Shown one piece after another: positions 1 to 64,000 of a DNA stretch of 64,000 nucleotides. Made by a program: the position numbers and the translations under genes. Numbering within the stretch: position 1 is the stretch's first letter; every line of letters starts with the position of its first letter. The DNA is taken from the NCBI RefSeq assembly GCF_903645315.1, contig NZ_CAHJXL010000001.1, positions 3,334,227 to 3,398,226 on the forward strand. Reading direction: 5' to 3'. This DNA comes from Victivallis sp. Marseille-Q1083 (GTDB taxonomy: Bacteria > Verrucomicrobiota > Lentisphaeria > Victivallales > Victivallaceae). The notes below the pieces were generated by a model. It had not been told where the DNA came from and did no database searches. It saw only the letters and a program-made list of their open reading frames with translations.

Positions 1-267
1 GCCGAATGCGGCTGGGGGACGTTGCTCATTCTGCTGTGGTGGCTGTTCTATTATTTCCGGGTCAATTTCGGAAACCTGCTCGCTTACCGCCGTTTGCCGG
101 GGTTCGGCATGACTGCCGGTTTGTTCGGCGGTCTGGCCGCCAATTATGTGCAGTCCGCGCTGGAATGGGTGTTGAAACAATATAACAATTACTACCAGTT
201 GATGATAATGTTCGCCGTTGTGGCTCTGATGCTGACGGTGCGCAAGGTCAGCCGCGGCTGCCGGTAA
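1..267 (+). CDS. C-terminal end of a membrane protein (cut by window start)
   Basis: The reading frame is already open at base 1 and ends with TAA at 265-267, so only the last 88 residues are present. They hold two clearly hydrophobic stretches (around residues 5-20 and 65-80) separated by a loop rich in Gly, Ala and Tyr, and finish with a short basic tail (KVSRGCR), as expected for a multi-pass inner-membrane protein whose C-terminus is cytoplasmic. The shape resembles the end of O-antigen ligase or polymerase proteins, but there is no diagnostic motif in this fragment, so the family is a guess. A strong terminator follows 16 bases after the stop. Confidence 0.6.
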   Translation, partial: AECGWGTLLILLWWLFYYFRVNFGNLLAYRRLPGFGMTAGLFGGLAANYVQSALEWVLKQYNNYYQLMIMFAVVALMLTVRKVSRGCR

Positions 268-282
268 TCCGGTTGTGGCGGT

Positions 283-317
283 AAAAAAATGGCCGGCTGA
301 ATGCCGGCCGTTTTTTT
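283..317. terminator. Bidirectional rho-independent terminator
   Basis: A run of seven A (283-289), a 7-bp GC-only stem (291-297 with 303-309, loop TGAAT) and a run of seven T (311-317). It reads as an intrinsic terminator on both strands, serving the convergent membrane protein (plus) and lipoprotein (minus, ends at 335). Confidence 0.9.
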
Positions 318-334
318 GGGCTTCCGCCGATCTG

Positions 335-823
335 TCATTTGTTTTCGGCGGTTTCGGCCGGAGCGGCTGCGGCCGGTTCGGCCACGGTATTTTCCACGGT
401 GACGTCCACCGGTTCCGCTACCGGCACGGCGGCGGGATTTTCCGCCGGCCCGGCCGATTCCGGCAGCAGCATGATCTGCAGGTTCGTCTCATCCAGGCTC
501 CAGGCGCCGGAAGAGAACAGGCCGATCATCGGAAACAGGAAAATGGACCCCAGCGCGTCCAGAGTTCCGGTCCGGTTGAAATGATAGCCGATGACCCGGC
601 TGTAAGGCACGTAGCCTTTGCGATAGACCGACAGCAGCAAATCGCGGTCGCGCGCCGCCTCGATGAAAATCGGCGAATAGTTGTAACGCATGCCGTTGGC
701 AATCAGCGTCGCATCGGCCGGTTCCACGTTGATCGCCACGATCTGAGTCGAAGGCCGGAATGCCGAACACCCGCACAAGCCCAGCATCACCCCCGCCATT
801 CCCGTCAATAGAATCCGTTTCAT
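335..823 (-). CDS. Putative lipoprotein, 162 aa, PEGA-like
   Basis: The start is the ATG at 823, because a GGAGG motif lies 7 bases upstream and the protein then begins with a signal sequence (MKRILLTGMAGVMLGLCGC) containing a lipobox LCGC at about residues 16-19. The mature part includes VNVEPADA...NGMRYNYSPIFIEAARDRDLLLSVYRKGY, a pattern similar to PEGA-like surface domains in which a short beta segment carries a 'small prefix is made big' signature, then a hydrophobic stretch and a C-terminal tail very rich in Ala, Pro, Val and Glu that is probably unstructured. The SD overlaps the end of the upstream phosphodiesterase gene, so the two are likely cotranscribed and translationally coupled. 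Function unknown. Confidence 0.75.
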   Translation of the reverse strand: MKRILLTGMAGVMLGLCGCSAFRPSTQIVAINVEPADATLIANGMRYNYSPIFIEAARDRDLLLSVYRKGYVPYSRVIGYHFNRTGTLDALGSIFLFPMIGLFSSGAWSLDETNLQIMLLPESAGPAENPAAVPVAEPVDVTVENTVAEPAAAAPAETAENK

Positions 824-825
824 CT

Positions 826-1962
826 TCAATCCTCCGTCATTAAATGAAAGAAATCTCCAATCCATTCCGGCCGTTTGGCCGGAACATAATTGCTCAAAAA
901 GCAGGCGGTCGACCCGGCATGTTCCGGTTCATACCCGTGCATGCCCGGCAGGGCCGCCCGTCCCATGTCCGACGGGGCGAACTGCCACCCCGGTTCCAGC
1001 AGATAGATTTCCTCGCCGTATTTCCGGTCGGGAAATGCGATCCCGAATGTCTGCTGTTCCTCCGCCGACAGCCAGCGTCCGTGGCCGAGCGCCGCCATCG
1101 TTTCCCGGATGGCCGGGCGGGCCGCCGGATCGGGAAACCAGAAGCGCGCCATCGTCGCGTCCAGAAAAGAGACGTATTCTTTTCCCCAACGCAACGGCAG
1201 ACGCGCCAGCGCCGCGTTGCCGTCGACCGTGCCGGCCAGCGGCGTCATGCCGTGGTCGGAAATGACGGCGAATTCCACCGTCCGGTAATGTTGCCGGGCC
1301 GTTTCCAGCAGGGCGGCCACTTTGGCTTCATAGCGTTTCAGTTCCGCTTCGACGGCATCCGGTTCGGCGATATGCCGGTGGAGAAAACCGTCGAGGCTGC
1401 CGCAATAGAGAAAACCGTATTGCAGTTGTCCGGTTTTCAGCCGGGCGGTCATTTCGGCGAAATTGTCGTCGGACGAACACCGCCAATTGGAAATGCAGGC
1501 GTTCCGGCCGGCCCAGCAATCGGCCAGATTCTTTATCGGCGCCAGGCCGCCGGGAACGAACAGATCCCGCTTTTCACTGTAATCCAGCAGGGGCAGGCGT
1601 TCCCACGGGACGGCATACAATTCGAAATAGCCGGTATAACCATAATATTTTTTGATCAGCTTCGACAACCAGTGCCGTACCCGATGGCGGTCGAACAACG
1701 CTGCCGGCAGCAGACGCGCCGGCAGGAGGCGGAACAGCCGGAACGGCGAGGTTGCCGGTTGATAAAAGAAAAAGCTGAACTGACCGTGCTCCGCCGGCGG
1801 CCGGCCGGAGAGGATGGTCGGCACCGCCCCGGCTGAATAACCGAATTGAGTGCGCACCGGGCAGCGGACCGGCAGGAAACCGCCGCCGAAATTCCAATGT
1901 TCGGTCAGCGTCCAGCCCAGGGCGTCGATGAACACGAACAAGCGAACTTTTCCATCCTTCAT
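826..1962 (-). CDS. Alkaline-phosphatase superfamily phosphodiesterase/nucleotide pyrophosphatase-like protein, 378 aa
   Basis: Residues 8-16 (LFVFIDALG) match the first metal-binding Asp strand of type I phosphodiesterases, ISDHGM near residue 235 is the second metal motif (Asp-His), and GMHGYEP near residue 340 supplies the later His ligand seen in the superfamily. A TILSG segment near residue 48 fits the position of the nucleophile Thr/Ser. No signal peptide is seen, so it is probably cytoplasmic. Known members cleave phosphodiester or phosphonate bonds; the substrate here cannot be read from the sequence. It starts with ATG at 1962 and its last codons contain the SD of the lipoprotein gene downstream. 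Confidence 0.8.
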   Translation of the reverse strand: MKDGKVRLFVFIDALGWTLTEHWNFGGGFLPVRCPVRTQFGYSAGAVPTILSGRPPAEHGQFSFFFYQPATSPFRLFRLLPARLLPAALFDRHRVRHWLSKLIKKYYGYTGYFELYAVPWERLPLLDYSEKRDLFVPGGLAPIKNLADCWAGRNACISNWRCSSDDNFAEMTARLKTGQLQYGFLYCGSLDGFLHRHIAEPDAVEAELKRYEAKVAALLETARQHYRTVEFAVISDHGMTPLAGTVDGNAALARLPLRWGKEYVSFLDATMARFWFPDPAARPAIRETMAALGHGRWLSAEEQQTFGIAFPDRKYGEEIYLLEPGWQFAPSDMGRAALPGMHGYEPEHAGSTACFLSNYVPAKRPEWIGDFFHLMTED

Positions 1963-2035
1963 CTCTTTGCTTCTACGCCTCTTCTGTTGCCGGTTTTATC
2001 GGATTGGCTGCCGACGGAATTCAACTCCACCCGTC

Positions 2036-2065
2036 ATAATATAGTTGTGCGGCCGCTTTTTACAA
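2036..2065 (-). promoter_or_regulatory. Candidate sigma70-type promoter for the phosphodiesterase-lipoprotein pair
   Basis: On the minus strand TTGTAA (2065-2060) is followed after 16 bases by TATATT (2043-2038); the longer word is TATATTAT. It lies about 75 bases before the start codon at 1962 in an otherwise non-coding 158-bp gap. Confidence 0.5.
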
Positions 2066-2120
2066 ACAGCGGAACAATGTCTGCTGCGCCGCCGCCCGGA
2101 AAAGAATAGCCGGTTGGCGT

Positions 2121-2789
2121 TCACTCGGTGAAAACGGCGGGCCGGATATACACCAGTTGGGCCGGATCGTTGTCGAACTGCTGATATGTGGCCCGCAGCA
2201 ATGGCTGGCCGCTCAATTGTTCCAGATAGACGACCCGGGGACGTACCGGGGCGGGAAGCAGCGCTTCCAGCGGCGGCCGGTCATAGGCGAACGCCGCGAA
2301 GTAATTGCCGTCGTATGCCGCCAGACAGGAAGCCGCATCGCTCTGGTTCAAAACCCTTTCGATGCCGGTCGGCTGCCACTCCGCCTGGAATTCCACTTCG
2401 AAAAGCAGCAGTTCATGGTTGCGGCCGTCGAATAAAACGGCCGCCCGTTCACCCGGCTGCGGTGCCGTTGCCGCCTGGGCCGCCACCGCCACGGCGGTCG
2501 GCACGCAGCGCAGCCGCACCGTTTTCCGGCCGAAAGCCAGACCGGTGATCAATGCGGCGGCCAGCCGCATACCGGTAAAACTGCCGGGGCCGGCACCGAT
2601 CGTCCAGCGGTCGATTGCGTCGACCGCGATCGATTCGGCTTCGAGCCGTTCCGACATCCACGGCAACAGGCCGGCCGCTTCGCGGCCGCGCATTGGAGAT
2701 TGGGAATCGATCAGCATCCGGCCGTCGGCGTCGGCCACCGCCAATACTGCCGCCGGGCCGGACAAATCCATCGCCGCCTGATAAAACAT
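2121..2789 (-). CDS. tsaB: tRNA threonylcarbamoyladenosine biosynthesis protein TsaB, 222 aa
   Basis: TsaB is the scaffold partner of TsaD in making N6-threonylcarbamoyl-adenosine at position 37 of ANN-reading tRNAs. The ASKHA-fold beginning (residues 4-20) and the family signature GAGPGSFTGMRLA at about residues 66-78 are both visible, and the length is typical for TsaB. The ATG lies 3 bases after the lysA stop codon, so its ribosome binding site (GAAAGCG) lies inside lysA and the two genes are very probably translated from one mRNA. tsaD and tsaC are not in the window. Confidence 0.9.
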   Translation of the reverse strand: MFYQAAMDLSGPAAVLAVADADGRMLIDSQSPMRGREAAGLLPWMSERLEAESIAVDAIDRWTIGAGPGSFTGMRLAAALITGLAFGRKTVRLRCVPTAVAVAAQAATAPQPGERAAVLFDGRNHELLLFEVEFQAEWQPTGIERVLNQSDAASCLAAYDGNYFAAFAYDRPPLEALLPAPVRPRVVYLEQLSGQPLLRATYQQFDNDPAQLVYIRPAVFTE

Positions 2790-2792
2790 CGT

Positions 2793-4010
2793 TTATTCGC
2801 TTTCTTTCATGATCTGGTCGATCAATTGCCGGTTGGTCAGCGCCTTCCGGACCAGCTTGGTCCGGCCGTTCAGGACCAGTACCTCCGCCGGCATCGGCCG
2901 CAGGTTGTAGACGCTTCCCATCGAATAGCAATACGCGCCGGCGTTGCGGATCGCCAACACATCCCCTTCGCGGATTTCCGGTATCGCGCGTTGTTCGGCG
3001 AACCGGTCGCCGGTCTCGCAGATATTGCCGCAGATATCGTAGGTCTGCGGCGTGCCGTCCGGATTGCTCAGATTGTCGATTCGGTGATAAGCGCCGTAAA
3101 GCACCGGCCGGATCAACTGCGGAAAGCCGGAGTTGCAGCCGGCGATACAGCGGGAACGATTTTTCTTCAAAGTATTCACTTCGGTCAGCAGACAGCCGGC
3201 TTCGGCCACGATATATTTGCCCGGCTCGAAGCACAGCGTCAGTTTCCGGCCGTAAGCATGGCAGAACGCTTCGAAAAGTTCAGCGATCGTCCGGCCCATG
3301 GCGACGTAATCGATGCGCGCTTCGTCCGGCCGGTAAGGCACCTTGAAGCCGCCGCCGAAATCCATGAACTCCAAATCCGGAAAACGTTGCGGCGTGACCA
3401 GCCCCATCAAATTCTTCATGCTCTGGAAAACCGATTCCGTCTGCTGCAGCCCGGAACCGGTGTGTTCGTGAAGGCCGGTCACTTTCAGCCGGTATTTCCG
3501 GGCGATTTCGGCGGCGGTGTCGACATCGTCCATCAGAATGCCGAATTTGGTCAGGTCGCCGGCGGTCATCGTCTTTTCACTGTCGCCGTCCCTGACATCC
3601 GGATTGAACCGCAGGCAGACCGGACTGCCGGGGTAGGCTTTGCCGAATTTTTCCAGCCGGGACAGCGAGCCGATGTTCATCAGCACGCCGAGATCATGCA
3701 CCATCGCCACTTCGGCATCGGTCATGTTGTTGGCGGTATAGATGATGCGTTCTCTGCTGAAACCGGCCCGGAGTCCCAGCAATACCTCGGCCGGGCTGAC
3801 CGTGTCCAGCGACGCGCCGGCCTGCTCCAGCAGCCGCAGCAGCGCCGGATTGTAATTCGCCTTCATCGCATAATGGATGCGCAGCTTCGAATAAGGGATG
3901 AAAGCGAAGAGATCCCGATAGCACTTCAACACCTGATCGCCATCGTAGACGTACAACGGCGTGCCGTATTCGGCCGCCAGCTTCAGCAGTAAATTCCGAT
4001 CCAGACTCAT
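2793..4010 (-). CDS. lysA: Diaminopimelate decarboxylase LysA, 405 aa
   Basis: This fold-III PLP enzyme converts meso-diaminopimelate to lysine, the last step of lysine synthesis. YAMKAN at 47-52 carries the PLP lysine (K50), HTGSGL is the substrate/PLP loop, GGGFKVPY is the glycine-rich phosphate loop, EPGK the following motif, and CGNICETGD near residue 330 is the Cys-containing active-site loop contributed by the second subunit. A purine-rich stretch (GGGGGGAG) precedes the ATG. It forms a tight pair with tsaB. A second, ornithine-type member of the same fold lies at 6782-7948. Confidence 0.92.
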   Translation of the reverse strand: MSLDRNLLLKLAAEYGTPLYVYDGDQVLKCYRDLFAFIPYSKLRIHYAMKANYNPALLRLLEQAGASLDTVSPAEVLLGLRAGFSRERIIYTANNMTDAEVAMVHDLGVLMNIGSLSRLEKFGKAYPGSPVCLRFNPDVRDGDSEKTMTAGDLTKFGILMDDVDTAAEIARKYRLKVTGLHEHTGSGLQQTESVFQSMKNLMGLVTPQRFPDLEFMDFGGGFKVPYRPDEARIDYVAMGRTIAELFEAFCHAYGRKLTLCFEPGKYIVAEAGCLLTEVNTLKKNRSRCIAGCNSGFPQLIRPVLYGAYHRIDNLSNPDGTPQTYDICGNICETGDRFAEQRAIPEIREGDVLAIRNAGAYCYSMGSVYNLRPMPAEVLVLNGRTKLVRKALTNRQLIDQIMKESE

Positions 4011-4038
4011 GACTGCAGCAACTCTCCCCCCTGTAATA

Positions 4039-4401
4039 TTAATTTGACGCCGGATAGCTGGAGATGACCGCGATCATCTCCAGCGGTTCGGTGCCGACGC
4101 ATTTGATCGAATGGCCCGCTCCGTTGCCGGTGAGAATGGTATCGCCCGGCTGCAGCCGGACGGCGGCGCCGTTGTCGTCGGCTTCGGCGGTGCCTTTGAC
4201 GATGACGAAAACTTCCTCCTCGCCCTCATGCCGGTGAAAACCGATGGAACAGCCCGGATTGAGCGTCAGGCGGGCGAACATCCGGTTCGGCGCCAGCATT
4301 TCGCTGCCCGCTTCCCAGAAATGTTCGATTTTCACTTCCCCGTTGCCGCCGCGCATTTCCCGGCGCCGGTCGACCCGGTATTCTCCCTCGCGTTTGATCA
4401 T
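4039..4401 (-). CDS. Small cupin-domain protein, 120 aa
   Basis: A single cupin barrel is visible: motif 1 GFHRHEGEEEVFVIVKG (residues 55-71; His57, His59, Glu63-type metal ligands) and motif 2 PGDTILTGNGAGHSI (about residues 85-99, with the last His). Such proteins bind a metal and act as small sugar or acid binding/isomerising proteins; the substrate is unknown. Its ATG overlaps the stop codon of the activator/dehydratase gene by 4 bases (ATGA), so the two are translationally coupled, which suggests but does not prove a role related to that enzyme. Confidence 0.8.
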   Translation of the reverse strand: MIKREGEYRVDRRREMRGGNGEVKIEHFWEAGSEMLAPNRMFARLTLNPGCSIGFHRHEGEEEVFVIVKGTAEADDNGAAVRLQPGDTILTGNGAGHSIKCVGTEPLEMIAVISSYPASN

Positions 4402-6494
4402 TGGTTTGCCTCCCTGGCGTTTGCCGACAACGGCCCGAAAATATTACCGTAACGGTTTTCATTCAAAGCTTCGATGTAAGCGCTGATTTTCGTGTAGGTG
4501 CTGCACGGGTCGATGGTCCGGTCCATGCAGTCGCCGTCCAGCACCAGCAGCGGTATTTCCGCTTTGTTCAGTTCTTCACGCAGGTGTTTGATGAAGGAGC
4601 TGTCGGACATCGAACAGCGGCCGAAGCCGTGGTTGTACAGGATGCAGCCGTTGAATTTCGCCTCGCGGGAGCGTTCAGTGATCACCTTGACCCGCTGGGT
4701 CGGGTCGAGGAAGCCGACCGTCAGCATTTTGCGGGCCAGCGAACGGTAGGGATCAGTCGGGTCCAGCGGCTCCCAGCCGATGAAGTTGACTTCTTCGAAG
4801 ACGATCGGCGCATGGCATTCCATTTCGATGTAGTCCAGCAGCGAGCTGTCGTAGAACGGCGGCAGGTGCAGCCACAGGATGCGGTGCGTATCGTCGATGG
4901 CGATCGTGTCGCCGATTTCGTCGCGCCGTTCCTGTAATTCGCGGTACAGGGTCTTGTTGATCTCCACCAGATCCCGCTTGCCCCAGGACTGGGCGAAAAT
5001 TGCCGCGTAATAAACCGCCTGGGTGCCGCGGATCAATGGCGGGCTGTTGAAACGCAGCTCATTGCACAGCTTGGAATAATAGCGCGCCTCGTTGGACAAC
5101 TCGCATGCCTCGGCCAGCCGTTTGGAATCCATTTTGCGGCCGATGCGCTTTTCGATCATGCTGACGGCGGCTTCCAGTTCTTCGGCGACGTGTTCGACTG
5201 CATGGCTGCTGGTGCTCAACGGCGTATGCAGCGAAAAGAAATTCTCTTCGACATCATAGGTGCGCACCAGGTCGCGAAAGATGCGCTCGCCCTGCTGGCA
5301 CGGCTGCGACGTGGAAACGCCGAAGACCGGCTTGGGCAGCTCAGTTCCCTCCAGCACCCGCAGGAACGAGCAGGTTTCGCCGGAAAATCCCTTGCAGGCG
5401 GCCCGGTCGAACGCTTTTTTGATCCGGCGCTGGCCGCGGGCGAACAATGCCGCATAGGTTTCCAGCGTCAGCATCCGGACGTCCAGGGCGTTGAGAATTT
5501 CCGCCGGAAAGAACAGATTGCGCCAGACCAGCGGCGCGTCGCTCGGCGACAGGAAGTCGGCCTTGGTGCTCTTGGCCCGCAGGGTCACTGATTTCAACTG
5601 TTTGGGCGATCCGAAGTAATCGATATTTTCCTTGAGCTTGCCTTTCAGCTCGGTGAATTGCCGGGCCAGGCAGGCGGAACCGAGGGCCCCCATGACGCTG
5701 TGAAATTCCGGGATGATGATGTTGTTGCCGGTAATTTCCTTCAGGAAATAGGCGACGGCCCGGTTGTAGGCGACGCCGCCCTGGAAGATGATGTCACCTT
5801 TGTAATTGAGAAAAAGTTCGCCGACGCCGGACATGATCGTCCGGGCCTGCGCCCGGCAGGCGCCGCCGATGATTTCGCTCAACGGATAACGGTTTTTGAA
5901 TTTGTTGATCGACGTGGCGCTCAGCACCGCGCAAACCGAAGAGAATTCCAGGTCGCTGTCGTAGTTGGCGCGGTCGGCCATCTCTTCGACCGGGATGTTC
6001 AGCTTCCCGGCGACGCTGTCGAGAAACGCGCCGGTGCCGGCGGCGCAAATGCCGCTCATTTTGGAATTCCACATGTGCATTTTCGGATTGTAGATCATCG
6101 CCTTGCTGTCCTGGCCGCCGACGTCGAGAATGGCCCGGCAATCCGGATAATAATGGCGGGCGCCGGCCACATGCGCCGACACTTCGCTGACCCGGAAATC
6201 GTAGGGGATGAAACGTTTGGTGTCCTCGATGATCTGGCTGCCGGTGACCACAGTGCAACTGATTTTATCGAAACCGTCAACACCGGCTTCCGCCAGGAAG
6301 TCGTCGATGGTCTGCCGCAGCGCGCCGAAGTTGCAGGCGCCGCAACGGGAGCAGGCCCCCGAACAACGGATTTTGCCGGAGCCGACCGGCCGCGTCCGCT
6401 GATAGAGCGAGTGTTTGACCTTGCCGCGGCCGGTCAACAGGACCGCCTTCAACGTGGTAGAACCGATATCGATGCCCAAATACAATTTTTCCAT
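4398..6494 (-). CDS. 2-hydroxyacyl-CoA dehydratase activator (BadF/BcrA family) fused to a dehydratase D-type subunit, 698 aa
   Basis: Residues 1-265 are an ASKHA ATPase of the HgdC/BadF type: GIDIGSTTLKAVLL (7-20) binds phosphate, DVGGQDSKA (124-132) is the second phosphate motif, and Cys150 (SGICAAGTG) and Cys188 (SSVCAVLSATS) match the two cysteines that hold the bridging [4Fe-4S] cluster of the dimer. Residues ~380-690 resemble the HgdB/FldC dehydratase subunit (FGVSTSQPCQQGERIF, LNHGFGRCSMSD-like cysteine region, LDGDCMDR near 650). Activators use ATP to inject one electron into the dehydratase; having both on one chain is less common. An extra cluster C44-x3-C48-x2-C51-x2-C54 sits in the ATPase domain. 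No signal peptide; cytoplasmic, anaerobic type chemistry. Confidence 0.85.
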   Translation of the reverse strand: MEKLYLGIDIGSTTLKAVLLTGRGKVKHSLYQRTRPVGSGKIRCSGACSRCGACNFGALRQTIDDFLAEAGVDGFDKISCTVVTGSQIIEDTKRFIPYDFRVSEVSAHVAGARHYYPDCRAILDVGGQDSKAMIYNPKMHMWNSKMSGICAAGTGAFLDSVAGKLNIPVEEMADRANYDSDLEFSSVCAVLSATSINKFKNRYPLSEIIGGACRAQARTIMSGVGELFLNYKGDIIFQGGVAYNRAVAYFLKEITGNNIIIPEFHSVMGALGSACLARQFTELKGKLKENIDYFGSPKQLKSVTLRAKSTKADFLSPSDAPLVWRNLFFPAEILNALDVRMLTLETYAALFARGQRRIKKAFDRAACKGFSGETCSFLRVLEGTELPKPVFGVSTSQPCQQGERIFRDLVRTYDVEENFFSLHTPLSTSSHAVEHVAEELEAAVSMIEKRIGRKMDSKRLAEACELSNEARYYSKLCNELRFNSPPLIRGTQAVYYAAIFAQSWGKRDLVEINKTLYRELQERRDEIGDTIAIDDTHRILWLHLPPFYDSSLLDYIEMECHAPIVFEEVNFIGWEPLDPTDPYRSLARKMLTVGFLDPTQRVKVITERSREAKFNGCILYNHGFGRCSMSDSSFIKHLREELNKAEIPLLVLDGDCMDRTIDPCSTYTKISAYIEALNENRYGNIFGPLSANAREANQ

Positions 6495-6781
6495 AATCTG
6501 TGGTCCGCAAAATATTTTTATTCAATATAATCGAATCAATATACCACTTTTATCGATATTTTCCAGCGCGACAAGAAAACAGCGCTTTAAAAATGATAAT
6601 TCTTCTTGAATATATCCGATCGCAGGATGCCGGGCGGAACCGCCGTCCCCGCGCAACATGCCGCGGGCGGTCCGGACCGCCCGCGGGGAGGAGAGGGCGG
6701 CGAGGAGGAAAAAGTTGGCCGCCGGCGCGTGGCATGTTAATTTTTATGACTGATTTGCGCCGGCGAAACGCCGGGCATGGA
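6495..6781. other. 287-bp intergenic region with a long perfect palindrome
   Basis: No gene is seen. 6495-6610 is AT-rich and probably holds the promoter of the activator/dehydratase gene (minus strand TTGATT then AATATT at 17 bases is one possibility). 6661-6686 is a perfect 26-bp palindrome made only of G and C apart from the central TCCGGA. It has no T-run on either side, so it is not a standard terminator, though it lies downstream of the decarboxylase gene ending at 6782. Confidence 0.6.
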
Positions 6782-7948
6782 TCATTTGACGAAATAAGTC
6801 TTCAGCGGCGGAAAGCCGTTGAATTCCACCGAGGAATAGCTGCTGGTATACGCGCCGGTGCTCAACCAGTAAATGCGGTCGCCGATCGCCAGGTCTTTCG
6901 GCAGCCGGTTGCGGAAATGTTCGTACATGACATCCTGGCTGTCGCAGGTCGGACCGGCGATGATGAAATCCTCGGTCAATTCGCCGGGGCGCTCGCAGTA
7001 GATCGGATATTTGATGCACTCGTCCCAGGTTTCGGTGAGCCCGTTGAATTTGCCGGCGTCGATGTATGCCCACCGGTCGACGCCCAGTTTCGTTTTGCGG
7101 GAAACCAGGATGACTTCGCTGACCAGCACGCCGGATTCGCCGACCATCGACCGGCCGGGTTCGAGAATGATTTCCGGAAAATCCTCGCCGAAATCCTCCT
7201 GCAGATAGCGGTTGATTTCATCGGCGTAAACGTTCATCGAATTGATCTTGGAGATGTAATTGGCCGGGAATCCGCCGCCCATGTTGATCATTTTCAGCTT
7301 GATGCCTTCTTCGGCCAGGTAGTCGAAAATATAACGGACTTTGGCGATGGCCGAATCCCAGGTGCCGATGTCGCGCTGTTGCGAACCGACGTGGAAGGAG
7401 ATGCCGTAAGGCTCCAGCCCGAGTTCGCGGGCCAGCACGAGCAAATCAATGGCCATATCCGGATGGCAGCCGAATTTCCGCGACAACGGCCAGTCGGCGG
7501 TTTCGGCTCCCTCGGTCAGAATTCGCAGGAATACCCTGGAGCCCGGCGCCTCCTGGGCGAGCTGGCGGATATCGGCCTCGCTGTCGGAAGCGAACAGCCG
7601 GACGCCTTTTTCATAGAAATAACGGATGTCACGCGCCTTTTTGATCGTGTTGCCGTAGCTGAGCCGGGAGGGCTCGACGCCGAGCGACAACACCCGGTCC
7701 AGTTCATAAACCGACGCGATGTCGAAGTTGCTGCCCAGGTCCCGCAACAGTTCCAGCACCGGGATGCCGGGGTTGGCTTTGACGGCGTAATAGACTTTGG
7801 CGAACGGAAATTGGTGCATCAATTCGGCATATTGTCGGGCGACCACATTCAGGTTTACCACCAGAAACGGAGTTTCATGCCGATCGGCTTCTTCCCGGAT
7901 CGCATTCCAATCGCATTTCGAATAATAATCCAGCGGGTGAACTCTCAT
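6782..7948 (-). CDS. Ornithine/lysine decarboxylase, fold-III PLP (eukaryotic ODC type), 388 aa
   Basis: YAVKAN at 54-59 carries the PLP lysine (K57), FHVGSQ at about 187-192 is the His that stacks on the cofactor, GGGFP the glycine-rich loop, EPGRSMV the phosphate motif, and GPTCDSQD (Cys335) the active-site loop with the Cys characteristic of ornithine decarboxylases rather than diaminopimelate decarboxylases. The expected reaction is ornithine (or lysine) to putrescine (or cadaverine), the entry into polyamine synthesis. Bacterial members of this type often accept both amino acids, so the substrate is not settled. The gene stands alone, divergent from trxB. Confidence 0.87.
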   Translation of the reverse strand: MRVHPLDYYSKCDWNAIREEADRHETPFLVVNLNVVARQYAELMHQFPFAKVYYAVKANPGIPVLELLRDLGSNFDIASVYELDRVLSLGVEPSRLSYGNTIKKARDIRYFYEKGVRLFASDSEADIRQLAQEAPGSRVFLRILTEGAETADWPLSRKFGCHPDMAIDLLVLARELGLEPYGISFHVGSQQRDIGTWDSAIAKVRYIFDYLAEEGIKLKMINMGGGFPANYISKINSMNVYADEINRYLQEDFGEDFPEIILEPGRSMVGESGVLVSEVILVSRKTKLGVDRWAYIDAGKFNGLTETWDECIKYPIYCERPGELTEDFIIAGPTCDSQDVMYEHFRNRLPKDLAIGDRIYWLSTGAYTSSYSSVEFNGFPPLKTYFVK

Positions 7949-8364
7949 TGTTGTGTACCTTTTGTTTTGAAGAGCATTTCCATTGCTCTTGAAAAAAAAT
8001 TAACCATTGAAAAACCAATCACTCAAAGTCGGATTTGCCGCTGGTTTGAGAAAGCCGCCCCTTATGTTCGTCCGTTGCTCTTTTTTTTACTGAGTGATCC
8101 AATACACAAATCAACAATTTCAAACGATAAGTTGTGAAAATGCCGCAAATTCCGGATAATACAAATTATAAAATGAAAAAAACGTGAAAAAAACCGCATT
8201 TTCCTGAACTATTCATTTTTTTCCGGCCCGGTGGTTGAAAATCCCCCGAACGGGGTTCATTGTTATGGCGAAGGACAGCGGAGCGTGGCGGAAGCGATCC
8301 GTAATTTTATTTTTTTTCGAAGCTGGAAGCGGCTTGGTTTTGGAAACGCGGGAGGTATTGAAAT
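7949..8364. other. 416-bp divergent intergenic region between the decarboxylase and trxB
   Basis: No credible gene. It contains a stem-loop close to the decarboxylase start (7970-7976 with 7984-7990, 7 bp, loop of 7, ending about 22 bases before the ATG on the minus strand), a run of eight A at 7992-7999, the trxB promoter at 8132-8160 and a long (about 200-base) trxB leader that includes a CCCC/GGGG hairpin around 8251-8265. Confidence 0.6.
8132..8160 (+). promoter_or_regulatory. Candidate promoter of trxB
   Basis: TTGTGA (8132-8137), 17-base spacer, GATAAT (8155-8160). Predicted start near 8167, giving a leader of about 198 bases before the trxB ATG. Confidence 0.5.
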
Positions 8365-9291
8365 ATGGAAAAAATGGTGATTATCGGCAGCGGTCCGGCC
8401 GGGCTGACGGCCGGAATTTATGCGGCGCGGGCGGATTTGTCCCCGTTGCTGCTGGCCGGCACCTTGCCGGGCGGATTGTTGACCCAGACCAGTGAAGTGG
8501 AGAATTTTCCCGGCTTCCGGCAGGGCATCAACGGCTACGACCTGATGATTGAAATGCAGCAGCAGGCGGAGCGTTTCGGCACCCGGATCGAATATGAAGT
8601 GGTGGCCGGAGCGGCGCTGACCGACGGTTGCGTTCAGACCCTGACGCTGGAATCCGGCGAAAAGATCGAGACGAAAACCTTGATTATCGCCACCGGCGCT
8701 TCGCCGCGCTGGCTCGGCTTGCCCAATGAGGAACGGTTGAAAACGCACGGGGTGTCGGCCTGCGCCACCTGCGACGGCGCTTTTTTCAAGAATGTTCCGG
8801 TGGTGGTCATCGGCGGCGGCGATTCGGCGATGGAGGAAGCGAATTTCCTGACCCGTTTTGCCAGCGAAGTGATCGTCATCCACCGGCGCGATCAGTTGCG
8901 CGCTTCGAAAATCATGGCGGAACGTGCCCTGAACAACCCGAAAATCCGTTTCGTCTGGGACAGCAAAGTGGTCGATGTCCTCGGCGAAACGGAGGTGGAC
9001 GGCGTGATCGTCGAAAACATCAAGACCGGCAAACAGAGCGAAATTGCCTGTAAAGGGTATTTCGCCGCGCTGGGACACGATCCGAACACCGGTTTGTTCC
9101 GCGGTCAGATCGATGTCGACAGCCATGGTTTCATCCTGTTGAAGGACGGCAAAAGCTGTACCAACCTGGCCGGGGTGTTTGCCGCCGGCGATTGTGCGGA
9201 CAACGCCTATCGGCAGGCGATCACGGCGGCCGGCATGGGCTGCCGGGCGGCGATGGATGCCGAGCGTTATTTGGAAATGATGAAGCAGTAG
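8365..9291 (+). CDS. trxB: Thioredoxin reductase TrxB, 308 aa
   Basis: FAD- and NADPH-dependent reductase of thioredoxin. The N-terminal FAD motif GSGPAGLTAGIYAAR (8-22), the redox-active CATC (Cys133, Cys136), the NADPH-binding GGGDSAMEEA (about 152-161) and the C-terminal FAD motif GVFAAGDCAD are all present and in the usual order; the length is normal for low-molecular-weight bacterial enzymes. The ATG at 8365 is preceded by GGAGG with 8-base spacing. No partner trxA is adjacent. A strong terminator follows. Confidence 0.95.
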   Translation: MEKMVIIGSGPAGLTAGIYAARADLSPLLLAGTLPGGLLTQTSEVENFPGFRQGINGYDLMIEMQQQAERFGTRIEYEVVAGAALTDGCVQTLTLESGEKIETKTLIIATGASPRWLGLPNEERLKTHGVSACATCDGAFFKNVPVVVIGGGDSAMEEANFLTRFASEVIVIHRRDQLRASKIMAERALNNPKIRFVWDSKVVDVLGETEVDGVIVENIKTGKQSEIACKGYFAALGHDPNTGLFRGQIDVDSHGFILLKDGKSCTNLAGVFAAGDCADNAYRQAITAAGMGCRAAMDAERYLEMMKQ

Positions 9292-9320
9292 TAAGCCGGC
9301 TCGGGTTTGATGGATGCACA

Positions 9321-9349
9321 AAATGCCGGGAGTGCCCGGCATTTTTTTT
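9321..9349 (+). terminator. Rho-independent terminator after trxB
   Basis: Stem AAATGCCGGG (9321-9330) with CCCGGCATTT, loop AGTG, followed by an unbroken T run to 9349. Very strong hairpin. Confidence 0.93.
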
Positions 9350-9362
9350 CCGCCCGGTTGCT

Positions 9363-11405
9363 TCAGCAGTATTCGACCGGGTAGGGGGGGATGGAGTCGA
9401 GGAAGATTTTGCCGTAGCGTTTGGAAACGATGCGCCGGTCGAGGATGACGATGATGCCGCGATCGGCCCGGCTGCGGATCAGCCGGCCGACGCCCTGGCG
9501 GAATTTCAACACCGCTTCCGGCAGGCTGTAATCCATGAAAGAGCTTTTGCCGGCGGCTTCCAGCCGTTCGCTGCGGGCGGCGATCAGCGGGTGCGACGGG
9601 ACGGCGAACGGCAGTTTGGTGACGATGACGTTGCTCAACGCTTCGCCGGGCACATCGACGCCGGTCCAGAAGCTGTCGGTGCCGAAAATTACCGAATCGA
9701 TGTCGCTTTTGAACTCTTTGAGCATCGCCGACCGCGACAATTGCTCGCCCTGGATCAGCAGTTGCAGTCCCTGGTCGAAGAAAAAGCTTTTCAACTGGTC
9801 GGCGCATTGCCGCAGCAATTGATAGCTGGTGAACAGCACGAACGCCTTGCCGTGGGTGCGTTCGATGAAACGCGGAATTTCCCGGAACAGCGCCTGCTGG
9901 TAAGCCGGTTGGGTCGGTTCCGGCATCTGGCGGGGGATGCACAGCCTGACCTGTTCGCTGCTGAACGGCGAGTCCAGTTGCAGTTCGGCGCCTTCACAGA
10001 ACCCGACCCGGCTGCGGAAATAGTCGAAGCGGTTGCCGACCGTCAGCGTCGCGCTGCTCAGGATGACCGGAAAGGCCTGCCGGAACAACTGCTCTTCCAG
10101 CATCGCCGCCACATTCAACGGCGCCGCCAGCAAATTGATGCTGTCGCGCTGCCGCTCAATCCAATAGACGTGGTCCGGCAGCCCCATCTGAAGGAATTGG
10201 GTGATGCCGTCGATGAATTCGTCGCACCAGGCGACTTTGCTGGACAGCTCCGCCTTGTAATCCTTATCCTCCTGCAGCTCGATATAGTCGGCCAGTTGCT
10301 GGCGGAATTTGCCGAGCGCCGGCGTCAGATTGTCCGGAAACAGGTTGGGCTCCCGGAGCCGCAGGATGGTTTCGCCGGTTTCTTCCAGGCTCCGGGCGAT
10401 GACGCCGAAGAAAAGGTTGATTTTCTCCCGGATCTCGGTGATTTCCCGGCGCAGTTCTAGCGCTTCCTCGCCGCCGCGCAGTAGCAATCCTTTGGCGTTG
10501 TCCGGATTGAACAGCCGGTTGAAAAAGCCGGTCAGACCGTTCTGGGAAATCGCCAGGCCGAGATGTTCGGCGGCATTGTTTTCCAGCGTGTGGGCTTCGT
10601 CGATGACCACCGCACTGTAGGCCGGCAGCAGCGAGGCGTCGGATTGCCGGCGGATTTTCAAATCGGTCAGGAACAGAGCGTGGTTGGCGACGATGATATC
10701 GGCCGCTTCCCATTCCAGCCGGGCGCGCCAGTAAAAGCAGCGGCGGTAATGGCCGCAGCGCTGGCCGCGGCAGTTGCCGCCTTCGCAGCAGACGTAACTC
10801 CAGGCCAGATTGTCCACCCGGTGCTGCAGCGAATCGCGGTTGCCGTCTTCGGTGGTCTCCGACCAGCGTTTCAAGCGGTCGATTTCCAGGGTCAGCGACG
10901 GCAGCGGCAGGAAGTGGTCGCGCTGGTCGCCGGTCAGCATGCTCAGGCGGCGCAGGCAGAGATAGTTGCCGCGTCCCTTGGCCAGCGCCGCCTTGAATTC
11001 CAGGCCAGACAGTTTCCGCAGCAGCGGCAGGTCTTTTTCGATCAACTGTTCCTGCAGATTGATGGTTTCGGTGCTGACGATGACCGGCTGCGGCGCCTGA
11101 TGGGCGTAGAGCAGCGCCGGCACCAGGTAGGCGAAACTTTTACCGACGCCGGTCGGAGCCTCGACGCATAAGTTGTGGTTTTCGGCCAGTGCTTCGGCGG
11201 TTTTTTCGGCCATGATTCCCTGTTGGGCCCGGTATTCATAGGGCCGGCCGCCGAAAGCCGCCGCCTGTTTCAGCGGCCCGGTCGGGGCGAAGAACATCCG
11301 GGTGCCGCGCAGAATCAATGCACCGTCGATCGGCACCGGTTCCGGCGGTCTCAGCTCCTCCGGCAGATCCCCGGCCGGGATGTAGTAGTCTCCCAGATCA
11401 ACCAT
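9363..11405 (-). CDS. dinG: ATP-dependent DNA helicase, DinG/XPD-like, 680 aa
   Basis: Superfamily 2 helicase with an iron-sulfur domain. Walker A is EAPTGVGKS, the four Fe-S cysteines lie in a short block reading C-C-x4-C-x4-C-x6-C between motifs I and II, the DEAH box is VIDEAH, and motif VI appears near the C-terminus as RQGVGRLIRS. These enzymes unwind DNA 5'-3', including D-loops, R-loops and quadruplexes. No exonuclease domain is fused at the N-terminus, as in E. coli DinG. It is the last gene of the nusA operon, starting 7 bases after the preceding stop codon. Confidence 0.88.
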   Translation of the reverse strand: MVDLGDYYIPAGDLPEELRPPEPVPIDGALILRGTRMFFAPTGPLKQAAAFGGRPYEYRAQQGIMAEKTAEALAENHNLCVEAPTGVGKSFAYLVPALLYAHQAPQPVIVSTETINLQEQLIEKDLPLLRKLSGLEFKAALAKGRGNYLCLRRLSMLTGDQRDHFLPLPSLTLEIDRLKRWSETTEDGNRDSLQHRVDNLAWSYVCCEGGNCRGQRCGHYRRCFYWRARLEWEAADIIVANHALFLTDLKIRRQSDASLLPAYSAVVIDEAHTLENNAAEHLGLAISQNGLTGFFNRLFNPDNAKGLLLRGGEEALELRREITEIREKINLFFGVIARSLEETGETILRLREPNLFPDNLTPALGKFRQQLADYIELQEDKDYKAELSSKVAWCDEFIDGITQFLQMGLPDHVYWIERQRDSINLLAAPLNVAAMLEEQLFRQAFPVILSSATLTVGNRFDYFRSRVGFCEGAELQLDSPFSSEQVRLCIPRQMPEPTQPAYQQALFREIPRFIERTHGKAFVLFTSYQLLRQCADQLKSFFFDQGLQLLIQGEQLSRSAMLKEFKSDIDSVIFGTDSFWTGVDVPGEALSNVIVTKLPFAVPSHPLIAARSERLEAAGKSSFMDYSLPEAVLKFRQGVGRLIRSRADRGIIVILDRRIVSKRYGKIFLDSIPPYPVEYC

Positions 11406-11412
11406 GCGCCGT

Positions 11413-12897
11413 TCAACCTTCGGAACCTTTCTCCATGAAGGCGTTCAAGGCGGCGATCGCCTCTTCCTGGGTGACCGCCATCTCGTCGATCAGCTCGGCC
11501 AGCTCCTCCGCTTCGGACTCCTGCAAAGTGTTGCCCGGCGCATTGAGCAAATCCAGCAGGTTGCTCAGGTACAGCGCGCTCTCCGCCAGCCGGCGCATCT
11601 CACTCTCCGGCAAATGGTCGGTTTCCACTTCCAGCGCCTGCAGCGTGTCGAAAAAAGCGGTCCGCTCGTCGACGAGGTCGAGGATCTGGCTGCGGAGTTC
11701 CGCTTTCGCCTCATCTTCGTAGCGGTTATAGGTTTCACTGAGATTTTCCCAGCGCTCTTCCAACTGGTTCAGGAAGCTGACTTCCTGCGCCTCGTCGGCA
11801 AAGGCGAGTTTGCGGTCGCCGAAACAGCGGCTGAAAAAGCTGTCGAACGCCAGGTCGCGCCGGAAACATTGGTCGAGCATATAACTGTCGACTTCGGCGG
11901 CGGTCAGCGTCGTGCCGATGTCCCGCAGGATGTCGTTGAAATTCGAAACGTTGCCGCGGGAGATGCTCACTTCATCCGGGACCAGCAGTTCGTCGTCGCG
12001 GGCGAAATCCTTTTTGACCAGCACGGAATGGCCGGAATTTTCGACGTTGACGGCGATCGCTGAAGTGTTCTGGATATATTCGTCCAGCGAGGCCGAGGTG
12101 TTGCCGAACAATGCGGCGCCGCCCAGGAAATAGCCCCAGCGCAACTGGTCGGTAATTTCCAGATAATCATCGAAACGGTCGATGACCTGCTCCAGGGCCG
12201 TGTCGAACGCCTTGATCCATTGCTTGACCGCCTGATCCCGCCGTTCCAGGCTGCTCAGGTACTGGAAACGGAACACGCCGTCTTCCCAGTTTTCGACGGT
12301 CAGCAGCAAGGCGTCACCGCTGCTGAATTGATTCTGCCGGTAAAATTCGGTCAGGTCGAAGACATTCAGCTCCACCGTCTTGACCGGGGCGGCGTCATGG
12401 TTCAACAGCGCCGCGTTAGCCGGACTTTCGGCGATGAAAAAGTCGAACAGCTGCTCGGACCCGAGCAGCAGATGATAGTGGATGACTTCCGGCAGTCCGG
12501 CGTCAAAGCGCCGGGTTTCCAGCTCCCGGCCGGCGTTGCTGCTCAACAGCGTCACTTCCGACGGGAAGACGTCTTCGGCGCAGAAGGCGGCGAAACGGTG
12601 CCCCGGCACCAGAATGTTGTGTTCGATCTCATAGTCGTCCGGCGTGACGACGAAACATTGGCCGTTGAAGAAGCGTTCGCGCAGCGAATAACTGCCGTCG
12701 GCGAAATTGCGGAACAGGCGTTCATGGCCGTCCAGTTCGCGTTCGAGCCGTTCGAACAACTTTTCACGGTCTTCGTCGGTTTCCATCGCCGGCAGCAGGC
12801 CGGCGAGCTGGGCAACGGTGATTCGGCCGCCCGGCGCGGCGGCAAGCGCACCGTTCAGGACCTTTTCAATTTCTTTCGGAGTAATCATCGGCGCCAT
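11413..12897 (-). CDS. Unassigned 494-aa cytoplasmic protein in the nusA-infB operon
   Basis: I do not recognise the family. The start is the ATG at 12897, which has GGAGG 7 bases upstream; the frame stays open further up only because it overlaps truB antisense-free sequence. The first ~45 residues (TPKEIEKVLNGAL...RITVAQLAGLLPAM...) look like a small winged-helix unit, residues ~50-100 are acidic with LFERLERELDGHERLFRNF, the middle is mixed alpha/beta, and the last 130 residues are strongly acidic helices (for example SEAEELAELIDEMAVTQEEAI) that may form a coiled coil. There is no signal or membrane segment. Position between truB and dinG in a translation operon suggests a nucleic-acid related role, which is inference only. 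Confidence 0.75.
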   Translation of the reverse strand: MAPMITPKEIEKVLNGALAAAPGGRITVAQLAGLLPAMETDEDREKLFERLERELDGHERLFRNFADGSYSLRERFFNGQCFVVTPDDYEIEHNILVPGHRFAAFCAEDVFPSEVTLLSSNAGRELETRRFDAGLPEVIHYHLLLGSEQLFDFFIAESPANAALLNHDAAPVKTVELNVFDLTEFYRQNQFSSGDALLLTVENWEDGVFRFQYLSSLERRDQAVKQWIKAFDTALEQVIDRFDDYLEITDQLRWGYFLGGAALFGNTSASLDEYIQNTSAIAVNVENSGHSVLVKKDFARDDELLVPDEVSISRGNVSNFNDILRDIGTTLTAAEVDSYMLDQCFRRDLAFDSFFSRCFGDRKLAFADEAQEVSFLNQLEERWENLSETYNRYEDEAKAELRSQILDLVDERTAFFDTLQALEVETDHLPESEMRRLAESALYLSNLLDLLNAPGNTLQESEAEELAELIDEMAVTQEEAIAALNAFMEKGSEG

Positions 12898-12910
12898 GGT
12901 CTTACCTCCA

Positions 12911-13672
12911 CTAGTTGTCAAATTCGCCGCTGTAGGCGGCCATCTGCGTTGCCAAAAAATTCCGGATGCAGCGTTCGAGTTCCGGCTGTTCCCAGGTTTT
13001 GAGCGTCTCAAGCGGAATGGCGTCTTCCAGGCGGAACGGACCGCTCCGGAGGCGTCGCAAGCGGAACAGTGCGGCGCCGCAGCCGAGCCGGCGGCCGATG
13101 TCCGCGCATAAAGTCCGGATATAAGTGCCTTTCGAACACTGGACCGTGAAATCGCAGTAAGGCAGCTCGATTCGGGAAATTTCGATCGATGCGATGCGGA
13201 TCGGTTTCGGTTCGCGGGAAACCTCCAGCCCCTGACGGGCCAGCTCGTAGAGCCGTTTGCCGTCTTTTTTGACGGCCGAAACCATCGGCGGCGTCTGCAG
13301 TTGATCGCCGATGAAACCGGCGATCGTCCGGCGGAGTTCCCCGGCGGTGACCGCTGAATAATCGTGTTCGGCGGTGATGTTGCCGTCCATGTCCTGCGAA
13401 TCGGTTTCGGTGCCGAGCAGCAAGGTGGCCTGGTAGGTTTTGTCGTGGCCGCTGAGTTTCTGGCTCAGGCGGGTGAATTGATTCAGCACGACGACCAGCA
13501 GGCCGGTGGCGGCCGGGTCGAGCGTGCCGCAGTGGCCGACTTTCGGAATGTTGAACCGGCTGCGCAGGAAATTCACGACGTCGAAACTGGTCCATTCCGG
13601 CGGCTTGTCGATCAGCAACACCCCGTCGGTGAGAAACGGCGGGAAACGATGTTTGGTAAAACGGTGGCGCAT
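12911..13672 (-). CDS. truB: tRNA pseudouridine-55 synthase TruB, 253 aa
   Basis: Makes pseudouridine at U55 of the T-loop in tRNAs. DGVLLIDKPPEWTSFDVV (about 16-33) is the N-terminal family motif, GTLDPAATGLLVV contains the catalytic Asp, and KGTYIRTL is the later conserved motif. The ATG at 13672 overlaps the nrnA stop as TGATG, so the two are coupled; the frame is open one codon further up (TTG), but the ATG is preferred. Stop at 12911, 14 bases before the next start. Confidence 0.93.
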   Translation of the reverse strand: MRHRFTKHRFPPFLTDGVLLIDKPPEWTSFDVVNFLRSRFNIPKVGHCGTLDPAATGLLVVVLNQFTRLSQKLSGHDKTYQATLLLGTETDSQDMDGNITAEHDYSAVTAGELRRTIAGFIGDQLQTPPMVSAVKKDGKRLYELARQGLEVSREPKPIRIASIEISRIELPYCDFTVQCSKGTYIRTLCADIGRRLGCGAALFRLRRLRSGPFRLEDAIPLETLKTWEQPELERCIRNFLATQMAAYSGEFDN

Positions 13673-14652
13673 CAAAACAATTCCTGAATGTGTGCTAGTA
13701 AAATTTGTTCGGCCGCCTCGAATGAGCCGGCTTCGATGGTGCAGCCGGCCGCCAGTTCGTGGCCGCCGCCGTTCAGGGCGCGGGCGACGGCGCCGACCGA
13801 CAAGGCCCGGTCCTTGCTGCGCAGGGAAACTTTGTAGGACCCGTTGCGTTGGCTGAGCAGCGCGACAACCCGGGTGCCGGCGGTGGCGCGGACGGTGTCG
13901 ATGACTCCTTCGGCATTTTTCAGGTCGATGCCGTGGCGCTCAAGCAGTTCCGGCGTGACGACGGCACAGGCGAACTGGCCGTTGCAGTGCAAATGCAGAT
14001 GGTGCCGGATCAAATCCGCCTCCAACTGTTGCTGGTTCAACGGAATGTTGAAAAATAAATCGTTGACCACCTGCGAATAGTCGGCACCGAGTTCCAGCAG
14101 GCTGGCGGCGTGCCGCAGCGTATCCGGTTTGGTGTTTTCAAACCGGAAGCCGCCGGTGTCGCCGATCAGTCCGAGCATCAGCAGGGTGGCGGCCGCCGGC
14201 GTCAAGCGCCATTCCGGCAGTTCCCGGCTGATCCGGTAGATGATTTCCGCGCTGGCGGCCGCGGCGGCGTCCAGCAGAGTCGGCGCGAAAAGACGGTTGT
14301 CCGGATGGTGGTCGATGACCAGCAGCGGCCGGGCCGGGGCGCGCAGGTCCCAGCCGTCGGGAACCGCCGCCCGTTCCGGGTTCGGCGTGTCCAGCAGGAC
14401 CCAGCCGTCGGCTTCGGCCAGATCTTCCGCCCCGGCCAGAGCTGCCCCGGCATAATAACGCCGGTACTGGCATCCCGGCGTCTCCTGAAAATAAACCGCG
14501 GCCCGGCGGCCGTTGTCGTTCAAAAAAGCGGCCAGCGCCAGGCTGGCGCCGACCGCGTCCGCGTCCGGCCGTTCGTGGGCGAAAATCAGCAGGCGGCGGT
14601 GCCGTTTCAGAAAATCGGCGGCGGCCGGGTAATCAATCTGTGCTTTCGCCAT
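13672..14652 (-). CDS. nrnA: DHH-family oligoribonuclease / pAp phosphatase NrnA, 326 aa
   Basis: AHERPDADAVGA (about 25-36) is motif I of DHH phosphoesterases, LLDT near 88 supplies the next Asp, IDHHPDN (about 114-120) is the DHH motif itself, GGHELAAGC near residue 305 is the DHHA1 C-terminal signature (GG-H-x-A-A-G). Such enzymes degrade 2-5 nucleotide RNA and dephosphorylate 3'-phosphoadenosine 5'-phosphate. It overlaps rbfA by 20 bases and is coupled to truB, the order rbfA-nrnA-truB being common in bacteria. Confidence 0.9.
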   Translation of the reverse strand: MAKAQIDYPAAADFLKRHRRLLIFAHERPDADAVGASLALAAFLNDNGRRAAVYFQETPGCQYRRYYAGAALAGAEDLAEADGWVLLDTPNPERAAVPDGWDLRAPARPLLVIDHHPDNRLFAPTLLDAAAAASAEIIYRISRELPEWRLTPAAATLLMLGLIGDTGGFRFENTKPDTLRHAASLLELGADYSQVVNDLFFNIPLNQQQLEADLIRHHLHLHCNGQFACAVVTPELLERHGIDLKNAEGVIDTVRATAGTRVVALLSQRNGSYKVSLRSKDRALSVGAVARALNGGGHELAAGCTIEAGSFEAAEQILLAHIQELF

Positions 14653-15004
14653 TCTTTTCTTCCTGCTCGTTCAGCAGTTCCAGTATGCGGTCGCCGGCGG
14701 CCAGCCGGTCGTCGAGCCGGAATTCCAGAACCGGCGTGTTCTTGAACGACAGGTTCGCCCCGATGTGGCGTTGGAATTCCTTCCGGTTGTCGGCCAGCTC
14801 CTGCTGGATATCGCGCCGGACGGCGGCGTCGCCGCCGAAGATGCTGACATAAACGACCGCGTGGCGCAAGTCCACCGAACATTTGACTTCGGTGACCGAT
14901 ACCAGAACAGCGCGGCCATTGGTCCTCAAATTCCGTTCAATCAGCCCGGCCAGTTCCCGCTTGAGCAGCGCGTTGACCCGGGTAAGACGGTCGACTGTTC
15001 CCAT
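14633..15004 (-). CDS. rbfA: Ribosome-binding factor A, 123 aa
   Basis: RbfA binds the free 30S subunit and helps 16S rRNA 5'-end maturation. It has the usual small KH-like layout: N-terminal helix TRVNALLKRELAGLIERNL, strand VSVTEVKCSVDLRHAVVYVSIFG, helix RRDIQQELADNRKEFQRHIGANLSFKNTPVLEFRLDD, followed by a short acidic tail. Length is typical. It lies 16 bases after infB and overlaps nrnA. Confidence 0.93.
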   Translation of the reverse strand: MGTVDRLTRVNALLKRELAGLIERNLRTNGRAVLVSVTEVKCSVDLRHAVVYVSIFGGDAAVRRDIQQELADNRKEFQRHIGANLSFKNTPVLEFRLDDRLAAGDRILELLNEQEEKNGESTD

Positions 15005-15020
15005 GGTTCACCTCGCGAAG

Positions 15021-17024
15021 TTACAGAGTTGCTTTTTTCAATTCGATTTCATAGGCTTCGATCAGGTCGTTTTCCAGGAAATCGGCGAAATTGTCCAGCC
15101 GGATGCCGCATTCCAGACCGTTCTTCACTTCCTTGACATCGTCCTGGAAACGGCGCAGCGACAGGATTTCACCGTTGTAGATCAATTGACGCTGACGGAA
15201 CACCCGCGCTTTGGCGCCGACTTTGATGAAGCCGCTGTCGACGATACAGCCGCAGACTTTCGGACCTTTGCTCAATTCGAAGATCTGCAGGATCTTGGCG
15301 GTCCCGAGGATTTTTTCGCGTTTTTCCGGTTCGAGTTTGCCGGTCAGCGCGTCGGTGATGTCGTTCAGCAGTTCGTAAATGATGCTGTACAGCCGGATTT
15401 CGACGTTCTGTTTTTTGGCCAGATCGTTGACGCCGGGATTGACCCGGACGTGGAATCCGACGATGATCGCGTTGGAGGCCGCCGCCAGCATCACGTCGTT
15501 TTCGGTGATGGCGCCGACGCTGTTCATAATCACTTCGACTTTGATCTTGTCGGACGGCAGTTTGTTCAGGGAATCCTCGATCGCTTCGCCGGAGCCTTTG
15601 ACGTCGGATTTGATGATCAACTGCAGGCTGTTGACGTTCTGGCTGTTCAAGCGGCTGAACAGGTCGTCGACATTGGCGATGGTATCCTGCGCCAGGCTGT
15701 TTTTGCGCCTGCTTTCCGTCCGGGCTTCCGCTTCCTGCCTGGCCTGTTTCTCGTTGCGGCAGACGACCAGCCTGGCGCCGGCTTCCGGTACGCCGGAAAG
15801 CCCGACCACCCGGACCGGCATGCTCGGACCGGCGGATTTCACCCGTTCGCCCTTGTCGTTGAAGAGCGCTTTGATTTTACCCATGAATTCACCGCACAGC
15901 GCGATATCGCCGACCTTCAGCGTCCCGTCCTGGACCAGAACACTGGCGGTGGAGCCGAGGCCCTGTTCGACCTGCGATTCGATGACGATCGCCTTGGCGG
16001 AGCGTTTCGGCGCCGCTTTCAGTTCGAGAATTTCCGCTTCCAGCAGGATGCGGTCCAGCAGGTTGTCGATCCCTTCGCCGGTCTTGGCGGAAACCCGTAC
16101 CGTGCCGACTTCGCCGCCCCAGTCTTCGCTCATCAGGTTGTTCTGCTGCATTTGCAGCAGCACGCGGTCCGGATTGGCGTCCGGCAGATCGATTTTATTG
16201 ATGGCGACGATAATCGGCACGCCGGCGGCTTTGGCGTGATTCAGCGCTTCGACCGTCTGCGGCTTGAAGCCGTCGTCGGCGGCGACGACCAGCACGACGA
16301 TATCGGTGACGTTGGCGCCGCGCGAACGCATGTGGGTGAACGCCTCATGGCCGGGAGTGTCGATGAAGGTGATCGGGCGATTGTGGTAAACGATCGTCGA
16401 CGCGCCGATGTGCTGGGTGATGCGGCCGGACTCCCCGGCGACGACGTTGGTGTGGCGCACTTTGTCCTGCAGCGAAGTTTTGCCGTGGTCGACGTGGCCC
16501 ATAAATGTGACGATCGGCGGCCGCTCGCGCAAATTCTTCGGATTGGTTTCCGGCTCCGGATCAAGTTCGTAACCGTTGTCCTCCGGCGCGGAACCGGTGC
16601 CGCCATTGCCCGGCTGGGCTTTGGTTTTGGCGTCGACAACCAGTTCGACCCGGTAATTCCTGCAGAGTTTTTTCGCGATATTTTCCGGCAGCGCTTGGTT
16701 GATGCTGGCCAGTTCGCCGAGTTTCATCAGGTCGCTGATGATCTCGTTGGGCTTCCGGTTGAGCGCTTCCGCCAGATTTTTGACGATAATCGGGCTGTTG
16801 AGGTGAATTTTCGCCCCGCCGGCTTCTTCGTCTTTCTTTTTGGCGTCCTTGTCCTTGTTGCCGTAAAGACCTTCGAAATACTCTTCGACCAGATCGACCA
16901 GATCATTCGGAATATAACCGCTGGCATTTTCCAGCTCGATTCCCTGGGTGGCCAGTTCGTCGAGAATGGTTTTGGGCGACACCCCGTAACGTTCGGCAAT
17001 GTTTTTTATTTTGATTTTCTTCAT
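15021..17024 (-). CDS. infB: Translation initiation factor IF-2, 667 aa
   Basis: GTPase that places initiator tRNA in the 30S P site. Two IF2_N-type helical modules are visible (about 1-52 and 74-125), a short charged linker to ~165, then the G domain with G1 GHVDHGKT (176-183), G3 DTPGHEAF and G4 NKID, followed by the beta-barrel and C-terminal domains. The N-terminal extension is short compared with enterobacterial IF-2, giving a compact 667-residue protein. It lies 50 bases after nusA in the same operon. Confidence 0.96.
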
Positions 17025-17074
17025 GCTTTGTCATTTCTCCTTAATCAGTTTTCGTCGGGGCGGGCCTTGGCGGC

Positions 17075-18310
17075 TCATTGGTCCAAACGGTCAAAGGCCG
17101 CTTCGATTTCGGCGGCATCGATGTCCGGAATTTCAAGTATCTGCGCCCGGCCTGCCGTTTTCACGCCTTCGACGGAAACATAGCCGTTGCAGACGAGCGT
17201 ATAGGCCGTTTCCTCGCGGATGTCGAGCTCCTTGGCCAGCGCTTTGCTCGCCCGCCGGATTTTATCTTCCAGCGATTCGGTCGGTTTTTCGCCGGCGGTC
17301 TGAATGCTGATGTTCCAGCCCAGCAATTTTGAAGACAGGCGGACATTCTGCGCTTTCTTGCCGAACGCCAGCTTCGATTGTTCCGCCGTGACGTAAACGA
17401 TCAGTTCGCGTTTGTCCGGGAAGGCTTCGACCGACTGCACCTTGGCCGGCTGCAGCGCATTGGCGGCGAATTTGCGGATGTCCTCGTCATACGGGATGAT
17501 GTCGATGCGTTCGCCGTTGAGTTCGGAGGTGATGTTGCGCACCCGGATGCCGCGCAGGCCGACGCAGGCGCCGACCGGATCGACATGGGAATCGGTGCTG
17601 ACTACCGCGATTTTCGTCCGGCTGCCGGCTTCCCGGGCGATCGCTTTGATCTGGACGACGCCGTCGTGAATTTCGGTGACCTCCCGTTCGAACAAACGCA
17701 GCACGAAATCCGGATGGGTCCGGGAGACGATCAGGCTCGGGCCGGCGCTCAGGATGTCGACCTTCAGCAGCAGCGCGTTGATCCGATCGCCGGGCATGTA
17801 CTGTTCGCCGGCGATTTTTTCCCGGGAGCTCAGGATGCCTTCGGCCTTCTGGAAGTCGATGATGATGTTGCCGTTTTCGAAGCGGCGGACGATGCCGTTG
17901 ATGATCTGGCCGACCCGGTCGGCGAATTCGTCGCGGACGATCTCCTTTTCGGCCTTGCGCAACTGCTGCATGATCGCCTGTTTGGCGGTCTGGGCGGCGA
18001 TGCGGCCGAAATTGCGCGGCGTCACTTCCCATTCGACGATGTCGCCGACTTTGACGTCGGGCAGCTTCTCGCGGGCGCGTTCGATGACCAACTGGTCGTT
18101 GGTCGGATTGCTTTCGACCACTTCCAGCGTCGCCCAGGCGTGGATGGCGCCGGTGTTCGGGTCGACTTCGACCCGCAGTTTGCTGGCCGGATGGATGCTT
18201 TTGCGCGAAGCGGACAACAGCGCGCCTTCGACCGCTTTGACCAGAAGTTCACGGTTGAGGCCGCGTTCCTGTTCGATATATTCTAAAATAGTCAATAATT
18301 CGTTGCTCAC
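17075..18310 (-). CDS. nusA: Transcription termination/antitermination protein NusA, 411 aa
   Basis: Binds RNA polymerase and nascent RNA and modulates pausing, termination and antitermination. N-terminal polymerase-binding domain (1-~125, with LVKAVEGALLSASRK), S1 domain (GIVRRFENGNIIIDFQKAEGIL near 135-160), then two KH domains with VGACVGLRGIRVRNITSEL and ERIDIIPYDEDI, and one short helical C-terminal repeat (about 345-410). There is no second acidic repeat as in E. coli. It is first in the operon; no rimP precedes it, which differs from the common rimP-nusA-infB order. Its leader contains a promoter and a terminator-like hairpin. Confidence 0.95.
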   Translation of the reverse strand: MSNELLTILEYIEQERGLNRELLVKAVEGALLSASRKSIHPASKLRVEVDPNTGAIHAWATLEVVESNPTNDQLVIERAREKLPDVKVGDIVEWEVTPRNFGRIAAQTAKQAIMQQLRKAEKEIVRDEFADRVGQIINGIVRRFENGNIIIDFQKAEGILSSREKIAGEQYMPGDRINALLLKVDILSAGPSLIVSRTHPDFVLRLFEREVTEIHDGVVQIKAIAREAGSRTKIAVVSTDSHVDPVGACVGLRGIRVRNITSELNGERIDIIPYDEDIRKFAANALQPAKVQSVEAFPDKRELIVYVTAEQSKLAFGKKAQNVRLSSKLLGWNISIQTAGEKPTESLEDKIRRASKALAKELDIREETAYTLVCNGYVSVEGVKTAGRAQILEIPDIDAAEIEAAFDRLDQ

Positions 18311-18399
18311 TTTTCAACCCTTTCTCTGCTGCCGAAGCGGACAATTGTTGAGTAACTAAATTGTTCCGGCGAAACCGGAACAGCCGGACAACACAAAAC

Positions 18400-18425
18400 A
18401 AAAAAAGCGGGTAAAACTCACCCAC
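18400..18425 (-). terminator. Terminator-like hairpin in the nusA leader (possible attenuator)
   Basis: On the minus strand a 6-bp stem (GTGGGT, 18425-18420, with ACCCGC, 18412-18407; one G-T pair) and a 7-base loop are followed by seven T (18406-18400). It lies between the predicted promoter and nusA, about 90 bases before the start codon, so it would stop transcription before the operon unless prevented. Upstream words ACTCAG (18439-18434) and CTGAGT (18472-18467) can pair with each other, and ACTCA can instead pair with TGAGT inside the terminator, giving mutually exclusive structures. Confidence 0.6.
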
Positions 18426-18477
18426 TTCCCTTGCTGAGTCTACAATTTTTCGTCGTCTTTACCAGAACTCAGGAGAT

Positions 18478-18505
18478 AATATAATCAGGAAAGTGGAAGT
18501 ATCAA
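18478..18505 (-). promoter_or_regulatory. Promoter of the nusA operon
   Basis: Minus strand TTGATA (18505-18500), 16-base spacer, TATATT (18483-18478), within the longer word TATATTAT. Predicted start about 18471, giving a leader of roughly 160 bases. Confidence 0.65.
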
Positions 18506-18513
18506 GAGCATCA

Positions 18514-18593
18514 ATCACTTTTTCCGGTGATTATTCCGTGATCCGGCCGGCAAAAACGGCGATATTTCGATTTTTTTGCCGGTAAAAAGTGAT
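18514..18593. repeat. Nested inverted repeats in the nusA/rpsT control region
   Basis: CCGGCAAAAA (18547-18556) pairs perfectly with TTTTTGCCGG (18573-18582). An outer repeat ATCACTTTTT (18514-18523) pairs with AAAAAGTGAT (18584-18593) and can extend through CCGG with a single bulge, competing with the inner stem. Position outside both leaders suggests a protein site or a structured RNA. Confidence 0.5.
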
Positions 18594-18760
18594 TTATGGC
18601 TTGAATATTACGAAAGTTGTGGCATTTTTACTGGCTTGTTAGAGATTGTCGGTCATGGTCCGAGCCGGTGTGGATTTTTTCGGACGAAAGACCGTGGCCA
18701 ATGAATGTGAAGAATACACTTTTTTTAGAAGTAAAAACTCAAAAGCAAGGATGAATTGAA

Positions 18761-19030
18761 ATGCCTCATTTGAAATCCGCCATCAAGCGGTTGCGGACCA
18801 GCAAGCTGGCCAATCAGCGCAACAAAGCCCGTACCAGCGCGTTGAAAACCTTTGAGAAGAAATTCCGCGCCGCCGTCAGTTCCGGCGATGCTGCCCAGGC
18901 GGCCGAACTGCTCAAAATGTGCTGCAGCAAACTCGACAAAGCGGCCAAAGTCGGTGTAATCCATCGCAATAAAGTGGCCAACAAGAAATCTCAGCTCGAC
19001 AAACTGATGAATTCCCTGCAGGCAAATTAA
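18761..19030 (+). CDS. rpsT: 30S ribosomal protein S20, 89 aa
   Basis: Small basic helical protein that binds 16S rRNA. The N-terminus MPHLKSAIKRLRTSKLANQ and the helical repeat pattern with Lys/Arg at regular spacing, plus KVGVIHRNKVANKKSQL near the end, are typical for bS20. An SD-like AAGGATG precedes the ATG. Followed after 44 bases by the 29-codon basic gene. Confidence 0.95.
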   Translation: MPHLKSAIKRLRTSKLANQRNKARTSALKTFEKKFRAAVSSGDAAQAAELLKMCCSKLDKAAKVGVIHRNKVANKKSQLDKLMNSLQAN

Positions 19031-19074
19031 AGCTGAGCTCTGCATCCATTAATTTTCAGTAACAAGGATTCAAA

Positions 19075-19164
19075 ATGGGTAACCTTAAGAAGAAGCGTCG
19101 GAGAAAAATCGCCAAGCACAAGCGTAAAAAGCAGCTCAAGTCTTTGCGGCATAAGAACAAGTAA
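19075..19164 (+). CDS. Very small basic ribosomal-type protein, AURKAIP1/COX24 family, 29 aa
   Basis: ATG at 19075, AAGGA 6 bases upstream, TAA at 19162-19164. The product is almost only Lys, Arg and His (MGNLKKKRRRKIAKHKRKK, then QLKSLRHKNK). The pattern KKRRRKI-x-KHKRKK-x-L-x3-RHK matches the short bacterial relatives of mitochondrial mS38/COX24 that bind the small ribosomal subunit. Adjacency to rpsT and a shared terminator support this. It is below the usual size limit of gene finders and easily missed. Confidence 0.85.
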   Translation: MGNLKKKRRRKIAKHKRKKQLKSLRHKNK

Positions 19165-19213
19165 GTCCTGCCGGATTGCCGGGGCTTGGTTGTGGGATAA
19201 AAAGAGTCCGTTC

Positions 19214-19258
19214 AACGCTCTTCCGCTTGAATTTTCAATGGGAGAGCGTTATTTTTTT
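19214..19258 (+). terminator. Rho-independent terminator after the rpsT unit
   Basis: AACGCTCT (19214-19221) pairs with AGAGCGTT (19243-19250); an inner TTGAA/TTCAA stem closes the loop; seven T at 19252-19258. Confidence 0.88.
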
Positions 19259-19346
19259 GTTCAGGCAAGGTGCCCGGCAGTCGGCCGGCGGCGCGGTCTG
19301 CGGTGGTGGTCTGTTTGGAATTAACAGCATAGGGAAAGACGGAATC

Positions 19347-21119
19347 ATGCGACGATGGTGGAAATTCATCCTGGCCGGCAGTTTGCCGTGGATGGCCGGC
19401 GCCGGCGAGGTCGGTATCGACTGGTTGAACGCGGACGGCAGTGCGCCGCCGGCTGAAACGGCGGTTGCCGAAGCGGCCCCGAAAGCGCAGGCGTTAGCCG
19501 GGTTTGCGATGGCGCTGCTCGGTGAGGAGGGCGGCGATGAAAATTCCTGGCTGCTGCAGGCGCTGGCCAACGATGCCGATGCCCGGTTGCCGTTGAAACT
19601 TCTGCTGCAGCAGTTGCAGCAGAGTTATCCGATAGATGAAGCGGTGATCCGCCGGCTGTGCGAGATTGCCGAGGCCAATCCGCAGGCATTGATGCTGAAC
19701 ATGGTTGCCCTGGAATTAGGCAACGATCTGGAGCGGGAGCCATTGTCTTCCGAGCGGCAGTTGGCGATGGGATTGGCGGTCTGGAAGAGGTTGCCGCCGG
19801 ACCGGAACTGGACGGATGCCGAATTGGCGGAGCAGTACGTCAAACTGATCGGCGGACTGGTGCTGCTCTATGCCAACCAAGGGCAATTCGAAGCCGGGGA
19901 AAAATTATTGACCGACGAACTGGAGCTGGTCGGCGGCAGCGGTTACCGGCATGAGCGGTTGCTGGAAAATGCGGCGATCTTCTACCGGCTGGGGGCGGAG
20001 CATGCCTCGGACGACCGGGGGTGGCTGGGCTGGCGGGACAGCCCGCGGCAGCGTTATCGGGAGCGGCTGGCGGCGACGTTGGAACAGTTGCTGGCGGAAG
20101 CCGATGAGCTGAAGGAGAACTCCGCCCTGCAGCGGCTGACGGTTTTTCGGAATCTCGGCTGCGACACGGAGTTCGAAACGCTGGTGGCCCGGTTGATCAA
20201 ACGACCGGATATCGTCAGAAAGGCGGATCTGTATACGTTGCTGGCGGAGCAGCGGCAGCGGGCCGGCCGATTCCAGGAAGCCTGTGAATTGTGGAAAAAA
20301 CTGTGCCGGCTCTTCCCGCTGGAGCGGGAATACCGGCTGAATCTGGGATATGCCGCCTTCCTCGGCGGCGATTATGAACTGGCGGCGGAACAATTCGAAT
20401 GGATTTTGCTCCTGCTGCCGAAAAACGACGGCATCCGGCAGATGCTGATTCACTGCTGTCTGACCTTGGGCCAATACGACAAAGCCGCGCGGCTGAATAG
20501 AAAAATACAGGATGAATTCAACCGTAAATGCACTTCAATCGAAATTGCCTTGTGGCGAAAATCGCTGTCGAAGGCGCGGGAGCTGTTGACCGAACTGGAG
20601 GACGAGGCGGTGGCGGCGCCGGTCAACGAGGTTTTCTTTCAACGTCTGGAGCGGGTGTACAATTTATGGATGGCGCTGGCCGAGCTGCAGCATGATACCG
20701 GGTTGGCCATCAGGATTTGCTCTGAGATGGAGACGATGGGGCTGCTGGATGTGCCGCGGAATGCCAATAACATCGGTTATACGCTGGCGATTTTGGACAT
20801 TGAACTGGACAAGGCGGAAAAATTAATCCGGTTGGCGCTGGCGGAGGACCGGGAGTTCGATGTATTGGACAGCATGGCGATGCTCTGCTTCCGGCGCGGC
20901 AGATACCGGGAAGCGGTCGATTATATCGAAGAGGCGCTGGCATTGCAGACGGAGCGGAAGGACGGCGTCATCTATGAGCATGCCGGCGACATTTACCTGG
21001 CGGTCGGCAAGCCGGACCTGGCGGCGGAATGTTATCGTCTGGCCCTGCAGTATGTGTCCTATGGTCTGGATACCGACGGCGTCAAAGCCAAGCTGCAGGC
21101 GCTGGAAGCCGGAAATTGA
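19347..21119 (+). CDS. Exported TPR-repeat protein, 590 aa
   Basis: The ATG at 19347 gives an N-terminal signal sequence (MRRWWKFILAGSLPWMAGAG, cleavage probably after AGA). The rest is helical with recognisable tetratricopeptide units in the C-terminal half, for example ACELWKKLCRLFPLEREYRLNLGYAAFLGGDYELAAEQFEWIL and YREAVDYIEEALALQ...YEHAGDIYLAVGKPDLAAECYRLALQ split across repeats. Such proteins are periplasmic or envelope scaffolds; no catalytic motif is seen. The frame extends upstream to 19176 but only through the terminator, so the later start is chosen. Partner unknown. Confidence 0.8.
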   Translation: MRRWWKFILAGSLPWMAGAGEVGIDWLNADGSAPPAETAVAEAAPKAQALAGFAMALLGEEGGDENSWLLQALANDADARLPLKLLLQQLQQSYPIDEAVIRRLCEIAEANPQALMLNMVALELGNDLEREPLSSERQLAMGLAVWKRLPPDRNWTDAELAEQYVKLIGGLVLLYANQGQFEAGEKLLTDELELVGGSGYRHERLLENAAIFYRLGAEHASDDRGWLGWRDSPRQRYRERLAATLEQLLAEADELKENSALQRLTVFRNLGCDTEFETLVARLIKRPDIVRKADLYTLLAEQRQRAGRFQEACELWKKLCRLFPLEREYRLNLGYAAFLGGDYELAAEQFEWILLLLPKNDGIRQMLIHCCLTLGQYDKAARLNRKIQDEFNRKCTSIEIALWRKSLSKARELLTELEDEAVAAPVNEVFFQRLERVYNLWMALAELQHDTGLAIRICSEMETMGLLDVPRNANNIGYTLAILDIELDKAEKLIRLALAEDREFDVLDSMAMLCFRRGRYREAVDYIEEALALQTERKDGVIYEHAGDIYLAVGKPDLAAECYRLALQYVSYGLDTDGVKAKLQALEAGN

Positions 21120-21126
21120 TCTTGCC

Positions 21127-21147
21127 TTGATTTTCAAAAAAAATCAA
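21127..21147. terminator. Weak AT-rich hairpin between convergent genes
   Basis: TTGATTTT (21127-21134) pairs with AAAATCAA (21140-21147). It separates the TPR gene (plus) from prmA (minus). No GC core, so termination strength is doubtful. Confidence 0.3.
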
Positions 21148-21193
21148 CCGCTCCGGATCGTGCCCGGACCTGCCGGAATCGGCTCTGCACGCT

Positions 21194-22075
21194 TCAATTG
21201 CGGCAAAACAGGCCGCTGGTCCACTCTTTTTCGGTGAAGCGGTCCAGCTCCCGGCCGCCGGCGTCGGTGAAAACCGCCGCCAGGGCGTCGAATTCGCTGT
21301 TGAGGATACCGGCCAGCGCCAGATAGCCGCCGGGCCTCACCCAGCCGACGATGCGGCGGGCATTGGCTTTCAAAATGTGGCCGAGGATGTTGACCAGCGC
21401 CAGATCGTAACCGCCTTCCGGCGCCTCGTAACCGACGGCATCTCCTTGGAACAGGCGGATCTGCCCGGTCAACTGATTGATCGCAATGTTTTCCGCGGCC
21501 ACTTTGACCGCGTCCGGGTCGTAGTCGAAGGCGTCGATCGGCCGGTAGCCGAGTTTTCCGGCGGCGATCGCCAGGATGCCGGAACCGCAGCCGGCGTCGA
21601 GGACCGAACGGACTTCGGGCCGCCCGGCCAGCCGGGCGAGGGTTTTCAGGCAATAGGCGGTCGTGGCGTGCTGGCCGGTGCCGAAACTCATCCCCGGATC
21701 GATGTCGACGACCGCCTGGCCGGGTTTCGGTTCATAGGCCAGCCAGCTCGGCCGGATGACCAGGTTGTCGGCGATGTGGATGAGGTGGAAATATTTTTTC
21801 CAGACTTCCGACCAGTCCTCTTTGGGCAGTTCGAAATATTCCGGCGCCGAGAGGCGGATGCCGTATTCCGCCCACAGCGGCAGCAGTTGCTGCAATTGCG
21901 CCATCGCCGCCAGCGCGGCCGCCTTGTCCAGCGTATAAACGGTGTGCCAGACGGATTTTTCCTCGCGGTTTTCCCAGGTGCCGACATAGGCGTCCAGGGC
22001 GGACAGAAATTCGACCGTCTGATTGTAATCGTCGGACAGATCACGCATTTTACAGCAATAAAGCAACTCGCTCAT
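21194..22075 (-). CDS. prmA: Ribosomal protein L11 methyltransferase PrmA, 293 aa
   Basis: SAM-dependent methylation of L11. The SAM motif I VLDAGCGSGILAIAAGKLG is followed by the acidic loop DAFDYDPDAV and the catalytic-region motif LALVNILGHIL, and the segment MSFGTGQHATT before motif I is the PrmA hallmark. ATG at 22075 is chosen because the ORF upstream is unlike the family and AAGGA lies before this ATG. Upstream it is divergent from guaA. Confidence 0.9.
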   Translation of the reverse strand: MSELLYCCKMRDLSDDYNQTVEFLSALDAYVGTWENREEKSVWHTVYTLDKAAALAAMAQLQQLLPLWAEYGIRLSAPEYFELPKEDWSEVWKKYFHLIHIADNLVIRPSWLAYEPKPGQAVVDIDPGMSFGTGQHATTAYCLKTLARLAGRPEVRSVLDAGCGSGILAIAAGKLGYRPIDAFDYDPDAVKVAAENIAINQLTGQIRLFQGDAVGYEAPEGGYDLALVNILGHILKANARRIVGWVRPGGYLALAGILNSEFDALAAVFTDAGGRELDRFTEKEWTSGLFCRN

Positions 22076-22275
22076 TTTCCAGAAAATTCCTTGATTGGTT
22101 CGTTTTTCCTTAACCTGGCTTACTATACCGTCCGATTGCGGATTTTGCCAATCCGGCCGGGCGGGGAAAAGATTTTTGTTTTCGCGGGGGGCGTGCTTTA
22201 AAAAGCGATTTCCGGGAGTATAGTAATAACGAATGATTTTGAATGAAACCAACCTCTAACAGAATTGGGAAAGCG

Positions 22276-23826
22276 ATGTCGCAAACTGTTGAGACAATTG
22301 TCGTACTGGACTTCGGTTCGCAATACAGCCAGCTCATTGCCCGGCGCATTCGCGAATGCAGCGTCTACAGCAAGATTCTGCCGTTCCACGCGTCGGCGGA
22401 ACGGATTCTGGCGGAAAATCCGAAGGGCATTATTTTAAGCGGCGGACCGGCCAGCGTTTATCAGGAAAACGCGCCGAAGTGCGATCCGAAAATTTTTGAA
22501 CTCGGCATTCCGGTGCTCGGTATCTGTTACGGACTGCAACTGCTGATCATGACCCTCGGCGGCCGGGTGGCGCCCGGCAAGGCGCGCGAATACGGCAAAG
22601 CGATGCTGAAGATCGCCGATTCCGGATCGCTGTTCAACGGCCTGTCCGGCGAAATCCAGGTGTGGATGTCGCACGGCGACAAAGTGACCGCGCCGCCGCC
22701 GGGCAAATTCAAGGTGCTGGCGACGACCGACAACTGCGAATATTGCGCGGTTACCGTCGAGGATCGCAATATTTTCGGCATTCAGTTCCACCCGGAGGTG
22801 GTTCACACGCCGCAGGGCAAACGGATTATCTGCAATTTCTGCCATGATATCTGCGGCTGTGCCGGCAATTGGACGATGGCGGGTTTTATCGAGCAATCGG
22901 TCAGTGAAATCCGGGAGACGGTCGGCCGGAACCGGGTGATTCTGGGGTTGTCCGGCGGCGTCGATTCCTCGGTGGCGGCGGCGTTGATCAACAAAGCGAT
23001 CGGCGGGCAGTTGACCTGTATTTTCGTCAACAACGGCCTGTTGCGCAAAAACGAAGCGCAGCGGGTTCAGGATTTGTTCGGCCGCAATTTTCGGATGAAG
23101 CTGGTTTACGTCGACGCGACCGAACGGTTCATGACCAAACTCAAGGACGTCGCCGAGCCGGAACGCAAACGTAAAATCATCGGTCATGAATTCGTTCAGG
23201 TGTTCGACGAAGCGTCGTCGGCGATCGAGGATGCCGTTTTCCTGGCGCAGGGCACCACTTATCCGGACGTCATCGAGAGTGTGCCGATCGACGGCAATCC
23301 GGCGGCGATGATCAAAAGCCATCACAATGTCGGCGGTTTGCCGAAAGAGATGAAATTCAAATTGCTGGAGCCGTTGAGCCGCCTGTTCAAGGATGAAGTG
23401 CGGGAGGTCGGCCGGCAGCTCGGTCTGCCGGAGGATGTCGTCATGCGGCAGCCGTTCCCGGGGCCCGGTCTGGCGGTGCGCCATCTCGGGGCGGTTTCGA
23501 CCGAAACGCTGGATATTCTGCGCGATGCCGACGAGATCGTCGTCGATGAAATCAAAAAGGCCGGTTTGTATTTCAAAATCTGGCAGACCTTCGCGGTATT
23601 CCTGCCGTTGCGTACCGTCGGGGTGATGGGCGACGAACGGACCTACGATTATGTGATTGCATTGCGGGCGGTCGAAAGCTGCGACGGCATGACCGCCGAC
23701 TGGGTGAAATTGCCGTACGAATTGCTGGAAACGATTTCCAACCGGATCATCAACGAAGTGCGCGGCGTCAACCGGGTGGTCTACGACATCACCTCGAAGC
23801 CGCCGGGCACGATCGAATGGGAATAA
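22276..23826 (+). CDS. guaA: GMP synthase (glutamine-hydrolysing), 516 aa
   Basis: Converts XMP to GMP with glutamine. Class I amidotransferase domain: GICYGLQL (nucleophile Cys near residue 84), QFHPEVVH (His, with the Glu of HPE); then the PP-loop GLSGGVDSS (about 219-227) and the C-terminal dimerisation domain ending [13 protein letters not shown], the standard terminus. [16 protein letters not shown] is the usual N-terminus, so the ATG at 22276 is preferred; an in-frame ATG at 22243 would add 11 residues. The stop is one base before rsmD. Confidence 0.95.
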
Positions 23827-23827
23827 G

Positions 23828-24400
23828 ATGGCGATGCGGATCATCGGCGGGGTTGGACGGAGCCTGGTGCTGGAAGTGCCGGCTGGGTTGGCGGTGCGGC
23901 CGACGGCCGGTCGGGCCCGCGAAGCGCTGTTCAACAGCCTCGGTGATCTGACCGGCTTGACGGTGTTCGATCTGTGCGCCGGCAGCGGCGCGCTCGGGCT
24001 GGAAGCGGCCAGCCGGGGGGCGGCGCTGGTGGTGATGGTCGAGAAGGAACGGCGGCATTGTGCCGCGATCGAGCGCAATGTTGCCGCGTTGCGGAAAAGT
24101 GGCGTCGAAACGGAATGCCGGGTCGTCTGCGGCGATGTCGCGGCGGCGGCTTTTCAGTTTCAGTCTTCCGGTGCCGATTTGATTTTCAGCGACCCGCCTT
24201 ACGACCGATCAATTGAATTATTTGAGACTTTGTTGGGCAACCGGCGTTTCGTCCAGTGGGCTGCCGGGGCGAAACTGGTCTGGGAAATTCCTGATGTGCC
24301 GGGGGCGGTCGGACCGTTCCTCGGCCGGCCGGCCGTGACGGCAACCGTTCGTAAATTCGGCGGCACCGACTTTCTGGTCGGCCGCTTCCAGGTCTCATGA
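23828..24400 (+). CDS. rsmD: 16S rRNA (guanine-966-N2)-methyltransferase RsmD, 190 aa
   Basis: RIIGG near residue 4, RPTAGRAREALFNSL (the RsmD signature before the SAM domain), SAM motif FDLCAGSGALGLEAASRGA and catalytic SDPPYD (variant of NPPY). Length typical. ATG lies one base after guaA and the stop overlaps the next ATG by 4 bases, so the three genes form one unit. Confidence 0.92.
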   Translation: MAMRIIGGVGRSLVLEVPAGLAVRPTAGRAREALFNSLGDLTGLTVFDLCAGSGALGLEAASRGAALVVMVEKERRHCAAIERNVAALRKSGVETECRVVCGDVAAAAFQFQSSGADLIFSDPPYDRSIELFETLLGNRRFVQWAAGAKLVWEIPDVPGAVGPFLGRPAVTATVRKFGGTDFLVGRFQVS

Positions 24401-25350
24401 CGATAGCGCTGGAGAATTGGCGCTGGCATGGCGCCATCGGTCCGGCCGAGGCGGCCGGGTTCGTGCTGTCCGAAGCCAATTGCATCAAGCGCAATCCGGT
24501 GCGGCGGGTTTACCTGACCGGCGATTGCTACGTCAAGATCGAATTTCCGGCCGGTCGCCTGCGCCGGCTGGGCGCCGGCTGGCGGCCGAAGGCGGCGGCG
24601 GAATACGGCGCGGCGCGTCGGCTGGTCGCTGCCGGTATGCCGGTGGTTGAATATCTCGGCTGGGGACAGCGCGGCGGTCTTAATGCGGTCGTTTCCCGCC
24701 GCTGGCCGGACGGCGAAGATGTTCACTCCTATTTTTACCGCGAACTGGTCTACGGTGCCGAAAAAGCGCCGGAATTTTATGCGGCGCTGCTGGATTTTCT
24801 GGGCCGTTACCGGCACTGCGGCGTCAATCATCCCGATTTTCATCTCGGCAATGTCCTGTATCGGCCGGATGACCGGCAATTCACTCTGGTCGATGTTTAC
24901 CGGGTTGGCCTGGGCGGCCGGGAAGGGGTGCGGCGGCGTCAACTGGGACATTTCCTGTTGGAATTGCGGGCGGCACAGCCGTTGGAACAACTGCTGGACT
25001 GGGGGGCGCAACTGGGACTGTCGGCTTCGCTGCTGCGGCAGGAGCTGGCGGACGCCCGGGTGGCGCTGCGGCGCGAACTGCCGCGCCGTCTGCGGCAATT
25101 GCTGGAGGGGTATCCGAAGTTTTCCGCGTGGAGTTCGGACGGAGAACGCCGGGTGCTGCTGATCAAGGACATGCTGCGCCGGCTGCCGGTTCCGGCGCAA
25201 TTGGCCGGACCGGAAAAAACTGCGCCGGAGAGGATTGAAAAGTTGCTGGCGGACGAATTGTTCGGCCGGTTGGATGGCCGGAGCGAAACGGGCATGATCG
25301 CCGCTTGGGAGCCGCCGGATCTGGTTTACCGCCGGCAGCGCCCTCTGTAA
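24397..25350 (+). CDS. Lipopolysaccharide kinase (Kdo/WaaP)-like protein, 317 aa
   Basis: Protein-kinase-like fold of the KdkA/WaaP type. CYVKIEFP near residue 46 holds the ATP-binding Lys, HPDFHLGN (145-152) is the catalytic loop with Asp147 and Asn152, and LVDVYRV (about 167-173) replaces DFG. Known relatives phosphorylate Kdo or heptose in the inner core of lipopolysaccharide on the inner face of the cytoplasmic membrane. The C-terminal 120 residues are Leu/Arg rich helices. Supports a Gram-negative envelope; exact sugar not readable. Its ATG overlaps rsmD. Confidence 0.8.
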   Translation: MTIALENWRWHGAIGPAEAAGFVLSEANCIKRNPVRRVYLTGDCYVKIEFPAGRLRRLGAGWRPKAAAEYGAARRLVAAGMPVVEYLGWGQRGGLNAVVSRRWPDGEDVHSYFYRELVYGAEKAPEFYAALLDFLGRYRHCGVNHPDFHLGNVLYRPDDRQFTLVDVYRVGLGGREGVRRRQLGHFLLELRAAQPLEQLLDWGAQLGLSASLLRQELADARVALRRELPRRLRQLLEGYPKFSAWSSDGERRVLLIKDMLRRLPVPAQLAGPEKTAPERIEKLLADELFGRLDGRSETGMIAAWEPPDLVYRRQRPL

Positions 25351-25433
25351 GTTTTTTTTATAGAACAATGGATACCGTCGGCTGCTCTTCTCCGACCGGC
25401 ACCGCCCCGGAACCAATCGTTTTGAATTCGGCT

Positions 25434-26555
25434 CTATTCTTGTAGAAACTCGAAATCGTAGCCTTTCAAATCCAGTTCGTCGACCAGGGCGCGGATGTTC
25501 TTCTGCAAGGCCGGATTGACCGGGACGCCTTCTTTCAAGCGCCGTTGATAATTCAGGTACTCCTTTTCTCCGGCGGTGTAGATGTGCGGCTGGCCGGGCG
25601 CCCGGCGCGAGGCGCGCAATTCGCGCAGAATATCGCCGGCGGTCTTTTTGAAACTGTCCAGGCCGGTGAAGCATTCGATGTTGATTGCCAGGAAGAAGTG
25701 TCCCAGGTGATAAGGCCGTTTGCTGCCGTCGGCGTTGAACCCGAGCAACCCCTTGAGGAAACTGCCCTGCTGCAGCGCCGCCGACAGGATTTCGACCACC
25801 GTCGCGTAACCGTAACCCTTGTAGCCGCCGTGTTCCTCGCCGATGCCGCCGAGCGGCGTCAACGCCGCTTTGCCCTTGACCAGGTCGATCAGGATCTGTT
25901 CGGTATCGGTGCGGGTTCGGCCGTCCTCGCCGATCACCCAGCCGGGCGGCAGTTCCCTGCCGGCGCGGGCGTACACTTCGATCTTGCCGCGCTGCGAAAT
26001 GCTGGTGGCGCAGTCGAGCAGGAACGGAAACGGTTCATCGGTCGGCATGCCGAAGGTCAACGGGTTGGTGCCGAGCATGTTTTCGACGCCGAAAGTCGGG
26101 GCGATCGACGGCCGGGCGTTGGTGCCGGTCATGCCGATCATGCCGTGTTCGGCCGCCATCAATGCGTAATAGCCGGCGATGCCGTAATGGGTCGAATTGC
26201 GCACCGCCGTCATCCCCATGCCGTACTGTTTTGCTTTGTCGATCGCCAACTGCATCGCCTGTCTGGCGATGACCTGGCCCATGCCGTCGTGGCCGTCGAT
26301 GACCGCGGTGGTCGGGCTTTCGCGGACGATTTCAAACCGGGTGACCGGCTGCTGTATGCCGGCTTTGATCCGGTCGTAATAGATCGGTTTGAGGCGGCCG
26401 ATGCCGTGCGAATCGATGCCCAGCTTGTCCGCCGTGATCAATACGTCGGCGCAGATCGCCGCATCGGCGGCCGGGACGCCGCTCTTTTCGAAAACTTCAC
26501 GCATGAAACGCTCCAGCGTCTCAAAGTCGATCCGGTAAATTTTTTCGGCGTCCAT
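25434..26555 (-). CDS. Ldh/MDH2-family NAD(P)-dependent 2-oxoacid reductase, 373 aa
   Basis: Belongs to the non-Rossmann malate/L-lactate dehydrogenase family (also includes ureidoglycolate and sulfolactate enzymes). GIDSHGIGR (about 47-55) and the THYGIAGYYA motif near 125 with the catalytic His, GTNARPSIAPTFG and MLGTNPL near 145-165, and GGYKGYG near 255 are family signatures. Full length. The 2-hydroxy acid used cannot be read. SD AGGAGG just before the ATG. It lies 11 bases after folB on the minus strand. Confidence 0.88.
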   Translation of the reverse strand: MDAEKIYRIDFETLERFMREVFEKSGVPAADAAICADVLITADKLGIDSHGIGRLKPIYYDRIKAGIQQPVTRFEIVRESPTTAVIDGHDGMGQVIARQAMQLAIDKAKQYGMGMTAVRNSTHYGIAGYYALMAAEHGMIGMTGTNARPSIAPTFGVENMLGTNPLTFGMPTDEPFPFLLDCATSISQRGKIEVYARAGRELPPGWVIGEDGRTRTDTEQILIDLVKGKAALTPLGGIGEEHGGYKGYGYATVVEILSAALQQGSFLKGLLGFNADGSKRPYHLGHFFLAINIECFTGLDSFKKTAGDILRELRASRRAPGQPHIYTAGEKEYLNYQRRLKEGVPVNPALQKNIRALVDELDLKGYDFEFLQE

Positions 26556-26566
26556 CGGCTTCCTCC

Positions 26567-26938
26567 TTATGACAGGGTTGATTGATTGTTCCGTTCCCGG
26601 CGCAATTTGACCGCCACGCTGCGGGTATGGGCAAGCGCTCCTGGTTTGTCGACGGTCACTTCGACCGCCATGACCGGCGCATGGCTTAGACAGAGTTCGG
26701 CCGTTGCCGCGGCGAAACGCTCGATCAGCCGAAAACGGCTGTCGGCCCCGAGTTGCAGAATCTGCCGTTCCAGCATCTGATAATTGACTGTCCGGGCCAG
26801 GTCATCGCCGGTGCCGGCTTCGTTCAGGTCGAGTTCCAGTTCGAGGTTGAGCAGCAGCTCCCGCTGCTGCCGGCGTTCGGCCGGCAGCGTGCCGATCGTC
26901 GTCACCACCCGCAGGTCGCGTAAAATGATTTTATCCAT
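26567..26938 (-). CDS. folB: Dihydroneopterin aldolase FolB, 123 aa
   Basis: Folate pathway aldolase (7,8-dihydroneopterin to 6-hydroxymethyl-7,8-dihydropterin). The tunnelling-fold pattern is seen: DLRVVTTIGTLPAERRQ near the N-terminus, E-rich strand LNLELELDL, NYQMLE near residue 52 with the conserved Tyr, ERFAAATAE and the C-terminal VEVTVDKPGAL containing the catalytic Lys. Normal length. No other folate gene is adjacent. Confidence 0.88.
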   Translation of the reverse strand: MDKIILRDLRVVTTIGTLPAERRQQRELLLNLELELDLNEAGTGDDLARTVNYQMLERQILQLGADSRFRLIERFAAATAELCLSHAPVMAVEVTVDKPGALAHTRSVAVKLRRERNNQSTLS

Positions 26939-26955
26939 CGGTCAACCGCCTTTCC

Positions 26956-27867
26956 TTAACTGTGCATCACCAGCTCGGAACGCCGGTAGAGCAGCAGCGG
27001 GTCCAGCGAATGCTTGGCCTGACGCAAACCGGGATCGCCCAGGTCCTGTTCGCGGTTGATCAGCGCGGCCCGGCCGTTCAGCGTCGCCGCCATCTGCTGG
27101 GTGACGACCTGTCCGGCTCCCTTGTGGTGGTGATCGGCTTTTTCGAAATGGACGTCGAAGACGCCGTCGCCCAGCGGGCTGTAAAGCGAGAAGCCGACCG
27201 GGGCATCGCCGGCAAACAGCAGAATGCCTTCCAGTTGCAATTCCGGGCGGTCGAAAAATAGCCAGGTCCTTTCCAGTGCCAGATTTTCTTCCTCGATAAA
27301 ACGCGATTGCTCCTGTTCGCCGTTCAATTGCCCGGCGAGACATCGCACCAGTTCAAGATTGGCCGTGGTGATCGGTTCGATACGGTGAACGGGGTATTCT
27401 TCATGGAATTGTTTGATCAGGTTGCGTTTTTTCCGCAGCCGGCTGCCGGTCAATTCGGTCAGGTGCCGGACCGAGTAGAGATAATCGGCGTAATCTTCCG
27501 AACCAGTCACTTTGAACAGCACGGCGACTTCGGGAAACTGCAGCAGATAGTCGTCCGGCACATCGTAGTAACCGTGCAGGGTATGGCCGGTTTCCTGGAG
27601 GATGCCGGCGATTTCGAGTAATTTTTCCGGCGGCAGGAAAGGGCCGAACGGAAACTGCAGGACCTGCTCCAGTTTGCTGTAGACGAACAGCCGTCCCTCG
27701 TATTCAAAGAAACAACTGTCGTAGACTTCTCCCCACAGGAAGAGGTTGGTGAAACTGCATTCGCAACTGACGCGCGGCTGTCGTCGCAAAGCTGCGCGGA
27801 ACAACGCGGCGTCGGCCAGTTCGATGGGCCGCAAACCGGCCACGGCTTTTGAAATATTTTCGTTCAT
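26956..27867 (-). CDS. DUF2156 (phosphatidylglycerol lysyltransferase C-terminal-like) protein, 303 aa
   Basis: Stand-alone GNAT-like double domain. CSFTNLFLWGEVYD (about 36-49) and LPPEKLLEIAGIL, LTELTGSRLRKKRNLIKQF near 140 and GFSLYSPLGDGVFDVHFEKADHHHKGAGQVV near 225-255 match the DUF2156 pattern. Relatives transfer aminoacyl groups to lipids when fused to MprF-type membrane domains; the soluble form here has no membrane segment and its substrate is unknown. Eighteen bases before folB on the same strand. Confidence 0.8.
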   Translation of the reverse strand: MNENISKAVAGLRPIELADAALFRAALRRQPRVSCECSFTNLFLWGEVYDSCFFEYEGRLFVYSKLEQVLQFPFGPFLPPEKLLEIAGILQETGHTLHGYYDVPDDYLLQFPEVAVLFKVTGSEDYADYLYSVRHLTELTGSRLRKKRNLIKQFHEEYPVHRIEPITTANLELVRCLAGQLNGEQEQSRFIEEENLALERTWLFFDRPELQLEGILLFAGDAPVGFSLYSPLGDGVFDVHFEKADHHHKGAGQVVTQQMAATLNGRAALINREQDLGDPGLRQAKHSLDPLLLYRRSELVMHS

Positions 27868-27948
27868 TTTTTTCGATTCGCTTCCAATCTGTATTTACTC
27901 CTCAAAAACTGTTTTTAATATAACACCGGAAGCGGCCAATAACAAAGC

Positions 27949-27978
27949 GGCCGTCCGACGTTTTCACGCCGGACGGCC
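27949..27978 (-). terminator. GC-rich hairpin downstream of typA
   Basis: GGCCGTCCG (27949-27957) pairs with CGGACGGCC (27970-27978) around a 12-base loop that can add CG/CG pairs. On the minus strand it is followed by GCTTTGTTATT, a weak T-tract. Probably the typA terminator. Confidence 0.6.
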
Positions 27979-28022
27979 AAAATATGTGAACTGCGGCGGT
28001 CCTCATGCCGCCGGCAGAGGCG

Positions 28023-29843
28023 TCACGCTTCGGTTTCGCCGCCCAGTTTCCTGCTTTTCATCCGCCGCCGCTCCAGATCGGTCAGATAGAATTTCCGCAG
28101 CCGGATGTTCAGCGGCGTCACTTCGACCAGTTCATCGTCCTCAATGTATTCCAGCGCCTGTTCCAGGCTCATTTTGCGGGCCGGGGCGATCTTCAGGTTG
28201 CGGTCGGAACCGGAGGCGCGCATATTGGTCAACTGTTTGGCTTTCTGGACGTTGACGTTCAGGTCGCCTTCTTTGCAGTGTTCACCGACAATCATTCCTT
28301 CGTAGGTTTCGGTCGTCGGGGTGATGAAGAAAAATCCGCGCTGCTGCAACGCGTCGATGGCGAAGGCTTCCGCCCGGCCCGAACCCATGCTGACCAGCGT
28401 GCCGACCGAGCGTTGCGGAATTTCGCCGCGGAACGGCGCGTATTTCAGAAAACGGTGTGAAACGATCGCTTCGCCGGCGCTGGCGGTCAATGCCTTGCTC
28501 CGGAAACCGATCAGGCCGCGGGTCGGGATGTTGAATTCCAGCAGTTGGCGGTTGCCGCGCGCTTCCATATGGAGCATTTCGCCTTTGCGCAGTCCGACCA
28601 GCTCGATGATCTTGCCGGCGAATTCATCCGGCACGTCGACGGTCAGCACTTCGAGCGGTTCGGACCGCACGCCGTCGATCACTTTGCAGATCACCTGCGG
28701 CTTGGCCACCGAAAGCTCATAGCCTTCCCGGCGCATCGTCTCGATCAGAATCGCCAGATGCAGCACGCCGCGGCCGCTGACTTTGAACGCCTCGCCGTTG
28801 ACGTCCTCGACCCGCAGCGCCACGTCTTTTTCCATTTCGCGGAACAGCCGTTCGCGCAGATGGCGGCTGCTGACATATTTGCCTTCCTTGCCGTACAGCG
28901 GCGAATCGTTGACCCGGAACAGCATTGAAATGGTCGGCTCGTCGATGGCGATCGGCGGCATCTGCTCCGGATATTCCGCATCGGCGATCGTATCGCTGAT
29001 ATCGATGCCTTCGATGCCGACGATGGCGCAGAGATCGCCGCATTCGACGATGTCGGTTTCCCGGCGGCCGACGCCTTCGAAGGTGAACAACTGCTTGATG
29101 TGGGCCGGACTGCGGCTGCCGTCGCGCTTGATCAGGGTCAAGGCCTTGCGGGTGTCCAGCCGGCCGCGGTAAACCCGGCCGATGCCGATGCGGCCGACGA
29201 ATTCGGAGTAATCCAGCGTCGCCACCTGCAACTGGACCGGGCCTTCGAGTTTTTTCGGCGCCGGAATGTGTTCCAGGATGGCATCCATCAGCGGGAAGAT
29301 CGAGGTGCGCGGATCGTCGAGATTGCGTACCGCCCAGCCGTCGCGGCCGCTGGCGTACAGTACCGGAAATTCCAACTGTTCGTCGGAGGCATCCAGTTCG
29401 CAGAAGAGGTCGAATACCTTGTCGTGCACGACGTTCGGCCGGGCGTCCGGTTTGTCGATCTTGTTGATGACGACGATCGGATGCAGGTTGAGCTGCAGCG
29501 CCTTGTCGAGCACGAAGCGGGTCTGCGGCATCGGTCCTTCGGCCGAATCGACCAGCAGCAGCACGCCGTCGGCCAGTTTGAGCACCCGTTCGACCTGGCC
29601 GCCGAAGTCGCTGTGGCCGGGGGTGTCGAGGATATTGATCTTGACGTTCTTGTATTCGATGCTGACATTTTTGGCCAGGATGGTGATGCCGCGTTCGCGT
29701 TCGAGATCATTGTTGTCGAGGAAACATTCGGCCACTTCCTGATTGTCGCGGAAAATTTTGGCCTGCTTGAGGATTTCGTCCACCAGAGTGGTTTTGCCGT
29801 GGTCGACGTGGGCGATAATCGCTATGTTCCTAATTTCATGCAT
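28023..29843 (-). CDS. typA: Translational GTPase TypA/BipA, 606 aa
   Basis: Ribosome-associated GTPase needed for stress and cold growth. G1 AHVDHGKTT (near 10-18), switch I with RERGITILAKN, G3 DTPGHSDFGGQ, G4 NKIDKPDARP; then EF-Tu-like domain II, EF-G-like domain III, domain V, and the TypA-specific C-terminal domain with PTRGLIGFRS and SDRNLKIAPARKMSLEQALEYI in split form. The ATG at 29843 begins MHEIRNIAIIAHVDHG, the usual start. The long upstream open frame is antisense to the GH4 gene and is ignored. Confidence 0.96.
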   Translation of the reverse strand: MHEIRNIAIIAHVDHGKTTLVDEILKQAKIFRDNQEVAECFLDNNDLERERGITILAKNVSIEYKNVKINILDTPGHSDFGGQVERVLKLADGVLLLVDSAEGPMPQTRFVLDKALQLNLHPIVVINKIDKPDARPNVVHDKVFDLFCELDASDEQLEFPVLYASGRDGWAVRNLDDPRTSIFPLMDAILEHIPAPKKLEGPVQLQVATLDYSEFVGRIGIGRVYRGRLDTRKALTLIKRDGSRSPAHIKQLFTFEGVGRRETDIVECGDLCAIVGIEGIDISDTIADAEYPEQMPPIAIDEPTISMLFRVNDSPLYGKEGKYVSSRHLRERLFREMEKDVALRVEDVNGEAFKVSGRGVLHLAILIETMRREGYELSVAKPQVICKVIDGVRSEPLEVLTVDVPDEFAGKIIELVGLRKGEMLHMEARGNRQLLEFNIPTRGLIGFRSKALTASAGEAIVSHRFLKYAPFRGEIPQRSVGTLVSMGSGRAEAFAIDALQQRGFFFITPTTETYEGMIVGEHCKEGDLNVNVQKAKQLTNMRASGSDRNLKIAPARKMSLEQALEYIEDDELVEVTPLNIRLRKFYLTDLERRRMKSRKLGGETEA

Positions 29844-29930
29844 GGTGAATCTCAGTTTCGCTAAAGAATGGGTTGTTTTCCGAACCCGGCCGACTGTCCG
29901 ACTGAGGTCCGCATTTTTTTTATTCCGTTT

Positions 29931-29958
29931 AATATACCCGATTTGTCCGGAAAAGCAA
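29931..29958 (-). promoter_or_regulatory. Candidate typA promoter
   Basis: Minus strand TTGCTT (29958-29953), 16-base spacer, TATATT (29936-29931). Confidence 0.5.
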
Positions 29959-30078
29959 TGTTTGAACGCGGTTTTTATGGGAATTTTGACCAGGATTGAG
30001 AATTTTGTCCACTTTGCAGCCGTGGCCGGTGCGGCCGGCGGCCAGCTCAAAAATACTATTTTTAGCACATAAATCATA

Positions 30079-30107
30079 TTGTCAAAGCGGTTTATCCAGA
30101 TTATATT
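30079..30107 (+). promoter_or_regulatory. Promoter of the GH4 gene
   Basis: TTGTCA (30079-30084), 17-base spacer, TATATT (30102-30107). Start predicted near 30114, 48 bases before the chosen ATG. Confidence 0.65.
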
Positions 30108-30161
30108 GTCGGGACGATCGAATTTTTCAATCCTAATAACCAAATGGCAGGGATCTACCAG

Positions 30162-31511
30162 ATGACGAAAATTACTTTCATGGGAGCGGGCAGCACGGTT
30201 TTCGCCAAGAATGTGCTTGGCGACACGATGTGTTACGAAGCGCTGCGGCATGCGCACATCGCGTTGTACGATATCGACGGCCAGCGGCTGAAAGAGTCCG
30301 AAAAAATGCTTCAGACTTTGAATGCCAATATCAACGACAACCGTTCGACGATCACCGCTCACCTCGGGGTGGAGAACCGCAAGGAGGCGCTGCGCGGCGC
30401 CGACTTCGTCGTCAATGCCATCCAGGTTGGCGGTTATGAACCTTCGACGGTCATCGATTTCGAGATTCCGAAGAAATACAATTTGCGCCAGACCATTGCC
30501 GACACGCTCGGCATCGGCGGTATTTTCCGTGGCCTGCGCACCATCCCGGTGATGCTGGATTTCGCCCGCGACATGGAAGCGGTCTGTCCGGACGCCTGGT
30601 TTTTGAATTACACCAACCCGATGTCGATTCTGACCGGCGCGATGCTGCGCGGTTCCGCCATCCGTACCGTCGGCCTGTGTCATTCGGTGCAGTGCGTTTC
30701 CGCCAGTTTGCTGGAAACGCTCGGTTTGCTGACCGATGAACGCCGGGCGGGCTTGAGCGACTGGGTGGCCGGCATCAACCACATGGGCTGGCTGCTGGAT
30801 ATCCGGGAGCACGGCAGGGATCTTTATCCGGAGATCAAAGCGCTGGCCGCGGAGAAGCTGGATGTCTGGCGCCGGGCCGACGGGAAGGCGGACAAGAGCA
30901 CCAACATGGTCCGGCTGGAAATCATGCGGCGCTTCGGTTATTATGTCACCGAATCGAGCGAACACAGCGCCGAATACATGCCGTACTGGATCAAGCGCAA
31001 TTATCCGGAGTTGATCGATGAATACAACATTCCGCTGGACGAGTATCCGCGCCGCTGCATCAGACAGATCGAGGACTGGAAGAGCCGGTACCGGGAGATT
31101 TGTGAAAATCCGCATTTGAGCCATGAAAAATCGCTGGAATACGGTTCCGGGATCATGAACGCCGTCACCACCAATACGCCGTATAAAATCGGCGGCAACG
31201 TGTTGAATCGCGGCCTGATCACCAATCTGCCGGACAACGCGGTGGTCGAGGTGCCGTGCCTGGTCGACGGCAACGGCGTCCAGGGCTGTTTCGTCGGCGC
31301 TCTGCCGCCGCAGTGCGCCGCGCTGAACATGACCCATATCAATGTTCACCTGCTGACGATCGAAGCGGCGCTGACGTTGAAGAAGGAGCATATCTACCAG
31401 GCCGCATTGCTGGATCCGCATACCTCCAGCGAGCTGTCGATCGATGAAATCGTCACGATGTGCGATGAGTTGATCGAGGCGCACGGCAATCTGCTGCCGA
31501 AATATCATTGA
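30162..31511 (+). CDS. GH4-family alpha-galactosidase-like enzyme, 449 aa
   Basis: NAD+- and Mn2+-dependent glycosidase that works by transient oxidation at C3 of the sugar. The Rossmann start ITFMGAGSTVFAKNVLGD (about 3-20), NYTNPM near 150 and GLCHSVQ with Cys173 and His174 (metal ligands) are GH4 hallmarks; the GLCHS version fits alpha-galactosidases (MelA-like) rather than 6-phospho-glucosidases. ATG at 30162 has AGGGA 8 bases upstream; another ATG at 30144 is possible. No signal peptide, so it acts on an imported sugar; no transporter lies next to it. Confidence 0.87.
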   Translation: MTKITFMGAGSTVFAKNVLGDTMCYEALRHAHIALYDIDGQRLKESEKMLQTLNANINDNRSTITAHLGVENRKEALRGADFVVNAIQVGGYEPSTVIDFEIPKKYNLRQTIADTLGIGGIFRGLRTIPVMLDFARDMEAVCPDAWFLNYTNPMSILTGAMLRGSAIRTVGLCHSVQCVSASLLETLGLLTDERRAGLSDWVAGINHMGWLLDIREHGRDLYPEIKALAAEKLDVWRRADGKADKSTNMVRLEIMRRFGYYVTESSEHSAEYMPYWIKRNYPELIDEYNIPLDEYPRRCIRQIEDWKSRYREICENPHLSHEKSLEYGSGIMNAVTTNTPYKIGGNVLNRGLITNLPDNAVVEVPCLVDGNGVQGCFVGALPPQCAALNMTHINVHLLTIEAALTLKKEHIYQAALLDPHTSSELSIDEIVTMCDELIEAHGNLLPKYH

Positions 31512-31590
31512 TAAGAAAACCATCGCTCCGGCGGGACCGGAGCGAAACGGTTCACCGGGAAACGCCGGAATTCCGGCATTTGTCCTGACG

Positions 31591-31635
31591 GCAAAGCCCC
31601 AAGCGTTGGAGTAACGCAGGGGGCTTTGCTGTTTT
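31591..31635 (+). terminator. Terminator after the GH4 gene
   Basis: GCAAAGCCCC (31591-31600) pairs with GGGGCTTTGC (31620-31629); an inner GCGTT/AACGC stem continues the helix; TGTTTT follows. Confidence 0.85.
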
Positions 31636-31726
31636 CCGGCCGTTTCGGTGTGCTGCCGTATGGCGGTTCGGGGCGAGCCGTCTTTGAGTTTTTTCAAATA
31701 AAAAGACGAAAAATGCCGCGGAGGGG

Positions 31727-31780
31727 TTGACTTTTGCGGAAAAATTTACTATAATACACTTATAATACATTTAATACAGC
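31727..31780 (+). promoter_or_regulatory. Promoter and iterated AT-rich words before the first GntR-type regulator
   Basis: TTGACT (31727-31732), 17-base spacer, TATAAT (31750-31755). From 31750 the words TATAATACA, TATAATACA and TTAATACAG recur at 10-11 base steps up to 31779, covering the predicted start site near 31762. One turn of helix spacing suggests a binding site for a regulator, perhaps the product itself, or redundant -10 elements. Confidence 0.7.
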
Positions 31781-31796
31781 ATGGAAACAATTGTAA

Positions 31797-32855
31797 ATGG
31801 AGCTTTATTGCAAGATTCAGAAGGATTTGAAAGCCGGCCGCTGGGGGCTGAAAGGGCAATTGCCGTCGTTCCGGTCGCTGGCCCGACATTACAATTGTTC
31901 GCTGACGGTGGTGCAGCAGGCGCTCCGGACGCTGGATGAAGAGGGATTGATCCGTTCCTGCCGCGGCAAAGGGACTTTCTGGGCCGATGCGCAGTTGAAA
32001 CCGAATTTCCGGCAGAACAGGATCATCGGCATCACCTATCTGAACGGCTGCTTCAAGCAGGAATTGGAGGAGATCAAGAACGACTGGCTGGATGACGGCT
32101 GGTTTCTGGCCGGCTACAACGCCGACAAGCATCTGCAGGATCCGGCGATGGAACGGCGTTTCGTTCTGCAGGCGCGCCGGGAACACTTTACCGGCGTGGT
32201 GCTGTTGGCGACGCCGCTGCCGCCGACCAACCGTCATCTCTTCGCATCGATGCGGCTGGAAGGCATGAAAATCGCCCACCTGATGCCCTACCAGGACGAT
32301 ATGACCCAGGAAGCCTGTTTTTGCGTCGATTATCAGGCCGCCGGCCGGCTGGCGGTCGCGGAAGCGGCCCGCGCCGGCTACCGGCGCATCGTCTACTGGC
32401 GGGAAGGGGACAGTCCGGACCGTCGCCTCAATCAGCAGGGGATTCGGGAGATGGCGGCGGCGCTCGGCGTGGAGCTGTTGCCCGATCTGGACCAGGCGCG
32501 GACCTGGAACCAGGCGGAAGTGGACGCCTTTCTGGCCGGAAACCGCACTGTCGAACCGCCCTTTCTGGCCGAACTTCTGGCCTTGCCGGCCGACAGTTGC
32601 ATCTGTAGCCAGCCGCCGGTGCTGCTCAACCAGGCCAGCCGGTTGCTGCGGCGCTATGGAAGGCCGGACCGGCGCATCGGACTGGTGGCGCTGGATGATT
32701 TCAATGGCCGGGATTTATCGGTCAGCACCATCGTTTTCGATCATAAGGCCCAGTTGCAGGCGGCCTTCGAATATATTGCCGATTCCCGGCAGGGCGCGAT
32801 CGATACGGTGCAGAAAGTATTTCCGCCTCGATTCATGGCCCGTGAGACGTTGTAA
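31797..32855 (+). CDS. GntR-type winged-helix regulator with LacI-like sensor domain, 352 aa
   Basis: Residues 1-65 form a GntR winged helix (KGQLPSFRSLARHYNCSLTVVQQALRTLDEEGLI, wing GKGTFW). From about 75 (IIGITYLNG) onward the pattern is that of a periplasmic-binding-protein-like sugar sensor: GVVLLATP, ACFCVDYQAAGRLAVAEAARAGYRRIVYW, and IGLVALDDFNG near residue 300, a LacI/GalR-like DD-N motif. Such proteins repress or activate carbohydrate genes in response to a sugar. It precedes a pseudopilin gene and two secreted glycosidase-like genes. Good promoter immediately upstream. Confidence 0.85.
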   Translation: MELYCKIQKDLKAGRWGLKGQLPSFRSLARHYNCSLTVVQQALRTLDEEGLIRSCRGKGTFWADAQLKPNFRQNRIIGITYLNGCFKQELEEIKNDWLDDGWFLAGYNADKHLQDPAMERRFVLQARREHFTGVVLLATPLPPTNRHLFASMRLEGMKIAHLMPYQDDMTQEACFCVDYQAAGRLAVAEAARAGYRRIVYWREGDSPDRRLNQQGIREMAAALGVELLPDLDQARTWNQAEVDAFLAGNRTVEPPFLAELLALPADSCICSQPPVLLNQASRLLRRYGRPDRRIGLVALDDFNGRDLSVSTIVFDHKAQLQAAFEYIADSRQGAIDTVQKVFPPRFMARETL

Positions 32856-32860
32856 ACGGA

Positions 32861-32888
32861 ACGGAATTGTCTGAATTCCGTTATTTTG
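32861..32888 (+). terminator. Hairpin between regulator and pseudopilin genes
   Basis: ACGGAATT (32861-32868) pairs with AATTCCGT (32874-32881), loop GTCTG, followed by TATTTTG. Probably a modest intrinsic terminator separating the regulator from the structural genes. Confidence 0.6.
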
Positions 32889-32930
32889 TTCGCTAGATGA
32901 ATTGTTTTCAAACTGGAAAGGAAAAGAAAA

Positions 32931-33581
32931 ATGTCGACGCTGCGAAAATCATCATTCACACTTATTGAATTGCTGATTGTTATTGCTATTATAGCTATTT
33001 TAGCTTCGATGCTGCTGCCGGCTTTGAGCCGGGCCAAGGCGGCGGCCATGAAGACGCGATGCATCAGCAATTTCAAACAAATCGGCCTGGCGAATCACCT
33101 GTATGCCGATGAGAATGACGATTGTCTTGTGCCGACGGTGAATGCCGACGGGCTTTACTGGTTTGCGCTCGTGGCGGAATATTGTTCGGCGCCGGATGGC
33201 TTGTGGAGCAGGGATGAGCGGCTGGAAAAAACGGTTCTGGTCTGTCCGAGTTTCACTGCAAAAGAGTCGTGCTATCTCGGGCATAGCTATCTGCCCAACA
33301 GTCACGGTCATGTGAATCAGCTCTGGTCACCGGCCAGCAGGCTGCAGAAAGCCAGTGCGGTAAAAAGCCCGTCCGGTAAAATTTCATTTGCCGAAGGTGA
33401 CGGCGCGAATCCGTGCTTTGATATTGGCTATTCGTCCGACAACGGCGCGGTAGCTTATTTCGAATATCGGCACCCCCGCTCGATGGTCATGTTGTATTTC
33501 GATGGTCATGTCGCTCCGACTGTCGGATTGCTGCCGGATATGCGCTGGGACGACAACGATCCGGTCTGGCCGGTATTCTGA
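32931..33581 (+). CDS. Pseudopilin-like protein with type IV prepilin N-terminus, 216 aa
   Basis: Residues 7-35 contain the class III signal: [21 protein letters not shown], cleaved before Phe (S-F, preceded by a small residue rather than Gly) with Glu at mature position 5, then the long hydrophobic helix and [17 protein letters not shown]. The C-terminal domain has Cys37-type CISN and [14 protein letters not shown] near the end, the H-x-G-x-x-x-N/V-x-x-F-D-G-H pattern of the planctomycete/Lentisphaerae family. Processed by a prepilin peptidase and exposed outside the membrane. GGAAAGG precedes the ATG. Followed 8 bases later by the first ~1000-aa protein. Confidence 0.88.
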
Positions 33582-33589
33582 GGTATTAC

Positions 33590-36500
33590 ATGTACAATCT
33601 TGCTTGGATTATAGTGTTGGCGGGTTGGATGGCGGTTGCCGCTGGCGAAACGGTTCCGGAGTACTATCGAATTCTGGCGGACGATTGTGAATTGGCCAAT
33701 ACGGGCGTGCTGCCGGGCCGGCCGGAACCGACCTTGTGGCAGCCCGTCCCGGAAGAATCGGCCAACGGCTTTGCCGCCGCCCTGGTGGATACCGAGGAAA
33801 CGCCGTCGCCGCATTGGATCTGGCGGGAGACCAATCCGCGCCGGGAATTCCATTTCATCAGCCTGCTGGAAGAGTACCGGGCTCAACCGCTGGCGGTGAG
33901 GTGTTTGCGGCCGCTGGAGGCGCTGACGGTGGAAGGTTCGGACCTGGTCAATGCTGCCGGCGATCGAATCGGTCGGGAAAATTGGGATGTTCGCGTCGTC
34001 AAAAATCTTTATTTTCAATTGGAAAACGGTCCGCGGCAGGACAGCAATCTGCTGATGAAGGGTGGAGCGCGGGATTGGCCGGCGGATATCACCGTTTACT
34101 ACTGGTTGACCATTTATACGCCGGCCGGAACCGCGCCGGGACTCTACTCCGGTACGGTAACGTTGCGTACGGCCGCCGGTGGTGAACAAATTTTGCCGGT
34201 GAAACTGCGGGTGCTGGAAAAAAACTACCGGCCGCCGGCCGGTGAATGGGGGATGTGGATTCCCGGCCATTTTTACCGGCCGAGCAAGGGATATTGCCGG
34301 AATTACGCGCCGGAGTGGTGGACTCCGGAACGGATCGTCGATTATTTCCGGTTCTGGAAAACCCGGGGTTTTACCAGTCCGACCTATTCCGGCTGGTATC
34401 CGCAGATCGCGCTGGTCGATGGTGAAATTCAAATCGATTTCGCTGAGATGGATCAATTGATTGCTGCACCTGCTCAGGCCGGTTTGACCGGTCAGGCCGT
34501 CATCGGCGATACCCTGCTGTTCGAATATTGGGCGCATGCGGCGGCGCTGCAGATTCAGAGTAGTCATCAAGGCGAAATTCCCCGCCGCGGAACATTGGGA
34601 ATCCGTAGCGACGAAGCGTTGAGCTGTCTGAGTTCCGGCCAGCCGTACGGGCCGTTGGAAGCCGAATTGTTCACTGCGATTATGAAAAAAGTGATGGCGC
34701 ACGGCCGGGAAGCCGGTTGGCCCCGGATGATCTTTTATCCGGAAGAGGAGATCGGCAATCAGCCGTTCAAAGTGGCCGGCTACGACTTTTTCATGCCGCT
34801 GTTGCGGAATGCGGTCGGCCCGGAGCATTGTATTACCATCGATAACAATATCGGCCATATGAACGACCGTCTGGACCGGGGCAAGCGCGATCACAGTCGT
34901 TACCGCGCTTACAACGCCTGGGATCAGCCGGCCATTGACGACGCGAAACAAGAATCGGCGGCGATCTGGACCTTCAACCGTGGTTTCCTGCGCTCCGCCT
35001 GGGGCCATTACCTGCAGCGCATCGGCGCGACCGGCTGCCATCAGTGGGCCGACAACTGGGACGGCGGAAGCTATGGCGTCTGGTTCAACAGCATTGCTGC
35101 CGGCGACGGCAAGGTGCTGACCTCGGTCAACTATGAACGTGCTGCGCTGGGGTTGCGTGATCTGGCGCTGTTGCGCGAACTGGCGGACCTGGGCGGCGGG
35201 TATGCCGCCGAACTGGCGCAGATCAATGCGGTCGTTCAACTGGATTTGTTGCAAGACCGGGCGCAAAAGTATTACCATGACCTCAAGGATAGCGATTTGG
35301 AAGCCCGGCGCTGGCAAACCCTGCTGGCATTGAGCCGTGCCGGCCGGTTGAAAATACCGCTGCTGCCGGCAGCGGCCCCGGCTCCAGCGCTGGTTTCCGC
35401 CGAATTGCTGACAAATCCCGTCAAATTCGACGCCGTGGAAGGGCCCTGGCTGGAAAGCTGCGAATCGACCGGAATGCGGTTGGACGGGCTGGCGACGGAA
35501 GCCGCCTACCGGAAACCGGAAGCGGTCGCTGCCGTGTTTCACTGGACGAAGGAGCAGGAGGCGCGTTATCGTTCGCAGGCGGCATCGGAGGAGGAGTATG
35601 CCCGCTACCGGCCGTCGCCGTACCGGGTGGCGGTAACCCATGACTGCCGGGGGATCTATTTTTATTTCGAAGCGGAGGACCCGGCGTTTTCGACACTGTC
35701 CCGGAACCGCCGGCATGACGATGTAGCGATGTGGGAAGACGACTGCTTCGATATTTTTCTGCAGCCGCCGGACGGTTCCGGCGTCTGGCAGGTGATTTTC
35801 AACACTGCCGGCCAGGTACTGCTGCTGCAGGACGAGTCGCAACCGGTTCCCGGCAGCGGCATCGAAGTGGCGACCGTGCCGAATGATGACGGCATCGGCT
35901 ATCGGCAGGAAGTTTTCATCCCCTATGCTGCACTGCAACTGGACGGCATGCCGGCGGTCGGAACGGGCTGGAAATTAAATCTGGGACGTGAATTGCACCG
36001 GAGCGGTCAATATACCACCTGGAGCCAGGTGGTCCGCAATTTCGGTATCGGCGGGGGGCGGTTGACGTTTGTCGATCCGTCGCCTGAAATCAAACGGTTG
36101 AGCTGGGGAAACGGCCGGTATGGCCGGAACCGGTTGAGCGGGGAAGTGAAGGAGGCGGACGCGGCGGTTGTTCTGCGGAGCCCGTCCGGCGCGATTTACC
36201 GGACCGAGAGCGGTGCCGGCGGTGAATTCGAGTTGATCTTTCCGGTGTCGGCCGCTGATGCGGGGACGTGGCAATTGACGATTTCCGGAGCGGATGGCAC
36301 GGTGTGGCGACAGCAGCCGTGGGAGGTGACGCCGCCGGAGGCGAGGGTGAAAGTGCTGGCGGTGTCGCCGGTGGCGATCTCCGGTGACCGGATTTATTGC
36401 GACGCGGAGTTTGCGTTGGGCAATGCCGAGGAAAATTTTGTCGTCCGGGCCCGGCTGCTGGATGGGAACGGCCGGGAATTTCCGGTGACGCCGTTGCGAC

Positions 36501-36643
36501 TGACTCGGCCGGAAAAGCAGCGGCTCTACATCGCAACCACCGGTTTGCCGGCCGGGAAATACCAACTGGAGCTTTTCCTGGATGATTCGTCGTCGTCAGC
36601 GGTGTCAGAAGAAAGTTGCCGGATTCTGCCGGCAGCATGGTGA
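33590..36643 (+). CDS. Large secreted glycosidase-like protein, 1017 aa (paralogue 1)
   Basis: Signal peptide MYNLAWIIVLAGWMAVAAG. Residues ~30-215 are beta-rich, ~215-590 look like a TIM-barrel with GHFYRPSKGYCRNYAPEWWTPERI, FYPEEEIGN (Glu385-387), WTFNRGFLRSAWGHYLQRIGATGC and NYERAALGLRDLALLRELA, the last resembling DUF4091-type C-terminal barrels of secreted glycosidases. Residues ~650-830 look like a CBM9/DOMON-type carbohydrate module (FYFEAEDPAFSTL, DDCFDIFLQPP, FIPYAALQL) and the rest are beta-sandwich. I cannot name a GH family. Directly followed by a paralogue; both are probably extracellular polysaccharide-active proteins under the regulator at 31797. Confidence 0.75.
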   Translation: MYNLAWIIVLAGWMAVAAGETVPEYYRILADDCELANTGVLPGRPEPTLWQPVPEESANGFAAALVDTEETPSPHWIWRETNPRREFHFISLLEEYRAQPLAVRCLRPLEALTVEGSDLVNAAGDRIGRENWDVRVVKNLYFQLENGPRQDSNLLMKGGARDWPADITVYYWLTIYTPAGTAPGLYSGTVTLRTAAGGEQILPVKLRVLEKNYRPPAGEWGMWIPGHFYRPSKGYCRNYAPEWWTPERIVDYFRFWKTRGFTSPTYSGWYPQIALVDGEIQIDFAEMDQLIAAPAQAGLTGQAVIGDTLLFEYWAHAAALQIQSSHQGEIPRRGTLGIRSDEALSCLSSGQPYGPLEAELFTAIMKKVMAHGREAGWPRMIFYPEEEIGNQPFKVAGYDFFMPLLRNAVGPEHCITIDNNIGHMNDRLDRGKRDHSRYRAYNAWDQPAIDDAKQESAAIWTFNRGFLRSAWGHYLQRIGATGCHQWADNWDGGSYGVWFNSIAAGDGKVLTSVNYERAALGLRDLALLRELADLGGGYAAELAQINAVVQLDLLQDRAQKYYHDLKDSDLEARRWQTLLALSRAGRLKIPLLPAAAPAPALVSAELLTNPVKFDAVEGPWLESCESTGMRLDGLATEAAYRKPEAVAAVFHWTKEQEARYRSQAASEEEYARYRPSPYRVAVTHDCRGIYFYFEAEDPAFSTLSRNRRHDDVAMWEDDCFDIFLQPPDGSGVWQVIFNTAGQVLLLQDESQPVPGSGIEVATVPNDDGIGYRQEVFIPYAALQLDGMPAVGTGWKLNLGRELHRSGQYTTWSQVVRNFGIGGGRLTFVDPSPEIKRLSWGNGRYGRNRLSGEVKEADAAVVLRSPSGAIYRTESGAGGEFELIFPVSAADAGTWQLTISGADGTVWRQQPWEVTPPEARVKVLAVSPVAISGDRIYCDAEFALGNAEENFVVRARLLDGNGREFPVTPLRLTRPEKQRLYIATTGLPAGKYQLELFLDDSSSSAVSEESCRILPAAW

Positions 36644-36660
36644 ACGGAGGAGGACGTGGC

Positions 36661-39645
36661 ATGAAGTACGGATGGTTAGGCATCGGTTTGTTGATGCTGG
36701 TGATGTCGGGGCGGGCGGAGCTGCCGGATTATTTCCGGATCTTGGCTGATGATTATCCGCTGCCGGGCGAGGCGTGCCGGCCGGGAACCGCGCCCGGCGG
36801 CTGGCAGCCGGCCGAATCGGACTGGACGGCCGGTTTCGGCTGCGGTCTGGCCGATGTGGAATTGTCGCCCCGGATGGATTGGGTATGGCCGGAAACGGCG
36901 CCGCGCCGGACGTTCCGGCTGATCGGGCAGCGCGGTGAAATCCGGGCGCAGTCATTTGTGGTCCGGACGTTGCGGGAGGTGAGCCGGCTGGAAATCGAAG
37001 CGACCGATTTGATTGGCCCGGACGGGGCGAAGATCGCCGCGGAAAATGTCGATGTCCGACGGGTCAAGTACCGGATTTATCAGAAAGACCGCGGCGAGGT
37101 GCAGGAAGGAAACCTGCTGCAGAAGGCGCTGCCGGGCGATTTCCCCGGCGGCTTGAGCCTTTGGCACTGGCTGTCGGTCTGGGTGCCGCCGAATGCTGCA
37201 CCGGGGGTTTATCAGGGTAGTCTGCGGTTGCGCGGGGCGACGGGTACGGTACAGACGATGCCGGTCGTCCTGCGGGTGCTGGCAAAAGATTTTCCCGGTT
37301 ACCCGGCCGGTTATTGGGGCGTATGGTTGCCCGGCCATTTCCACGGCAAGAGCGAAGGCGCCTGCCGGAATTATGCGCCGGAATGGTGGACGCCGGAGCG
37401 GATCGAAACTTTTTTCCGGTTTTTCCGGTCACGCGGCTTCAATTGTCCAGTCTATTCCGGCGTCTACAGCGAACTGTGGATGAGCGATGGCGAAATCCGG
37501 GCCGATTTCAGTGAAGTCAATCGCTTCGTGGCGGCGCAGCGCCGGGCCGGTGCGGATGCCGGACTGTTGCTGGATTCCATCGCTGTCGAACAGTGGGCGC
37601 ACGCGACCAACCGTTGGATTGTCGAACGATACGACGGCGTGAAACCGGCCGGTTTCCTGGGAATCAGCATGAAGGACGGCCGGCACTGCACCCAGACCGG
37701 GGTGGCGTATAATGAACTGGATTCGGCATATTTTGCCGATGCGGTCCGGCTGCTGAAACGGAATGCGGAAACGAACAATTGGCCGCACTATTTCATCTAT
37801 CCTGAAGAAGAAATCGACAACCGGCCGGAAAAAACCGCCGGCTATGAACACTTCATGCCGGTTTTGCGACGGATTGTCGGAGATGACCACTGCCTGGTGG
37901 TGGATAACAGCGTGGGGTATCCCTGGAGCAACCTTGACCGGGGACGGCGCGACCAGCTGCCGCACCGTTCTTACAATTTATGGGTGGAAACGGCTTTGCG
38001 CCAGGCGCGGGAAGACCGTGCTTCGGTCTGGACGTTCAACCGGGGCTGGGGGCGAACCGCCTGGGGGCTGTATCTGCAACGGATCGGCGCCGTCGGTGCC
38101 AACCAGTGGGCGGATGCCTGGGACGGCGGGAGTTACGGCGAGTGGTACAACGCTATTCCGACCGGAGATGGAACGGTGCTGACCTCGCTGAATTATGAAC
38201 GGGCGGCGCTGGGCCTGCGGGATTTGGCGGTGCTGCGGGAATTGGCCGGCCTAGTCGGGGAACTGCGGGAAGCCGGCCGGGCCGGGGATGCCGATTTTTA
38301 CCAAGCCAGGTTGGACGGTTTGAGTGCCTTTTTCCCGCTGGAAATGTTCTGTTGGGGGCTGGGGGAATACCAGGGTTCGGTCAAGGATGCCGAACTGGAA
38401 GCCAAGCGTTACCAGGCGCTGCAGGATATCGATGCGGCCGGACGTTTGCTGGGGCGGCCCGATTTTCTGGAAGCAACGGCGACGGCCGGCAAGCCGGCGC
38501 TGGCGGCCGCCGAAATTCCCGGAAGCCGCCGGACGGGGGCGGGTACGGCTGATCGATGGTTATTTCCGGACGGTCGGCCGACGACGGAATTTTCGTGGAC
38601 CGGCAAATCGGAAACTTATCAGCGTTCCGTGGCGGTTTCCGAGCAGCAGTTTTATGAACTGTATCAGCCGCCGCCGGTGACGGTGGCCGCAGCCTGCCGG
38701 GACGACGGCCTGGAGTTGAGCTTTCGCGACCCGCGCCGGAAAATCACCGGGACTGAGGCTGTTTTGCCGGTCGAACAGGAAGACGGTTACCGGATTGTCC
38801 TGCAGCCACAGGGAAGTGAGGATACTTACCGGTTTGTGCTGGATGCCGCCGGCCGGACTGCAGTTCGGAAAAATGGGGCGCTCATTCCGGTGGAATTGCC
38901 GGCACCGCTGACGGCCGGAGCGGACGGGGTGACGCAGCGCGTCGTGCTGCCGTGGCGGCTTTTTGGCCGCGAAGCGGTGCCGGAGCAGGAGCGTTGGAGG
39001 TTCAACGCGGCGCGTTTCTATGCGGCCGGATCGTTGTACGCGACCTGGACCCCGACCCGAGACGGCGTGGAATGCAATGACGGCTATCTGGTGTTCGACC
39101 TCTCCGGCGTTCCGGCGGAATCGGTGGAGATCGGCAACGTTTATCCGGGACGCAACCGGTTGAGCGGCGTTTTGCCGGCGCCCGGTCTGCCGGTGATTTT
39201 GACGGCCCCGGATGGCGAACGATGGGAGACGCGGAGCGGTGAAGGCGGTGACTTCCTGCTGGAATACCGGATGACGAATACGTCGGCGGGTAATTGGCAA
39301 TTGCGATTGGATACCCGCACGATACAATTTGCCGCGGCGGCGCGGCAAACTTATCTGACCGCTTTGATTCCCGGCGAAGCGGTGATTTCCGGAGAGCGGA
39401 CGCCGATTGACGTCGAATTTTTCATCGGCAACGCCGAACGAGACTTTGAGCTTGGCGGCGCGGTGGTCGCCGATGACGGACGCCGTCTGGAATTGTCGCC
39501 GATGGCGGTGCCGGACCCGGCGCACCGGCGCCTCTATCTGGATACCGCCGGCATTCCGGCCGGGCGATGGACGGTGTTGTTGAATTTGAACGGGGTGGAA
39601 CATCGGGCCGCGGGCTGCCTGAATGTTCTGGCGCCGGCTTGGTAA
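36661..39645 (+). CDS. Large secreted glycosidase-like protein, 994 aa (paralogue 2)
   Basis: The ATG at 36661 is preceded by GGAGGAGGA and starts a signal peptide (KYGWLGIGLLMLVMSGRA). The whole chain aligns with the preceding gene: YFRILADDYPLPG, GHFHGKSEGACRNYAPEWWTPERIE, IYPEEEIDN (Glu382-384), VWTFNRGWGRTAWG, LTSLNYERAALGLRDLAVLRELA and a C-terminal beta-rich half. Divergence is substantial, so the duplication is not recent. The shared Tyr/Phe-Tyr-Pro-Glu-Glu-Glu-Ile block is the best candidate for an acidic active site. Seventeen bases separate it from paralogue 1. Confidence 0.75.
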   Translation: MKYGWLGIGLLMLVMSGRAELPDYFRILADDYPLPGEACRPGTAPGGWQPAESDWTAGFGCGLADVELSPRMDWVWPETAPRRTFRLIGQRGEIRAQSFVVRTLREVSRLEIEATDLIGPDGAKIAAENVDVRRVKYRIYQKDRGEVQEGNLLQKALPGDFPGGLSLWHWLSVWVPPNAAPGVYQGSLRLRGATGTVQTMPVVLRVLAKDFPGYPAGYWGVWLPGHFHGKSEGACRNYAPEWWTPERIETFFRFFRSRGFNCPVYSGVYSELWMSDGEIRADFSEVNRFVAAQRRAGADAGLLLDSIAVEQWAHATNRWIVERYDGVKPAGFLGISMKDGRHCTQTGVAYNELDSAYFADAVRLLKRNAETNNWPHYFIYPEEEIDNRPEKTAGYEHFMPVLRRIVGDDHCLVVDNSVGYPWSNLDRGRRDQLPHRSYNLWVETALRQAREDRASVWTFNRGWGRTAWGLYLQRIGAVGANQWADAWDGGSYGEWYNAIPTGDGTVLTSLNYERAALGLRDLAVLRELAGLVGELREAGRAGDADFYQARLDGLSAFFPLEMFCWGLGEYQGSVKDAELEAKRYQALQDIDAAGRLLGRPDFLEATATAGKPALAAAEIPGSRRTGAGTADRWLFPDGRPTTEFSWTGKSETYQRSVAVSEQQFYELYQPPPVTVAAACRDDGLELSFRDPRRKITGTEAVLPVEQEDGYRIVLQPQGSEDTYRFVLDAAGRTAVRKNGALIPVELPAPLTAGADGVTQRVVLPWRLFGREAVPEQERWRFNAARFYAAGSLYATWTPTRDGVECNDGYLVFDLSGVPAESVEIGNVYPGRNRLSGVLPAPGLPVILTAPDGERWETRSGEGGDFLLEYRMTNTSAGNWQLRLDTRTIQFAAAARQTYLTALIPGEAVISGERTPIDVEFFIGNAERDFELGGAVVADDGRRLELSPMAVPDPAHRRLYLDTAGIPAGRWTVLLNLNGVEHRAAGCLNVLAPAW

Positions 39646-39702
39646 TCTTTAGCCTGCACGGACGGTTTCGCCCGAATCCAACAGAAAAGGAGACGAAAGC
39701 CA

Positions 39703-41037
39703 ATGATAACCCGATCGAGAATCATCGCGCCGGAGTGGCGGGTACTCGGCGGTTGGGCCGCCGTCTGCAACGGCGACTGGCGGTTGTGCGGCGCCGTATT
39801 GCGGCCGGATCAGCCTTGGGAACGGAACCGGCTCTTAAATTGTTTTCCCGGCACACCGATGCAGACTGAAACCGGCATCCGGCTCTACTATTCCCTGAGT
39901 ACCCTTGCCGACGACGGTTACCGCCTTGCCGTCGCCGAGTTCGACGCCGACTGGAGAGTGCGAAAACACCCCTTGAGCGGCCGTCCGGCTGACGCCGCCT
40001 GTTTGGACGGGCTGCCGGCGGATTGTCTGGCGATCCAGCCCAACGTCCTGCGGCTGGACGAAGAACATTGGCGGATGTATTTCTGGATGCACCGGCGGGG
40101 CGCGGAACCGTTATGCCGGTTCATGACGGCGGAAAGCGGCGACGGTCTGCACTGGCGCCTGGCGCCGGAAGCCGTTCCGGTCCTCTATCAGTTCAACGAC
40201 AGTGCGGTAAGCGCCGGCCGGGTGCCACCGGCATTGCGCTGCAATGATGCCACAACGGTGCTGCGCCGGCCGGACGGCGGTTGGGAACTCTACTCCGCTT
40301 CGCTCGTCGAAGTCGGCCGGCTGTCGCCCCGTTATATTCCGGCTGACCTTGCTGCCGGCAAAGTACGGATTATTCAGCGTTGGACCGGAGAGGACGGCCT
40401 CCGCTGGAACGCTCCGGAGGTGGTGATGACGCCGGATGAAAACGATGCCGCCGACCTGCAGTTCTATTACCTGCTACCCAGCGAGCTGCCGCGCGGCAGT
40501 TTTGCGTTGCTCGGCCGTTACGAAGCCGGCCGGCAGCGGCTGCGGATGGAAATGGCGTACAGTTTCGACCGGCGGCACTGGCAGCGCGGTCCCCGGGAGA
40601 ACATTTTTCCGCTGCCGCCGGGCATCGGTTCGGTGGTGCCGGCCCAACGGCTGTTGCCGCTCGGCGGCAAACTGGTGCTTTTCTACAACAACAGCAACTT
40701 CGATCACAACTTCCGTACCGCCGACGGCAGCGCGCCGGCGGTGACGGTCGACCGGGCGGAAATCGACGTCGGGCGTGTGATCGGCCGCCATTTGCGCGGA
40801 GCGGCCGTATTGTCGCCGCCGCTGCGGCTGGTCGGCGATTCGGTTCGACTGTGGCTGGCGGAAGACGCGGCGCTGACCGTCGAATGGCGCGATGCGTTCG
40901 GCGACGGGATTGGAGTGCCGCCGGAAGCGTTACCGTCCGGCGGTTGCCGGATCATTCCGGTTCCGCGGCGGCTGGCCGGAGCGGTCGGTCGGCTTCGACT
41001 GACCGGCAATGGCCGATTTTTCGATCTGGAATATTGA
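39703..41037 (+). CDS. Cytoplasmic five-bladed beta-propeller glycosidase-like protein, 444 aa
   Basis: No signal peptide. Repeated strand patterns such as IRLYYSLSTLADDGYRLAVAEFD, WRMYFWMHRRG, LCRFMTAESGDGLHW, CNDATTVLRRPDGGWELYSAS and GKLVLFYNNSN are those of five-bladed propeller families (GH43, GH32, GH68, GH130). The C-terminal ~80 residues form a small beta-sandwich. No unambiguous catalytic triad can be assigned by eye; D in LRCNDAT is one candidate. AGGAG 10 bases before the ATG. It follows the two secreted proteins and may act on their imported products, which is inference. Confidence 0.65.
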   Translation: MITRSRIIAPEWRVLGGWAAVCNGDWRLCGAVLRPDQPWERNRLLNCFPGTPMQTETGIRLYYSLSTLADDGYRLAVAEFDADWRVRKHPLSGRPADAACLDGLPADCLAIQPNVLRLDEEHWRMYFWMHRRGAEPLCRFMTAESGDGLHWRLAPEAVPVLYQFNDSAVSAGRVPPALRCNDATTVLRRPDGGWELYSASLVEVGRLSPRYIPADLAAGKVRIIQRWTGEDGLRWNAPEVVMTPDENDAADLQFYYLLPSELPRGSFALLGRYEAGRQRLRMEMAYSFDRRHWQRGPRENIFPLPPGIGSVVPAQRLLPLGGKLVLFYNNSNFDHNFRTADGSAPAVTVDRAEIDVGRVIGRHLRGAAVLSPPLRLVGDSVRLWLAEDAALTVEWRDAFGDGIGVPPEALPSGGCRIIPVPRRLAGAVGRLRLTGNGRFFDLEY

Positions 41038-41171
41038 AAAAAAGCCGTGGGAGGCGGAAATCCACCGTGCCGCGCCGACTGTTTTTCGGAATAATATCCG
41101 GTTTGGATACTTGAAGTCAACCGGATCGGCCGCTACAGTTATTCAGGTCCACAAATGTCAAGGAGGATATT

Positions 41172-41810
41172 ATGAACCGTTTTTCTGTCAGGTTGTTGGC
41201 CGGTGCCGCGCTGGCCGGTTTCGGAGTGTTGGCCCAGGCGGCCGATATCGAATTGCCGGAACCGGAGAAAAGCGGCGGCATGCCGTTGATGGAAGCGCTC
41301 CAGTTGCGGCAGTCGACGCGCGCTTACAGTGCGGAACCGCTCTCCGAACAATTGCTGAGCAATCTGCTGTGGGCGGCCGACGGCGTATCCCGGCCGGACG
41401 GCAAGCGTACCGCGCCGAGCGCGATGAATCAGCAGACGATCGATCTTTATGTATTGCTGGCCGGCGGCACTTACCGTTATGATGCGGCGCGCAACCGGCT
41501 GATCGAAGTGACCGACGGCGATTTGCGTTCCAAAGCGGTGATGCAGGACTTTGCCCAGAAAGCGCCGCTGGTGTTGGTTTATGTCACCGATACGACGAAA
41601 CGGCAGGGCGAGCAGGGGTTGTTTTACGGCGCGGTAGATTGCGGCTTCATCGGCCAGAATGTCTATCTGTTCTGTGCCGCCAACCGGCTCGGAACCGTTT
41701 TTCTCGGCAGTGTCAACGTCAAGGCGATGGAGACGGCGCTGAAGTTGCCGGAAAATCACAAAGTGATTTTCGCCCAGGCGGTCGGCCACCCGGCGGAAGA
41801 ACAGCAGTAA
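41172..41810 (+). CDS. Exported nitroreductase/SagB-ThcOx-like flavoprotein, 212 aa
   Basis: Signal peptide MNRFSVRLLAGAALAGFGVLAQA. The mature part is a single nitroreductase-fold domain: LMEALQLRQSTRAYSAEPLSEQLLSNLLWAADGVSRPDGKRTAPSAMNQQ is the family start with FMN-binding RQSTR and SAMN, and FYGAVDCGFIGQNVYLFCAANRLGTVFLGS the central dimer/FMN region. Such secreted relatives are common in Bacteroidota and Lentisphaerota; substrate unknown. GGAGG lies 8 bases before the ATG. Nothing links it clearly to the preceding glycosidase-like gene. Confidence 0.8.
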   Translation: MNRFSVRLLAGAALAGFGVLAQAADIELPEPEKSGGMPLMEALQLRQSTRAYSAEPLSEQLLSNLLWAADGVSRPDGKRTAPSAMNQQTIDLYVLLAGGTYRYDAARNRLIEVTDGDLRSKAVMQDFAQKAPLVLVYVTDTTKRQGEQGLFYGAVDCGFIGQNVYLFCAANRLGTVFLGSVNVKAMETALKLPENHKVIFAQAVGHPAEEQQ

Positions 41811-41852
41811 TCGCCGGCTGATTTTATCGCTTGGAACAGGAATCGGGCCAGC

Positions 41853-42692
41853 TCAGCGCAAGGTCGCGTGAAGCAGCCGAAAATGGTCGATCAGCCGCCG
41901 GGCGATGCTGCCGGGCGCCGGGATGGTCGGCAACGCATCGGCGGAGAACCAGCCCAGTTCGGTCAGCTCCGAGCCGTCCGGCCGGGCGTCGCCGCCGGCG
42001 TAACGGGCGGTGAAGCCGAGCATCAGGGCATTCGGGAACGGCCAGGTCTGGCTGCCGAAATATGCGATATGATCGACGGTGATGCCGGTCTCCTCGGCGA
42101 GTTCCCGGCGTACCGCCTGCTCCAGATTTTCGCCGGCTTCGACGAAGCCGGCGATCAGTCCGTAAAGGCCCGTTTTGAATTTCCGGTTGTGCGCCAGCAG
42201 AAGTTGGTCGCCGCGGGTTACCGCGACGATGATCGCCGGCGCCAGTTGCGGATAAAAGCGGCTGCCGCATTGCGGGCAAACCAGCGCGACATCTTCGGCG
42301 CAACCGACGGTCGGAGCGCCGCAACCGCCGCAGAAGCGGTGCTGTTTACGCCAGTAGAGCAGATGCTTGGCCCGGCTGGCGGCGAACTGGGCGTCATCGG
42401 GAAATTGCGCCAGCACCTGCCTGATTTCACAAACCTGCAATTGCGGCGGCAGCGCCGGCCATGCCGGTAATTCCAGCGCCAGACAGGACCGGCAATCAAA
42501 TTGGCCGACGTTCAGCAGCGGGGTGGCGCCGGGCAGTTCGAGTTCCGCCGCAGTCGGGAAACCCCAGGCCCCATCGGTTGCCGTCAACAGAATTTCCCGG
42601 TCCCGGAAGACGATGACGGCGGCTTCCGGCCGGCATTGCTGCAGGGTGGTCGGATGCGGCGCCGGGGCTGGAATAAAGCCGGCGGCGCTCAT
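41853..42692 (-). CDS. nudC: NADH pyrophosphatase NudC-like Nudix hydrolase, 279 aa
   Basis: Hydrolyses NADH (and NAD caps on RNA) to NMNH and AMP. Zinc ribbon Cys121, Cys124, Cys139, Cys142; Nudix box GFVEAGENLEQAVRRELAEETGI (within about 177-199); and SQTWPFPNALMLGF, the NudC-specific motif (usually SQPWPFPxS). ATG at 42692 with GGAGG 5 bases upstream. Its start overlaps the tatD stop by 4 bases. It ends the psd-pssA-epimerase-tatD-nudC unit. Confidence 0.9.
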   Translation of the reverse strand: MSAAGFIPAPAPHPTTLQQCRPEAAVIVFRDREILLTATDGAWGFPTAAELELPGATPLLNVGQFDCRSCLALELPAWPALPPQLQVCEIRQVLAQFPDDAQFAASRAKHLLYWRKQHRFCGGCGAPTVGCAEDVALVCPQCGSRFYPQLAPAIIVAVTRGDQLLLAHNRKFKTGLYGLIAGFVEAGENLEQAVRRELAEETGITVDHIAYFGSQTWPFPNALMLGFTARYAGGDARPDGSELTELGWFSADALPTIPAPGSIARRLIDHFRLLHATLR

Positions 42693-43471
42693 CGGTCCTC
42701 CAGTTGAAAAAAGGCCCCGGCGTTGGCGGTGGTCTGCGCGGCGACGGCTTCCGGCGAACAGTGTCGTTCGGCGGCTACCCGTTTGGCGACTTCGACGACG
42801 TAAGCCGGGTGGTTGGTTTGGCCGCGGTACGGCACGGGCGCCAGGTAGGGGGCGTCGGTTTCCAGCAGCAGGCGGTCGGCCGGAATCAATTGCAGCACCT
42901 CCCGGATATTGGCGGCCCGGGGAAAGGTGACCATGCCGGTGACGCCCAGATAAGCGCCCAGCGCCAGGAAACGTTCCGCCCAGCCGGGCGTCCCGGCGAA
43001 GCAGTGGATGACACAGCTGCCGCCGGCGGCTGTGAAATCCCGGACCAGTTGGTAACATTCCCGGTAGGCGGCGTCGCTGTCGTCCTTGTCCCGGCAATGG
43101 ATGATTGCCGGCAGGTGCCAGTCCAGCGCCAGCGCCAGAAATTTTTCGAAAACCTGGAATTGAAAGCGCCGGTCCGACTGATCGTAGAAGAAATCCAAAC
43201 CGAGTTCGCCGATCGCTTTCAAACGCGGATGGCCGTTGAAGCCGTCGAATTCGGCAATCGAACCGGCGTACCGGTCGGCGGCGTGGGGATGCACGCCGGC
43301 GGCGAACCAGGCGAAATCGATCGCCTCGGCGAAACGCTGCGCCCGGCAGCTCTCTTCGAAATCGCCGCCGACCGCCATCAGTTTGAACCGGTAGCCGGCC
43401 GGCAGAAGCGAACAGAACGCTTCCGGCGATTCTTCGCCGTACCAATGAAAATGCGAGTCGAATAATTCCAT
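42689..43471 (-). CDS. tatD: TatD-family metal-dependent hydrolase, 260 aa
   Basis: TIM-barrel deoxyribonuclease-type hydrolase. DSHFHW (5-10), GVHPHA near 62, GELGLDFFY, IIHCRD, VIHCFAG and LETDAPYLAP provide the metal ligands in the standard order. ATG at 43471 is preferred to an in-frame TTG at 43483. Reported activities include 3'-5' DNase and RNase on oxidised ends; the true role is uncertain in most bacteria. Confidence 0.88.
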   Translation of the reverse strand: MELFDSHFHWYGEESPEAFCSLLPAGYRFKLMAVGGDFEESCRAQRFAEAIDFAWFAAGVHPHAADRYAGSIAEFDGFNGHPRLKAIGELGLDFFYDQSDRRFQFQVFEKFLALALDWHLPAIIHCRDKDDSDAAYRECYQLVRDFTAAGGSCVIHCFAGTPGWAERFLALGAYLGVTGMVTFPRAANIREVLQLIPADRLLLETDAPYLAPVPYRGQTNHPAYVVEVAKRVAAERHCSPEAVAAQTTANAGAFFQLEDR

Positions 43472-43519
43472 AAATTTTAGCAATCCACTTGAAAAACGGA
43501 CCGGTCGGCATTCCGTGAG

Positions 43520-44482
43520 TTATTGTCGTCTGAAAGAAGCGGCGACATCGTCGATGATCGTCGCGAGCGAACGCTCCGGCTGCCAGTTCAGCAGTTTCTG
43601 GATCGCCATGGTATCCGGTTTGCGGCGCGGCATGTCGTCGAATCCTTTGCCGTAGGCCAGATCGTAGGGAACCATTTCAATGCTGGAGCGGCTGTTCAGC
43701 TGGGCGATGACCTGCTGCGCCAGTTCCAGGATGGTGATGCTGTGCTGGCTGCCGATGTTGTAGATCTGGCCGCAGGAGGCCGGGCAGTCGATCAGTTGCC
43801 GCAGAGCCCGGATGGTATCCTGAACGTGGCAGAAGCAGCGCGATTGGGTGCCGGTGCCGAAGACCCGGAGCGGTTCGTTCCGCAGCGCCGCATGGACGAA
43901 GCGCGGCAGCACCATGCCGTATTGGCCGGTCTGGCGCGGGCCGACGGTATTGAAAAGACGGACGACGGTGCCGGGCAGTTGATGACTTTGATGCAGCGCC
44001 ATCAGGTAAAATTCGTCGAGCAGTTTGCTGCAGGCGTAGCCCCAGCGGGAATGGGTCGGCGCGCCGATCAGCAGATTGTCCGCCTCGTGAAACAGCGGTT
44101 TGGAGGATTTGCCGTAAACTTCGCTGGTGGACGCTATGATGATCCGTTTGCCGTGCTCCGCCGCCGGCAGCAGGACATTCTCGGTGCCGTGCACGTTGGT
44201 GACGATGGTGCGGGCCGGCTGGTTGACGACCAGTTCGACTCCGACCGCGGCCGCTAGGTGGAAGATGACGTCGCTGGCGGCGATCAGCGGCCCGAGGCCG
44301 TCCATGGTGACGATATCGTCCTCGATGAACCGTAAATTCCGGTGGCCGGCGACCGCTTGCAGGTTGTCCCGCGAACCGGTCGACAAATTGTCGACGACGA
44401 TGACTTCATGGCCATCGGCGAGCAGTTGCTCGGTCAAATGGCCGCCGATGAAGCCGGCACCGCCGGTGATGAGAAAACGCAT
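43520..44482 (-). CDS. Extended SDR nucleotide-sugar epimerase/decarboxylase, 320 aa
   Basis: NAD-binding TGGAGFIGGHL (6-16), DNLSTG at about 31-36, HLAAAVGV near 76, catalytic STSEVYG and YACSK (Tyr-x3-Lys near 150), and VRLFNTVGPRQTGQYGMVLPRF, which resembles UDP-glucuronate decarboxylase and UDP-glucose 4-epimerase. Substrate class is UDP-sugar but not resolved further. Located between pssA and tatD, with 21 bases to pssA. Confidence 0.82.
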   Translation of the reverse strand: MRFLITGGAGFIGGHLTEQLLADGHEVIVVDNLSTGSRDNLQAVAGHRNLRFIEDDIVTMDGLGPLIAASDVIFHLAAAVGVELVVNQPARTIVTNVHGTENVLLPAAEHGKRIIIASTSEVYGKSSKPLFHEADNLLIGAPTHSRWGYACSKLLDEFYLMALHQSHQLPGTVVRLFNTVGPRQTGQYGMVLPRFVHAALRNEPLRVFGTGTQSRCFCHVQDTIRALRQLIDCPASCGQIYNIGSQHSITILELAQQVIAQLNSRSSIEMVPYDLAYGKGFDDMPRRKPDTMAIQKLLNWQPERSLATIIDDVAASFRRQ

Positions 44483-44503
44483 AGAAAATTCCCCGAAAAA
44501 AGT

Positions 44504-45322
44504 TTATTCCACCGCGATCCGCCGGCGGATGAAATGCGGCCGCAGCAATTGATACAGCGCAATTGCCGGACCGGACAGGATGTACAGATTGACCAATGCC
44601 ACCACGCCGTGAATTCGGAAAGCGAACAGGATGGCCAGCGCCAGCACGAACAACGCCAGCCGTTTCTTGTTGCGGCGGATGGAGAAGAACCACTTGCCCA
44701 TGTGCGGATACGGGATGTTGCTGACCATCAGCAGGCCGAGCAGCGCGGCGTACACCGGCATGATGAAACCGGGATGGATGTGGGCCAGTTCGGTCGGCGG
44801 ACGCTGGAAAAACAGCACGACGCTGCACAGCGCGGCGGCGCCGCCCGGTGAAGGCAGGCCGGAAAATTTTTCGGAACTTTTCTTTTCGAGGATGGCGTGG
44901 ACGTTGTAGGTGGCCAGCCGCAGGGCGGCGCAGCCGAGGTAGATGCCGCAGAAAATATAAGTCATCAAATTCTGCCAGTAAGTCATTTCGGCGCGCAGGC
45001 AGTGGGTCATGATGGCGGCGATGGTGGCCGGGGCGACGCCGAAAGTGACCATGTCGGACAGCGAATCCATCTGCACGCCATGCATGCTCGCCGCATTGAA
45101 GAGCCGGGCGGCAAAGCCGTCCAGCGCGTCGAAAACCATCGCGAAAATGATGATCCAGGCGCTGACCGCGAACACGTCGATTTCATCCCGGGGATTTTCA
45201 TAGACCTGCAGCGTATAAACGATGGCGACGAAGCCGCACAGGGAATTGCACAGCGTCAGCGCATTCGGCACCGCTTTCAGCCAGCGGTTATGCTGAATGA
45301 ACTCCTTGAATTTTTTTTTCAC
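44504..45322 (-). CDS. pssA: CDP-diacylglycerol-serine O-phosphatidyltransferase PssA, 272 aa
   Basis: Membrane enzyme making phosphatidylserine from CDP-diacylglycerol and serine. The CDP-alcohol transferase signature D65-x2-D-G-x2-A-R-x8-G-x3-D-x3-D90 is intact, and there are about eight membrane segments. The start is a GTG at 45322, because GGGAGA sits 5 bases upstream and no ATG is available without reading into psd. Twelve bases after psd; the two give phosphatidylethanolamine. Confidence 0.9.
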   Translation of the reverse strand: MKKKFKEFIQHNRWLKAVPNALTLCNSLCGFVAIVYTLQVYENPRDEIDVFAVSAWIIIFAMVFDALDGFAARLFNAASMHGVQMDSLSDMVTFGVAPATIAAIMTHCLRAEMTYWQNLMTYIFCGIYLGCAALRLATYNVHAILEKKSSEKFSGLPSPGGAAALCSVVLFFQRPPTELAHIHPGFIMPVYAALLGLLMVSNIPYPHMGKWFFSIRRNKKRLALFVLALAILFAFRIHGVVALVNLYILSGPAIALYQLLRPHFIRRRIAVE

Positions 45323-45333
45323 GCGAGTCTCCC

Positions 45334-46041
45334 TCAGTTCCGGTCGGGAAGTGGTTGGTTGAGTCTGGCCATCACCGTTTCGCCGGCGTAAACCCGGTCG
45401 CCGACTTTGACCGTCACGGCGAAGTCGTCGTCGGCGGGGAGGTACAGTTCGGTGCGGGAACCGAATTTGATCATGCCGTAAATGGCGCCTTTGCGGTATT
45501 TGTTGCCCGGTTCGGCCGGGCAGACGATGCGCCGGGCGATGGCGCCGGATATCTGCCGGATCGCCAGCGGAAATTTCCGTTCTCCGGCCCGGGCCCAGCC
45601 GGCCAGGGTCATCGCTTCGTTTTCCCTGGCGCAATTCGGGTCGCGGGCGTCCAGGTAACGCCCTTCGCGGTAATGCTTGCTGACGACGCTCCAGTCGGCC
45701 GCGGCGCGGTTGACGTGCACATTGAATACCGACAGGAAAATGCCGATCCGCAACGCTCTGCCTTCAAACGGCTCCTGTTTGAAATCCTCGACCACCTCGA
45801 TATCCTTGACGACGCCGTCGGCCGGGCTGACGATCAGGGCCGGGTCGGCCGGAATGGTCCGGGACGGGCTGCGGAAAAAGGCGGCCAGCGCCACATACAG
45901 AATCACGACGATTGCCGCCAGGATCGAACCGGTCCACGGCATCCAGCGCCAGGCGATATAGAGAAAAGCGGCCAGCAGAATCAGGGCGATCAAACCGCCG
46001 CCGCCCCATTCGCGTATGCCGTATCTGGTCAGGGTCATCAT
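45334..46041 (-). CDS. psd: Phosphatidylserine decarboxylase, short form, 235 aa
   Basis: Pyruvoyl enzyme made by self-cleavage. Two N-terminal membrane segments (about 15-55), FFRSPSRTIPADPALIVSPADGVV (family signature), VFNVHVNRAA with the active-site His, and KFGSRTEL near 193, where cleavage at Gly-Ser generates the pyruvoyl group. Short type as in many non-enterobacterial species. Promoter at 46103-46130. First gene of the lipid unit. Confidence 0.9.
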   Translation of the reverse strand: MMTLTRYGIREWGGGGLIALILLAAFLYIAWRWMPWTGSILAAIVVILYVALAAFFRSPSRTIPADPALIVSPADGVVKDIEVVEDFKQEPFEGRALRIGIFLSVFNVHVNRAAADWSVVSKHYREGRYLDARDPNCARENEAMTLAGWARAGERKFPLAIRQISGAIARRIVCPAEPGNKYRKGAIYGMIKFGSRTELYLPADDDFAVTVKVGDRVYAGETVMARLNQPLPDRN

Positions 46042-46102
46042 TTTTCGGAACTCCTCGTATCTGAATTCATTGCCGATGTCACAATTTCGGGTAACTCCCT
46101 AT

Positions 46103-46130
46103 AATATACTCGTTCAATCGTTTTTCTCAA
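46103..46130 (-). promoter_or_regulatory. Candidate psd promoter
   Basis: Minus strand TTGAGA (46130-46125), 16-base spacer, TATATT (46108-46103; longer word TATATTAT). It overlaps the 3' end of the DUF2062 gene. Confidence 0.5.
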
Positions 46131-46743
46131 CCGTGACTTCGCAAGAATCGCTCCGATTGTCTTTCAACGAATTACGGGCTTTTTTGCCGGCGAGGCGCTG
46201 TTGTTTGCGTATTTTGTGGCGCCGGATCAGGACAAGCGTGACGAAATAAGCCAGCACGCCGCCGATCAGGCCGAACAACAGCCCGCCGAAGAAAAAGGAA
46301 AGCGCCACATCGCCGCCCAGTTCCAGCAGCGCTTTGAAGGCGCTCAAAGTGCCGTTCTGGTGGTCGACGATGCCGGAAAAACGCTGCTTGAGTTCCGAAT
46401 ACCCCATGCCCCGGCCGAGCAGCCAGCCGCCGATATAGCATTGCAGCGGATAGATGAGAAAAATCGTAAAGTGGTTGGTGACGAAGGTGAACGCCACCGC
46501 CGGAATTTTGGCCGCCCTGCAGAGGATCGCCAGCGGCAGGACGACGACTACCTGCAGGCCGAACGGAACGAAGAAGCCGACAAATACCCCCAACCCGACG
46601 CCGCGGGCGGTATATTCCGCCGGCTTGTCCTGCTTCATCACTTTCAGATAGAACTGCAGCCACCACTTTTTCGTGAACAACCGTTTGAAATTGTGCCACT
46701 TCTGCAGCCAGCCGCCGCCGGGCTGCCCTTTGCCGATCTTCAT
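46114..46743 (-). CDS. DUF2062 membrane protein, 209 aa
   Basis: After a basic Trp-rich N-terminus (LQKWHNFKRLFTKKWWLQFYLKV) comes GVGLGVFVGFFVPFGLQVVVVLPLAILCRAAKIPAVAFTFVTNHFTIFLIY in three hydrophobic stretches, the DUF2062 pattern with the T-N-x-F/P turn, then two more segments and a basic C-terminal tail. ATG at 46743 (GGGAG just upstream) is chosen over a longer frame. Function unknown; relatives often lie near lipid A or glycosyl transfer genes. Confidence 0.75.
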   Translation of the reverse strand: MKIGKGQPGGGWLQKWHNFKRLFTKKWWLQFYLKVMKQDKPAEYTARGVGLGVFVGFFVPFGLQVVVVLPLAILCRAAKIPAVAFTFVTNHFTIFLIYPLQCYIGGWLLGRGMGYSELKQRFSGIVDHQNGTLSAFKALLELGGDVALSFFFGGLLFGLIGGVLAYFVTLVLIRRHKIRKQQRLAGKKARNSLKDNRSDSCEVTVEKND

Positions 46744-46989
46744 CCGTCTCCCGTAGAGTTTGCCGGAACATCCGCATCCGGCATCATTTCGCCAAAAAAT
46801 ATCGGAAAACAATAGCATGGCAGGGATGATTTTTCCAATCATCGGCGCAAAAAAGTTTCACATCGCAGGCGAAATCGTGAAAATTATTTCTCTCCTCCGC
46901 TGGCATCGGTTCAGAAATGGGATATTTTATTTCACCGGCAGATGCCGGACGCTTCAGCCCGATCCGAAACAAGAAAGAGAGCCGTCAAG

Positions 46990-47889
46990 ATGACATGGAT
47001 TGCGTTTCTTCTGGTATTTTTTTCCGTTTTTCTGCACGCCGGCTGGAATTTTCTGAGCAAAAGCACGCGCCCGTCCGGCGCCTTTTTTTTACTCTCATCC
47101 TCGACGGCCGCGTTGTTGCTGCTGCCGATTTTCCTGGCTTCGGACTGGAGAGGGCTGGGGGTGCTGCCGTTCCGGTTCTGGCTGCTGCTGACCGGCAGCG
47201 GCTGTTTTGAAATTCTCTATTGCCTGGGGTTGGCCTACGCTTACCGGCGCTGTGATATTTCGCTGGCCTACCCGCTGGCCCGCGCGTTGCCGGTGCTGCT
47301 GGTGGCGGCGGTGACGGCGGTGTTCGGTATTGGCCGCTTTCCCGGCGTGGTCGCGCTGGCCGGCATGGCGGTGATCACCGCCGGCTGCCTTCTGCTGCCG
47401 TTGGACGGCCGTTTCCAATGGACCAATTATTGCAACCGCGCCGTGCTGTTCATCCTGCTGGCGGCGGCCGGAACGACCGGGTATACGATTGTCGACAGCG
47501 TGTCGATGGCATTGTTGCGGGAGAGTGCCGTTCAGTCGGCGCTGCGCAGTTCGCTGCAGTATATCTTCATGATCGAGTCGCTCATCGCCGTCGGGCTGGC
47601 GGTTTATGTCCAGTTGGTGCCGGTTGAACGCCGGGAGTTTCGCCGGCTGTTCCTCAAGTCGCCGTATCCGCTGATTTCCGGCGCCTGCAGCGCGTCGGCC
47701 TACCTGTTGATACTGATTGCGATGGGCCATGTTTCCAATGTCAGTTTCATCCAGGCGTTCCGGCAGATGAGTCTGCCGCTCGGCGTGCTGGCCGGCATCC
47801 TGCTTTTGAAGGAACGCTGCAGCCGGGAAAAATTATTCGGCGTCGCGTTGATCGTCATCGGATTGATGATGACCGCTTTCGGCCGGTGA
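46990..47889 (+). CDS. EamA/DMT-type transporter, 299 aa
   Basis: Two inverted halves of five membrane segments each: the first begins FLLVFFSVFLHAGWNFLSK and the second FILLAAAGTTGYTIVDSVSM. HAGWN in helix 1 and FIQAFRQMSLPLGVLAGILLLKERCS in helices 8-9 (with the E-R loop) are usual for the family. Exports or imports a small metabolite; the solute cannot be inferred. The last 57 bases overlap the convergent gene at 47833. Confidence 0.82.
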   Translation: MTWIAFLLVFFSVFLHAGWNFLSKSTRPSGAFFLLSSSTAALLLLPIFLASDWRGLGVLPFRFWLLLTGSGCFEILYCLGLAYAYRRCDISLAYPLARALPVLLVAAVTAVFGIGRFPGVVALAGMAVITAGCLLLPLDGRFQWTNYCNRAVLFILLAAAGTTGYTIVDSVSMALLRESAVQSALRSSLQYIFMIESLIAVGLAVYVQLVPVERREFRRLFLKSPYPLISGACSASAYLLILIAMGHVSNVSFIQAFRQMSLPLGVLAGILLLKERCSREKLFGVALIVIGLMMTAFGR

Positions 47890-48597
47890 GCCGAAGGCGC
47901 GGTTTCGCGGCTGTTTCGCTTGCCGCAAGGATTCTTCGCCGCAGATCAATTTGATGATTGCCAGCCGGGCGGTGACGGCACAGCCTAAGCCGGATGAGAA
48001 TTCCGTTCGCAGTTCCGCCGGCGTCAGCGTCGTTCCCTGTAGAAAAATCGACAATTGAGTAGGAAAGTCGCGCTGAAAGCGTTCAGCCGTCCGGCAGCTC
48101 GGGCCGATCAGCAACAGCCGGAATCCGGTAAAAACCAGCAGCAGGCCGAACGCCAGCCGCCAGAAGGTCCAATGTCCGGCCGGGCAGGGCCGGAAACGCC
48201 AGTCGCGATCGGGCAGCAGAAGCGTCAGCCATAGCCCGAAGCTCAGCAGCAGACCGGCAAAATAACTGGAAAACAACAGATGATAAAGGGAAAAATTGTA
48301 ATGTTGAAACGGGACCAGGTTCAACCGGATTTCCTCCATCGACTCTGCCGCCAGTGCCGTTTGCAGTTTGTTCAGATAGATATTCTGCAATTCCCTGGAT
48401 TCCGGAGTCGTTCCGCAGGTACAGCAGAGGAATATGAAAAAAATGACCGCCAGGACCGCTCCGGCCAGCCATAACACCAGGAGCGAAGAATAATAATTGT
48501 ATTTGGGGCGAAGCCGACGATAGACGACGCGCAGTTCGAGTGCTGCGACGATGGCGAGAACGAAATGGATGAGGAAGAACTGCAGGAAGGCCGACAT
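47833..48597 (-). CDS. Unassigned four-helix membrane protein, 254 aa
   Basis: GGAGG lies 9 bases before the ATG at 48597. Membrane segments are about 4-24, 40-62, 106-128 and 145-165; between the second and third lies a periplasmic loop with CTCGTTPESRELQ. The C-terminal 90 residues are soluble and contain SCRTAERFQRDFP and a GCA motif near residue 205. That soluble tail is repeated in the small gene just upstream. The last 19 codons run antisense through the end of the EamA gene. Family not recognised. Confidence 0.6.
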   Translation of the reverse strand: MSAFLQFFLIHFVLAIVAALELRVVYRRLRPKYNYYSSLLVLWLAGAVLAVIFFIFLCCTCGTTPESRELQNIYLNKLQTALAAESMEEIRLNLVPFQHYNFSLYHLLFSSYFAGLLLSFGLWLTLLLPDRDWRFRPCPAGHWTFWRLAFGLLLVFTGFRLLLIGPSCRTAERFQRDFPTQLSIFLQGTTLTPAELRTEFSSGLGCAVTARLAIIKLICGEESLRQAKQPRNRAFGSPAESGHHQSDDDQRDAE

Positions 48598-48599
48598 GT

Positions 48600-48854
48600 T
48601 CAACGCCTCCTTTCAGAGGTTGGAGGTATTTGAGATTTCACTTTCAGCCGTTTGAATCGTTCACGATATTCCAACCGTTGGAAGAATCGGGACATTGCGC
48701 AGCCGGAAGGGGGCGAAATCCGTTTCTGCAACTCCTCCGGCGCCGGAATCATTGTCCGGCGGAAAGACGCGGACCGTTCCGGAATTCCCTGCTGACAATA
48801 TGCCGCCAGCCGGCAACTGTCTCCGACGATGAAAAGCCGAAAGGCGAACAGCAT
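48600..48854 (-). pseudogene. 84-aa gene or remnant matching the tail of the downstream membrane protein
   Basis: ATG at 48854 with AAGGAG 7 bases upstream. The product MLFAFRLFIVGDSCRLAAY... parallels residues ~155-235 of the downstream protein: FRL-x-I-G/V-x-SCR-x-A, then P-x-E-L and GCA at equal spacing. The similarity continues a few codons upstream of the ATG (KVFQQFKEIV against WTFWRLAFGL), where the frame stays open to 49037 without membrane segments. This looks like a tandem duplicate that lost its N-terminal two thirds. It might still be translated. Stop codon 2 bases before the next start. Confidence 0.5.
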
Positions 48855-49033
48855 GACGATCTCCTTGAATTGCTGGAAAACTTTACCGCCCGAAGCAGGA
48901 ATAAGCAAATGGAATTGTCCGTAAAACCATGTCGAATTTGCCGGGAGCGACCGGGGATGAGCCGGCGTAGCTCCGCGGACCGGATCGGACTTGAAAAAAC
49001 TGTCGTCACTTGCGGCGAACCAACTGTTCCGGC

Positions 49034-49771
49034 TCAATTGTCCAGTTCGAAATCCAGTACCAGCGGACGATGGTCGGACAATTCGGTATCCGGAATGGAG
49101 AAGTTCAGAATTTTGATCTGCGGCGAAACCAGGATGAAGTCCAGTTCTTTGCGGGGCCCCCAGGACGGATAGGTCGGCAGGTGTGCGGCATTGGCGCTGC
49201 GCAGATCGGCCGCGTCGCAGAACGCCTGAATTTCCGTCGAGCCGCGGAAGGTGTTGAAGTCGCCGGCGATGATCACCGGCAAGCCGGGCGGCACCAGCTC
49301 GGTCAGATGCCGGAGCTGTTTGCAGCGGGTCCGGTAATACAGCGACAGGTGCAGCAGCATGAAGTTGACGCCGCCGGACTCCCCGGTCAGCACCAGTTTT
49401 TTAACGCCGTGCGGCAGGAAGTGCTGAAACGGCTCGTGGATTTCGCCGGTGCTGAGCAGCGCGTTGGCTTGATATTGCAGATAGGGCAGGCGGCGCAGCA
49501 GCGAGTGGGGACCGTATTTGGCGGCGGCGAAGTGCTGGTACCGCAGATGCTCCGCCACCATTTCAACCTGGTTTACGCCGTCGGTGCGGGAGCTGCCCAG
49601 GTCGGTTTCGATCAAGCCGACGACATCGGGCGATTGCTGACGGATGAAACGGACGATCCGGGCCAGCCACAGCCGGGAGGTTTTCAGATAGCGGTGGGTG
49701 GTCAGCAGCCGGCCGCGTTCGCTGCCGGGACTGCCGGTCCCGTAAGCGATGTTATAAGTCAGGAAACGCAT
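49034..49771 (-). CDS. Endonuclease/exonuclease/phosphatase family protein, 245 aa
   Basis: LTYNIAYGTG (4-13), GLIETD (Mg-binding Glu near 53), LLHLSLYYR, IAGDFNTF (Asp-x-Asn near 165), LDFILVS and SDHRPLVLDF at the C-terminus are the EEP motifs in order, so the catalytic residues are complete. No signal peptide. Activity could be DNase, sphingomyelinase-like or nucleotide phosphatase. The ATG at 49771 fits GAGGA better than the ATG two codons upstream. Confidence 0.85.
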   Translation of the reverse strand: MRFLTYNIAYGTGSPGSERGRLLTTHRYLKTSRLWLARIVRFIRQQSPDVVGLIETDLGSSRTDGVNQVEMVAEHLRYQHFAAAKYGPHSLLRRLPYLQYQANALLSTGEIHEPFQHFLPHGVKKLVLTGESGGVNFMLLHLSLYYRTRCKQLRHLTELVPPGLPVIIAGDFNTFRGSTEIQAFCDAADLRSANAAHLPTYPSWGPRKELDFILVSPQIKILNFSIPDTELSDHRPLVLDFELDN

Positions 49772-49987
49772 TGTCATTCCTCAAAACTTGATTTCAGCTC
49801 GATCGCCGGGATAGAAACGGGATTGGAAACTGAGGTGCATCCGGTCCTGACGGTCGGTAAAAGATTTCGAAGTGATACAATAAGGCCGGGCGGCGCAAAA
49901 TCAATCCGGCTTGTCGTGGAAAAAAAAGATTTATGTATTATATTAGCTGGGCCGCGAAAAGTAGAAACAATGAATTTCGAGTAAAAC

Positions 49988-50482
49988 ATGAGTCGGCTGT
50001 GGAATTTGAACAGCGCCAGTGGGTATTCGGTGCCGTTTTCGGCGGCGCTCTTTTGCCTGGCCGGCGGCTGGTTCGGCTTGATTCCGGCCGGTGAGACGGT
50101 GACGCTGGTGCCGGTCAACGATGTGAATTATCCGGTTTATACCGCGACGATCCAACTGTTGATCTGGGGGAATGTGCTGATTTTTCTCGGGTTCGGGCCG
50201 TTGCTGATCTTTTCGGTCCGGGATATTCGTTTTCTATTGCTGGGCATGCCGCTGGTCTGCCTGGCGGCCGATATTCTGCTGATTTACCGGGTGCCGTATC
50301 CGGACGGCCGCTTTCAGCCCGATACCATCAAATACGCCATCGCCGAAATGATTCTGGCTCTGGTGCTGATGGTGGTGTCGACGCTGACCTGCGTCGTTTT
50401 CGCTTCGCTGCTGTATTATTTCCGCCGGGTGGGCCGCCGCCAGGCCGGCAATGCCCCGAAAGAGCCGCCGGACGCGCCTTGA
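49988..50482 (+). CDS. Unassigned small membrane protein, 164 aa
   Basis: Four hydrophobic segments (about 16-34, 53-77, 79-99, 117-142) and a polar C-terminal tail (YYFRRVGRRQAGNAPKEPPDAP). A short periplasmic segment with ETVTLVPVNDVNYP lies between the first two. I do not recognise a family. Convergent with the gene ending at 50485, only 2 bases away. Confidence 0.6.
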   Translation: MSRLWNLNSASGYSVPFSAALFCLAGGWFGLIPAGETVTLVPVNDVNYPVYTATIQLLIWGNVLIFLGFGPLLIFSVRDIRFLLLGMPLVCLAADILLIYRVPYPDGRFQPDTIKYAIAEMILALVLMVVSTLTCVVFASLLYYFRRVGRRQAGNAPKEPPDAP

Positions 50483-50484
50483 GG

Positions 50485-51831
50485 TCAAAAATCCGGCCGG
50501 GCGGAGGCCGGCGCCGCCGTTTCGCCGGCATTGCCGGTCTGGAAAACGCCTTGGTCGATCAGCCGTTGATGAATATACTCAACCAGCTCGGCGAAGGTGG
50601 CGTGACGGAACAGGCCGTCCAGGTCCTTTTCCGGAAAAGTGAGCGAAAAGCTTTTCTCCAGGGCTTCCAGGAATTCTTCGCCATCAATGGTTTCATACTC
50701 CTGGTAGGTCAGTAACGGCACCGGATCGTTGGGATAGCACATCATCGTTGCGGGCCGTTCCCGGTATTCCACCGCCAGTTCCCGGATTTGCAACGCGATG
50801 GCGGCGCGCTTCCGGTCCGGCCAGTAGGAGACGAACAATTGACGGGACAGCGGCGGCCGCTGGGCGATGGCGGCTTGAAGAATCTTCTCATCCGGAGCCT
50901 GGAAGCCCGGCTGTCGAAATGCCTGCCAGGCTGCGGCCAAGTCCGGCAGCAGAGGCGGCGGGCATAATCTGACCGGCTGGATGACCAGATCGTTGTCCAG
51001 TTGGAATGGGGCGGATTTCCGCTCCCTTCGGCATGGATGGTGCTGCAGGGCTTGAGCCAGCCGGTTGACGATTTCATAAACTTTTCTGTCTTGGACGGAG
51101 GGCGGGAACGAAAAATGCCGCTCGATCTGCCGGTGAAACCGCAGCGGATCGGGACAGAGCAGCAGCCATTCGTCCTGCGGATAAAAGAAAAAATCCGCCT
51201 TGAAGAGCATCGCCAATTCCAAAGCGACCGCGGCGGCCGGAGGATGGCGGTAGAATTGAATGAACCGGTTGCGGCATTGCGGTTCGTCGAGCCGCAGCGG
51301 CGGGCGCGGATGGGCCGCCAGGAAAGCTTCCCGTTTTCCGGCGATCGCTTCGCTCGGGTCGGGCCAGGCTGAAAATGGGGAGCAGCGGCATTCCGTTGCC
51401 AGCTTGAAACGCCGGGACAGCCGGCGCAGCGGTTCGAGTGCCGGAAAGGCCAGCAGCATGATGAGCAGCGCGCCGGAAACCCCATGACGGTCGAGCAGGA
51501 CGGCCGCAAACAGTGAAAAAAGGAAAAAGAAATTGAAGTATCTGGCGGAAGGGGGGCTGCCGATTGCCCAGCGGAGCCGGCGTTCGGTCTGCGCGGCCAA
51601 TTCCGGGCAGAGGCGGAAGAACGGTCCTGCCGCCGTCGACGGCGGCGAATCAAACAGTAGGGGATTGGGAAAATAATGGAAACGGAATTGCCGCCGGCGG
51701 GCATTCCGCCGGAGCTGAATCAGCCGGAGCGGCAGTACTCCGGCCAGGTAGCTGCCGGTCCACCAGTTGCCGGTTCCGTAACAGACGACAATTGAAGCGA
51801 TGAGGCAGATTGTAACTGGCAAACCGTTCAT
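50485..51831 (-). CDS. Membrane protein with acyl-carrier-protein-like C-terminal domain, 448 aa
   Basis: ATG at 51831 with AGGA 8 bases upstream; the open frame further up is antisense to a regulator and ignored. Two membrane regions (about 3-35 with short gap, and 97-130) precede a large cytoplasmic part. Residues 383-427 (DGEEFLEALEKSFSLTF, then DLDGLF...FAELVEYIHQRL) have the spacing of helices II-IV in acyl carrier proteins, but the position of the phosphopantetheine Ser is Gly/Glu (D-G-E in place of D-S-L). The domain is therefore ACP-like without an attachment site. Function unknown. Confidence 0.65.
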   Translation of the reverse strand: MNGLPVTICLIASIVVCYGTGNWWTGSYLAGVLPLRLIQLRRNARRRQFRFHYFPNPLLFDSPPSTAAGPFFRLCPELAAQTERRLRWAIGSPPSARYFNFFFLFSLFAAVLLDRHGVSGALLIMLLAFPALEPLRRLSRRFKLATECRCSPFSAWPDPSEAIAGKREAFLAAHPRPPLRLDEPQCRNRFIQFYRHPPAAAVALELAMLFKADFFFYPQDEWLLLCPDPLRFHRQIERHFSFPPSVQDRKVYEIVNRLAQALQHHPCRRERKSAPFQLDNDLVIQPVRLCPPPLLPDLAAAWQAFRQPGFQAPDEKILQAAIAQRPPLSRQLFVSYWPDRKRAAIALQIRELAVEYRERPATMMCYPNDPVPLLTYQEYETIDGEEFLEALEKSFSLTFPEKDLDGLFRHATFAELVEYIHQRLIDQGVFQTGNAGETAAPASARPDF

Positions 51832-51942
51832 GCGTGTTGTCCTGAAATAAGTTGAAAACACAATAGAGGCCCATTCGAACCTTGTCAAGTGCGCCCTGCC
51901 GATATTTTTCTTTGAAAAAAGGCGAAAAAAACGAAAAGGGGA

Positions 51943-51971
51943 TTGACATTTTTTTAGAAATGTGATATACT
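51943..51971 (+). promoter_or_regulatory. Promoter of the second GntR-type regulator
   Basis: TTGACA (51943-51948, consensus), 17-base spacer, TATACT (51966-51971). Predicted start about 51978, so the ATG at 52018, not 51991, leaves a normal leader. Confidence 0.75.
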
Positions 51972-52017
51972 TAGATTGTGAAAGATAGTTATGAAACATA
52001 ATAAAGCGGAGCAGCCG

Positions 52018-53148
52018 ATGGAATCGTTGAAGGAACAGGACGTATTGAAGCCGCGTTACCAGCAGGTGAGCGATGATTTGTTGCGGCAGATCCGCGAAGG
52101 GAAATATCCGCTGGGCAGCCGGATCCCGAAAGAGCAGGAGCTGATCGTCGCGTATGAAAGCAGCATCACGACCATCCGGAAGGCGGTCCAGCAACTGTGC
52201 GATGCCGGTATCTTGAGCAAACGGCGGGCGTTGGGTACCTTCGTGGTCGGCCTGCCCGGCCAGGGCGACCGGTCGCGGCAGTTGTCGAAGCATTCGCCGG
52301 CGTTGCGGCTCGGGGTGCTGATGCCCGATCTGACGGCGGTGGCGCCGGAAGTGGATGCGCGGCACTGGCAGTTGAATGCGCGGCGTTTGAACGGAATTTA
52401 CCAGGCGGTAGGGGAGCGTGGCTGTTCGGTGCGGGTGTTCGATCTGTCGGAGGCGGCGCCGTGGGAAGAACTGGACGGGGTGATCATCGTGCGCTGGTGG
52501 GAACTGGAGGATGACGACCGCTTCGACGCGCTGACCCGTCAACTGGATGAACGCTTGATTGCCTGGGTGGCGTTGTCGGAGTACCGGTTGCATTTGAGCT
52601 GCCGCTGGTGGGTGGCGGAAAATCTGGAAATGGAATTTTTTGAAGCGTACCGTTATCTGGCCCGGAACGGCGTAAAGAGGCTGCTGATCGTCGGCCCCGG
52701 CTACTTTGAAGCGAATCCGCGGCTGTCGGCGGCGCGTTACGCGGCGCAACTGTTTTCGTTCGACTTCGAGTGGTTGAGCAATGACGCTTCCGACCGGGAA
52801 AGCGCTTACCGGGCGCTGCAGGCCTACGCGGCCGACGGCGTTGAACCGTTGCGGAGCTTCGATACGATTTTCTGTACGACCGATCTGCAGGCGCTGGGGG
52901 TGATGGATTACCTGCTGGAACGGGGCGTCCGGATTCCGGAGGAATTGAATCTGATGGGCTGCGACAACATCCGGGAAGCGGCGGAAGCGGCGGTGCCGTT
53001 GACGACGATCGAGTTTTCCGGCGCCGAAGTCGGCCGGTTGGCGGTGGAGCAGTTGTTGAAAGCCTGGCAGCATCCGCAGGCGACCGGCGAAACGATTTTC
53101 AGCCGCGGCAAAATCGTCCAGCGGCAGAGCGTGCAGCGGCGGCTTTAA
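52018..53148 (+). CDS. GntR-type winged-helix regulator with LacI-like sensor domain, 376 aa
   Basis: Winged helix PRYQQVSDDLLRQIREGKYPLGSRIPKEQELIVAYESSITTIRKAVQQLCDAGILSKRRALGTFV in about residues 10-75 (shown in the usual GntR order), then a sugar-binding-protein-like domain starting LRLGVLMPDL and including KRLLIVGPGYF, FDTIFCTTDLQALGVMDYLLERGVRIPEELNLMGCDN and LTTIEFSGAEVGRLAVEQLL, the LacI/GalR hallmark. GGAG is 6 bases before ATG 52018; an ATG at 51991 adds 9 residues. Precedes a pseudopilin gene and the GH32 gene, the same order as at 31797. Confidence 0.88.
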   Translation: MESLKEQDVLKPRYQQVSDDLLRQIREGKYPLGSRIPKEQELIVAYESSITTIRKAVQQLCDAGILSKRRALGTFVVGLPGQGDRSRQLSKHSPALRLGVLMPDLTAVAPEVDARHWQLNARRLNGIYQAVGERGCSVRVFDLSEAAPWEELDGVIIVRWWELEDDDRFDALTRQLDERLIAWVALSEYRLHLSCRWWVAENLEMEFFEAYRYLARNGVKRLLIVGPGYFEANPRLSAARYAAQLFSFDFEWLSNDASDRESAYRALQAYAADGVEPLRSFDTIFCTTDLQALGVMDYLLERGVRIPEELNLMGCDNIREAAEAAVPLTTIEFSGAEVGRLAVEQLLKAWQHPQATGETIFSRGKIVQRQSVQRRL

Positions 53149-53308
53149 GCCCGTTGCTTGATTCAGGCGATCGGTCAAAAAATGGCCGGGCCGGGCAGCC
53201 GGGGCGAAGCGATTCCGTCCCGGCCGGCAGAAAATGATCGGAGACCTCGCTCGAAGAGCGGAACAATAATAGAAGAACTTATCATCTGAAACCAGAAAGG
53301 AAAACAAG

Positions 53309-54040
53309 ATGAGCAAGAAATTTACGCTGATAGAATTGTTGGTTGTAATCGCTATTATAGCAATACTTGCTTCGATGCTGCTGCCGGCGCTGGGAAAAGC
53401 GAAAGCGGCGGCGCAGTCGGCGAGTTGTGTGAGCAACCTGCGGCAATGGGGGCTGGCCGGACAGATGTACGCCAACGACTACGACGATTATTGTCCGCCG
53501 GTGTGGCGCGGGACGCCGGTGGTGGCGTGGTGGTCGGCGCTGGAAGCGTATGTCGCCGGCCCGAACGAGGTGGACTGGTGGCTGCGTCCGCAGCCGGCGC
53601 TGGTGGAGTGTCCGGCGGCGACCTATGCGAACAAGAGCAATCCGGTGCGGGCGTACAGCTTGCACGGCGGGATGGGCGGCGTCTGGGATACGGCGATGGA
53701 AAAGGTGACGTCGTGCGTGTTTCCGAGCGACCTGATCATGATCGGCGATGCGACGCAGGCGTACGACGGCGTCGGACATGCCGACGCGCCGCTGACTTGC
53801 GACGCCTGGTGGACGGTGAGCGCGACGGCGAACCGCGACATCGCCGACGACCTGATAGGGTTGGATTTCGCATCGCACCAGGTTGATGCGACGAACAGCG
53901 GGACGCATGCCGGCTGGCTGCGCTATCGCCACAACAACAGTGCCAACGCGGTCTGTTTCGACGGCCATGTCGCTAGTTTCAAGCTGGCCAATGGCGGCGG
54001 CATCGCCTATAAGAATCTCGTTCACCTCTGGAATCATTGA
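53309..54040 (+). CDS. Pseudopilin-like protein with type IV prepilin N-terminus, 243 aa
   Basis: [19 protein letters not shown] then [27 protein letters not shown]: cleavage before Phe5 with Glu at mature position 5. The globular part has [11 protein letters not shown] and ends in [17 protein letters not shown], the H-x-G/N-x4-FDGH pattern shared with the pseudopilin at 32931. GAAAGGA precedes the ATG. Sits between a sugar-type regulator and a GH32 gene, suggesting it is expressed with the enzyme. Confidence 0.88.
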
Positions 54041-54371
54041 GGCACCGGCCGGGGGAAGTAGCGGCCGCGGCTGCCGGAGGAGTGTTTCCCGACAACGATT
54101 TGATGGATTCCGCCATCCGGGAGGAGGGCGGGAGACTGCAAATTTGATTCCGGCAGCCGCGGCTGATTTATATTATTCTGCGTTCCAACGGATTGGAAGC
54201 CGTTTCAAACTTCCGCCGCGGCTGGCGGCCATTCCGGTTGTCGGCGGATTTGTCCACAAATTCGACGTTTTTTTATACTTGTGAGGACGGTTCCGAGCGA
54301 TTATTGTTAAAAAAGCGCGCGATGACCTGGGGAATTCGGGCGACAATTTTTGAATTCAGGACAGGAGAAGA
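54041..54371. other. 331-bp intergenic region with a 15-bp inverted repeat
   Basis: No gene. A 15-bp perfect inverted repeat (54064-54078 with 54149-54163, GCCGCGGCTGCCGGA and its complement) spaced by 70 bases could fold the mRNA 3' of the pseudopilin gene. The second half is AT-richer with a T run near 54267-54273 and the GH32 SD (AGGAG) at the end. Confidence 0.5.
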
Positions 54372-57146
54372 ATGGTGACCGACTGGAAAAAAATCACGGG
54401 ATTGCTGGGTTTGCTGCTGGTGGGGGTGCTGGCCGGCGCTGATGACGTGCCGGAATTGCGGCCGTGTCTGCATTTGACGGCGGAAAATTTGCCGCTTGGC
54501 GAATTGACGGTCTGGAAGGCGGAAAATGGTAATGCGCGGTTCAGCGCGCCGGCCGGCAGAGGGCCGGCAGTGGCCGCATCGGCGATCGGCCGGAAAAAAG
54601 GAGTTGTTTTCGCTGGCGGCAACTGGCTGGAGGGAATGGCTGTGCTGCCGGAGAATACCCGCAACTATACGCTGGCTGCCGTCTGGCAGCGGCATGCGCG
54701 CAGCGGCAGCGAGGTGATTGTGGAGCAGGCGGCGCCGGGCAGCGGCCGTCGGGCGGCGTTGCTGACCGTCGGGCGGCGTTATGGCTATAACGGCGAGAAC
54801 AATGACGCCCACGGTCTGGCCGAATACCAGGCCGGGGAGCCGGTAGTCAGCGTGCTGCGGGTAACCGGTGACGGACGCGTTGCGCTTTGGCACAACGGGA
54901 TGCCGTTTTACGGCGGAATCAGTGCCGAGCTGATGAATTTGGGGGCGGAACAGTTCCGGATCGGCATGCGCGGTTCCGGAGCGGAGGGGCTGCATGGCGC
55001 CATCGGCGAAATTCTGATTTTCGACCGGGCGCTCGACGACCGGGAGGCGGAAGCGCTTTCGGAGCGGTTGATTCGACGCTGGGCGATCTTCGATCAGCCG
55101 GACCTGGCGGTGGCGAATGGCGATTTCGAGGACGGCGGGCTTGAACCCTGGCGGCCGGAGGGGGAGGCGTTCCGGGTGGTGCGCGGCGATGCGCTGGGGA
55201 CGCCGGCTGGACAGCATGGCCGTTACTGGGTGTCGAGTTTCGGGGAAAAAGACGGCGACGCGGCGACCGGCCGGTTGCTCTCGCCGCCGTTCCGGGTGGA
55301 AAAAGGTTATCTGAATTTTTTGATTGCCGGCGGCCGGTTGCCGGAGACTTTGAAATTGGCGGTGGAAGTTGACGGCGAAACGGTTGCCGCGGCGACCGGC
55401 GACGATTCGGAGTTGCTGCGGCCGGCCGCCTTCGATCTGCGGCCCTGGTTGGGAAAAGAGGCGCGGATTGTGCTGGAAGATCGCGAAACCGGTTCCTGGG
55501 GGCATTTGAATGCGGATTGCTTCCGGTTGACCGACGAGCCGCTGGTGATGGTTGATTTCCGCCATGAATTGCCGATCGACCGGCGTTATTTGCTGCTGCC
55601 GGTTTCGCCGGCGGCCGAGTTCGCCCGTTTGCAGTTGCAGGTTGACGGCGAAAGGGTGGCGGAATTCGAAGCGCAGTTGACCGATGGCCGGGAGCCGTGC
55701 CGGTACGCCGTTTACGACTTGGCGAACTGGCGCGGCAAACGGTTGGTCATCACCGGCGACGGTTTGACGCCGCGTCAGGCCGGGGCGGTAGAGGCGCTTC
55801 GAATTGCCGACGCGGTGCCGGATGAGGAAAATGATTATGCTTTGCCTTACCGCAATCAGTTTCATTTCTCGGTCCGGCGCGGTTGGAACAACGATCCGAA
55901 TGGCCTGGTGTACAACCGGGGGCGCTGGAACCTTTATTACCAGTACAATCCGGTCTTCCACGGCTTCAACGGCCAGAACTGGGGGTATGCCCATTCCGAT
56001 GATCTGGTGCACTGGCGGGAGGAGGGAATTGTCCTGCCGGTGCGTTCGCTCAGGGATCAGGCCTATTCCGGCGGCGGCTTTCTGGATTTCAACAACACGC
56101 TCGGCCTGAATCGGGACGACCGGGTGGCTCAGGTGGCCGCGTTCACATCGACCGGGCGCGGCGAATCACTCGCCTACAGCCTGGACGGCGGCCGTTCGTT
56201 CACCGAAATCGACGGTAATCCGGTGTTGCGGCAGCCGGGCCGCGATCCGCGGATTTTCTTTCACCGTCCAACCGGCAAATGGGTGATGATCGTCTACAAC
56301 GAGACCGACGGCGTACAGCCGGAGGCGCGGCCGGACCAGCAGAACCGCCGCAACAGCAATTTTTCGATCTTTTCCAGCCCGGATCTGCGTAACTGGACGC
56401 TGGAGAGCCGCTTCACTTCGCCGATGCGGATCGCCACTTACGAATGTCCGGATTTGTATGAACTGCCGATCGAAGGAAAAGACGGCGAGACGCGCTGGGT
56501 GGTGTCCGGGGTGTTCAACTACTACCACATCGGCCGGTTCGACGGCCGGGTGTTTACACCGGAAGTCGGGCCGCTGCAGGTGGAATTCGGCAATGTCGCC
56601 GCCTCGCAGAGCTTCAGCGACAATCCGGACGGCCGCCGCATCCAGATCGGCTGGAACCAGTATCAATACGGCGACCCGCTGGTCCGTTTTTCGCAGGGGT
56701 TCACGCTGCCGCATGAAATGACGCTGCGGGAGACGCCGGAGGGATTGCGCTTGTTCAGCAATCCGGTTCGGGAACTGAAGGCGCTTCGCTGCGGGGAACC
56801 GGTCCGGCTCGATCGGCCGACGCTGGCTGCTGCCGACCGGGCGTTGCGGGATGTCGGCGGGGAGCTGCTGGAAATTGCGCTGCGCTGGCGGCTGGCCGCC
56901 GGCGCCGAATTATTGTTGACGGTCAACGGCATGGAATATCCGCTGACCGGAACCGGGTCGTTGCGGCTCTATGACGACCGGGCTGTCGCCGAAATTTTTT
57001 ATGACGATGGCGCGAAGGTGGTGGTGCGCAATAAACCGGACGCCTTGATTGGCGATACCCGCTGCAGTCTGACTGCCGAAGGGGAGGTCGAACTGTTGGG
57101 ATTGGACATTTACCGGCTCAAATCGATCTGGCCGCCTCGGCCGTAA
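54372..57146 (+). CDS. Secreted GH32 fructan hydrolase with N-terminal LamG-like domain, 924 aa
   Basis: Signal peptide to about residue 22. Residues ~30-235 look like a LamG/concanavalin domain (ending FRIGMRGSGAEGLHGAIGEILIFDRALDDREAEALSERL in its last strands), ~240-480 a beta-sandwich module, and ~490-end GH32: WNNDPNG with nucleophile Asp507, RDP with Asp625 stabilising the transition state, ECPD with acid/base Glu691, then the C-terminal sandwich. Expected reaction is hydrolysis of levan, inulin or sucrose. The order of modules suggests binding to an extracellular fructan. Likely controlled by the regulator at 52018. Confidence 0.9.
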   Translation: MVTDWKKITGLLGLLLVGVLAGADDVPELRPCLHLTAENLPLGELTVWKAENGNARFSAPAGRGPAVAASAIGRKKGVVFAGGNWLEGMAVLPENTRNYTLAAVWQRHARSGSEVIVEQAAPGSGRRAALLTVGRRYGYNGENNDAHGLAEYQAGEPVVSVLRVTGDGRVALWHNGMPFYGGISAELMNLGAEQFRIGMRGSGAEGLHGAIGEILIFDRALDDREAEALSERLIRRWAIFDQPDLAVANGDFEDGGLEPWRPEGEAFRVVRGDALGTPAGQHGRYWVSSFGEKDGDAATGRLLSPPFRVEKGYLNFLIAGGRLPETLKLAVEVDGETVAAATGDDSELLRPAAFDLRPWLGKEARIVLEDRETGSWGHLNADCFRLTDEPLVMVDFRHELPIDRRYLLLPVSPAAEFARLQLQVDGERVAEFEAQLTDGREPCRYAVYDLANWRGKRLVITGDGLTPRQAGAVEALRIADAVPDEENDYALPYRNQFHFSVRRGWNNDPNGLVYNRGRWNLYYQYNPVFHGFNGQNWGYAHSDDLVHWREEGIVLPVRSLRDQAYSGGGFLDFNNTLGLNRDDRVAQVAAFTSTGRGESLAYSLDGGRSFTEIDGNPVLRQPGRDPRIFFHRPTGKWVMIVYNETDGVQPEARPDQQNRRNSNFSIFSSPDLRNWTLESRFTSPMRIATYECPDLYELPIEGKDGETRWVVSGVFNYYHIGRFDGRVFTPEVGPLQVEFGNVAASQSFSDNPDGRRIQIGWNQYQYGDPLVRFSQGFTLPHEMTLRETPEGLRLFSNPVRELKALRCGEPVRLDRPTLAAADRALRDVGGELLEIALRWRLAAGAELLLTVNGMEYPLTGTGSLRLYDDRAVAEIFYDDGAKVVVRNKPDALIGDTRCSLTAEGEVELLGLDIYRLKSIWPPRP

Positions 57147-57345
57147 AACCGGGGCCGGCGGCGGCAGTGCGTTTGGGCGAAGTTTTGCTAAAAATCCCGA
57201 TGTTTTTTGCTTTTTTATTTGCATCGCGTTAAAAAAGCTCTATTTTTGACGCGACGCCATGGGATTGTCTCATAATCCGGCTTGGCTGGCGATTTTCCGG
57301 CCAAGCCGTTATCATTTTAGCTAAAACTGACGGAATTTTGGAGAA

Positions 57346-58443
57346 ATGCTTTATCTGCTCGAGAATGTCGACCTCTTCGGTTTTTCACTGCGGTTGTTCG
57401 GTTATGTCACCTTCCGGGCCGGCGGCGCGGCGCTGACGGCGATGCTGTTCGTCATGTTGTTCGGTCCCTTTACCGTGCGGCTGCTGAAGCGTTACCGGGC
57501 GCTGGCGATGGACCGCTACAAGGATGTGCTGCCGGAGGGATTCATCGACAAACGGAAAAATGCGACGCCGAGTATGGGCGGGCTGCTGATGCTGGCCGGC
57601 GTCGCGCTGGCGACGGTGTTGTGGACCGAATTGTTCAATCCGACCGTGCTGGCTTTGCTGTTCTGTACCGTGCTGATGGGGCTCATCGGTTTCGCCGACG
57701 ACTATGTCAAAGTGACGCGCAATCCGAAGGGAATTTCGGCCCGGGCCAAGTTCCTGGCGCAATGCCTGGTGGCGGCCGGAACCATATTGTTCCTCTACTG
57801 GCAGCCGTTCCAGCCGGAACTGGCGGAACAGATGAATAAGCTGTTCGTCCCGTTCGTCAAGGAACCGGTGCTGCAGAGTCAATGGGTGCTGCTGCTGGAA
57901 ATGGTCGTCATCGTCGGCGCGTCCAACGCGGTCAATCTGACCGACGGCAAGGACGGCTTGGCGACCGGCAGCGTCATCTTCTGCGCTTTGACTTATGCGG
58001 TGATCGCCTACGTCTGCGGCCACCGGGTCTTTGCGGAATATTTGAACGTGCCGGGCATTCCGGGCGCCAGCGAAGGCGTGGTGTTCGCCGCGGCGGTCAT
58101 CGGCGCCTGCATCGGTTTTTTGTGGCACAACTGCTACCCGGCCTCGATGTTCATGGGCGATACCGGCAGCCTGGCGCTCGGCGGCGCCATCGGTTTGCTG
58201 GCGGTGCTGGTGCGGCAGGAGTTGCTGCTGGTGCTGACCGGCGGCGTCTTTGTCATGGAGGCGCTGTCGGTGGTCATTCAGGTCGCTTCGTTCAAGCTGA
58301 CCGGCAAACGGGTGTTTCTCTGTGCGCCGATCCATCACCATTTCGAGCGCCGGGGCTGGACCGAGACGCAGATTGTCGTGCGGTTCTGGATTCTGGCCGG
58401 CATTTTCGCGCTGCTGTCGCTGGCGTCATTGAAACTGCGCTAG
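57346..58443 (+). CDS. mraY: Phospho-N-acetylmuramoyl-pentapeptide transferase MraY, 365 aa
   Basis: Makes lipid I from UDP-MurNAc-pentapeptide and undecaprenyl phosphate. KNATPSMGGLL near 66, FADDYVKV (catalytic Asp pair near 117), NLTDGKDGLA near 197 and HNCYPASMFMGDTGSLALGG near 261 are MraY motifs; ten membrane segments, full length. GGAG is 6 bases before the ATG. The stop codon TAG belongs to a CTAG that is duplicated at the far end of the IS element, so the gene survived the insertion intact. No other cell-wall gene flanks it here. A 12-bp palindrome TTTTAGCTAAAA (57315-57326) and a GGCTTGGC/GCCAAGCC hairpin (57279-57307) lie in its leader. Confidence 0.96.
   Translation: MLYLLENVDLFGFSLRLFGYVTFRAGGAALTAMLFVMLFGPFTVRLLKRYRALAMDRYKDVLPEGFIDKRKNATPSMGGLLMLAGVALATVLWTELFNPTVLALLFCTVLMGLIGFADDYVKVTRNPKGISARAKFLAQCLVAAGTILFLYWQPFQPELAEQMNKLFVPFVKEPVLQSQWVLLLEMVVIVGASNAVNLTDGKDGLATGSVIFCALTYAVIAYVCGHRVFAEYLNVPGIPGASEGVVFAAAVIGACIGFLWHNCYPASMFMGDTGSLALGGAIGLLAVLVRQELLLVLTGGVFVMEALSVVIQVASFKLTGKRVFLCAPIHHHFERRGWTETQIVVRFWILAGIFALLSLASLKLR
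58440..58443. repeat. Left target-site duplication of the IS element (CTAG)
   Basis: CTAG here (its TAG is the mraY stop) is repeated at 60025-60028 immediately outside the other end of the element. Four bases is the size expected for IS1380-family insertions. Confidence 0.85.
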
Positions 58444-60024
58444 CCTGAATGTTGCATGAAACTTTCGAATCGTCGAGAAATGTTCAGAAGATTCGGAAGT
58501 TTTTATTTTCAGAGTCGGATATTGTCGTTTTTTTGCAAATTGAGCATATTCCCCCTTTCCCCCGTTGTTGTTCGGCGAGCCGGTGACAGCTCTCCAAGGT
58601 TTTATTCCCAAGCGATGATTTTCGCAGCGATCAAGCGGAGGAGTTCCTGATTTGGACAAGCACTTGAAAGAGCAACATAAATTTTTCTGGTATTCCGCCG
58701 AATAATGGCACCGATTTTCACCAGGTATAAGCGAATGCTGCCGCAGGTAGCCTCGGCAAATTGAGTTCCTGTCAACAACAATGCCCGAAACCGTTCCATG
58801 AGAATATAAGCCAAACTTGAAAGCAGAAGCCGGAATTGATTTGCCGCAAAGTCATGGCAGCTCGTCCGATCAGCGAAAAGATCCAGCTGCTGTTCCTTGA
58901 TCCTGTTTTCCATCTCACCTCGGGCGCAATAGACTTTTTCATAAAGATATTGTCCATCATCATCAAGATTGGTGACGATAAAACGATTATTCGGTCCGGG
59001 GGAGTTGAATTCCGCTTTGGCAATCACCCGGCGCGGGTATTTCCAAGTTCCTGCCGCATATTCGAACTGAGTAAACAGTTTTGCTTTTTCATGTGTTTCG
59101 TTGTAAAGTGCTTCCGCTTTCACTTGAAGATCTTTTGATAATTCCAGCAAACGTGGATTTTTCGCCAATCCGACAATATATTTGACCTCATTTTTATCAC
59201 ACCAGTTCAGCATTTTCTGCCGACAAAAGCCACTGTCTCCCCGGAAAATAATCTTAACCTTCGGCCATTTCTGCCGAAAGCGCTTTACCAGTAGCGAGAG
59301 AATCGCCCAAGCATGCTTGGCCGCATCAATTTTTGATGGACGCAAATAAGCCACAAGCAATTGATCCCCGCAGAAAACATACAACGGCAAAAAGCAATAG
59401 TGGTCATAATAGCCATGAAAAAAGCGATTTTCCTGCATCCCGTAAGTGAGGTCATCGGTAGCATCGAAATCAAGAATCAATTCTCGAGGCGGCGTGGAAA
59501 AACTTTCGATAAAGAATTCGACAAACAATCGGCTCAAATCTACGCAAGCACGACGATCGATTCCATTTTCGAATCGACATAAAGTGCTTGGAGTGGCGAG
59601 TTGACGATCACGACCGACAACAGTTTGAATCAGCGGATCAGTTCGCAATTCATGATGGTCATTGAGATCTTCATGGCCGGCAACCAAACCAAAAACTCGT
59701 TGACGAAGCATGCTCAGATAGGAATGCTCAACTTTTCCGGGCTGTCGAAGATCAAAAGAATCCAGCAGGTTACCGGCGCGCCGGGTCAAACCGAGTTTGC
59801 GGTCGAATTCTTTCACAAAAAGCAACCCGCCGTCACTGCTGATATCTCCACCGGCGAAATTGAATTCAATTTTTCTGCTTTTCGGACCTTGAAAGACCGG
59901 AATCGAAACATTACATTTTGTCATTGGCAGACCTCGGCGTTATATTGTGATGTAAGATATTACAATATAATACGTTAGTCGAGAATCTGCCTCTTTGTTT
60001 TTGAAAATTTACGCAATATTCAGG
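58444..60024 (-). mobile_element. Complete IS1380-like insertion sequence, 1581 bp
   Basis: The ends are imperfect inverted repeats: CCTGAATGTTGCATGAAACT from 58444 and CCTGAATATTGCGTAAATTT read inward from 60024; 11 of the first 12 bases match, then alignment needs one gap. Starting with CC is typical of the family. A 4-bp duplication (CTAG) flanks it, so this was a simple insertion with no deletion. It carries one intact transposase gene on the minus strand. Confidence 0.88.
58602..59924 (-). CDS. IS1380-family transposase, 440 aa
   Basis: DDE transposase of the IS4/IS1380 group. ISSDGGLLFVKEFD near residue 30 is the N-terminal family motif, DFDATDD (about 149-155) supplies the first acidic residue, FRGDSGFCRQKML (about 227-239) the second, and the Y/E-rich block YCARGEMENRIKEQQLDLFADRTSCHDF (split here by its order) holds the catalytic Glu (Y-x-x-R-G-x-x-E-N-x-I-K-E). 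Full length with no interruption, so the element may be active. Its own composition is lower in GC than the flanking core genes. Confidence 0.93.
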   Translation of the reverse strand: MTKCNVSIPVFQGPKSRKIEFNFAGGDISSDGGLLFVKEFDRKLGLTRRAGNLLDSFDLRQPGKVEHSYLSMLRQRVFGLVAGHEDLNDHHELRTDPLIQTVVGRDRQLATPSTLCRFENGIDRRACVDLSRLFVEFFIESFSTPPRELILDFDATDDLTYGMQENRFFHGYYDHYCFLPLYVFCGDQLLVAYLRPSKIDAAKHAWAILSLLVKRFRQKWPKVKIIFRGDSGFCRQKMLNWCDKNEVKYIVGLAKNPRLLELSKDLQVKAEALYNETHEKAKLFTQFEYAAGTWKYPRRVIAKAEFNSPGPNNRFIVTNLDDDGQYLYEKVYCARGEMENRIKEQQLDLFADRTSCHDFAANQFRLLLSSLAYILMERFRALLLTGTQFAEATCGSIRLYLVKIGAIIRRNTRKIYVALSSACPNQELLRLIAAKIIAWE

Positions 60025-60028
60025 CTAG
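60025..60028. repeat. Right target-site duplication (CTAG)
   Basis: Matches 58440-58443. The sequence before insertion can be restored as ...CTGCGCTAGGAATGGG..., so mraY and the AT-rich array were already neighbours. Confidence 0.85.
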
Positions 60029-60030
60029 GA

Positions 60031-60633
60031 ATGGGTGATGGAATCGGAATGTTGAATTATAGAAGAAAATATTACGAGAAAAAACTGAAAATTTTGGCAA
60101 TAGATAATTCTCCCGATGGTAGTATTATTGATAGTCGAGCTTTTGGGGATATATGGACAGGAATTGATCCGGAACATGTTCTTCGTTTTGCAACTTCTGC
60201 TGAATTGATAGAAAAATTGAAAAATAAAATTAAGAATTATGATTCTGAAGGCGAATGTGGACAATGTATCAAAAAACTTACTATTGTTGCGCATGGTTGG
60301 GAAGCTACGGGATATATTGCTGAAGTTGCCGTGACGCACAGTATACTTACAGCGCCACCAATGCTTCGTCAAAGAGATGTAATTAAAGTTCTTGATGATA
60401 TAAAAGGATTATTATGCCGAGATGCTACAATAAATTTTGCGATGTGTTATACTGGTGATGGTGAAGAAGGAGATAAATTGGGGCAGGCACTTGCTAATTA
60501 TTTTGATAGTGCTATTGTATTGCAACAAGGACAAAGAAGTTCTATTTTGGTATATTCTATTTGGAATATATTCTATAAATATCCTTTTAAAATAAAATTT
60601 TTTACTCCAATAGGAAAGAATGAAAATAAATGA
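60031..60633 (+). CDS. AT-rich orphan polymorphic-toxin-like tip with His/Cys dyad, 200 aa
   Basis: Not recognised by family with certainty. The ATG at 60031 is the first after the IS; another is at 60049. The segment KLTIVAHGW (His88) followed 50 residues later by INFAMCYTGDGEEGDKLGQALANYF (Cys139) has the strand-HG ... strand-C-x-T-G-x5-G-x3-LA pattern of caspase/gingipain-like (clan CD) domains found at C-termini of Rhs and related toxins. GC content is far below the host genes. There is no Rhs core in front of it, so it is an orphan tip. The ATG of the next gene overlaps its stop by 4 bases, typical of a toxin-immunity pair. Confidence 0.6.
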   Translation: MGDGIGMLNYRRKYYEKKLKILAIDNSPDGSIIDSRAFGDIWTGIDPEHVLRFATSAELIEKLKNKIKNYDSEGECGQCIKKLTIVAHGWEATGYIAEVAVTHSILTAPPMLRQRDVIKVLDDIKGLLCRDATINFAMCYTGDGEEGDKLGQALANYFDSAIVLQQGQRSSILVYSIWNIFYKYPFKIKFFTPIGKNENK

Positions 60634-61070
60634 AATATAAAAAAACAATACTAGTAATCTTCTTTTTTTTGATCTTTTTAATAATTCTAACTACTCTATG
60701 TCGGAATAAACCACCAGAATATATTTCTGGTTTTGTAAATTTCTATTTCAATGGAAAAAATTATGATCTGAGTCTCTATAATGAGAAAGCTTATTTGATA
60801 TCAGAAGGATTTGTAGGAGCTACCGAAGCTAGTGAGCTAGGGCTAAATGGAAAAGCAATTTTTGGTCACATTCAGCTGGAAGATGATGACCGCAAACTGA
60901 CTTGTTATATGGCTAACGATGAAATCTTTATTGTAATACGTCGGGGAGAGGCGGGGGGTATTTATAAATTAACCTCAACTTCTTTGATGGCAGAAATAAT
61001 AAAAAACGTATTTTATAAAGTTGTTCCTGATTCTTTAGAGACAGATGGAATTAGTCAAAAAGATTTATAA
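60630..61070 (+). CDS. Membrane-anchored small protein, candidate immunity protein, 146 aa
   Basis: Starts inside the previous stop codon (ATGA). One N-terminal membrane segment (about 5-22, KKTILVIFFFLIFLIILTT) and a soluble remainder with strand-rich patterns (FYFNGKNYDLSLYNEKAYLI, DEIFIVIRRGEAGGIYKL). No known family that I can name. Strong coupling to the tip at 60031 and low GC suggest an immunity role. Direction of the soluble part relative to the membrane is not clear. Confidence 0.5.
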   Translation: MKYKKTILVIFFFLIFLIILTTLCRNKPPEYISGFVNFYFNGKNYDLSLYNEKAYLISEGFVGATEASELGLNGKAIFGHIQLEDDDRKLTCYMANDEIFIVIRRGEAGGIYKLTSTSLMAEIIKNVFYKVVPDSLETDGISQKDL

Positions 61071-61128
61071 TTAGTAAGTAACGCTCATAAATTATAACTT
61101 TGATATAATTACTGGCTGGGAGTTACCG

Positions 61129-61551
61129 ATGATTGAGTCTGCAGAAGAATTTGTTCGTTTAAGAGAAAGCGAAATTGAAGAAGAATATGAACGGGCTGCA
61201 ACTGATGAGTTGCCTTTAAATGTTTGCTTGGATATAATTGCTCGTTTTCCACATAAGAAACAATGGGTTGTTATCAACAAAACAGTGCCAATTGAAATTT
61301 TAGAATTATTAGCCGATGATGAAGATGTTCGTTTTGAGGTTGCGACAAAACGTAAATTAACGAGGGATTTATTCCTAAAACTATCCAAAGATCCTGATGC
61401 AACGGTGCGGGAAAGGATTGCTTGTAATGCAAAAACTCCAATTGACATTTTAAGAGGAATGTATCCGGATGAATGGGATTATATTAATGAAACTTTAGAG
61501 GAGCGCATAAAAGCTTATGAAGAAAAGAAAAATAATTTAATTGGAAGATAG
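61129..61551 (+). CDS. Leucine-rich-variant/HEAT-like helical protein, candidate immunity protein, 140 aa
   Basis: GGGAG is 6 bases before the ATG. The middle is built of ~24-residue helical repeats: LPLNVCLDIIARFPHKKQWVVINKT, VPIEILELLADDEDVRFEVATKRK, LTRDLFLKLSKDPDATVRERIACNAK, TPIDILRGMYPDEWDY in order (each written in pieces). This is the LRV pattern, which occurs in many bacterial immunity proteins. No membrane segment; cytoplasmic. Located between a toxin tip and an Rhs fragment. Confidence 0.6.
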   Translation: MIESAEEFVRLRESEIEEEYERAATDELPLNVCLDIIARFPHKKQWVVINKTVPIEILELLADDEDVRFEVATKRKLTRDLFLKLSKDPDATVRERIACNAKTPIDILRGMYPDEWDYINETLEERIKAYEEKKNNLIGR

Positions 61552-61561
61552 TAACTTGCAT

Positions 61562-61632
61562 CGCACAAGGAAAATCGAGCGTAAATCTGTTGTGTTTTTG
61601 TTCTGCTATTAAATGCTGATAGAACCTTGTGC
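61562..61632. repeat. 8-bp inverted repeat bordering the Rhs fragment
   Basis: GCACAAGG shortly after the LRV gene is repeated inverted as CCTTGTGC just before the Rhs homology begins, about 55 bases apart. The intervening sequence has no gene. Confidence 0.35.
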
Positions 61633-62889
61633 GAATATGAGAATATCTATGACTATCTGAACTTTCGGAGCAAGCAGAAGGTGATCCTGAAATCGGGCGC
61701 GACCGGCCAGACGCGGTCGGAGGTTGCTTACGTCTACGACGGCTGGAATGTGGTGGGAGTCTACGACACCACGACGGCGGCGCCGACTTCCTTGAAAGGG
61801 TATCTGTGGGGCGAAGACCTCTCCGGCAGTTTACAGGGCGCCGGCGGGGTCGGCGGACTGCTGTCGGAGAAGCGCGGCGGGCAGACTTATCTGCCGGTCT
61901 ATGACGGCAATGGCAATATCATGAGTTACCTGAACGCGCCGACCAAGGCTTCGGTGGCGGAGTACATCTACGACGCCTTCGGCCGTACCATATCTTCGAG
62001 CGGCGCGGAGGCCGACAACTTCACCTACCGGTTCAGCACGAAGTCGATGGACGGTAACGGCCTCTACTACTACGGTTACCGTTATTACGATCCGCAGCAT
62101 GGAAGATGGATCAGCCGCGATCCGATCGAGGAAAATGGCGGCGTGAACTTGTATGGAATGGTAGAAAATTGTACCATTAATAAATTTGATATTAATGGCT
62201 TAGCTTGGAAAATTGAACGTGATAAAAAATCGTGGGCTAACGCAACTAGAGAATTTCTTGAAGATGATTTTAAAATATTATCTGAATTGGTTAAATTAGA
62301 GCATTCTGAGCTAAAGAAATGGTTAAAAAATGAAGATGGTTCTGAGGTATCTGATAAAGACTTAGAAACAAAATGTAATTTTAAAGTTCCCAATACGATG
62401 ATCGTTTATACGACTAAATCTCAATGGGGAGATGGTTGGCTTGCTTTTGTAACACAATTAAAATTAATGGCTGTAAAATCGGGAAATAATTATAGAAAAA
62501 AGAATTATTTAGTTATTGAACATAAATGGGCTAGCTCTGAATCATTGTTTATTTCGCTATGGGAAACTGATGGAATTGTCGCTTTTGCATTTGCTGGGCA
62601 TGGTTCTACGGCAGGTTTTAATTCTGAACCGACTAGTATTCATGAAGTTAATACAAGTTCTTGGGATGTGAATCCTCCATATAAGCTTCAAGCGATAGGA
62701 GCCTATACTTGCTTCAGTTCAACGCGACATTTTGCGGGTATAAATGCAGATGGTACTCCTATTGATCGAAGCTGGAAGGATTTGATTTCTTCTTTAGGAA
62801 CTTTTTTAGGTTTTAGTGGCGCTGTTAATTATTTTACTGCGTCATATTATCTAGAGGCAATAAATATAGGGTATGATAATATTCCGTAA
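61627..62889 (+). pseudogene. 5'-truncated Rhs core fused to an AT-rich toxin tip, 420 codons
   Basis: Residues 1-190 are the end of an Rhs core: YD-repeat remnants and the diagnostic YYYGYRYYDPQHGRWISRDPIEENGG-VNLYGM block (about 147-178). It starts at a TTG with no SD and has no N-terminal delivery region, so it is a displaced 3' cassette rather than a working toxin gene. At about base 62155 the composition changes from GC-rich to AT-rich exactly where the variable tip begins. The tip (about 192-420) contains AFAGHGS (His325) and IGAYTCFSS (Cys362), again an HG ... C arrangement. It is annotated as a remnant because expression is doubtful; recombination could restore it. Confidence 0.75.
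61678..61927 (+). repeat. Rhs-core direct repeat, copy 1 (250 bp)
   Basis: Matches 63751-64000 without gaps at a constant offset of 2073 bases; about nine bases in ten are the same by hand count. Weaker similarity continues upstream to about 61633. Confidence 0.85.
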
Positions 62890-62912
62890 AAATTGGAGGT
62901 TAAGTAAATAAT

Positions 62913-63275
62913 ATGATTAGCATGAGTAAAATCAAAGTGTTTTTTAAAATAATTGATCTAGTATTATTAATTGTTACACTCAATTGTATTGCAGAATATT
63001 ACTATAAAAAAATAGTTATAAATGAAGTCGAGAAAATAATCTACAATGTCTATAAAGAGAAAGCAAGTCATGAATCACAGGAAATAATTTTTACTCCGGA
63101 AATTTTACAAATATTGGAAAGTGTAAATAATATATCCGGTAAATATCATGGTGCAAGTCTATTAATATACGAAATCACTGTACTGATGATTATCTATCTA
63201 ATATCAATTTATTCACGAAGGAAATTACTATGTCGTGTTTCTACAAATAGGTACAATAACTACAAGGATATCTAA
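62913..63275 (+). CDS. Two-segment membrane protein, candidate immunity protein, 120 aa
   Basis: GGAGG lies 13 bases before the ATG at 62913. Hydrophobic segments at about 9-27 and 83-99, a lysine-rich loop between (KKIVINEVEKIIYNVYKEK) and a basic C-terminal tail. Very AT-rich. No family recognised. It follows the toxin tip by 23 bases on the same strand, the place where an immunity gene is expected. Confidence 0.5.
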   Translation: MISMSKIKVFFKIIDLVLLIVTLNCIAEYYYKKIVINEVEKIIYNVYKEKASHESQEIIFTPEILQILESVNNISGKYHGASLLIYEITVLMIIYLISIYSRRKLLCRVSTNRYNNYKDI

Positions 63276-63303
63276 TACAAAGTTTCAGACTTTAAGATAT
63301 TTG

Positions 63304-64000
63304 ATGCTGAGTGATGCGTCATATAGCTACACCTTGAACATCAAGGACCAGCGGATCAAGACGACGCTGGCGGACGGCAGTTACTGGGATTACGCGTATG
63401 ACAACTATGGACAGGTGATCAACGCGGTGCGTAAAAACGCTTCCGGAGGGATCGCCGGGCAGTCGTTCGATTACAGCTTCGACCAGGTCGGCAACCGTCA
63501 GTCCGCCTTCCAGGGAACGACCGGCAGTGATTCCCAGTGGAGCTATACGGTGAATGCGGTGAATCAGTATTCGCTGATCACCGAGCCGAATGGCACCACT
63601 TACGCACAGGTGCATGATGCGGACGGCAACCTGACCGGCAGTTATACGACGCAATATACATACGATGCCGAGAACCGTCTGAAAACGGCGGATGTCGGGA
63701 CTTATCGTTATGAATATACTTACGACTATTTAAGCCGGCGGATCAGGCAGAAGGTGATTCTGAAATCGGGCGCGACCGGCCAGACGCAGTCAGAGGTCGC
63801 TTACGTCTACGACGGCTGGAATGTAGTAGGCGTCTACGACACCACGACGGCGACGCCGACTTTCCAGAAGGGGTATTTGTGGGGCGAAGACCTCTCCGGC
63901 AGTCTGCAAGGCGCCGGCGGGGTCGGCGGGCTGCTGGCGGAAAAGCGCGGCGGACAGACCTATCTGCCGGTCTATGACGGCAACGGCAATATCATGAGCT
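63304..64000 (+). pseudogene. Second Rhs core fragment, 5'-truncated, continues past the window
   Basis: The frame is open from 63304 (ATG) to the end. The predicted product has YD-type repeats (DYAYDNYGQVINAV, FDYSFDQVGNRQS, YTYDAENRLKTADV, YEYTYDYLSRRI) and the same VAYVYDGWNVVGVYDTTT...GYLWGEDLSGSLQGAGGVGGLL segment as copy 1. Homology begins near 63316, directly after AT-rich sequence; no signal or N-terminal Rhs region precedes it. Its tip lies beyond the window. GC content returns to host level here. Confidence 0.75.
63751..64000 (+). repeat. Rhs-core direct repeat, copy 2
   Basis: Partner of 61678-61927. The match extends to the last base of the window, so its full length is unknown. 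Confidence 0.85.

What the first reader, a model, noticed from the sequence alone, without database searches (positions are those of the whole stretch)
60025..64000. Rhs-type polymorphic toxin cassette array without its parent gene
Seen: low-GC tips, short AT-rich genes after each tip, two GC-rich Rhs core pieces lacking 5' ends, all on one strand. Known: Rhs systems carry a main gene followed by displaced 3' tips with immunity genes that are swapped in by recombination. Inference: this is such an array, but the parent rhs gene is not upstream (mraY is), so either the parent lies elsewhere or the array is a relic that still feeds it.
Basis: partly seen in the sequence, partly recalled or inferred. 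Interest (0 to 1): 0.78.

Follow-up and report, generated by a model that had tools for sequence, protein, structure and literature searches.

The report
Displaced toxin-tip array without carrier gene
A run of spare toxin tips with their probable protective genes sits in a bacterium without the carrier gene they once belonged to; carriers with matching sequence lie elsewhere in the same genome, and a mobile element cuts off the front of the first tip.

Summary
Window 60025-64000 carries, on one strand, a coreless tip (tip 1), a small gene overlapping its stop, a 140-aa LRV-like gene, a 5'-truncated Rhs core with AT-rich tip 2, another small gene, and a second truncated core running to the window's end.

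The genome has 46 Rhs cores. Two full-length parents of the same core clade lie at C1:3.25 and C1:3.85 Mb; core 2 is 98.7% identical to the first over 680 bp (673 in the window). So "the parent lies elsewhere" is supported. Use of a window tip by a parent is not shown.

The copy at C2:432197 has complementary flanks: a core without its tip, same target duplication. The place behind mraY is therefore probably an IS-IS junction (rearrangement or misjoin). Just past the window lie three one-N joins with exact 137-bp overlaps.

Displaced Rhs arrays are known. The surprise is in a relative (G025, one contig): about 32 displaced cassettes in 49 kb without a parent, two same-core parents elsewhere on the contig, and two cassettes whose tips are 99-100% identical to tips beside one parent.

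The parts
57346..58443 (+). mraY; its stop codon lies in the left IS target duplication
   Evidence: homologue at E<=0.001 in 41 of 41 genomes
58444..60024 (-). IS1380-family insertion element (transposase frame 58602-59924), CTAG at 58440-58443 and 60025-60028
   Evidence: NF033539 394.3 bits; 49 match rows in the genome, merged or dropped by me to 42 places; ends and duplications
60025..60633 (+). tip 1: toxin-tip gene without a core, opening at the IS
   Evidence: weak DUF4347, E 0.017
60630..61070 (+). probable immunity gene 1 (146 aa, hydrophobic N-terminus by eye), start overlaps the stop of tip 1
   Evidence: no Pfam or NCBIfam match at E<=1
61129..61551 (+). 140-aa LRV-like gene; three copies found in the array loci, each just before a core truncated at the same parent position
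   Evidence: 79-85% identity; LRV E 0.12, below cut-off; truncation point 5365 three times; dN/dS 0.21-0.29
61636..62169 (+). Rhs core fragment 1, 5'-truncated, 88.2% DNA identity to the parent over 534 bp
62164..62889 (+). tip 2, AT-rich C-terminal domain in one frame with core 1 (frame 61627-62889)
   Evidence: 39% relative behind a core in G025; no Pfam match at E<=1
62913..63275 (+). probable immunity gene 2 (120 aa, hydrophobic stretches near both ends by eye)
63328..64000 (+). Rhs core fragment 2, 5'-truncated, 98.7% to the parent at C1:3253413-3254092 (680 bp, 673 in the window); frame open at the window end
   Evidence: the end is an N join

Best explanation
The stretch is part of a displaced (orphan) Rhs tip/immunity array: toxin tips with probable immunity genes, left behind when newer tips were recombined onto an Rhs gene, each as a rule keeping a 3' piece of the core (shown by anatomy and homology). 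It has no parent at its site. Two full-length Rhs genes of the same core clade lie elsewhere on the contig, and core 2 is long and similar enough to recombine with one of them (shown: 98.7% over 680 bp; inferred: that it does). It sits behind mraY because an IS1380 element entered the first cassette at its core-tip junction and IS copies then exchanged flanks, by a real IS-IS rearrangement or an assembly misjoin (inferred from complementary flanks). Likely use (inferred): a store of immunity genes and a reserve of alternative tips.
For: 46 Rhs cores; 22 rows of 87-100% core DNA over about 190 bp or more, at five loci, the window's own included. Two full-length parents sharing 6087 bp at 97.3%, and core 2 at 98.7% over 680 bp. 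Tip families shared across loci: tip 1 relatives at C2:422k, C2:426k, C1:3255k and as the tail of a 1726-aa Rhs frame at C2:13k; one tip type on a full-length parent (C1:3254k) and as three orphans at C1:3.85 Mb, 69-70% identity; one tip 99.6% identical in two arrays. dN/dS 0.21-0.43 in 9 of 9 pairs by one method; a second method failed for 2 of the 9. IS: C2:432197 has a tipless core on its left, the window IS a coreless tip on its right, both CTAG and same orientation; 8 of 30 copies read have unequal duplications, and some of 28 aligned copies carry mixed variant patterns.
Against: No parent was found with a tip nearly identical to tip 1 or tip 2. No genome of the same genus was among the 40 relatives, so no strain comparison. 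The proposed original neighbour of mraY could not be confirmed. The window IS has equal duplications on its two sides, which also fits a plain insertion there. CTAG is a common duplication among the copies, so its match at the two IS copies is weak evidence. Only 30 of about 42 IS places were read at both ends, and one of the 8 unequal ones lies across an N. Toxicity and immunity are untested.
Confidence: 0.77

Rival explanations
1. Decaying relic: leftovers of an Rhs locus torn apart by IS elements, with no function.
For: Tip 1 has lost its core; one tip at C2:424-426k is split by another repeated 1.6-kb element; IS1380 is frequent near Rhs cores, 12 of 42 places within 5 kb against 2.16 expected. 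In G025 some displaced core pieces carry stops (for example C1:506343, three).
Against: Tip 2, both small genes and the LRV-like gene are open frames; dN/dS 0.21-0.43 for related genes.
Confidence: 0.15
2. The parentless state behind mraY is purely an assembly artefact: mraY and the array are not neighbours, and the array continues from C2:432 kb. (This overlaps with the best explanation, which leaves misjoin or rearrangement open; the odds are not exclusive.)
For: Complementary flanks at two IS copies; three N joins with exact 137-bp overlaps within 2.6 kb just past the window; a tip stretch 100% identical over 516 bp to another array after the second join.
Against: None of the N joins is at this IS; many IS copies carry their own variants, so copies seem to have been resolved one by one; in the C2 stretch read (408-440 kb) the longest core of this clade also lacks its 5' end, so the joined array would still show no parent there.
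Confidence: 0.35
3. IS-flanked mobile unit: two inverted IS1380 copies carry the array as a composite element.
For: IS copies in opposite orientation at C1:3392.7k and C1:3399.2k enclose the array.
Against: The right copy has unequal duplications and lies across N joins; no second copy of the unit among the five array loci compared; IS enrichment near Rhs follows the density of YTAR target sites, 15.35 per kb in the window array against 2.04 in 20 sampled 10-kb stretches, some of which hold Rhs genes themselves.
Confidence: 0.05

Closest known systems
Orphan rhs-CT/rhsI and cdiA-CT/cdiI modules (PMC3150448: passages and Discussion read; PMC3967940: abstract and passages read)
   Same: 5'-truncated core pieces, junction motif, tip followed by a small gene; shared core of a length and identity like the 522 bp at 95% that recombined in Salmonella; IS elements in orphan genes are noted there too
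   Different: No main gene directly upstream; parents are on the same contig but far away
Neisseria mafB-CT cassettes (PMC4287609: passages read)
   Same: Cassettes with immunity genes, some silent; that paper notes loci with cassettes but no full-length mafB (N. flavescens, N. cinerea)
   Different: Different carrier protein (MafB, not Rhs)
Polymorphic toxins with caspase-like peptidase tips (PMC3482391: passages read)
   Same: A conserved His and Cys in tip 1's family suggest such an enzyme; the paper's table lists lentisphaerae for a TcdB/TcaC-type route with RHS repeats
   Different: No family or fold match could be shown here
IS1380-family insertion sequences
   Same: Family transposase, 1581-bp element, 4-bp target duplication
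   Different: None noted; here it broke the first cassette

Membership tests
Displaced Rhs tip/immunity array | 5'-truncated Rhs core pieces ending in the conserved junction | tested here: met
   met for core 1; core 2 is cut by the window end before its junction, and tip 1 has no core
Displaced Rhs tip/immunity array | Each tip followed by a small gene on the same strand | tested here: met
   anatomy only
Displaced Rhs tip/immunity array | Homology to a full-length Rhs of the same genome | tested here: met
   98.7% over 680 bp and 88.2% over 534 bp
Displaced Rhs tip/immunity array | Lies directly downstream of its main gene (usual, not universal) | tested here: not met
   mraY and an IS lie upstream
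Displaced Rhs tip/immunity array | Tip toxic, small gene protective | not testable with these tools
   needs expression tests
Caspase-like peptidase toxin tip | A His and a Cys conserved in the family | tested here: met
   H81 and C132 invariant in the six rows of A1; one row is a fragment whose second residue was placed in the His column by chance, so 5 rows bear on the His
Caspase-like peptidase toxin tip | Fold of that clan | tested here: inconclusive
   DUF4347 E 0.015 in 1 of 6 members, below cut-off; no PDB sequence match better than E 0.05; single-sequence models pLDDT 41.7 and 35.0
IS1380 | Family transposase | tested here: met
   NF033539 394.3 bits, cut-off 180
IS1380 | Defined ends and target duplication | tested here: met
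   equal 4-bp flanks in 22 of 30 copies read, this copy included
Composite transposon | Matching outer target duplication | tested here: inconclusive
   right end lies across N joins

The most novel reading that the evidence does not exclude
In this bacterial order, displaced Rhs cassettes are kept in remote libraries without a carrier gene (about 32 in a row in G025) that exchange cassettes with distant parents by non-reciprocal recombination through the shared core. A remote donor would avoid the loss of intervening modules that makes recombination with a distal tip of the same locus costly.
Probability: 0.35. Interest if true: 0.66.

Novelty: new member of a known kind. Interest (0 to 1): 0.42.

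Why it matters
How bacteria store and reload toxin tips without losing immunity is an open question; the authors of PMC3150448 (Discussion read) note that simple recombination with a distal orphan would delete the modules between. A genome with full-length parents in some places and a long parentless array of the same core in another makes a remote-donor answer testable. The window is a small, IS-damaged example.

Tried and rejected
Gene order behind mraY: frames from both possible right flanks matched none of 29 mraY loci, which reach at most 1.5 kb past mraY, and these relatives share no fixed neighbour, so this test of the IS-flank swap gave nothing. GC skew of 27 stretches did not separate the two arrangements. 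IS enrichment near Rhs looked like a role for the IS until target-site density was counted. Promoter-like sites, 23 against 12.6 (sd 3.7) in shuffles, and 2 terminator-like sites were not used. Fold of the tips: low-confidence models, so no fold search was made. Profile comparison of the two tip families: no relation. I first took C2:8311-13491 (1726 aa) as a full parent; it starts at parent nt 1368, so it is a long truncated core. My first script for G025 tips found none (pattern too strict); the repeat captured 41 tips, 40 of them long enough to cluster, of which 21 are of the parentless array.

Full report
What is there. Window 60025-64000 (+) holds, in order: tip 1 (60025-60633), a 146-aa gene whose start overlaps the stop of tip 1 (60630-61070), a 140-aa LRV-like gene (61129-61551), an Rhs core fragment with tip 2 in one frame (61627-62889), a 120-aa gene (62913-63275) and a second core fragment whose frame is open at the window end. 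GC is 0.51-0.62 over the cores and 0.26-0.41 over tips and small genes. The first core matches TIGR03696 at 73.4 bits; the second matches Pfam RHS_repeat at 22.7 bits, cut-off 22. Tip 1, the LRV-like gene and the small genes reach no family cut-off, nor does tip 2 alone (Pfam only).

Where it lies. The window is G000:C1:3334227-3398226. An IS1380-family element, 1581 bp, fills 58444-60024 between mraY and tip 1, with CTAG on both sides; the stop codon of mraY is within the left CTAG. The window ends one base before a single N. This and two further single Ns (C1:3398227, 3398736, 3400840) each have an exact 137-bp repeat on either side, as when contigs are joined with their overlap left in. The tip stretch after the second N is 100% identical over 516 bp to one at C1:3860.6k. 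What follows core 2 is therefore uncertain.

Parents elsewhere. The genome has 46 Rhs cores over the model's cut-off. Core 1 has 28 DNA matches, itself included; the 22 strongest fall at five loci: C1:3.25 Mb, the window, C1:3.85 Mb, C2:0-18 kb and C2:423-432 kb. Two of these are headed by full-length genes of 2154 and 2230 aa that share 6087 bp at 97.3%; the first opens with what I read by eye as a signal peptide. A 1726-aa frame at C2:8311 begins only at parent nt 1368 and is a long truncated core. Core 2 is 98.7% identical to the first parent over 680 bp, 673 of them in the window; core 1 is 88.2% over 534 bp. In Salmonella, recombination between a main gene and an orphan sharing 522 bp at 95% is reported (PMC3967940, abstract and passages read).

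Signs of exchange. Tip families recur across loci. Tip 1's family has five places in G000, the window's own included, one of them the tail of the 1726-aa frame, and occurs in 4 of 197 genomes of the class; two of these four, G000 and G025, supplied the profile's rows. Another tip type is on the full-length gene at C1:3254k and as three orphans at C1:3.85 Mb (69-70%, a short shared core piece included); one tip is 99.6% identical in two arrays. Against this, no parent was found with a tip nearly identical to a window tip. Nine of nine pairs of related genes gave dN/dS 0.21-0.43 by the first method; the second method failed for two pairs. This speaks against decay, but only the LRV-like gene among them is from the window.

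The break at the left end. Among 30 IS1380 copies read at both ends (of about 42 places), 22 have equal 4-bp flanks and 8 do not (one of the 8 lies across an N), and some of the 28 copies aligned carry mixed variant patterns, so copies exchange sequence or flanks, or are misjoined. The copy at C2:432197 has, on its left, a core that runs into the IS at its junction motif and has no tip; the window copy has, on its right, a tip with no core. Both have CTAG and the same orientation, though CTAG is common among the copies. I take these as the two parts of one broken cassette, parted by an IS-IS rearrangement or a misjoin; the parts were not joined. Relatives could not confirm the original neighbour of mraY, and GC skew did not decide. 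IS1380 is frequent near Rhs cores (12 of 42 places within 5 kb, 2.16 expected), but its YTAR target stands at 15.35 per kb in the window array and 6.60-8.68 in the other arrays against 2.04 in the background sample, which is enough to explain it.

The tips. The tip 1 family keeps one His and one Cys (5 of 6 rows bear on the His). With the weak DUF4347 match of 1 of 6 members (E 0.015) this suggests, no more, a caspase-like peptidase; such tips are described in PMC3482391 (passages read). Structure models were poor, PDB sequence searches gave nothing better than E 0.05, and the two tip families do not match each other. The fold is open.

A larger relative. G025 (same order, one contig) has 70 Rhs cores. 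Between C1:482.6k and 531.3k stand about 32 displaced core pieces: 32 in the listed part, 32 by DNA, not quite the same set. No frame there reaches 400 aa, and at least one piece holds stops. A core of this array matches two long genes with the same first 60 residues, at C1:2232k (88%) and C1:3469k (78%); the array's first core piece matches the latter at 95% over 681 bp. Two stretches of the array match the array beside the second parent over 2031 bp at 96.5% and 2036 bp at 93.0%, with two tips 99-100% identical. The 21 tips captured from this array fall into 17 clusters. This shows cassettes shared between a parentless and a parent-linked array. It does not show direction, and neither parent's own tip had a partner among the 40 tips clustered.

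In print. I saw listings only, save where passages are named: Rhs with orphan, polymorphic toxin and immunity (20 of 82 papers listed), with orphan, cassette, array, recombination and toxin (15 of 15), with orphan, gene conversion and C-terminal (1 of 1), rearrangement hotspot with displaced and tips (3 of 3), Lentisphaer with polymorphic toxin (2 of 2), Victivallis with Rhs (none), mafB with cassette, recombination and orphan (8 of 15). None of the titles and abstract openings listed describes such arrays in this group; PMC3482391 does list lentisphaerae for one RHS-bearing route. Orphan arrays as such are well known: eleven pairs in one E. coli locus (PMC3150448), and loci with cassettes but no full-length gene in Neisseria (PMC4287609, passages read). 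That G000 belongs to the Lentisphaerae/Victivallales group is my inference from some of the 13 named loci, which also include Verrucomicrobia and others; the genome itself is unnamed.

Verdict. Ordinary in kind and well supported as a displaced Rhs array with parents elsewhere; its place behind mraY is likely an IS junction. The G025 array deserves the follow-up.

Noticed in passing
G025:C1:482600-531300 (L164-L167): About 32 displaced Rhs core pieces in a row without a full-length gene; same-core long genes elsewhere on the contig.
   Followed up: partly
G000:C1:3398227, 3398736, 3400840 (L089): Three single-N joins with exact 137-bp overlaps within 2.6 kb just past the window.
   Followed up: yes
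window 61129-61551; C1:3872264-3872680; C2:431113-431529: LRV-like gene found three times, each just before a core truncated at the same parent position.
   Followed up: partly
G025:C1:580906-583510 (L138): A tip 1-type tail and a tip 2-type cassette are neighbours here, as in the window.
   Followed up: no
IS1380 copies L059-L088: 8 of 30 copies have unequal flanking duplications and some show mixed variant patterns: exchange between copies or misjoins.
   Followed up: partly
C1:3854434-3857178 and C1:3862176-3864929: A 2.75-kb internal duplication of cassettes at 97.7% within one array.
   Followed up: no
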